Position numbers and translations under genes: made by a program
Notes under the pieces: model-generated
Told to the model about the DNA's origin: nothing
Database searches by the model: none
What the model saw: the letters and a program-made list of their open reading frames with translations, nothing else
Shown here: positions 1 through 29,758 of the stretch, one piece after another
Layout of the letters: each line of letters opens with the position of its first letter
Position numbering within the stretch: position 1 is the first letter of the stretch
From: a virus
Reading direction: 5' to 3' (one strand)
IMG/VR virus record: IMGVR_UViG_3300021364_000121
Location: 1-29,758 of that record
Length of the DNA stretch: 29,758 nt

Positions 1-59
1 AATGGGTAGAAAATCAATACCCTAACTTTACTTCTTACGACATTTCACTTCTCAACTGA
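1..59 (+). CDS. 3' end of an unidentified gene (5' truncated by window)
   Basis: An open frame enters from the left edge (codons from position 3) and ends at the TGA at 57-59, giving an 18-residue tail ending SYDISLLN. Its stop overlaps the next start as TGATG, the coupling arrangement used repeatedly downstream. Too little is present to name a family. It could be a chance open frame, since only 18 codons are visible. Confidence 0.45.
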   Translation, partial: WVENQYPNFTSYDISLLN

Positions 60-376
60 TGATCTACAACTTCACTCATCTCGAAACTGAATCCGAAGTT
101 ACACTCAACACTGACAAACTTTCACTCATGAAAGATGCAATCGGTGTTTGTTATGATGAACTCGCAGACATTCTCACTGGTTATAACTGTGACAGTTATG
201 CTGATGCCACTGAAGAATTGACAAATGAATGTGATGGTGATGTGATTGCAGCACTTGAGTTTGATGAAGAAACTTACAATCGTGTTCGTGTTTATCATCG
301 CATCATGAATGGTCATTTGAGTGATGATGTTTGTGAGACAGCATGGAAAGATGATTTTATTGCAACTGCCGAATGA
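59..376 (+). CDS. hypothetical acidic protein, 105 aa
   Basis: I do not recognise a family. The protein begins MIYNFTHLETE, is rich in Asp and Glu, and is mostly predicted helical, with four Cys (residues 31, 44, 58 and 92) but no CxxC zinc-knuckle pattern. No signal peptide or membrane segment is visible. The ATG at 59 overlaps the upstream stop (TGATG), which favours this start over the internal Met at residue 24. It begins a chain of small genes typical of the accessory stretches of T4-like cyanophages. A perfect 8-bp stem-loop starts at its stop codon. The coding call rests on length, the coupled start and codon content; no function can be given. Confidence 0.7.
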   Translation: MIYNFTHLETESEVTLNTDKLSLMKDAIGVCYDELADILTGYNCDSYADATEELTNECDGDVIAALEFDEETYNRVRVYHRIMNGHLSDDVCETAWKDDFIATAE

Positions 377-399
377 GTGTGTCAGTTCAATACACACTC
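375..399 (+). other. intercistronic stem-loop
   Basis: A perfect 8-bp inverted repeat, GAGTGTGT (375-382) and ACACACTC (392-399), has a 9-nt loop. It overlaps the stop codon of the 105-aa gene and has no U-tract after it, so it is unlikely to be an intrinsic terminator. It could be an RNA processing or stability hairpin between cistrons. Confidence 0.45.
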
Positions 400-422
400 T
401 CAACACTCTCTCATTGCCTCTC

Positions 423-671
423 ATGAAAAAACTGACTGAAACTCAACTTCAAACTGCAAAAGAAGTTTATGCGAATATGATCATTGATAGTATGGACATT
501 GATACTTTGTGTCAATTTGTTTATGATACAATGATGGAGAACATGGAAGGATGGGATGAGACAGACCTGAAAGAAGAGGTGACATTTTTGTATGATGATG
601 AAACATGGGAGAATGTGACAGAGGGTGAAATTCCCGTCTATTATGGAGAGGAGATGAAACCTGCATCATGA
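423..671 (+). CDS. hypothetical acidic protein, 82 aa
   Basis: The protein reads MKKLTETQLQTAKEVYANMI at its start and ends with GEEMKPAS. It is strongly acidic, with a helical N-terminal half and a Trp/Asp/Glu-rich middle (GWDETDLKEEV). No family is recognised. The frame is open back to an ATG at 321, but that would overlap the upstream gene by 56 nt. The ATG at 423 has a typical phage N-terminus (MKKL) and lies just after the intercistronic hairpin, so it is preferred. The stop overlaps the next ATG as ATGA (668-671), implying translational coupling. Confidence 0.65.
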   Translation: MKKLTETQLQTAKEVYANMIIDSMDIDTLCQFVYDTMMENMEGWDETDLKEEVTFLYDDETWENVTEGEIPVYYGEEMKPAS

Positions 672-862
672 AGATAGATTTAGATTCACTTACACACGAT
701 CAATTAGAGGCATTGTCAGAGGATTGTGAGGATTTTCTAATTCATCGATACATTCCTTTGACATCTCACTCTTATCATAGTATCATTCAACAAGCAATCA
801 AAGAGGGTTATCAACTTGCCAAATTCGACCGTTTCATTCACAAAAGTCAAATTGACCAATGA
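668..862 (+). CDS. hypothetical protein, 64 aa
   Basis: It starts within the ATGA overlap with the previous gene. The sequence begins MKIDLDSLTHDQLEALSEDC and continues into a His/Tyr-rich, probably helical segment (HSYHSIIQQAIKEGYQLAKF). There is no signal peptide or membrane span, and no domain I can name. Its last 11 nt overlap the next small gene, which starts with TTG at 852. A promoter-like TTGACA-N17-TATCAT lies inside the coding sequence at 758-786. The call rests on coupling and the open frame; function is unknown. Confidence 0.65.
   Translation: MKIDLDSLTHDQLEALSEDCEDFLIHRYIPLTSHSYHSIIQQAIKEGYQLAKFDRFIHKSQIDQ
758..786 (+). promoter_or_regulatory. possible internal sigma70-type promoter
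   Basis: TTGACA (758-763), a 17-nt spacer and TATCAT (781-786, 5 of 6 to TATAAT) lie inside the 64-aa gene. Initiation near 793 would supply transcripts for the genes from 852 onward. The spacing is ideal, but it lies in coding sequence and could be chance. Confidence 0.35.
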
Positions 863-986
863 TGAGTTGAATGTTCTTATGACTGCACTTCAGTTAATGA
901 CATTAGAGGAACAACGTGATTGTGATGAACAATTCGGTGTGAAAGTTCCTTCTCTGTATAACAAACTTATCTCCACTTTTGAATGA
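852..986 (+). CDS. small hypothetical protein with TTG start, 44 aa
   Basis: With a TTG start at 852 the product begins MTNDELNVLMTALQLMTLEE and ends SLYNKLISTFE. The pattern T-N-D-E-L-x-x-L-x-x-A-L with a C-terminal L-x-x-K-L resembles the many short helical 'NDEL' proteins of T4-like cyanophages (recalled family resemblance, function unknown). An ATG at 879 would drop the conserved-looking N-terminus, so TTG is preferred. It overlaps the upstream gene by 11 nt, and its stop shares a base with the next ATG (984-988). There is no clear Shine-Dalgarno, so translation is probably coupled to the upstream gene. Confidence 0.55.
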   Translation: MTNDELNVLMTALQLMTLEEQRDCDEQFGVKVPSLYNKLISTFE

Positions 987-1108
987 TGAAAACTGAAAAA
1001 CTCTATCAACTTGAAGTTCCTGAACTTGAACGATTGATTGAATATGTTGAACAAGAAGCAGAACGATTAGAGGTCACTGTTGATTACTACATCATGGAGT
1101 TTCTATGA
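986..1108 (+). CDS. small coiled-coil-like hypothetical protein, 40 aa
   Basis: The product begins MKTEKLYQLEVPELERLIEY and ends in YYIMEFL. It is dominated by Glu and Leu with i/i+3/i+4 hydrophobics, so probably one amphipathic helix. The start shares its A with the preceding TGA (TGATG); an in-frame ATG at 983 is an alternative start one codon earlier. The stop overlaps the next ATG (ATGA, 1105-1108). This double coupling is the main evidence that so short a frame is a gene. Confidence 0.55.
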   Translation: MKTEKLYQLEVPELERLIEYVEQEAERLEVTVDYYIMEFL

Positions 1109-1338
1109 ACAATGAAGATTTAAGACATCAACTTCGTCTGTGGTTTGCATCATGTATACGTGCTGAATTAGAACCAGTTCAAATCTTTGAAATGCTACTT
1201 TCTGAATCAAAAACATGTAAAGATCGTGCTCTTGATCATTATGAACAAACCAGTGAAATTCACGACTTTCTGTTAGGTAACTTATCAATTCATGACCCAG
1301 ACTTTGCAAACTCTGGAATTTCCACATTCACCTCCTGA
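1105..1338 (+). CDS. hypothetical protein, 77 aa
   Basis: It starts in an ATGA overlap with the previous stop. The sequence MNNEDLRHQLRLWFASCIRA continues into acidic helical text (ELEPVQIFEMLLSE) and ends with a Ser/Thr-rich tail. No domain is recognised. The last 47 nt overlap the start of the next gene in another frame, so one of the two termini may be shorter than given. Its position in a coupled chain supports expression. Confidence 0.6.
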   Translation: MNNEDLRHQLRLWFASCIRAELEPVQIFEMLLSESKTCKDRALDHYEQTSEIHDFLLGNLSIHDPDFANSGISTFTS

Positions 1339-1600
1339 AGGTTATTCCTACCAATTTCAACAACACAATGCTAGCACTCTTTCGATTTGGTTATTACATC
1401 ATCGTCGGTATGTTTTTTGTGACGATGATCAACCTGTTCGCACAATCTGGGGATTTTACAAACCAAAACAATCAAAGTATTATGCCCCCATCAACTCAAA
1501 TAAGATAGGAAAAGAGGTTGACATTAAATTCACAACTCCCTTCACTGCAATGCAATTAAATCTCAATCCACTTGAAAATGCGTTATTCCGAAGCACTTAA
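1292..1600 (+). CDS. hypothetical protein, 102 aa
   Basis: The product begins MTQTLQTLEFPHSPPEGYSY, followed by a segment rich in aromatic and basic residues (LLHHRRYVFCDDD, IWGFYKPKQSKYYAPIN). The FP-x-S-PPEGY opening resembles a recurrent small protein of marine T4-like phages (recalled resemblance). Length and composition suggest a small folded beta-rich protein; function is unknown. It overlaps the upstream gene by 47 nt and the next by 23 nt. The start at 1292 is the first ATG in frame and keeps the FPHSPPEGY block. Confidence 0.65.
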   Translation: MTQTLQTLEFPHSPPEGYSYQFQQHNASTLSIWLLHHRRYVFCDDDQPVRTIWGFYKPKQSKYYAPINSNKIGKEVDIKFTTPFTAMQLNLNPLENALFRST

Positions 1601-1766
1601 TCATTTACATTGTTTATGTGATTGTGTTCATTATGATCTAAACATCACAAATCGTCTAATTACTATCGAGGCAGAATTAAACTATCTTCAATGTATACAA
1701 CAGGAACAATCATCGAATACAGAGGACACCAAGGACCAGTTAAATTTGTCAGTGAGTATGCTTTAA
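1578..1766 (+). CDS. hypothetical protein, 62 aa
   Basis: From the ATG at 1578 the product is MRYSEALNHLHCLCDCVHYD followed by a Leu/Ile-rich helix (NRLITIEAELNYLQCIQQEQ) and a polar tail. The CLCDC cluster (Cys residues 12, 14 and 16) is notable but is not a known metal motif I can name. A TTG two codons upstream is an alternative start. The final 76 nt overlap the next gene in another frame, which is large even here, so the 3' part of this frame is less secure than the helical core. Confidence 0.45.
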   Translation: MRYSEALNHLHCLCDCVHYDLNITNRLITIEAELNYLQCIQQEQSSNTEDTKDQLNLSVSML

Positions 1767-1864
1767 CCTTTACAATCTCCAACATTGGTGATAGAGTGAA
1801 GGAAGTGAATATGGTTGTCTACAATCATTGTTTTCATGAAATTTCACTTCCTGATTCTAAATGA
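1691..1864 (+). CDS. small conserved cyanophage-type protein, 57 aa
   Basis: The ATG at 1691 gives MYTTGTIIEYRGHQGPVKFV and ends EISLPDSK. The opening M-Y-T-x-G-T-x-I-E-Y-R-G followed by V-x-F-V matches a small beta-rich protein recurrent in cyanomyoviruses (recalled), which is why this frame is called despite the 76-nt overlap with the upstream gene. It looks like a small beta-barrel (Gly-punctuated alternating hydrophobics). No function is known to me. Its TGA at 1862-1864 overlaps minimal ATG codons that lead to the next gene. Confidence 0.6.
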   Translation: MYTTGTIIEYRGHQGPVKFVSEYALTFTISNIGDRVKEVNMVVYNHCFHEISLPDSK

Positions 1865-1879
1865 AATGATCAAGATCGA

Positions 1880-2092
1880 ATGAAAAACTTATGGAGATTA
1901 TGGTGTAAAGCATTAGGAGAGAAAGCAACAAAAGATAATCATGAATCGGATATGATTGCTCTTATCCGAAGTATGATCTTTCTCTCTTATTTGATTACTA
2001 ACATTGCTATTGTAGCAAATGCTATTCGTCATTGGAATGATGTCAACTATGATCAACAAGTTCAGTGTGGTGTATCAACAACCGAAGAGTAA
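1880..2092 (+). CDS. small single-span membrane protein, cyanophage-conserved, 70 aa
   Basis: The N-terminus MKNLWRLWCKALGEKATKDN is a sequence I associate strongly with T4-like cyanophages. A hydrophobic segment at about residues 28-49 (LIRSMIFLSYLITNIAIVAN) is flanked by Arg30 and Arg50-His51 and should form one transmembrane helix, placing the protein in the host inner or thylakoid membrane during infection. The N-terminal part is basic, amphipathic and Trp-rich. The exact role is unknown; a host membrane takeover function is only a guess. Its 3' end overlaps the next gene by 44 nt. Confidence 0.75.
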   Translation: MKNLWRLWCKALGEKATKDNHESDMIALIRSMIFLSYLITNIAIVANAIRHWNDVNYDQQVQCGVSTTEE

Positions 2093-2213
2093 ATCAGGGT
2101 ATTATAGTCAACAAGAAGCAACATTCTTTGATGTACGAGATGCTATGCTCTGGGAACGTCATGTGAAAGAATTAGGGTGTAAAAACGTTGAAATTGTACC
2201 TAAATTGAATTAA
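2049..2213 (+). CDS. small conserved cyanophage-type protein, 54 aa
   Basis: The start at 2049 gives MINKFSVVYQQPKSKSGYYS, then QEATFFDVRDAMLWERHVKE and an Ile-Val-Pro tail. The pattern K-F-S-V-x-x-Q-Q-P-K-x-K-S-G-Y-x-S followed by E-A-x-F-F and a single W-E-x-H-V helix matches a recurrent small cyanophage protein (recalled; function unknown). Upstream ATGs in the same frame would add a hydrophobic out-of-frame copy of the membrane gene, so they are rejected. It overlaps the membrane protein gene by 44 nt and is the last gene of the coupled chain. Confidence 0.7.
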   Translation: MINKFSVVYQQPKSKSGYYSQQEATFFDVRDAMLWERHVKELGCKNVEIVPKLN

Positions 2214-2263
2214 AAACAATTAAAAATGTATTAATAAATGTATATGAGTGTTTTCTAACAGTC

Positions 2264-2284
2264 TGTGGAAAAACTTGTGGATAA
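2264..2284 (-). promoter_or_regulatory. two adjacent DnaA boxes
   Basis: On the minus strand, 2276-2284 reads TTATCCACA, the perfect Escherichia coli-type DnaA box. Positions 2264-2272 read TTTTCCACA, reported as a preferred cyanobacterial DnaA box. Both have the same orientation with starts 12 bp apart, close to one helical turn. No other exact copy was noticed elsewhere in the window. Binding by host DnaA is inferred. Confidence 0.5.
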
Positions 2285-2336
2285 CCTTGACAGTTACTGT
2301 ATAGGGTCTTCAGAGTATCTTTACAGTCACTTTATG

Positions 2337-2415
2337 TCCTTCTAAATGTCTCATTGCATCCTTCTAAATGTCTCATATCCTGTCTCATTATGTCTCACTA
2401 AATGTCTCATATCCT
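2337..2415 (+). repeat. TGTCTCA direct-repeat (iteron-like) array
   Basis: Five TGTCTCA copies start at 2347, 2369, 2381, 2391 and 2403. Their spacings of 22, 12, 10 and 12 bp are near multiples of the helical repeat. Three belong to a longer unit, CTAAATGTCTCAT (2342-2354, 2364-2376, 2398-2410). An 18-nt perfect repeat links 2337-2354 with 2359-2376, and another links 2364-2381 with 2398-2415. Iterons or operator sites for a phage protein are both possible. Confidence 0.7.
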
Positions 2416-2449
2416 TGTGATCTAAGCGAGCATGATAACACGAACTCCC

Positions 2450-2505
2450 CAGAATTGTCAACACCCTCGGAGAAAAATCCCAGAACCCTGACATAAACAA
2501 TTCTG
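2450..2505 (+). repeat. 9-bp perfect inverted repeat
   Basis: CAGAATTGT (2450-2458) is the exact reverse complement of ACAATTCTG (2497-2505), separated by 38 nt containing CTCGGAG and CCCAGAACCC. It could form a cruciform or an RNA stem. No U-tract follows. Confidence 0.45.
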
Positions 2506-2555
2506 AAGTTTCGATTCTTATAGATAGTCTGTGGCAATCATTTATGAGTAAAGAG

Positions 2556-2584
2556 TTGACATAAGGACCGGAATGTTTTATACT
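2556..2584 (+). promoter_or_regulatory. sigma70-type early promoter
   Basis: TTGACA (2556-2561), a 17-nt spacer and TATACT (2579-2584) are near consensus for host primary sigma factor. Initiation is expected around 2591. This puts the ATG at 2573 upstream of the transcript start and supports translation of the next gene from 2615. Confidence 0.6.
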
Positions 2585-2614
2585 ATCAAAGAAGTCAATT
2601 CACCAATCAGAACA

Positions 2615-2782
2615 ATGCCTTACGCACAGAAATCAAAGTATCGCATCACTCTCGAAATTGAAGCATTGGATGACTTTAATCCTCATCAGATTAACTGGGA
2701 GAAGTTGTTTCAGTTAGATGGGAATGAGAGTGTAGAATGTTATATTGAAGATCTTTCAAGTAAGTATGACAATCTATGGTGA
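2615..2782 (+). CDS. small conserved cyanophage-type protein, 55 aa
   Basis: The product starts MPYAQKSKYRITLEIEALDD and continues with FNPHQINWEKLFQLDGNE and an acidic tail. The core D-x-F-N-P-x-Q-I-N-W-x-x-L-F resembles a short alpha/beta protein found repeatedly in T4-like cyanophages (recalled; function unknown). The frame is open to an ATG at 2573, but the -10 element at 2579-2584 overlaps that codon's neighbourhood, so the mRNA would begin after it. The ATG at 2615 also begins closer to the conserved block. It is the first gene after the candidate control region. Confidence 0.65.
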   Translation: MPYAQKSKYRITLEIEALDDFNPHQINWEKLFQLDGNESVECYIEDLSSKYDNLW

Positions 2783-2918
2783 TTGTGTGAGGACAGCATA
2801 GAGAATTAAAACCAGTTGTCGAAGTGTCACAAGAGGATGGCACAGCACCCCAAAATCGTGTATCTTATAGGAGTGGAGGGGAAACGAACCCGACACACAC
2901 TCTCTCTTCTCTCTCATC
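2783..2918 (+). other. leader/intergenic region with hairpin
   Basis: There is no open frame of note in these 136 nt. A 6-bp stem, GTGTCA (2824-2829) with TGGCAC (2838-2843), has an 8-nt loop and is followed by a C-rich stretch (CACCCC). A TATCTTATAG stretch (2861-2870) could include a -10 element, but no matching -35 is present. The region before the next ATG is C/T-rich (CTCTCTCTTCTCTCTC). It may be a structured 5' leader. Confidence 0.35.
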
Positions 2919-3272
2919 ATGCGTAAGATTGAAACCCAGATGATTGCTGCCATCAACAACAATCAGGACTGGCAATCTGCTAACACTTCTGTTCACTTTA
3001 ACGCAGAAGAAAACGTCTCTGTTGTTCGTCTTCATGGACACAAGATTGCTGAGGTTGGTGATGATTATCTGACACTGTTTGATGCAGGTTATCAGACCAA
3101 AACTACAAAGTCCCGACTGAATGCAATTCTTGGTGAGTTTGGTTATACTTGCGGCACCAAACGTGAGTATATTTTCCAGAAGCAATATGAGTGGTTCATT
3201 AACTTCTTCAACATGAAATCTAATCAGATTGAAGTTGTTCCTTTTGTTGATGGTATGGTTCTTGCTGGTTGA
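2919..3272 (+). CDS. conserved cyanophage hypothetical protein, 117 aa
   Basis: The sequence opens MRKIETQMIAAINNNQDWQS and continues with N-T-x-V, a V-x-L-H-G-H-x-I-A strand pair, then D-A-G-Y-Q-T-x-T-T-K-S-R-L-N-A and F-Q-K-Q-Y-E-W-F-I. This motif order matches a widespread cyanomyovirus protein of unknown function that I recall. It is predicted alpha/beta and soluble, with one Cys. The start follows a pyrimidine-rich leader with no strong Shine-Dalgarno. Codon use looks less A/T-biased than in the structural genes downstream. It may be a small phage regulator, but nothing in the sequence proves that. Confidence 0.75.
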   Translation: MRKIETQMIAAINNNQDWQSANTSVHFNAEENVSVVRLHGHKIAEVGDDYLTLFDAGYQTKTTKSRLNAILGEFGYTCGTKREYIFQKQYEWFINFFNMKSNQIEVVPFVDGMVLAG

Positions 3273-3337
3273 TGCACAATTGACCTGGTGATGTCATTAA
3301 ACTCACCATCAGTTCCCAACACTTTTCTCTTTTTATT

Positions 3338-3493
3338 ATGACCCGTTCGATTGCACTCGGTATGCTCAAGCAAGGTAACACTGGCTCTGAGATTCTTCAG
3401 ATCCTCGATATCATTGAAGCAGATGTAATTAACGAGAACATTGATGACTGTGCTCAGCACTATGCTGCAATCAGTGCAGACTTTGAGTTCTGA
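3338..3493 (+). CDS. small conserved cyanophage-type protein, 51 aa
   Basis: The product is MTRSIALGMLKQGNTGSEIL followed by an Ile/Asp-rich helix and ending HYAAISADFEF. The pattern M-T-R-S-I-A-L-x-M-L-x-x-G-N-T-G-x-E-I-L recurs in marine T4-like phages (recalled), here with the helical segment QILDIIEADVINENIDD and a final A-A-I-S. It is a single helical unit with no domain name I can give. It lies 65 nt after the previous gene and 10 nt before a Rho-independent terminator, so it ends its transcription unit. Confidence 0.7.
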   Translation: MTRSIALGMLKQGNTGSEILQILDIIEADVINENIDDCAQHYAAISADFEF

Positions 3494-3503
3494 GAATAAC
3501 ACT

Positions 3504-3528
3504 GAGGGCAGTTCATTCTGCCCTCTTT
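3504..3528 (+). terminator. Rho-independent terminator
   Basis: A perfect 8-bp GC-rich stem, GAGGGCAG (3504-3511) and CTGCCCTC (3518-3525), has a 6-nt loop and is followed by TTTGATTAT. The U-tract is short, but position just after a stop codon and stem strength support termination. Confidence 0.75.
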
Positions 3529-3759
3529 GATTATATCACATTCTTATTCGTTCGTCAACAGCAGTCGTTGTTATTATGGGGGGGTCGTTATAAAAAAGCA
3601 ATGGGAACCTAACCTACAGAGGTGACAATTCGACTTCGATATAACACTTAGAAAAAAAATTTCCGAGGGTATAAACCGTCCCTCAGAGTTCGCATATATA
3701 ATTCGTGGATGGGTTTTAGAATCCATTCAAAAATTTTCCGCAGTAAAAATGGTCCTCTA
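3529..3759 (+). other. non-coding region before the 63-aa gene
   Basis: No credible frame lies in these 231 nt. It contains a G7 run (about 3579-3585), an A8 run followed by TTTCCGAGGG, and a weak 5-bp hairpin GAGGG (3665-3669) with CCCTC (3680-3684). An exact TATAAT (3697-3702) could be a -10 element, but no -35 sits 16-18 nt upstream. A factor-dependent (middle-type) promoter is possible but not shown. Confidence 0.35.
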
Positions 3760-3951
3760 ATGGAAAAAATATATCATATCTACGCAGGTAATAAGTGTCT
3801 CTTTCCGAATATCAAGGAAGAAGAGTTTACTATAACATGGAATACTGTAAGAGGTATTGTTGGTTTAATGCAAACTAACTATACTGAGGAAGACTTATCT
3901 TATGAGGAAGTTACAATAAATCGTCAACAAATGCTTGAAGCATCTTATTGA
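3760..3951 (+). CDS. small conserved cyanophage-type protein, 63 aa
   Basis: From the ATG at 3760 the product is MEKIYHIYAGNKCLFPNIKE, then EEF-x-x-T-W-x-T-V-R-G-I-V-G, and ends EEVTINRQQMLEASY. The order M-E-K-x-Y-H-x-Y-x-G-x-K-C followed by E-E-E-F and a T-W-x-T-x-R-G-x-V-G helix and a terminal EASY matches a small protein found in nearly every cyanomyovirus I can recall; function unknown. The frame extends back to 3709, but the extra 17 residues are basic, include non-coding-looking A-runs and break the pattern. It probably folds as a small alpha/beta unit. Confidence 0.75.
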   Translation: MEKIYHIYAGNKCLFPNIKEEEFTITWNTVRGIVGLMQTNYTEEDLSYEEVTINRQQMLEASY

Positions 3952-3967
3952 CATATATATAGTCAAC

Positions 3968-3996
3968 TTGACATTTTCACTACACACTGATAAAAT
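3968..3996 (+). promoter_or_regulatory. sigma70-type promoter before the glycosyltransferase
   Basis: TTGACA (3968-3973), a 17-nt spacer and TAAAAT (3991-3996) lie just upstream of the ATG at 4020, giving an expected start near 4003. It is one of the best host-type promoters in the window and contrasts with the late promoter before gp25. Confidence 0.65.
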
Positions 3997-4019
3997 TGAT
4001 CTGAGGTTATTCAAAAACT

Positions 4020-4793
4020 ATGGCAAAAGGATTTACCGTAAAAGCAAATGCACCAAAGAAAAAGGATGCATCTGCAGAATTTGATTATGAGGCAATTAAA
4101 CAACGAATGAATGGTAAGAAACTTGTTTTCTGCCTACCTGGACGTGGATGTTCATTCGTATTTCTCAAGAATTTCGTACAACTGTGCTTTGATCTCGTAC
4201 AAAATGGTATGAGTATTCAGATCAGTCAGGATTACTCTTCCATGGTTAACTTTGCACGTTGTAAGGTGCTTGGTGCAAATGTACTTCGAGGTCCCAATCA
4301 AAAACCTTGGGATGGTAAGCTCGAATATGATTATCAACTTTGGATTGATAGTGATATTGTATTCAATACCAATAAGTTCTGGGAACTCTGTGACAGTGCT
4401 CTTGCTGCTGATGGAACAGAGAAGGAAGTTGTTGCTGGTTGGTATCTCACAGAAGATGGAAAGACTTCTTCTGTGGCACACTGGCTTGAGGAAGATGACT
4501 TCCGTTCTAATGGTGGTGTCATGAACCATGAAACCATTGAGACCCTACCTAACCGTAAGAAACCCTTCACGGTCGATTACACAGGGTTTGGATGGGTTCT
4601 GATTAAGCATGGTGTCTTTGAAAGTCTAGAGTATCCCTGGTTTGCTCCAAAGATGCAAGTGTTTGAATCTGGTGCAGTACAGGACATGTGTGGCGAGGAT
4701 GTCTCATTCTGTCTCGATGCGAAGGAAGCAGGATATGAGATTTGGTGCGATCCACGCATTCGTGTCGGTCATGAAAAGATGCGAGTTCTATGA
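4020..4793 (+). CDS. GT-A fold glycosyltransferase-like protein, 257 aa
   Basis: The likely role is transfer of a sugar from a nucleotide-sugar donor to an unknown acceptor in the host cytoplasm. The core Rossmann-like start (KLVFCLPGRG, from residue 33) is followed by S-M-V-N-F-A-R-C-K (acceptor or donor pocket), then a DxD motif in WIDSDIVF (residues 108-115, Asp110/Asp112) that would hold the metal. A later acidic GEDVSFC motif (Glu226-Asp227) and VGHEK with His251 fit the GT-A catalytic and metal-ligand positions. About 250 residues is usual for minimal GT2/GT60-like phage enzymes. Its stop overlaps the next gene as ATGA. Host-type promoter and terminator isolate it from virion genes, so DNA or host glycan modification is as likely as virion decoration. 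Confidence 0.8.
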   Translation: MAKGFTVKANAPKKKDASAEFDYEAIKQRMNGKKLVFCLPGRGCSFVFLKNFVQLCFDLVQNGMSIQISQDYSSMVNFARCKVLGANVLRGPNQKPWDGKLEYDYQLWIDSDIVFNTNKFWELCDSALAADGTEKEVVAGWYLTEDGKTSSVAHWLEEDDFRSNGGVMNHETIETLPNRKKPFTVDYTGFGWVLIKHGVFESLEYPWFAPKMQVFESGAVQDMCGEDVSFCLDAKEAGYEIWCDPRIRVGHEKMRVL

Positions 4794-4948
4794 GTGATCT
4801 AAATATCTTTTATAAAGGTAGAAAGATCTATGCCAATGTAACTCATGAAGAAGCAGCAGAGATTCTTCATGAGTTGGCATTAGAGAAATATGAAGAAAAC
4901 AAAGACATTGATCTAGACCAATTAGAAATCATTTCAATCGCGGAGTAA
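4790..4948 (+). CDS. small acidic hypothetical protein, 52 aa
   Basis: The ATG overlaps the stop of the glycosyltransferase gene (ATGA, 4790-4793). The product reads MSDLNIFYKGRKIYANVTHE, an acidic amphipathic helix (EEAAEILHELALEKYEEN) and a polar tail ending ISIAE. The N-terminus looks like two short strands and the rest a helix. No family is recognised. Coupling to the glycosyltransferase suggests joint expression, perhaps as a partner, though that is inference. A CTAAATA string (4799-4805) inside it resembles a late promoter core. Confidence 0.65.
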   Translation: MSDLNIFYKGRKIYANVTHEEAAEILHELALEKYEENKDIDLDQLEIISIAE

Positions 4949-4955
4949 ATTAATT

Positions 4956-5105
4956 ATGGCAGTACGTTCAAAGGTAGGACTCGTTAAAGACGGTTGGATG
5001 CCTGGTAAACCCAAGAAGTCCCGTCAAGGTGCAGGAAAGCATACAAAGTATGCTGCGACTTCTCGTAATGGAAAAGGAAAGCCTTATCGTGGGCAAGGTC
5101 GGTGA
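4956..5105 (+). CDS. very basic small protein, 49 aa
   Basis: The product MAVRSKVGLVKDGWMPGKPK continues with SRQGAGKHTKYAATSRNGKG and ends in YRGQGR. It has 14 Lys/Arg against one acidic residue (Asp12), with many Gly and Ser and no long hydrophobic run, so it is probably extended or disordered until bound to nucleic acid or a polyanion. I recall similar small basic proteins next to baseplate genes in cyanophages but no assigned function. It starts 8 nt after the previous gene and its stop sits inside the first of two tandem hairpins, so it closes this transcription unit. Confidence 0.7.
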   Translation: MAVRSKVGLVKDGWMPGKPKKSRQGAGKHTKYAATSRNGKGKPYRGQGR

Positions 5106-5117
5106 TTTAATCCGACC
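5097..5117 (+). terminator. upstream hairpin of a tandem terminator
   Basis: GGTCGG (5097-5102) and CCGACC (5112-5117) form a 6-bp GC-rich stem with a 9-nt loop that contains the stop codon of the 49-aa gene. Only GCGTTTCTCT follows, a weak U-tract. It may assist the stronger terminator 24 nt downstream. Confidence 0.4.
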
Positions 5118-5140
5118 GCGTTTCTCTCAAAAAAGTCGAA

Positions 5141-5179
5141 AACCTCTCGAATCTATGAAGATTTGGGAGGTTCTTTTTT
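5141..5179 (+). terminator. strong Rho-independent terminator
   Basis: A 14-bp stem (5141-5154 with 5159-5172, two G-U pairs) closes an ATGA tetraloop and is followed by C and six T residues (5174-5179). It separates the glycosyltransferase unit from the late baseplate operon. Confidence 0.9.
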
Positions 5180-5182
5180 ATG

Positions 5183-5190
5183 GATAAATA
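5183..5190 (+). promoter_or_regulatory. T4-type late promoter for the baseplate operon
   Basis: GATAAATA matches 7 of 8 bases of the T4 late promoter TATAAATA, recognised by the phage late sigma gp55 with the sliding clamp. It lies just after the terminator and 25 nt before gp25, so it probably starts the structural transcript. Confidence 0.7.
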
Positions 5191-5215
5191 AGATGATAAA
5201 CTTAATATTATTTGA

Positions 5216-5623
5216 ATGCCAAGAGAAAGAGTCAGTAAGGGATTTCTAGATGCGAGTTTAACATTCAAGTCAAATCCCATCACAAAAGATATCGTGACTT
5301 TAAGAAACGAGACTGCAATCGCAAGATCAGTTCGTAACTTAGTGCTGACTTATACCGGAGAAAGATTCTTTCAACCAAATCTTGGATGTCAGGTTTCTCG
5401 TCTTTTATTTGAGAATATTTCAGAAATTGTTGCAGATCAAATTAGAGATGAGATCACTGTCACAATAGAAACTTATGAACCAAGGGTTGAACTTGGTAGA
5501 GAATCAGTAATTGTCAAACCAGATTATGCAGGAAATGCATATTCAATTACTGTCAGATACACCATTGTTGGAGTTGAGGTTCCCCCTCAAGAATTATCAT
5601 TTGTACTACAATCGACAAGATAA
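5216..5623 (+). CDS. 25: baseplate wedge protein gp25
   Basis: This is the lysozyme-like wedge protein that sits at the inner baseplate near the tail tube and first sheath ring. Its 135 residues match the T4 length of 132. The family block is clear: a helix (AIARSVRNLV, residues 35-44), TGER (47-50), FFQPNLGC (51-58, the F-x-P-x-x-G-C family signature), LFEN (64-67) and YEPR (87-90), followed by the terminal beta-strands. T4 gp25 shows the same order (G-S-R-P-F-D-P-E-F-G-C, LFEN, NYEPR). The start lies 25 nt after a late promoter octamer. The stop is followed directly by the gp6 ATG (TAAATG), so the two are co-translated, as expected of neighbours in one wedge. Confidence 0.95.
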   Translation: MPRERVSKGFLDASLTFKSNPITKDIVTLRNETAIARSVRNLVLTYTGERFFQPNLGCQVSRLLFENISEIVADQIRDEITVTIETYEPRVELGRESVIVKPDYAGNAYSITVRYTIVGVEVPPQELSFVLQSTR

Positions 5624-7558
5624 ATGGCTATTACGCAATTTGCAAATCTAGACTTTGAAGATATTAAATCTTCAATTACAGACTACATTCGTGCAAACAC
5701 TGATTTCACGGATTATGATTATGAGGGATCGACATTATCTCTCATCATTGATATGCTTGCGTATAACACCTATACTGCGTCCTTCAACGCAAACATGGTG
5801 TCGAATGAGGCATTCCTAGATGGAGCAACTCTCAGAGAGAATGTAGTGTCTCTGGCTCGCAATATAGGGTATCTACCACGTCCTAAAACAGCAGCAAGAG
5901 CAAGAGTACGTTTCTCAGTCAATACAGAAAGTTTTCCAAATCAACCAAAATCAATCACCTTAAGAAAAGGATCAGTACTCTTAGCTACAGCACCCTTTGC
6001 AGCACAAAGTTTTACATTTTCAATTCCAGAAAGTGTCACAAGTCCTATCGTTGATGATGTTGTAACTTTTAATAGTCTCAACGTTTTTGAAGGTGTTTTA
6101 GTTGAAAAAGAATTTACTGTAGATACTTCAGAATTTGATCAAAGATTTATCTTAGAAAATTCAGGTATTGATTACACGACATTAAGAGTGAGAGTCAAGC
6201 AAAGTAGTTTAGTGAATGAATCAACTCCTTATAAATTGTCAGAATCTATCTTTGATATTGATGGATCTTCAAATGTGTACTTCATTCAAGAGATTGAAGA
6301 TGAAAGATATGAAATCATTTTTGGTGATGGTATTTTTGGTAGAAAATTAGATAATGGGAATGTCATTCAAATCAGTTATCTTGTAACGAATGGTGATCTT
6401 GGAAATAGAATGTCTACATTCAAATTTATTGGTAATTTGACAACCAATAATGATCAAATTGTAGATAGAGATATCTCACTTGTTCAGACACTTGTTCCTT
6501 CTACTGGTGGTTCTAAAATTGAATCCACACAATCAATTAAAAAATATGCAGGTAGAATATATGCAGCTCAGAATAGAGCAGTCACATCTGAAGACTATAG
6601 TACAATCATAAGAAAAATATATCCAGAAGCGGAATCATTAAACTCTTTTGGTGGAGAAGAACTTGATCCACCTCAATTTGGTAGAGTTTTTATTGCAATT
6701 AAACCAAGAGATGGTTTATTTTTATCTAGATCAATCAAAGAAAATATAAAAAGAGAATTAAGAAAGTATTCAATTGCTGGAATTGTTCCAGAAATCATTG
6801 ACACTAAATTGATGTATATTGAGGTTTCTTCTGTAGTTTATTATAATCCAAACAAAGCAACGAGTGCAGATTCTGTTAGAAATTCGGTGATTACTAATTT
6901 AAATTCATTTTCTCTGAGTGAGGAATTGAATTCTTATGGATCTAGATTTAAGTTTTCAAAATTGACGGCAATGATCGATCAATCAGATGCTGCAATTACA
7001 TCAAATATGACAAAAATTCAAATACGAAGAGATTTAAGAACTATTGTGAATAGACTTGCTGAATATGAATTGTGTTTTGGAAATTCCTTTAAAATAGAGA
7101 GTTTTGAAGGTGGTAATATTAGATCAAGTTCATTTGCGGTATCTGGATTAAATTTTGAGGTTTATTTGAGTGATGTTCCTATTTCTGACGAAGAAGGTGA
7201 AGTAGTTTTGATTAGAAGACCTTCTGGGTCTGAGATTGATACAGGTGAACTTAATATTGTGAGAAGATCAGTTGGATCTGTAAATTACTTGACAGGAGAG
7301 ATTAAATTATTTGCGATAAATATAACATCTACTGCTCTTCCTCAAAATATAATTCAAATATCATCTACACCAAAATCAAATGATGTTATAGGTTTACAAG
7401 ATCTTTATCTCCAATTAGACCCCACATATAGTCAAATTGACATGCTCATTGATAATGTCGAATCTGGTGCAGATCCCACAGGATCTAGATTTTTATTTCC
7501 CGAAGAAACTAGACCAATAATTCGCAAAATATATCCACCACTTGTACAAAATGTCTGA
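5624..7558 (+). CDS. 6: baseplate wedge protein gp6
   Basis: gp6 forms the inner ring that links the six wedges and holds gp25, gp53 and gp7. The 644 residues compare with 660 in T4. The N-terminal block FTDYDYEGS (28-36), LAYNTY (45-50), an E-A-F-L helix and GYLP (82-85) aligns with T4 gp6 (FLDYDFEGS, LAYNT, NGYLP). The baseplate J-like core continues with FGDGIFG at about 236-243, then R-A-V-T-S-E-D-Y near 320 and F-I-A-I-K-P-R-D-G-L near 355-365, all with counterparts in T4. The ATG abuts the gp25 stop, and the gp6 stop overlaps the giant gp7-like gene by 8 nt. No anomalies are seen. Confidence 0.95.
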   Translation: MAITQFANLDFEDIKSSITDYIRANTDFTDYDYEGSTLSLIIDMLAYNTYTASFNANMVSNEAFLDGATLRENVVSLARNIGYLPRPKTAARARVRFSVNTESFPNQPKSITLRKGSVLLATAPFAAQSFTFSIPESVTSPIVDDVVTFNSLNVFEGVLVEKEFTVDTSEFDQRFILENSGIDYTTLRVRVKQSSLVNESTPYKLSESIFDIDGSSNVYFIQEIEDERYEIIFGDGIFGRKLDNGNVIQISYLVTNGDLGNRMSTFKFIGNLTTNNDQIVDRDISLVQTLVPSTGGSKIESTQSIKKYAGRIYAAQNRAVTSEDYSTIIRKIYPEAESLNSFGGEELDPPQFGRVFIAIKPRDGLFLSRSIKENIKRELRKYSIAGIVPEIIDTKLMYIEVSSVVYYNPNKATSADSVRNSVITNLNSFSLSEELNSYGSRFKFSKLTAMIDQSDAAITSNMTKIQIRRDLRTIVNRLAEYELCFGNSFKIESFEGGNIRSSSFAVSGLNFEVYLSDVPISDEEGEVVLIRRPSGSEIDTGELNIVRRSVGSVNYLTGEIKLFAINITSTALPQNIIQISSTPKSNDVIGLQDLYLQLDPTYSQIDMLIDNVESGADPTGSRFLFPEETRPIIRKIYPPLVQNV

Positions 7559-10500
7559 TCAAACTAGGATTAAAATCTCTCAAGTTCTGGAATCTCAAAT
7601 TCCAGATTTTGTCAATGATGAATTTCCACTTTTTAAAGATTTTTTAAAGCAATATTTTGAATCATTAGAAATTGATGGTGGAGCATATAATTTACTTCAA
7701 AATATTGATAGGCATATTAAATTAGATTTTCAACTTTCAATACCAGAAAATACAGAATCTGTAGAAGATTTTCTGATTGGTGATGATGTATTGAGTGTTG
7801 AAAGTACAAAAGGATTTCCAACATCATATGGTCTATTAAAAATTGATGATGAAATTATCACATACACATCCAAAACTGATAATGAATTTTTGGGTTGTAT
7901 AAGAGGATTTTCTGGTGTTAGTGAATATGAAGATTCTTTAATTTTTTCCAAAACTGGACCTCAAAACCATAATGTAACAACAGTAGTAAATTTAAGTGGA
8001 TTATTATTTGAAGAATTTTATAAAAAATTAAAAAAACAAATTTTACCGGGTTTTGAAGATAGAGAACTAGATCAATCAGTAAATAAAAGAGCATTTCTAA
8101 AAAATTCTAGAGATCTTTATACTACTAAGGGATCTGACAGATCTTTTAAAATTTTGTTTGGCGCATTATATGGTGCTAAAGTTGATGTAATTCGACCATC
8201 AGATTTTCTTTTTGAACCATCTGCCAGTCAATCTAGAAGAACTAGAGATTTAGTATTATCTACTTTTGATGATACTATTGATTATACCGATTTAATTCTT
8301 AATAGAACACTTTATCAGAGAGAAAAAAATAGTTCGGATAGCACTGATCCAATTATTGCATATGCTCCGATTACTAAAGTAGAAAGATTTTTCGACAAAA
8401 CAAAATATTACTATAGAGTTAGCTTAGATATTGAATCTAGTCGTGGTGGTTTCTCTTCTGGATCAGTTTTTGGTGATTTTGAAACGACTCAAACAACCAT
8501 GTTGGTAGAAGACCATGTTGAAAATTTAGATGGTTCTTTTGATGATGTCCTCTATGTAGATTCTACTGTTGATTTTGATGCAAATGATAGTCTAGATGTA
8601 TACCTCGATAGTGGTTTAGTCGAAATTTCATATGTTGGTAAATCTGTTAATGAATTTTATGCAGTTGATAGTGCAGACTTTACTATTCCGAGAGGAACTC
8701 TTGTTAGTACTAAAAAATATGCCTATGTTGAACTTGAAGATGATAGTGTATTTTTTAGAGTTACAAATGTAATTTCAGATATTATTGATCCAGTAGGTTC
8801 TAATTTTGAAGAAAATCAATCATTAATATTCGATTCTTTAGGATTAAAAAATTACTCACCAAAGGTTAATCAATGGAGATTTAATGTTGCTGCGAAATAT
8901 AACTTAGAATCTATTTCTCTATTGAGTAAAGTAAATAGGCAATATTCGATAAAACTGGAGAGTGACTTTGATCTAAGTTTAAAAGATAAATTATTTTTAC
9001 AAACCAGTACTAATGAATCATATAATGCAACCATTTCTTCAAGAGATAGTTCTGATACTTATATTATTACAACCGAAACTATCATTCCCGACTTTGATAG
9101 AACTGGTTTAACTAAATTAACAAATAAAACATATACTAAAAAGTTTTTTATTGAAAGAAAATTAAATAAGGGAAATATTAAAAATTTTCCAGAGACGAAA
9201 AAATATCTTTCTGACGTTCAGAATACCTATAAGAGAAGAACTTTAAAAGATAGTTGCTTCGTAATGAGTTCTTCAATTCCAAATTATTCAAATGAAGAAC
9301 TTCCTGTAGATCTTAACAAGATAGTATTTTCTACAAACATTTCTTCTGATTCAATTAATACAATTTTAAATGTTGGACAAGATGCATCACCAACCCAATC
9401 AGAAATAACACACTCCTTTTATACTGGTGATGCTATTGTATATTTTGAAGATACTTCTTCAGACAATTTAAACAGATTAAACATAGAAAATGGTAGATAT
9501 TTTGTAACGGTAGTTGATAAGAAGAATATTAGATTATCGACTAGCTTGACTAATGTATACAAAAAGGTATATGTTAATATTACCGGAAATGTAACTGATA
9601 ACACTTTTTATTATGTAGATCCTTTTGATATTCAAAAAGTACTTGATGAGGAAAATCCATTTGTTTTATCATCAAAAAGAATTGTAAAAAAATTAGGTGT
9701 ACCAATTGATGGTGATAATCCAGAAACTATTCCTGGAAAAATTGGTATTCTTAATAATGGAGTAGAAATACTTAACTATAAATCAACATCAAATTTAAAG
9801 TATGGTCCAATTGCAAAAATAAATGTTTTAGGTTCTGGTGATCTTGAATATGATGTAATTAATCCACCAGAATTGAAAATTTTTGATGGAGATACTGCAG
9901 ATGGAATTAATAATGGTGGTATAGGTGCAACTGCTAATGTTAATCTCTCTGGATCAGTTAGAGAAATACTAATTCTTGATGGTGGATATAATTATCAAGA
10001 TACACCAACAGTTAAAGTTTTTGGTGGTGGTGGATCTTTATGTGAAGCTACTCCTATAATGGAGACTTATCGTCATTCAGTAGAAATAAATTCTGAAGAT
10101 GGTGATCAAGTTGGTATAACATCAAATTTATTTACTTTAGACTATGACCACCTGTTTAAATCAGGAGAAGAGGTCATCTATAAGTTTTTTGGAGACACTT
10201 TAATTGGTGGATTAGAAAATAATACTGTATATTATGTTGGTGTTGAAAGTCCTAGCAGTTTTAAATTATACACGGATCCGTTTGAAGCAGCTAATTTTGT
10301 AAATCCAGTAGAATTGACTGATTTTGGTCTTGGAATTTCTGTAATCGAGGCAACACAAAACAAGAAAAGAATTTCCAAAATTAATATTGATTTTTCTTCC
10401 GATGATTTTAAGAATAGAAGAGTTTCTTTTAATTCTGAAAAATCACCAAATTCAATTGACTTATATACAAATGAAATTACAATTCCAAATCATGGGTTTA

Positions 10501-13500
10501 ATGATCAGGATTTGATTGTGTATGATGCTGTAGATGAACCAATTTTAGGATTGTCTAGTGGACAAGCATATGTTGTAACAGCTAAAGATCTAGACACATT
10601 TTTATTATCATCGGCAGACACTGATGATGATTTTAATCCTTTGAGTGATAAAGAGGAATTTTTCGAGGAAGAATATGTAGATTTATTTAATGTTGGTAGT
10701 GGAGATCAAATTTTTAGATCTCTAACCATTGGTGTATCTGTTGAAAGTGAGGAAGATCCATCATTAATCGTTGAACCTCAACTTCTTCCAATAGTTAGAG
10801 GTCAAATTACAGATGTTTTCTTACAAGATGGTGGTGTTGGTTATGGATGTACTAACATTTTTAATTTTGATAGACCTCCTATTGTAACAGCTGAACCAGG
10901 AAAATTAGCTTCAGTAAAACCATACATTATAGATGGGGAAATTAAAAATGTAATTATTCAAAATGTTGGTCAAGGATATGTTTCTCAACCAACTATTAGA
11001 ATTATTACAGATGACGATAGTGGTTTTGGTGCTGAATTAATACCAGTAATAGAAAATGGTTCTTTGATTGATGTTTTTGTTAAAAGTGGCGGATTTAATT
11101 ATAACGATGCAACCAGACTTGAAGTTCTTTCTGCTGGAAAAGAAGCTACTTTTAACGTAGAAATATATGAATGGAATATTAACAATGTTGAAAGAAACTT
11201 TTCCACTAATCAAATTTATAGTGATGATGGATTTTTATATCAAGACTCCACAGTTGATAAACTAACTTCTGAAGAATATGGAATATTGCAATACACTGCA
11301 CTATATGCTCCTAGAAAACTCAGAGAGACCATTTATAATAAATCTACCATAAATGGAAGAGATGTTTATAATCCAGATTTATTAAAAGACACTTTGGGGA
11401 ATGAAAAAGAATCAACACATCATTCACCAATAATTGGATGGGCTTATGATGGAAATCCAATTTATGGTCCATATGGATATGTAAATGCAGATGGAACTGG
11501 TGGTATAAAGAGAATTCTTTCCGGATACAAAAAAACAACTCTAAAAAATAGACCATCTTTAATAGATTATCCATTAGGTTTCTTTACTAATGATTTTAAA
11601 TGGACAAGTAATGGAGATTTGGATGAATATAATGGTAGATTTTGCATAACACCAGAATATCCAACTGGAGTTTATGCATATTTTGCAACTATTGGAGAAA
11701 ATTCTTCCCGGTTCTCAAATTATAAAGAACCAGCTTTTCCATATTTTATTGGAAACAAATTTAAATCTTCACCTATAGATTTTAATTTTGATTCTTCTAT
11801 AGATCAAGAAAATTTCACCTCATTTTTTAGTGATTCACTAGATAAACTTTCAAATACCGATTTACTAAGAAATATTGTTCCTTATAATTTATCTTCTCAA
11901 TATGGATCATATCCATATATTTTTAACTCAGAAACGAATAAAAATATAAAACCAAAAATTAAAAAAACAACTTTAGGTAATCTTAGTAGTATTGATATAG
12001 TTTCTGCTGGTGAAAATTATAAAGTTAATGATAGAATAATTTTTGATGATAAGTCTGGAGAACAAAGACCTTTAGCGGAAGTTGTTAGTATTGCAAATAC
12101 AAATGTATCTCAAATCTCTTTAGCAACATCTTCTATTAGTAATGTAGAGTTAAAAAGAGTTTTTCTTAGAGCAGATGCAGTTTCTTATATTGGATATACA
12201 ACTATTCCTCATAATTTGACTAATGGGCCTTTAAAAATTGACGAAACTGAAAGAAATAATAGTTATATTTCAGATATTACTATAAAACCAAGGACTTTAT
12301 CTTTAAATGCTGGGATAGGAATAACCGGGCAAACTGGTATAGTCACTTATATTTCAATATTTAATAAAAATATTGATGATGTTAAAGAGAATGATATTTT
12401 TAGTTTATCATCTGGCGATTTTAAAGAAGAAATAAAAGTTCTTAATGTTGATCTAAACCAAAATAGAATGAGAGTTCAAAGAAATTTTGGTGGAACTATT
12501 GGAACTAGTTATTCTGCTGGACAGAAATTAGTTGAAAATCCAAGAGTTTTTATAGTAAATGATGCATCTGATTCTGAAATTGATACTGAGCTTACCAAGT
12601 TAAATAGACAATTTTATTTTAATCCCAAAGAATCGGTGGGAGTTGGTATTGGAACTACAGTTAGTATAGAAAATCCAGGTTCTGGAAGTATAAGTAGATT
12701 TATTAATGAGGATAGAATTTATATTCCAAATAATGGTCTTAATATAAATGATGTGGTCAGATATGATTTTGATGATGAAGCAATTTCTGTAAAATCTATC
12801 GCAAATGAATTTAATTTACAAAAAAACTTTAGATATTTTGTATATCCATTTGATGAAAATCATATTGGTCTATCTACAAATCCAATTGGAGTTGGAACTA
12901 CTGGAGTTGTTGGTTTAGGAACTACAAGTACTAGCGTATTATTAACATTTAATGATTTTGGTTCTGGTGATAATCATAGTTTTAATACCGAATTTATAAA
13001 TGTCAATAAAGCAGAAATTTCTCGATTTGAAGCAACCGTAACCACAGAGGAAGATCATAATTTAATAGTAACAGATACTGTAACCGTAGATTGTGTTCCA
13101 AATACAGAAAAAGTCGTTGATATTCTTTATAATGATACATTTAGTAAGTTTACTGCTGGAACTTTAAAATTCACTAGTAATGATGTCGATACTGCCAATT
13201 CTATAATCACAATTAATAATCATGATCTTGATACTGGGCAAACTGTAATTTATATTGCAGGTGAAGAACCTCCGGGTACTCTTTTAGATAATACTCTTTA
13301 TGTTGTTATAGTAATAGATTCAAACAAAATAATTTTGATTGATAGGGACAAAGATTTTACAAACTTGTTACCTATTGAAGATATGAAGAATTGTAGGGTA
13401 ACAATAGATGAACCAACTTTTGGTGAAATTAGACCAATAAATCCGCCAGTATTTTTAAAGAGAAATCAAACTTTAGTTTTTGATGTTTCCGATAACTCAC

Positions 13501-16500
13501 TATCATATTCTAAGGGCAATGTCAGATATCCAGCATTTGCTTTAGAATTTTATACGGATAGTGAATTTAAAAATAGATTTCTTTCAACTAAAACTCCGTT
13601 CAAGTTTAATGTAGTCGAAACGGGAATATTAGGTGTTGATACTAATGCTACAGTTAAATTGATTTGCGATGATTTTATTCCAGATATATTATTCTATAAC
13701 TTAGTTCCGTTAAAACATGATGAGGTTCCGGCATCATATTCTTCTATAAAATTAGATGATGATATATATTCTTCAATTGTTATTGAAGGAAGTTCTTATT
13801 CTGGAACATATAAGGTAGTATCAAAAACAGATAAAACATTTAGTTATCATATTCCAGATTTTAATGATGAAAGTGATATTTTTACAAATTCTAACGCAGA
13901 AATTTCATATTCAACAATTTCAACATATCCTTCAGGTCCAATAGATCTTGTTAAAATACTCTCTAGAGGAAAAAATTTATATAGAATACCTGAAATTTTA
14001 AGTATTGATAGTGAAGAAGGTAAAAATGCTATTTTATCTCCAAAAAGCAGTAGTATTGGCATCATCAAAGATATTGGAGTTGAACATATTGGGTTTGATT
14101 TCCCCACAGATTATACTTTATCTCCAAGAGCACATGCGCCAACTATAATTAAAATTGAAGAAATGTCTTCTATAGTTGGTATTGCTGTTACTCATCCAGG
14201 AAAAAATTATACAGTTCTTCCTGATTTAGTAGTTATTGATGGAGTTACCAAAAAAGTTGTAGAAGACATTGATTTGAATTATGTTTTTGAAGAAATATTC
14301 AAAGTCGATATAATTAGAAGTTTAGGAAAAATTAATAATGTTACACCAACAATAATACCAATTAATAATACCAATGGTTATAAAATAAAATCATTAACTT
14401 ATGATAATAATACTAAGGATGCGACAGTAGTTTTAGATACTGTTGGTTTTAGTGCTATTACTGCCTGGCCATTTATAAATGGATCTAAATTTTTAATAGA
14501 AGGAGTTTTGTTAAAAAGCACAAATAGTGGTGAAAAAGGTTTTAATAGTGAAAATTACGAATATAATTTATTTGAAGTAAAGACAAATGATCCAAATATT
14601 GGTGGGCAACTTCCATCATTTACATTTAATATGGAAAAATTTGTTGGTAATAATTCTCCAGGTGAATTTGATGAAACATTTGCAACTGCAAGAGTAATAC
14701 CAGAATCATATTTCCCCAAATTTTCAATTGACTTTGTTAGAGATATTTTTCTATTCCATGAAGAGATATCCAATGGAATTCTTAAAGATAAATGTGTTGG
14801 ATACGATTTCAACAATTCAATAATAAAAATATCTACAAATTCGCCTTATGAATATCAAATTGGACAAGAAATAACTGGAAAAACATCAAAGTCTAAAGCA
14901 AAAATATCTGAAATTGTTGGAATAAGCACATTTACATATGAAATTTCTTCATCTAGTGAAGTAAATAAAAAACCATTTAGTAAAAAAGGTGTTTTAAACG
15001 AAGATTCTCAGAGATTGCATGATAGTGATTATTATCAGTATTTTTCATATGTATTAAAATCTAATGTTGGTATTAGTAGTTGGAATGATCCTGTAGATTC
15101 TATATTACATCCAGTTGGAATGAAAAAATTTGGCAATTTGCAAGTTGAATCAGTATCAGTAAACTCTGAGATGGTGGGAATTCAATCTGAAAGTGGATTT
15201 TTGGGAATTACTAATGTCATATCAGAATATGATTTAAATTGCATTCCCGATATTGATATAGTGACTGAAAATAATGTTAAAAACATTTATTCAGATGAAA
15301 TTAGATTTAATTCACTAATTCTTCAGGATTATCTTGAATCGGTAGGAAATCGTGTTCTTTTAGTTGATGACATTAGTGGTGAATTTAATAGCAATCCTAG
15401 ATTAACCGCTTTTTCAACCATTGATACTTTTAGTCTCAAATCACAAAGATCTAAAAAATATGTTTTAGTTACTGCTGATAAGAAATTTCCAGGAGAAAGG
15501 CAAATAATTATAGTAAATGTTATTCATAACAATATTTACGGATATTTGTCTCAGTATGGTAGAGTAGAGACTGATTTTGTTCATGGATATTTTGATATTG
15601 GTATTTTTGAGCAAAATGGTTTATTATTATTCTACCCGGTTGATCCTAGATTTGATGATTTCTCGATAAGTGGGTATCAATATGCTATTGAAGAAGCAAA
15701 AGTAGGAGTTTCTACTCAGTATGTTGGTGATATTGCATCAATTGGTATTCAAACAGTAACAGTTCCAACTGGAACTAACTCTGCATATAAAATTGTTGGA
15801 ATAGATTCTTCATATTCATCTTCAAAAGTAGTTTTATCTATTGAAAAAACGGATTTGCAGTATTATCAATATGATGAATTCAATATTATTCATAATGGAA
15901 CAGATATTTTAAGCACAGAATATGGTAAATTAACTACGGATACCTTTGATCTTGATGTTTCTGAGGGAATTGGAACATATCAGTTCTCATATAATGGAAA
16001 TGATATTGAAATTAGCTTAGTTCCAAATTCTGGATTAACGACTGATTATTATATCAGTGCTACTGTAGTTTCTATTTCAGACACTTCAAGAGTTTCAACT
16101 GGAACTAGTGATTATCAAACAACATTAACAACTGTTGGTTTTGGAAGCACTAGTGTTGGAAGTGCTACTACATCAATTCAAATAGTAGAATTTGATTCTC
16201 AATTTACAGGTTTTAATATTTACGCAAGTATTGAAGATATTACCAATAATATTGTTCAATTTTCCGAATTGACGATGGTTCATGATAATACTGAGGTATT
16301 TCTTTCCGAATTTGGAAGAATTGTCACAAATGATGCTTATGATGATACTGGAATAGGAACTTTTACTTCTTACATAGATTCAATTAGCAATAAAACTCAA
16401 ATTTATTTTGAACCTCTAGCTACTGAAGTATCAGAACCAAATAAAGAGATTGAAGTTAGATTATTTGTCAATGCACTAAAACCAGTTGATTTAGGAATCT

Positions 16501-19500
16501 CTACCACTAATCTCAACTTTGATCGTGGTCAATTTTCTATTCTTTATGGAGATTATACAGGAACTGAAAATGATATTAAGAGATCTTTTGAATTAAGACA
16601 TCAAGGTGATTTAATTTTTGAAAGAGTATTTGATTCAACTTCAATTGGTACGGTTGTTTCCACTGAAGAAAATGTATTAAATCTATCAAACCATTTCTTT
16701 GTTACTGGTGAGAAAGTAACTTATACATATCCAGCAGGTAGTCAACCAATCGGAATTGCTACAACTACTCTTGCTGGAGTTGGAACTACAACACATCTCC
16801 CACCAACATTATATGTAGTGGCAAATGACAATAATAGTATCTCATTCACTGACAGTTCGGAGAATGCACTTAAATTTAGACCAGATGTAAAAATTACTTT
16901 AACATCTGCCGGAGTTGGAACACAGCATAAACTTACTGCAACAAATAAAGATACCAAGGGTATATTTACAATTGATAATATGTTGCAATCTCCGATTCAA
17001 AAGATGGATATTTCCACTACACTTGATGATGATATTGCATTACCAGATACTCTGATTAACACTGCAGGAATTACTTCAATTTTCTCCGGTGATATCATTA
17101 AAATTAATGATGAGTTTATGCTAGTAGAAACTGTTGGAATTGGAACACTTGATAAAATTAGAGTTAGGAGACCTTGGTTAGGAACTGAACTTGGAATTCA
17201 CACCACAGGTGATAGTGTTACAAAAATGACTGGTGATTATGTAATTGTAGGATCCGTAATCAACTTTACATCTGCTCCTTATGGTAAAGTTCCCGTTACT
17301 GTTGATGTAAATCAGTTTGGTGTTCCATTTATTGATCCGAATGATAGAGATTTTACTGGAATTACCACAAATTCTTCTTTCCATGGAAGAACTTTCATGA
17401 GATCTGGTGATCATACATTAAACGAAACTTATAGTAAAAATTATCTTTTCGATGATATTTCTTCAAGATTTACTGGAATTAGATCAGAATTTCCACTGAC
17501 TGTTGAAGGAACAAATGTAACTGGAATATCTACAGACAATGCAATTGTATTGGTTAATAATATATTTCAACAACCATCAAGATCTGGTGTAAAATCAATA
17601 ACTGGAAATTATACTCTTGAAGAAGATGGTGGAGAAACTACAATAGTATTCAATCCAAGCACATTAACTCCAGGAGAAGATATTAATACTAGTGATTTAC
17701 CAGTTAATGGTGTTATTGTCACTATTGGATCTACAAATGGTCTTGGATATCAACCATGTGTTGCTGCTGGAGGAACTGCAACAGTTTCTGGATTGGGTTC
17801 TATTACTAGTATTAGTATAGGAAATAGTGGTTCTGGTTATAGATCAGGAATTCAAACACATATCAATGTGAAAGCAGTTACTTCATCTTCAGTATCTATA
17901 ATTGGATATGCAACTGCATCTAATGGAAATATTACTGGTGTTGCAATTACAAATCCAGGAATAGGATACACTACAACAAGTTTGCCAGAAATTGTATTTG
18001 ATGCTCCAATAGGATATACAAATATTCCATTAATTTATTCCAATGATTCTGTTCAGGGAATAGGAACAAAGGCATCTATTGATATGTTTGTTAGTAGAGA
18101 CACCTCTATTGCAGAATTTAAGTTTAATAATAATGGATATGCGTATGGTCAAGGTGAAATATTAACGGTTGCTATAGGTGGAACAACTGGAATTCCTACC
18201 GATACGAGTAAAACATTTAATGAATTCCAGATAACTGTTGAAAGAACTTACTCAGATGATTTTTCTTCTTGGTCTGTGGGACAATTCCAACAACTTGATA
18301 CATTTGACAGTCAGTTTGATGGTATTAAGAAAGTTTTCTCACTCGCATCTCAAGGAAATAGATTATCAATTAGAGCTCGAGCTGGAAGTAATATTGATGT
18401 TGACTCAACTTTGTTAATTTTTATTAATGATGTTCTTCAAATTCCCGGACAATCTTATACTGTTAGAGGTGGTGGTTTAGTTGTATTTGATGAACCTATT
18501 CCTGAAGATTATACTTCTAGAATTTTGTTCTATAAGGGAACAAGAGATATTGATGTTATTGATGTAGATATTATTGAACCAGTAGAACCTGGTGATATAC
18601 TTACAATAAACTCTAATGATATTAATAAAAAGCAAAATAGTAGAACAACTGAAGAGTTACTAGCTTCTGATATTGTACTCACAAGTCCTTATCGTGGACC
18701 CGGAAGATCTAATGATGAAAGTCATGAAAGACCAGTAACTCTTTGTAAGCAGACTGAGGACATATTCTTATATGGAATTTCCGAAACTAAAGATAGAAAA
18801 TCATTAGAACCTATAATTAATCCAACTACCAATTTAATTCAAAATGTTGGTATAGGAACCACTATAAACTATGCTTGGGTTGAATCTCTAAAACCATCAT
18901 TTGATAATGCTTTAGAAAATCAAACTGCAAAAAAACTTGGAACAATTGAAATAATCTCTCAAGATATTACTCAAACAGGTTTTGCTTCTGCTAGAGTCTC
19001 TTCTTCCGGTACTATTACTGAAATTACTATTACAAATGCTGGTGCAGGTTATACAAATAATCCACAGATTTCTATTGCTTCACCTGGAGTTGGAAATACT
19101 ATAGCCATAGCAACATGCTTAGTTACTAGTGGTATTATTACGAATATAACCGTAACAAATAGTGGATTTGGATATACAAGTACAAAACCACCACAAGTTC
19201 TCATCGAACCTCCGGCAGTAAAAAGAGAGATTATTGAAAATGTTGTATATGAAGGTGATTCTGGACATATTGTTTCTATTTCAAATACTTCTGTTGGAGT
19301 TGGAACGACAGCACTTCTATTGGGATTATACATTCCTTTCGATTCTTTCTTAAGAAATAGCAATGTAAATAGTAGTTCTTTTGATGGGTGGAGTGGTATT
19401 AAAACTGATTATTTCTTCTCTTGCAGTAATACAAATGTTGTTGGAACATATGTTACAACCCTCAATAATCAAGGCGAAACTTTAAGTATATCTACTTCAG

Positions 19501-20072
19501 GAATGAATGCTATTTTCCAGGTGGCAGATATTGAAAGAAAAACTGAATATATTACCGGAATAGGATTAACTCAAGTTCTAGAAGTTACAACTTATATTGA
19601 AAATGAGATAGATTTAGATGATGAATTGGTATCTTTCGACAGTGATCAATATACTTTTGATTCTGATTTATATAACTTTGATAGAACTGGTTTTATATCT
19701 AATAATTTTCATGGATCATTCTCTTGGGGCAAAATAAATTGGAGTCCTTTGAAGAGTAGAAGAAAACCAACTTCATTTGATTCTTATCATTTATCTGGTT
19801 ATTCTGGAATATCTTCTTCTCCAGTGGTACGCAGAGTAAATCCACTAAAATCTGATCTATATACGAAGTTCTCTAATGTTGCAAGAGACTTCCTATTTGT
19901 AACTTTTGATAGTAATAAGATTACATTTGATTCCACTGTGTTTAGTTTCGACTCTGGTTCAAATTCAACATTCTTCAACGTTGAAAATGATTTCACCTTT
20001 GGAACCTCTGAAGTCAATTTTGACACTAATTTATACACTGCCGATTCAAAATTAACACTTGTAAATAATTGA
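7551..20072 (+). CDS. giant gp7-like baseplate wedge protein, 4,173 aa
   Basis: It lies in the T4 gene 7 position, overlapping the gp6 stop; ATG at 7551 is preferred to TTG at 7542. Residues 17-55 (IPDFVNDEFPLFKDFLKQYF to QNIDRH) and 190-214 (YTTKG, then SFKILFGALYGAKVDV) align with the C-terminal third of T4 gp7 (DFYSTKG, YKFLFKVLYNEEVEI). Residues 2494-2523 (YYQYFSYVLKSN then W, then HPVG at 2520-2523) align with a block about 150 residues later in T4 gp7. About 2,280 residues are therefore inserted between them, and some 1,650 follow. The insertions hold repeated beta modules, a YHYH-type domain (1290-1380), nine or more GxGY repeats and C-terminal FDS heptads. T4 gp7 has 1,032 residues, and its first ~700 are not recognisable here. 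A role as the wedge backbone carrying peripheral fibres is inferred; the gene could instead be only positionally analogous. Confidence 0.85.
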   Translation: MSDQTRIKISQVLESQIPDFVNDEFPLFKDFLKQYFESLEIDGGAYNLLQNIDRHIKLDFQLSIPENTESVEDFLIGDDVLSVESTKGFPTSYGLLKIDDEIITYTSKTDNEFLGCIRGFSGVSEYEDSLIFSKTGPQNHNVTTVVNLSGLLFEEFYKKLKKQILPGFEDRELDQSVNKRAFLKNSRDLYTTKGSDRSFKILFGALYGAKVDVIRPSDFLFEPSASQSRRTRDLVLSTFDDTIDYTDLILNRTLYQREKNSSDSTDPIIAYAPITKVERFFDKTKYYYRVSLDIESSRGGFSSGSVFGDFETTQTTMLVEDHVENLDGSFDDVLYVDSTVDFDANDSLDVYLDSGLVEISYVGKSVNEFYAVDSADFTIPRGTLVSTKKYAYVELEDDSVFFRVTNVISDIIDPVGSNFEENQSLIFDSLGLKNYSPKVNQWRFNVAAKYNLESISLLSKVNRQYSIKLESDFDLSLKDKLFLQTSTNESYNATISSRDSSDTYIITTETIIPDFDRTGLTKLTNKTYTKKFFIERKLNKGNIKNFPETKKYLSDVQNTYKRRTLKDSCFVMSSSIPNYSNEELPVDLNKIVFSTNISSDSINTILNVGQDASPTQSEITHSFYTGDAIVYFEDTSSDNLNRLNIENGRYFVTVVDKKNIRLSTSLTNVYKKVYVNITGNVTDNTFYYVDPFDIQKVLDEENPFVLSSKRIVKKLGVPIDGDNPETIPGKIGILNNGVEILNYKSTSNLKYGPIAKINVLGSGDLEYDVINPPELKIFDGDTADGINNGGIGATANVNLSGSVREILILDGGYNYQDTPTVKVFGGGGSLCEATPIMETYRHSVEINSEDGDQVGITSNLFTLDYDHLFKSGEEVIYKFFGDTLIGGLENNTVYYVGVESPSSFKLYTDPFEAANFVNPVELTDFGLGISVIEATQNKKRISKINIDFSSDDFKNRRVSFNSEKSPNSIDLYTNEITIPNHGFNDQDLIVYDAVDEPILGLSSGQAYVVTAKDLDTFLLSSADTDDDFNPLSDKEEFFEEEYVDLFNVGSGDQIFRSLTIGVSVESEEDPSLIVEPQLLPIVRGQITDVFLQDGGVGYGCTNIFNFDRPPIVTAEPGKLASVKPYIIDGEIKNVIIQNVGQGYVSQPTIRIITDDDSGFGAELIPVIENGSLIDVFVKSGGFNYNDATRLEVLSAGKEATFNVEIYEWNINNVERNFSTNQIYSDDGFLYQDSTVDKLTSEEYGILQYTALYAPRKLRETIYNKSTINGRDVYNPDLLKDTLGNEKESTHHSPIIGWAYDGNPIYGPYGYVNADGTGGIKRILSGYKKTTLKNRPSLIDYPLGFFTNDFKWTSNGDLDEYNGRFCITPEYPTGVYAYFATIGENSSRFSNYKEPAFPYFIGNKFKSSPIDFNFDSSIDQENFTSFFSDSLDKLSNTDLLRNIVPYNLSSQYGSYPYIFNSETNKNIKPKIKKTTLGNLSSIDIVSAGENYKVNDRIIFDDKSGEQRPLAEVVSIANTNVSQISLATSSISNVELKRVFLRADAVSYIGYTTIPHNLTNGPLKIDETERNNSYISDITIKPRTLSLNAGIGITGQTGIVTYISIFNKNIDDVKENDIFSLSSGDFKEEIKVLNVDLNQNRMRVQRNFGGTIGTSYSAGQKLVENPRVFIVNDASDSEIDTELTKLNRQFYFNPKESVGVGIGTTVSIENPGSGSISRFINEDRIYIPNNGLNINDVVRYDFDDEAISVKSIANEFNLQKNFRYFVYPFDENHIGLSTNPIGVGTTGVVGLGTTSTSVLLTFNDFGSGDNHSFNTEFINVNKAEISRFEATVTTEEDHNLIVTDTVTVDCVPNTEKVVDILYNDTFSKFTAGTLKFTSNDVDTANSIITINNHDLDTGQTVIYIAGEEPPGTLLDNTLYVVIVIDSNKIILIDRDKDFTNLLPIEDMKNCRVTIDEPTFGEIRPINPPVFLKRNQTLVFDVSDNSLSYSKGNVRYPAFALEFYTDSEFKNRFLSTKTPFKFNVVETGILGVDTNATVKLICDDFIPDILFYNLVPLKHDEVPASYSSIKLDDDIYSSIVIEGSSYSGTYKVVSKTDKTFSYHIPDFNDESDIFTNSNAEISYSTISTYPSGPIDLVKILSRGKNLYRIPEILSIDSEEGKNAILSPKSSSIGIIKDIGVEHIGFDFPTDYTLSPRAHAPTIIKIEEMSSIVGIAVTHPGKNYTVLPDLVVIDGVTKKVVEDIDLNYVFEEIFKVDIIRSLGKINNVTPTIIPINNTNGYKIKSLTYDNNTKDATVVLDTVGFSAITAWPFINGSKFLIEGVLLKSTNSGEKGFNSENYEYNLFEVKTNDPNIGGQLPSFTFNMEKFVGNNSPGEFDETFATARVIPESYFPKFSIDFVRDIFLFHEEISNGILKDKCVGYDFNNSIIKISTNSPYEYQIGQEITGKTSKSKAKISEIVGISTFTYEISSSSEVNKKPFSKKGVLNEDSQRLHDSDYYQYFSYVLKSNVGISSWNDPVDSILHPVGMKKFGNLQVESVSVNSEMVGIQSESGFLGITNVISEYDLNCIPDIDIVTENNVKNIYSDEIRFNSLILQDYLESVGNRVLLVDDISGEFNSNPRLTAFSTIDTFSLKSQRSKKYVLVTADKKFPGERQIIIVNVIHNNIYGYLSQYGRVETDFVHGYFDIGIFEQNGLLLFYPVDPRFDDFSISGYQYAIEEAKVGVSTQYVGDIASIGIQTVTVPTGTNSAYKIVGIDSSYSSSKVVLSIEKTDLQYYQYDEFNIIHNGTDILSTEYGKLTTDTFDLDVSEGIGTYQFSYNGNDIEISLVPNSGLTTDYYISATVVSISDTSRVSTGTSDYQTTLTTVGFGSTSVGSATTSIQIVEFDSQFTGFNIYASIEDITNNIVQFSELTMVHDNTEVFLSEFGRIVTNDAYDDTGIGTFTSYIDSISNKTQIYFEPLATEVSEPNKEIEVRLFVNALKPVDLGISTTNLNFDRGQFSILYGDYTGTENDIKRSFELRHQGDLIFERVFDSTSIGTVVSTEENVLNLSNHFFVTGEKVTYTYPAGSQPIGIATTTLAGVGTTTHLPPTLYVVANDNNSISFTDSSENALKFRPDVKITLTSAGVGTQHKLTATNKDTKGIFTIDNMLQSPIQKMDISTTLDDDIALPDTLINTAGITSIFSGDIIKINDEFMLVETVGIGTLDKIRVRRPWLGTELGIHTTGDSVTKMTGDYVIVGSVINFTSAPYGKVPVTVDVNQFGVPFIDPNDRDFTGITTNSSFHGRTFMRSGDHTLNETYSKNYLFDDISSRFTGIRSEFPLTVEGTNVTGISTDNAIVLVNNIFQQPSRSGVKSITGNYTLEEDGGETTIVFNPSTLTPGEDINTSDLPVNGVIVTIGSTNGLGYQPCVAAGGTATVSGLGSITSISIGNSGSGYRSGIQTHINVKAVTSSSVSIIGYATASNGNITGVAITNPGIGYTTTSLPEIVFDAPIGYTNIPLIYSNDSVQGIGTKASIDMFVSRDTSIAEFKFNNNGYAYGQGEILTVAIGGTTGIPTDTSKTFNEFQITVERTYSDDFSSWSVGQFQQLDTFDSQFDGIKKVFSLASQGNRLSIRARAGSNIDVDSTLLIFINDVLQIPGQSYTVRGGGLVVFDEPIPEDYTSRILFYKGTRDIDVIDVDIIEPVEPGDILTINSNDINKKQNSRTTEELLASDIVLTSPYRGPGRSNDESHERPVTLCKQTEDIFLYGISETKDRKSLEPIINPTTNLIQNVGIGTTINYAWVESLKPSFDNALENQTAKKLGTIEIISQDITQTGFASARVSSSGTITEITITNAGAGYTNNPQISIASPGVGNTIAIATCLVTSGIITNITVTNSGFGYTSTKPPQVLIEPPAVKREIIENVVYEGDSGHIVSISNTSVGVGTTALLLGLYIPFDSFLRNSNVNSSSFDGWSGIKTDYFFSCSNTNVVGTYVTTLNNQGETLSISTSGMNAIFQVADIERKTEYITGIGLTQVLEVTTYIENEIDLDDELVSFDSDQYTFDSDLYNFDRTGFISNNFHGSFSWGKINWSPLKSRRKPTSFDSYHLSGYSGISSSPVVRRVNPLKSDLYTKFSNVARDFLFVTFDSNKITFDSTVFSFDSGSNSTFFNVENDFTFGTSEVNFDTNLYTADSKLTLVNN
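9402..16900 (+). repeat. six diverged copies of an 'xNHGxxxGxxVxY ... YYVxxxD' module in the giant protein
   Basis: Six copies begin near residues 618, 864, 976, 1723, 1885 and 3042. Each has a strand ending in a His or Asn turn (PNHGF, PNNGL, NNHDL, SNHFF), then G-x-x-V-x-Y, a variable loop, a (Y)YV or YVV strand, a D/S-x-x-x-F/I-x-L strand, and often G-x-G-x-x-H at the end. The copies share pattern rather than close sequence, implying old duplication. Probably a beta-sandwich module. The span given covers the first to the last copy. Confidence 0.6.
9960..19230 (+). repeat. scattered 'GxGYxxxPxxxI' repeats in the giant protein
   Basis: Short repeats of the form I-x-x-I-x-I-x-x-x-G-x-G-Y-x-x-x-P-x-x-x-I occur at least nine times. 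Examples are DGGYNYQDTPTVKV (about 815), NVGQGYVSQPTIRI (about 1140), PGKNYTVLPDLVVI (about 2220), SGSGYRSG (3426), PGIGYTTT (3469), AGAGYTNN (3830) and SGFGYTST (3871). They often come in tandem pairs about 40 residues apart. The pattern also occurs once in gp8. It is probably a two-strand beta unit. Confidence 0.65.
19635..20072 (+). repeat. C-terminal FDS heptad repeats of the giant protein
   Basis: The final 145 residues contain 7-residue units starting FDS or FDx: 4029, 4036, 4043 (FDSDQYT, FDSDLYN, FDRTG), then 4119, 4126, 4133 (FDSNKIT, FDSTVFS, FDSGS), then 4157 and a degenerate 4164. The exact 7-residue period with Asp-Ser at each turn suggests stacked short strands. Confidence 0.7.
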
Positions 20073-20106
20073 GTTTGAAAATCATAATTTATTACTATTG
20101 TTATGG

Positions 20107-20124
20107 TATAAATAACACTAAATA
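20107..20124 (+). promoter_or_regulatory. double T4-type late promoter before the fibre gene
   Basis: TATAAATA (20107-20114) is the perfect T4 late promoter octamer, followed by CTAAATA (20118-20124), the variant core reported in cyanophages. They lie 33 and 22 nt before the ATG at 20147, in a 74-nt intergenic gap. Confidence 0.8.
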
Positions 20125-20146
20125 ACTCTTCAACCACGTTATTGAT

Positions 20147-22333
20147 ATGGCATTTCAAGGAATATCTACTGGAACTAATCCTAATGATGGTACTGGAGAC
20201 ACTCTAATATCTGGTGCAAGAAAGATAAACGATAATTTTCAAGAAATTTATGATGCTCTTGGAGATGGTACAAATTTATTAACAGGAAGTCCCAATTTAA
20301 CCGTAGGATTTATTACGGCAACTGGTGGATCTTTTTCTGGGATTACTAGTTTTAGTAGTGATGTATCAGTTTCTGGAACTGTAACTGCTTCAACTTTTAG
20401 TGGTAATCTTGCAACTACAGATCTTACAGGAACAATCACCAATGCTCAGTTAGCAGGTTCTATTCAGAATAGTAAGTTAGCAAACGATAGTGTTTCATTT
20501 GGTGGAATATCATTAGACCTAGGACAAACAGATGCTACACCAGCATTTAATCTAAGTGATGCAACAAATTATCCTTATAGTAGTCTCACAGGTATTTCAA
20601 CAGATATCTTAGGAGATACAACACCTCAATTGGGTGGTAATTTAGATATTAATAGTAATAACATTACTGGAACTGGTAATATTAACATCACTGGTTTAGT
20701 AACAGGAACTTCTCATTATGGATCAGGTATTGGTCTAACTGGAATGGTTGATGTTGCAGATGGAACTTATGGTAGTGAAAGTGCGGCATTACAAATTACT
20801 GTAGTTGATGGAAGAATTACTAATGTCACTACAGATACAATGACCACAGGAGTAAGTGATATTGCGGAAATAATTATTCATGAAGATGATGTTTCAGTTG
20901 GTACTGCAGGAACGATTAACTTTGGAAATAATTTATCTGCAACTCCAGTATTTTTGGGAGTGACCACAGTATCATTAGACAGTCTTCCAACCACAGATCT
21001 TACTGGAACAATCACTAATGCTCAATTAGCAGGTTCTATTGCAAATGCTAAGTTAGCAAACTCAACGATTTCGGGAGTATCACTTGGATCTAACCTAGAG
21101 GAACTTACACCAGGAAATTTCATAACTGGTACTGAATATGATGGATCTACAGCAAGAACATTTGCAGTTGATGCTACTTCTGCAAACACAGCATCTAAAA
21201 TTGTAGCAAGAGATGGTTCTGGAGACTTTAGTGCTGGAGAAATCACAGCAACTAATTTTGTAATCGATGGCCAATCTACTTCTCTTGTCATTGGTTCAAA
21301 TACTACTCTTTATGTTTCTACAACTGGCAATGATTCCACAGGTGATGGAAGTTCAGGATCACCTTGGGCAACAATAGGAAAAGCAGCGGAATACCTTTCC
21401 GTAAGACGTATTAAAAAAGATGTTGTAGTTACAGTTGAACTTGCTGCAGGAACTTATACTTACACAAGTACAGTTAGATTAGATCACCCACAAGGTAATC
21501 AAATTAAGTATGTTGGAGCATCTCCCGTAGGAACTAAACCAGAAGGAACTACATTAAATGGAGATGGAAATAGAGGTTACACTGTAACATCCGAAAATCA
21601 TAATGATGTAAGACTACAAGCTTATTATCAGACAATACTACAATTCAATTCTACCACTGGAATTCTAATTGGATCCAATTCTACTGTGGTTCTTGAGGAT
21701 ATTCTTATTCGTGGAAATTATACAACAGATGGTGGAAACACAACGGATGGAATCAGACTTCAGGGTGGAATAACAGGAGGTTTAGGTGGTTCTGTTAAAC
21801 TGAACAATTGTGCAATTCACAACTTTGCTAATAGAGGACTTGCACTTGTTTTTGGAGGACATGCAACCCTGACTGATGTATCAATAACTAATTGTGGAGG
21901 TGCATTGTCTGTTGGTTCTGGAATTGTTCTAGGAGATCTTACTAGTGTCGGTAGTAGTGATGTAAGACTTACAATATCCAATTGCACTAATGGAGTTAAT
22001 ATATTCCGTGGAGGCACAGCTCGTATCAAATATTCAGTGATTTCTAATAATACTAAAACTGGGGTAACAGTATCAGAAAATGCTTCTTGCCGTGTATCAA
22101 AATCAACAATTGATAATAATGGTGGTAAAGGAATTATAGCAAGAACATCTAGTTCAGTCTTTGCTAGAGACTCTAATGTGACAAATAATGTAGGAGCTGG
22201 ATTACTATGTATTCAAAACTCTATTATACTCTTCCAGGAAGTTGAAGGGTCTACAACTCTTACCGGTAATGGAACTCCGTCTTCACCATTCTTAAATACA
22301 ACAGGAAATTCTGGTGGATTTATATCAGCTTGA
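20147..22333 (+). CDS. gp10-like tail fibre/spike with C-terminal beta-helix, 728 aa
   Basis: Residues 13-41 (NDGTGD, then KINDNFQEIY and LGDG) match the N-terminal segment shared by T4 gp10 and gp9 (D-D-G-T-G-D, KINENFDELY, LGDG), which anchors these proteins on the baseplate. The next ~340 residues are a shaft with repeats: TTDLTGTITNAQLAGSI occurs at 90-106 and 282-298, and GGNLDIN with N-I-T-G-T-G-N near 165-180. From about 388 a right-handed parallel beta-helix starts with LYVSTTGNDS, a GDGSSGSPWATI turn and many N-N-x-x-G repeats (NNCAIHNF, NCTNGVN, NNTKTG, NNGGKG), typical of pectate-lyase-like spikes. No catalytic residue can be assigned, so receptor binding or polysaccharide cleavage are both open. 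Preceded by two late promoters. Confidence 0.8.
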   Translation: MAFQGISTGTNPNDGTGDTLISGARKINDNFQEIYDALGDGTNLLTGSPNLTVGFITATGGSFSGITSFSSDVSVSGTVTASTFSGNLATTDLTGTITNAQLAGSIQNSKLANDSVSFGGISLDLGQTDATPAFNLSDATNYPYSSLTGISTDILGDTTPQLGGNLDINSNNITGTGNINITGLVTGTSHYGSGIGLTGMVDVADGTYGSESAALQITVVDGRITNVTTDTMTTGVSDIAEIIIHEDDVSVGTAGTINFGNNLSATPVFLGVTTVSLDSLPTTDLTGTITNAQLAGSIANAKLANSTISGVSLGSNLEELTPGNFITGTEYDGSTARTFAVDATSANTASKIVARDGSGDFSAGEITATNFVIDGQSTSLVIGSNTTLYVSTTGNDSTGDGSSGSPWATIGKAAEYLSVRRIKKDVVVTVELAAGTYTYTSTVRLDHPQGNQIKYVGASPVGTKPEGTTLNGDGNRGYTVTSENHNDVRLQAYYQTILQFNSTTGILIGSNSTVVLEDILIRGNYTTDGGNTTDGIRLQGGITGGLGGSVKLNNCAIHNFANRGLALVFGGHATLTDVSITNCGGALSVGSGIVLGDLTSVGSSDVRLTISNCTNGVNIFRGGTARIKYSVISNNTKTGVTVSENASCRVSKSTIDNNGGKGIIARTSSSVFARDSNVTNNVGAGLLCIQNSIILFQEVEGSTTLTGNGTPSSPFLNTTGNSGGFISA

Positions 22334-22337
22334 TAGA

Positions 22338-22345
22338 TCTAAATA
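22338..22345 (+). promoter_or_regulatory. late promoter (TCTAAATA)
   Basis: TCTAAATA lies 5 nt after the fibre stop and 39 nt before the ATG of the 85-aa gene. It matches the CTAAATA variant reported for cyanophage late promoters. An AGGA at 22374-22377 gives this gene a usable ribosome binding site. Confidence 0.55.
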
Positions 22346-22384
22346 ATTTTAATCTTTAACTTTTCACTCTATTAGGAAAAAACA

Positions 22385-22642
22385 ATGGTAATTATAATCA
22401 GAAATGATGAAGCAGAAATGTTTTATACCACTTCTCAGTGGACTGATGCTCAGAATATGCAGCATGGTGGCGGTATTGGTTATACCGTAGCGGATACTGT
22501 TATGAATACTCACAATATCCTCGGTATATCATCAGAAACAGATAGTGTCACAGGTATAACTACGGTGCCTGAAATAGCACCAATGACACATAGTGAAGTA
22601 GCTGCTCTTGCTATTGGTTCCAGTTTTTCTATTGCGTCATAA
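22385..22642 (+). CDS. hypothetical protein between two fibre paralogues, 85 aa
   Basis: The product reads MVIIIRNDEAEMFYTTSQWT, then a Gly-rich stretch (HGGGIGYTVADTV) and an Ala/Ser-rich tail ending SSFSIAS. There is no signal peptide, coiled coil or domain I recognise. It has a visible Shine-Dalgarno (AGGA about 7 nt before the ATG) and a late promoter octamer upstream, so it is probably expressed with the virion genes. Its place between two gp10-like genes suggests a fibre-associated or chaperone role, which is inference only. The next promoter overlaps its stop codon. Confidence 0.75.
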   Translation: MVIIIRNDEAEMFYTTSQWTDAQNMQHGGGIGYTVADTVMNTHNILGISSETDSVTGITTVPEIAPMTHSEVAALAIGSSFSIAS

Positions 22643-22645
22643 ATA
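22638..22645 (+). promoter_or_regulatory. late promoter overlapping a stop codon (CATAAATA)
   Basis: CATAAATA matches 7 of 8 bases of the T4 late octamer and overlaps the TAA stop (22640-22642) of the 85-aa gene. It is 28 nt before the ATG of the 219-aa gene. Confidence 0.65.
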
Positions 22646-22673
22646 AATTCAATTAGGTCTGTAATCTATTAAA

Positions 22674-23333
22674 ATGTCATTACAAGGAATATCTACCGGA
22701 ACCACTCCTAATGATGGGACTGGAGATCCTCTCATTAATGGAGCAAAGAAAATAAATGATAATTTTCAAGAAATTTACAATGCTCTTGGGGATGGCACAA
22801 ACTTAATGACAGGAAATCCTACTGTGGATGTAGGATTTATTATCGGAATTGGTGGTTCTTTTACTGGTGTTGTCACAGCAACTTCATCAGACATAGATTT
22901 TCTCAATTCTGTTGGTGGTTCTTTTACTGGTGTTGTCACAGCAACTTCATTCGTTGGTAATGGATCCAGTTTAACTGGACTAACCCATAGTCAAGTTGGT
23001 GCTATTCCAGATCTTATATCGGATGGAACACCTCAATTGGGTGGGAATTTAGATATTAATAATTACGACATAAATGGAATAGGTAATATTAGTATCAATG
23101 GTTCTATTACAGCAAATTCATTTTCTGGTTCATTGGGGGATAATTTAGATCTTAATAGTAATGATATTACTGGAACTGGCAATATTAATTTAACTAGTGG
23201 TTATTTTCAGTCTAGTTTAGGGATTAGCACCAATTCTGGAACAACTACGGCACAAATCAGTGTTGATTCAACTGGAAGTCAATTGATCATTACTGTACCT
23301 GGTGTTGGTTCAACAACCCTACCATTAACTTAA
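22674..23333 (+). CDS. short gp10-like fibre paralogue, 219 aa
   Basis: The first 50 residues are close to those of the 728-aa fibre (QGISTGT, NDGTGD, KINDNFQEIY, ALGDGTNL), including at the DNA level, so the genes are paralogous. They share the T4 gp9/gp10 N-terminal segment. A later GTPQLGGNLDIN block is also shared. There is no beta-helix: the protein ends after a Ser/Thr/Gly-rich shaft with SGTTTAQISVD and a hydrophobic tail (TTLPLT). Two copies of GGSFTGVVTATS, 21 residues apart, come from a 39-bp direct repeat. It may be a truncated duplicate, or a short adaptor that occupies the same baseplate site. Confidence 0.8.
   Translation: MSLQGISTGTTPNDGTGDPLINGAKKINDNFQEIYNALGDGTNLMTGNPTVDVGFIIGIGGSFTGVVTATSSDIDFLNSVGGSFTGVVTATSFVGNGSSLTGLTHSQVGAIPDLISDGTPQLGGNLDINNYDINGIGNISINGSITANSFSGSLGDNLDLNSNDITGTGNINLTSGYFQSSLGISTNSGTTTAQISVDSTGSQLIITVPGVGSTTLPLT
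22849..22950 (+). repeat. 39-bp perfect direct repeat
   Basis: Positions 22849-22887 and 22912-22950 are identical. The 63-bp period is exactly 21 codons, so the duplication is in frame and adds one shaft repeat (GGSFTGVVTATS). The perfect identity suggests a recent slippage or recombination event. Confidence 0.95.
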
Positions 23334-23339
23334 TAAATA
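23332..23339 (+). promoter_or_regulatory. late promoter overlapping the fibre stop (AATAAATA)
   Basis: AATAAATA matches 7 of 8 bases of the T4 late octamer and begins inside the TAA stop (23331-23333) of the 219-aa gene, 18 nt before the gp8 ATG. Confidence 0.6.
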
Positions 23340-23357
23340 ACTAGAAAATAAACGATC

Positions 23358-24923
23358 ATGTCTGCAATTGTAACAGATCAATTAAGGATTATAAATGCTA
23401 GAAACTTTGTTAACGAAATCGTTTCTGACGATAGCGCTTATTATAGTTTTGTAGCTCTTACAAACCCCGAAGATTATCAATCTGATTGGGATGAAAATCC
23501 ACCGGCACCTAAAGATTCATTAAATGAAGAATATCACAATTGGGATACAATTGTTGGCCTCAAAAGAATTTTGCCAGAAGATGTTAAACTAGCTGTTAGA
23601 AAAATAGAATGGGCATCTGGTATAACTTATGATATGTACAAACATAATATAAGTAGAGATAATTTATCTCAACCATCAGAAGCAACTAATTTATACTCTG
23701 CAAATTATTATGTAATTAATTCAAATTATAGGGTTTATGTTTGTTTAAATAATGGAACTGATCCAGAAAATCCAAACGGAAGACCATCTTTAGATGAACC
23801 AAAGTTCATTGATTTAGAGCCTAAAGCTGCAGGAGCAAGTGATGATGGATATGTTTGGAAATATCTATTTACAATAAATCCAGATGAACTTGTAAAATTC
23901 GATACTTTATCATATATTACAATTCCAAGTGATTGGGAAACCAATGAAGAATATGATTCGGTTAGATTGAATGCAGAAGATAGTGGTCAAATTAAGGTTG
24001 TATTAATTAAAAATAGAGGTATTAATGTTGGTCCAGCAAATCGTGTATATGAATGCAATATTATAGGTGATGGAGAAGGTGGTTTAGCTTCAATAGTTGT
24101 TAATAATCAATCACAGGTTGAATCTGTAACAGTTTCTGATGGAGGAACTGGATATACCTTTGGTACAATTGATTTATTAAGTGGTGGTTTTCCAGAATCA
24201 TTCACTACAAAACCCGAATTTGAGGTCATTATACCACCAAAAGGTGGTCATGGGAGAGATATTTACAAAGAACTTGGAACTACAAGAGTTTTAGTTTTTT
24301 CTCAAATTAAAAATGATGCAACAAATCCAGATTTTATTGTTGGAAATAAAGTCTCTAGAATAGGATTGATTTCAAATCCACTTTCTGCAGAATCGGATGA
24401 AATTTTAGATAAAAATCAAGCTAGTGGTTTAAGTGCTATTAGATTGATTGGTGTTAATGATCCCGATGACTTTAAAAATGCCTCTTTTGAGGCAAATGCA
24501 GAAATAACTCAAACTATTGGAATTGGTGTTACCGCTGTTGGTAAAGTTGTATCCTACAATAAAAATACTGGAGTTCTAAAATTTACTCAAGATAGGACAG
24601 AACATGGTTTTGATTATAATTTAAATCGTTCCAGCGATGGCACTTATGGAAATGAAAAATTTTCCTTTACTTCCGATCTTCTTGATGGTGGTTCTTTAGA
24701 AATTTTTGGTTCAAATCAAATATTAGAAATTGATATTGATTTTAATGGAGATTTATTAGTCATAAATAATCAAAACTATTTTCTTGGGCAGGATTTTATT
24801 GATGGAGTTTCTGGTCCAGAAGTTAAAAAGTATTCTGGAGATTTGATATACGTCGATAATCGACCGTCAATTACTAGATCTTCAAGTCAAAGAGAAGATA
24901 TCAAAATCGTATTGCAGTTTTAA
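23358..24923 (+). CDS. 8: baseplate wedge protein gp8
   Basis: gp8 is the wedge component that binds gp7 and gp6 in T4. Here 521 residues compare with 334 in T4. Matching blocks are GYVWKYLFTI (164-173; GYVWEYLFEI in T4) preceded by an acidic D-D-G turn, ISNPLSA (338-344; ITNPLEA in T4) and the C-terminal YVDNRPSI followed by ED-IKIVLQF (498-521; YMENRPPI, EEINILFTF in T4). The extra length comes partly from an inserted segment with a GxGY repeat (DGGTGYTFGTIDLL, near 256-270) like those in the giant protein, and an acidic stretch after the ISNPLSA block. It follows its own late promoter and ends 5 nt before the next gene. Confidence 0.9.
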   Translation: MSAIVTDQLRIINARNFVNEIVSDDSAYYSFVALTNPEDYQSDWDENPPAPKDSLNEEYHNWDTIVGLKRILPEDVKLAVRKIEWASGITYDMYKHNISRDNLSQPSEATNLYSANYYVINSNYRVYVCLNNGTDPENPNGRPSLDEPKFIDLEPKAAGASDDGYVWKYLFTINPDELVKFDTLSYITIPSDWETNEEYDSVRLNAEDSGQIKVVLIKNRGINVGPANRVYECNIIGDGEGGLASIVVNNQSQVESVTVSDGGTGYTFGTIDLLSGGFPESFTTKPEFEVIIPPKGGHGRDIYKELGTTRVLVFSQIKNDATNPDFIVGNKVSRIGLISNPLSAESDEILDKNQASGLSAIRLIGVNDPDDFKNASFEANAEITQTIGIGVTAVGKVVSYNKNTGVLKFTQDRTEHGFDYNLNRSSDGTYGNEKFSFTSDLLDGGSLEIFGSNQILEIDIDFNGDLLVINNQNYFLGQDFIDGVSGPEVKKYSGDLIYVDNRPSITRSSSQREDIKIVLQF

Positions 24924-24928
24924 GAATT

Positions 24929-27900
24929 ATGCCACAACTTACCAATCTCAACACCTTTCCATATTTTGATGATTTTGATAAAGATGAAAATTATTATAAG
25001 GTCCTATTTAAGCCCGGACAACCAGTTCAAGCTAGAGAACTAACTACATTACAATCCATTCTTCAAAATCAAATTGAAAAATTTGGAACTAATATATTTA
25101 AGGAAGGATCTGTAGTAATTCCAGGAACTCTTGCTGTTAGATCTAATCAATACTTTATTTCTTTAGAAGAAACTTTTGCTGGAGTAGATGTTACTCAATA
25201 CATATCTAATCTACTAGATGTAGAAATTAGAGGATCTCAAAGTGGAGTTAGAGCAAAAGTATCAATTGTAGTTGAAGATGATGATGTATTGTTTGTAGAT
25301 ATTTCTAACTCTGGTTTTGATATAGATAGTTCTGATTTTCTTGTTGGTGAATCATTAATAGTTGATGAAACAGTAAACTTAACTGATTCTGAAATATCAA
25401 TCTTTACGGAAGGATCAGAAATTGGAGTTATTGAATCAATTGGTTTTGGTTGTATAGCAAAAATTACTGAAGGTGTTTTCTTCTTAAGAGGTTATTTCGT
25501 AGAAGTTCCTGAACAAACAATTGTAGTATCATTAGACGAAGCAGAACCAACATGTTCTGTTGGATTTGCTGTTGCTGAACAACTTATCGATTCCTATGAT
25601 GACGATTCTTTGTTTGATAATTCTCAAGGTTTTGTTAACTTTGCAGCTCCTGGTGCAGATAGATTAAAAATATCTGCAGATCTAACTTCAACTTATCTGG
25701 AAGGAGGATTTGAAGATACTCCACAGAATTTTGTAGAACTTGTTAAAATTAGATCTGGATCAATTATATCTTCAAAGGTTGAAAACCCACAATTAAATAT
25801 TCTTGGAGATGAATTAGCAAGAAGAACTTTTGATGAAAGTGGTCATTACTATGTAAAACCATTCTCACTCAATGTTAGAGATTCTGCAAGAGATTACAAG
25901 GGAAATAATGGAGTTTATAATTTTGATGAAGTCAATGCCTTTGGAGAAACACCTAGAGATGATTTTGGCGTTTATGATATCTCTGATGGAAAGGCATATG
26001 TATTTGGATATGAAGTTAATATGCTATCCAATACATTATTGGATTTCAGAAAGCCAAGAGAATTAAAAGATTTTACTGGAGAGGCAGTATCTTATGTAAC
26101 TGGACCTACATTATCTCTTACAAGAGCATTTGGAGCTCCTAACCTTGGACTCTCAACTTCATATACAATTTCTCTGAGAGATGAAAGAGTTGGTTCTGCA
26201 CAAACTATAGCTGCTGGTAAAGAAATTGGACTAGCAAGAATTTATGACTATGCTTTAGAATCTGGAAGTTATGAAACTACAAATTTAGATGCAAATATTT
26301 GGGATTTATCTCTATTTGATATAGTTCCATTTACCGATCTAATTGTCAATGAAAATATTGAATTTCTACAAACACCAACATTCATTGAAGGAAAAGCAAG
26401 TGGTGCTGTAGGATTTTTAAGATATGATGTTACAAATTCTGGAATTATAACTGCTTATAATGTTAGGGGTAATTTTATAAAAGGAGAAGAACTTATTTTT
26501 GATGGAAATGATTCTGATAGAGTCACTACCGGATCAACAACTTATAGTATTTCTAATGCTAAATCGGTTTTTGCGGAAAGTGGGATTAGTACTTTTTCTG
26601 CAGATATAAGACAAAAACCTATACTTTCTTTAGGTCCATGTAAAATTGATGGTTCTGGAGTAGTAACACAAGCTGGTCGTGATTTTACAAAAGATTTTGC
26701 AATAAATGATCTAATTCAGTATATAACTCCTGGAGGTTCTAATCCAACCATTAATAGAGTAAGTGCAGTAACTTCGGATAATATTACTCTAGCGGCAGTA
26801 GAGAATGTAACTGGAGTTTCTATAGGATCTGTATCATCCGCAATCGATTCTATCGATATTGTAAAAATTTCAACAAACTTATTAACCAGTGATGCTGAAG
26901 ATGGTAATTTTCTATTCACACAGTTACCTAAAGAATTTGTTGCAACGATAGATACAACTGATAGTGAAATAAGTTATCGTAAATTATTTAATACAGAAAT
27001 AGTTTCTGATATTAGTGGAGGTAAAGTTACAATTTTTCCTTCCGATCTGGAAGATAATGAAACATTTTTACCATTTGATGAAGAGAGATATATTCTAATT
27101 AATGAAAATGGTCAAACCGAGGTATTAACTTCTGACAAGTTCACTATCACTAGTGGAAGTAGAGAACTTATTATTAGAGGATTATCTACAATAGGTACTG
27201 CGGTTTTAATTGCTACATTGAAGAAACCTGAAGCAAGACCAATAATAAAGGATAGAGTTAGACTCGAAAAAGTTATTGTCAATAAATCTTCACTTGAAGG
27301 TTCTGGTATTGGTGTCACATCATTAAATGATGGATTATTTTATGGAAACTATCCATATGGAACAAGAGTTCAAGATAAAGAAATTTGCTTACTTCGACCA
27401 GATGTAACAAATCTTTTTGCCATTTACGAATCTTCTACAAATGGGTTTGCAAGAATTCCACAATTAAACTTATCTAGTGTAGAAAGTTTTAATGGAAGTG
27501 TTGAAGATGCGTTGATTGGTGAAGAAATTTTTGGATCTAGTTCTGGATGTTTAGCAGTATTGGCAGATGTATTAGATTCTAATAGAATTGAATATATTCC
27601 AATTAATGGGAAAGAATTTGAATTAGGAGAACAAGTAACTTTCCAAGATACATCTGTTTTTGGAATCATTGGGGGTATTATTGAGGGTGATAATAATATC
27701 ACCAATAAGTATACTTTATCAAATGGTTACAAAAATACAATTTACGATTATTCAAAAATAATTAGAAATACGGACGAAATTGCTCCAACAAAACCTATTA
27801 CTATATTTTATGAACATGCAGATATTGAAACTTCTGATACTGGATCTTTAATAACTGTAGATTCATACGTCAATTTTGATTATAAAGATATTGGAAACAC

Positions 27901-29758
27901 AAATGGAATAAGACACTCCGATATAATTGATATAAGACCAAGAGTAAGTACCTATGTTATAAATGAAGGCGAAAGATCTCCGTTTGAATTTTTAGGAAGA
28001 AATTTTGAGGATAAAAGAAATAGAAACTTAAAAGTTCTTGCTTCTGATGAATCTATAACTATTGATTATTCAATATATTTGCCAAGGATTGACAAAATAT
28101 ATCTCAATAAAGATAAATTCTTCCAATTAAGTACTGGTGTTCCTTCAGAAACTCCAACAGATCCATTTCCTATAGAGGATGCAATTGAAGTTGCTCGTAT
28201 ATCTCTACCTCCATACCTATTTGATCCTTCGGATGCAAAATTAAGTCTCTCAACTTATAAGAGATATCAGATGAGAGATATCGCAAAACTTGAAGATAGA
28301 ATTGAAAGTCTTGAGTATTATTCAACATTATCCTTACTTGAGCAGAGTACTTCTAATTTAGAAATTAAAGATTCTGAAGGAACTGATAGATTTAAATCTG
28401 GTTTCTTTGTAGATAATTTTACCACAACTACAAATCAATTAAAACTTGGACCAAAAAATAGTATTGATCCAGAGAATAATGAATTAAGGCCATCTTCTTA
28501 CACTACAGAATTAGATCTACTACTGGGATCTACAGAATTGACAGGAGTTGGTGGTGAAATAGATCCAGATGCAGACCCAAGATATGTTACAGATCTTATT
28601 GGTGATAATATTAGAAGAAGTACAGTTGATCCTAATGGAACTCCTGGATCCGATGGCATGGGAGTTTTAACTCTTGATTATGAAGAAGTTGAATTAATTT
28701 CTCAAGATAATGCAACTAGAGTAGTTAATGCTGCACCATATCTCGTAACTTTCTATAAAGGAACAATTACACTCAACCCATCCTCAGATATTTGGCTTGA
28801 ACAGTCCAGAACTGAAACACAAACTGTTGAAGGTTTGTTGGGTGGTTATTCCGTAACGAATGTTAGAGCTAAAGCAAAAGATTTAGATCCTCAAGCTGGA
28901 TGGTCTCCAATTTTATGGGGAGGTTGGAATAAAGAGTGGACTGGATCCAAATCAAGGAAATCAAGAGTAACAGATCGTGATACTGCAACTAAAAGGGGAG
29001 TTAAGGCATCCGTAAAGACCACAATAACTTCGACTACAACTAAAAGAACTGGAACACAAACTCGAAGTGGTCTATCTACAAGAGTAAGAACTGTCCCAGG
29101 AAATAGTGTTAATCTTGGTGATAAAATTGTTAGTAGTAATGTTTCATCCTTTTTAAGATCTAGAAATATTGAAGTAATTTCTAAAAGATTAAAACCAAAT
29201 ACAGAATTTTATACATTTTTTGGTGGAATAAATGTAACACCATATTGTATTCCAAAACTTATAGAAATTAGGATGATTAGGGGTTCTTTTGAAACTGGAG
29301 AACTTATTAGAAGTAGGGGTCGTCGCCCAGGAATTACTCAAGATAAACCATATATCAGATTTAGAGCAGCTCTACCAAGGCACAAATATGGACCTTATAA
29401 TGATCCTATTGATGGTTATTTTGAAAATCCATATACTGGAGTTGAACTTGCGGATGATTATTCAACTTCGTCAACAATTTTAAATGTAGATTTAACTTCT
29501 TTATGTTTAAAGGCGGAAGGCAAATATTATGGTTATATTTCTCCAGGAATGATTCTTACTGGTAAAAGAAGTAAGGCAAGAGCAATTGTAACTGATGTTA
29601 GATTGGTTTCTGATGAAACTGGAACATTATTATCATCATTCTATATTCCAAATTCTAACGCAAGAACAGCACCTAAATTTAAAACTGGAAATAATACTTT
29701 AAAAGTTCAAGACAGCCCAACTTTAAGTGGAGTTGATGGGACATTATCATCTGCTGGC
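24929..29758 (+). CDS. DUF4815-type virion structural protein, 3' truncated (1,610 aa visible)
   Basis: The frame runs to the window end without a stop. The N-terminus (YFDDFDKDENYYKVLFKPG at 12-30, QAREL at 34-38, LQSILQNQIEKFG at 41-53) is the DUF4815 signature found in large cyanophage virion proteins. About 400-1,080 is beta-rich. A helical segment at 1111-1140 (KRYQMRDIAKLEDRIESLEY) followed by STLSLLEQ looks like a coiled coil. From about 1408 comes RSRNIEVISKRLKPNT then YTFFGG, the 'R-x-R-x-I ... LKPNT ... FF-x-G' block common in these proteins. It takes the place of T4 gp9/gp10 after gp8, though sequence similarity to either is not evident. A peripheral baseplate or fibre-anchor role is inferred. 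Confidence 0.85.
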   Translation, partial: MPQLTNLNTFPYFDDFDKDENYYKVLFKPGQPVQARELTTLQSILQNQIEKFGTNIFKEGSVVIPGTLAVRSNQYFISLEETFAGVDVTQYISNLLDVEIRGSQSGVRAKVSIVVEDDDVLFVDISNSGFDIDSSDFLVGESLIVDETVNLTDSEISIFTEGSEIGVIESIGFGCIAKITEGVFFLRGYFVEVPEQTIVVSLDEAEPTCSVGFAVAEQLIDSYDDDSLFDNSQGFVNFAAPGADRLKISADLTSTYLEGGFEDTPQNFVELVKIRSGSIISSKVENPQLNILGDELARRTFDESGHYYVKPFSLNVRDSARDYKGNNGVYNFDEVNAFGETPRDDFGVYDISDGKAYVFGYEVNMLSNTLLDFRKPRELKDFTGEAVSYVTGPTLSLTRAFGAPNLGLSTSYTISLRDERVGSAQTIAAGKEIGLARIYDYALESGSYETTNLDANIWDLSLFDIVPFTDLIVNENIEFLQTPTFIEGKASGAVGFLRYDVTNSGIITAYNVRGNFIKGEELIFDGNDSDRVTTGSTTYSISNAKSVFAESGISTFSADIRQKPILSLGPCKIDGSGVVTQAGRDFTKDFAINDLIQYITPGGSNPTINRVSAVTSDNITLAAVENVTGVSIGSVSSAIDSIDIVKISTNLLTSDAEDGNFLFTQLPKEFVATIDTTDSEISYRKLFNTEIVSDISGGKVTIFPSDLEDNETFLPFDEERYILINENGQTEVLTSDKFTITSGSRELIIRGLSTIGTAVLIATLKKPEARPIIKDRVRLEKVIVNKSSLEGSGIGVTSLNDGLFYGNYPYGTRVQDKEICLLRPDVTNLFAIYESSTNGFARIPQLNLSSVESFNGSVEDALIGEEIFGSSSGCLAVLADVLDSNRIEYIPINGKEFELGEQVTFQDTSVFGIIGGIIEGDNNITNKYTLSNGYKNTIYDYSKIIRNTDEIAPTKPITIFYEHADIETSDTGSLITVDSYVNFDYKDIGNTNGIRHSDIIDIRPRVSTYVINEGERSPFEFLGRNFEDKRNRNLKVLASDESITIDYSIYLPRIDKIYLNKDKFFQLSTGVPSETPTDPFPIEDAIEVARISLPPYLFDPSDAKLSLSTYKRYQMRDIAKLEDRIESLEYYSTLSLLEQSTSNLEIKDSEGTDRFKSGFFVDNFTTTTNQLKLGPKNSIDPENNELRPSSYTTELDLLLGSTELTGVGGEIDPDADPRYVTDLIGDNIRRSTVDPNGTPGSDGMGVLTLDYEEVELISQDNATRVVNAAPYLVTFYKGTITLNPSSDIWLEQSRTETQTVEGLLGGYSVTNVRAKAKDLDPQAGWSPILWGGWNKEWTGSKSRKSRVTDRDTATKRGVKASVKTTITSTTTKRTGTQTRSGLSTRVRTVPGNSVNLGDKIVSSNVSSFLRSRNIEVISKRLKPNTEFYTFFGGINVTPYCIPKLIEIRMIRGSFETGELIRSRGRRPGITQDKPYIRFRAALPRHKYGPYNDPIDGYFENPYTGVELADDYSTSSTILNVDLTSLCLKAEGKYYGYISPGMILTGKRSKARAIVTDVRLVSDETGTLLSSFYIPNSNARTAPKFKTGNNTLKVQDSPTLSGVDGTLSSAG

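Follow-up and report, generated by a model that had tools for sequence, protein, structure and literature searches.

The non-coding gap at positions 2214 to about 2614 of a Synechococcus phage genome fragment holds DnaA-type boxes, repeats, A+T-rich DNA and two divergent promoter sequences. By sequence comparison, its boxes and repeats are the local form of an element that is found across the Kyanoviridae, upstream of gp25-gp6. That the element is real and conserved is practically certain. We consider it a probable origin of replication, whichever kind of initiator (host or phage) would act there. The narrower reading, of an early and probably the main origin of marine T4-like cyanophages in which a transcription-primed start is combined with host DnaA boxes, has in our judgement an even chance of being correct.

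Genomic context of the element

The DNA analysed (hereafter the window) is a 29,758-base fragment from IMG/VR that belongs to a T4-like phage of Synechococcus, its nearest public relative being S-SCSM1 (Kyanoviridae). The left part of the window consists of small genes with no assigned function, and baseplate genes lie further right (gp25-like from 5216, gp6-like from 5624). Within the baseplate cluster, positions 7542-20072 encode a 4176-aa protein with a YHYH domain (PF14240), inside which the GC content falls to ~0.28. A preliminary description of the window had delimited a non-coding gap at 2214-2572. The gap is indeed non-coding, but its right limit more probably lies at about 2614 (~400 bp in all), because relatives share a start, ATGCCTTACGC, equivalent to ATG 2615 rather than to position 2573 where the listed reading frame began, and because a promoter overlaps 2573. 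Intergenic gaps in S-PM2d have a median length of 6 bp (PMC5931967). The features of the gap and its border are the following:

2197-2246, no strand assigned: A+T-rich DNA, the least stable in the stability profile and a candidate unwinding element, with the conserved motif ATTAAAAATGTATTAATAAATGTATA at 2219-2244
2264-2272, minus strand: DnaA-type box TTTTCCACA, an exact match to the cyanobacterial consensus, enriched in relatives
2276-2284, minus strand: DnaA-type box TTATCCACA, an exact match, 12 bp from the first box
2286-2412, no strand assigned: degenerate iteron-like repeat array with a period of ~10-12 bp, which includes five TGTCTCA; relatives have phased repeats here
2415-2432, minus strand: the part of the core that varies least (plus strand: TTGTGATCTAAGCGAGCA), covering the -10 end, discriminator and initially transcribed region
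2432-2461, minus strand: predicted leftward sigma70-type promoter, TTGACA (2461-2456), 18-bp spacer, extended -10 TGT-TATCAT (2437-2432)
2556-2584, plus strand: predicted rightward sigma70-type promoter, TTGACA-N17-TATACT
2615-2782, plus strand: small downstream gene (phrog_12516), with its start moved from 2573 to 2615

The distance between the element and gp25, to its right, is 2.8-7.5 kb in those records of which the flanks were read; in syn9, S-SCSM1 and S-SM2, the element is found between the helicase (uvsW) gene and gp25. Short reading frames annotated across this non-coding element (S-SM2 SSM2_086, syn9 gp86, Syn1_073 and 074) are probably spurious. Several IMG/VR contigs (L158, L162, L194, L257, L261 and L263) begin or end in or beside the element, as if assembly breaks at the repeat array.

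A conserved core resembling a leftward promoter

The best conserved part of the element, overlooked in the preliminary description, is a core at 2415-2461 that is promoter-like on the minus strand. Relatives have in common the sequence TTGTGATCTNNGCGNGCA, followed ~20-30 nt on by TGTCAA, which reads TTGACA when reversed. A scan with the core pattern gave at least 119 stretches, among which some of the matches listed are chance ones without the TGTCAA part; when both parts are required, at least 99 elements are retained, at least 57 of them distinct at 85% identity. On the minus strand, type-A elements read TTGACA (or TTGACT, or TTGCCA), 17-18 bp, then TANNNT, usually with TG one base before; type-B elements keep a 17-bp spacing and have a weaker -10, TAAGMC. 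A script fitted a promoter at 16-18 bp spacing to 93 of the 99 elements, and the other six, several of them at contig edges, fit by eye. The -35 is 19, 22, 23 or 25 bp from the core in nearly all elements, while the -10 spacing stays at 17-18. Moreover, the last T of the -10 is present in 11/11 elements of the 19-bp class versus 37/72 where that base is free (P = 0.002, uncorrected for relatedness). We are highly confident that the core is a promoter, and leftward transcription would be expected to start at about 2425.

A profile built from the core yields a single significant hit per record in seven whole records, with syn9 and S-PM2 carrying divergent type-B cores; since the profile was trained on elements from some of these records, the result supports a single copy per genome and is not an independent discovery. 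An RNA stem in the core (TTGTGAT...ATCAC) was considered and set aside, as its left arm is fixed by the collection method and its right arm is lost in type-B cores, which leaves covariation uninformative.

The predicted leftward transcript would run through the array, the boxes and then the A+T-rich DNA at 2197-2246, antisense to plus-strand genes. At the sequence level, the element has a promoter-like sequence aimed into A+T-rich DNA, as in origins of the T4 oriF type. No intrinsic terminator is found between 2000 and 3000, leftward reading frames are mostly short, and Rfam returns a single chance-level match, which lies outside the element. On the other side of the core, a rightward promoter similar to that at 2556-2584 is present downstream in 72 of 93 related elements, compared with 33 of 1674 control windows.

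Two conserved divergent promoters are also what one would expect of a divergent early-promoter region at which no replication starts: the rightward promoter would serve early genes, the leftward one would give rise to an RNA with an antisense or regulatory role, and DnaA or another factor would use the boxes and repeats as operators. Antisense RNA is known elsewhere in cyanophages (CfrI near psbA). In addition, the GC-skew shift put forward earlier as a sign of an origin is absent, in that the skew does not switch consistently at the element in the seven whole records, although coding-strand bias may mask one. However, the predicted leftward RNA is no more structured than shuffles in 4/5 cases and is poorly conserved past its first ~30 nt, and a promoter region leaves unexplained why consensus DnaA boxes and an A+T-rich block occur with it at one place per genome. 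We regard this explanation as rather unlikely, yet it is the strongest competitor of an origin.

DnaA-type boxes in the window and in related phages

TTWTCCACA is found on the minus strand at 2264-2272 and 2276-2284 and nowhere else in the window, which confirms the two same-orientation boxes 12 bp apart that had been described. Their number is ordinary (2 versus 0.95 expected; two or more in 30 of 100 shuffles). What is unusual is their adjacency, the window's only two boxes being 3 bp apart within one non-coding gap. Most cyanobacteria have TTTTCCACA as their DnaA-box consensus (PMC4674748). As for the conservation of boxes and repeats, S-SCSM1 and close IMG/VR relatives keep the first box, but the exact second box is degenerate in them (TGTGGAGAA or TGTGGAATA on the plus strand) and TGTCTCA is changed.

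The related elements were gathered via the core, independently of the boxes. TGTGGAWAA reaches a density of 3.74 per kb within 250 bp to the left of the core, and it is near zero elsewhere; at least one copy is present in 35/76 elements and at least two in 26/76, compared with 0.35% and 0% of the control windows (n=1441). Among the words listed, the most enriched 9-mer is TGTGGAAAA, found in 31 of 72 non-redundant elements and in 2 of 2449 control windows. Boxes are preferentially spaced by 12, 20-22 and 42 bp, and the 12-bp spacing of the window recurs in other phages. By their distribution, the DnaA-type boxes are a family-level, position-specific feature, beyond chance, and they are likely to bind DnaA.

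Whole genomes were searched for strict pairs other than diverging ones (TGTGGA...TCCACA). Such pairs occur at the element in 12 of 22 marine cyanomyovirus genomes, a biased rate since most genomes were chosen because they resemble the window, syn9 or S-PM2. The one extra place is in S-RIM32 (KU594606 61859-61880), ~1 kb downstream of its element. The whole genomes of T4, Microcystis phage Ma-LMM01, P-SSM2, P-SSM4, P-HM1 and S-RSM4 contain no strict pair, and neither do the reversed-pattern controls. A 15-base pattern for the boxes proved too loose when 2 mismatches were allowed. Each genome has 0-3 strict boxes at the element, and about half of the elements have none; DnaA can hence not be strictly required in all members. 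In the literature searched, no report of DnaA boxes in marine cyanomyoviruses was found, which is weak evidence given its limited coverage.

Consensus-strength boxes in a lytic phage might also be decoys that titrate host DnaA, as the preliminary description had suggested, and that would in this way stop the host's replication. The low number of strict boxes per genome makes this less likely, and titration would not call for their placement at a single site, next to a promoter core and phased repeats. We consider such decoys highly improbable.

Two annotations at or near the element deserve mention. In S-PM2 (AJ630128 19177-19333, corresponding to L351 10178-10334), a tRNA-Asn and a tRNA-Leu are annotated over the boxes and the core; this annotation looks misplaced because ARAGORN finds no tRNA in L351 8000-11000. 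In S-SCSM2R, a gene for a DNA-adenine methylase (PQ898602 48084-48983) is located ~5 kb away from the element, the core of which contains GATC.

Phased repeats and A+T-rich DNA

The five TGTCTCA repeats reported before are present at 2347, 2369, 2381, 2391 and 2403 (spacings 22, 12, 10 and 12). Repeats also reach to the left of these copies, to ~2286, a part that had been overlooked. In the 200 bp left of the core, exact 7-mer repeats in relatives fall at distances of 11-12, 21, 33-34, 42 and 56 bp and are rare in between; 7-mer repeats here are ~10 times denser than in control windows. The relatives thus show the evenly spaced short direct repeats by which iteron origins are recognised. The sequence of the repeats differs between phages while their phase is kept, as would be expected if proteins bind along one face of the helix. 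The 9-bp inverted repeat (2450-2458 / 2497-2505) is also borne out, with 9/9 positions complementary, and overlaps the -35 region of the leftward promoter.

The A/T-rich neighbour of the boxes is likewise found as described: the least stable 50-mer of 2150-2650 begins at 2197 and stands at the 99.9th percentile of the window. This A+T-rich candidate unwinding region lies beside the boxes, 18 bp from the first, as is expected of an oriC. In the 72 non-redundant elements, many of the other 9-mers enriched left of the core are pieces of a conserved A+T-rich motif, approximately AAAAATGTATTAAAAAA.

Repeats that vary between phages with their phase kept are consistent with an origin in which an initiator encoded by the phage, instead of host DnaA, binds the boxes and repeats. 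About half of the elements are without strict boxes, and the neighbouring phage proteins, for which no function is recognised, leave room for such an initiator. Nevertheless, the box is the DnaA consensus of the host phylum, and its 12-bp tandem arrangement is that of cyanobacterial dnaA-dnaN intervals. A phage initiator is accordingly improbable in our estimate, though less so than decoy sites.

Comparison with known origins

The boxes have counterparts in the host phylum. The box pair of Syn1 and S-CAM1, reverse complemented, is identical to a 21-mer, TTTTCCACAGGTTTTTCCACA, in the dnaA-dnaN interval of three cyanobacterial genomes. The phage element and cyanobacterial oriC share TTTTCCACA boxes in the same 12-bp tandem arrangement. 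The cluster of consensus boxes typical of oriC is found in the window and, as strict pairs, in the 12 genomes above, and is lacking in about half of the elements. Unlike oriC, the phage element has no adjoining dnaA or dnaN, fewer boxes and a dedicated leftward promoter.

T4 oriF, or ori(uvsY), an R-loop origin, is annotated in the same interval between uvsW and gene 25 as the cyanophage element. This is moderate, suggestive evidence, since T4 has ~1 kb between the two genes and these cyanophages have ~8-24 kb. T4 oriF pairs a MotA middle promoter with an A+T-rich unwinding element in the transcript path (PMC3016281), and the cyanophage element also has a promoter with A+T-rich DNA in its transcript path. 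However, the T4 origin is MotA-dependent whereas the cyanophage promoter is of the sigma70/TTGACA type, and cyanomyoviruses are without motA (PMC2984593). The cyanophage element further adds boxes and phased repeats, T4 having no box pair, and the window's A+T-rich block is separated from the leftward start by ~180 bp, a greater distance than in T4. Another T4 origin, oriE, combines 12-nt iterons with an early promoter (PMC3016281); it differs in its genomic place, and no DnaA boxes are reported for it. Finally, a single theta origin has been predicted for Syn9 (Weigele et al. 2007, cited in PMC2984593). Like our candidate, it is a single origin proposed for a cyanomyovirus.

A possible mode of initiation and its meaning

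The origin proposed in the preliminary description is upheld in part. Its boxes hold at the level of the family and its iteron-like repeats are helically phased, whereas exact conservation of the second box and of TGTCTCA, and a switch in GC skew, are not seen.

As a tentative model, which we hold to be somewhat less probable than its failure, we propose a hybrid origin that host DnaA opens and an antisense sigma70 transcript primes, in place of the MotA-dependent R-loop origin that T4 has in the same interval. In the reading given an even chance above, host sigma70 RNA polymerase would fire the leftward core promoter soon after infection, and the resulting non-coding antisense transcript would cross the phased array, then the boxes, and enter the A+T-rich block. 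DnaA of the host, on the TTTTCCACA boxes, would help to open this block. The leftward RNA might then stay hybridised, as an R-loop, or be cut, in either case priming leading-strand synthesis, after which the phage replisome would take over. The second promoter would drive early genes rightward.

Where replication starts in the abundant marine cyanomyoviruses, and by what means, is unsettled, as the single theta origin of Syn9 is only predicted and the MotA-dependent mechanism of T4 is inapplicable unchanged. The element provides a short, single-locus and testable origin candidate that many cultured phages carry. Should these phages use host DnaA, their replication would be tied to the initiator of the host, with a bearing on how infection relates to host growth and light.
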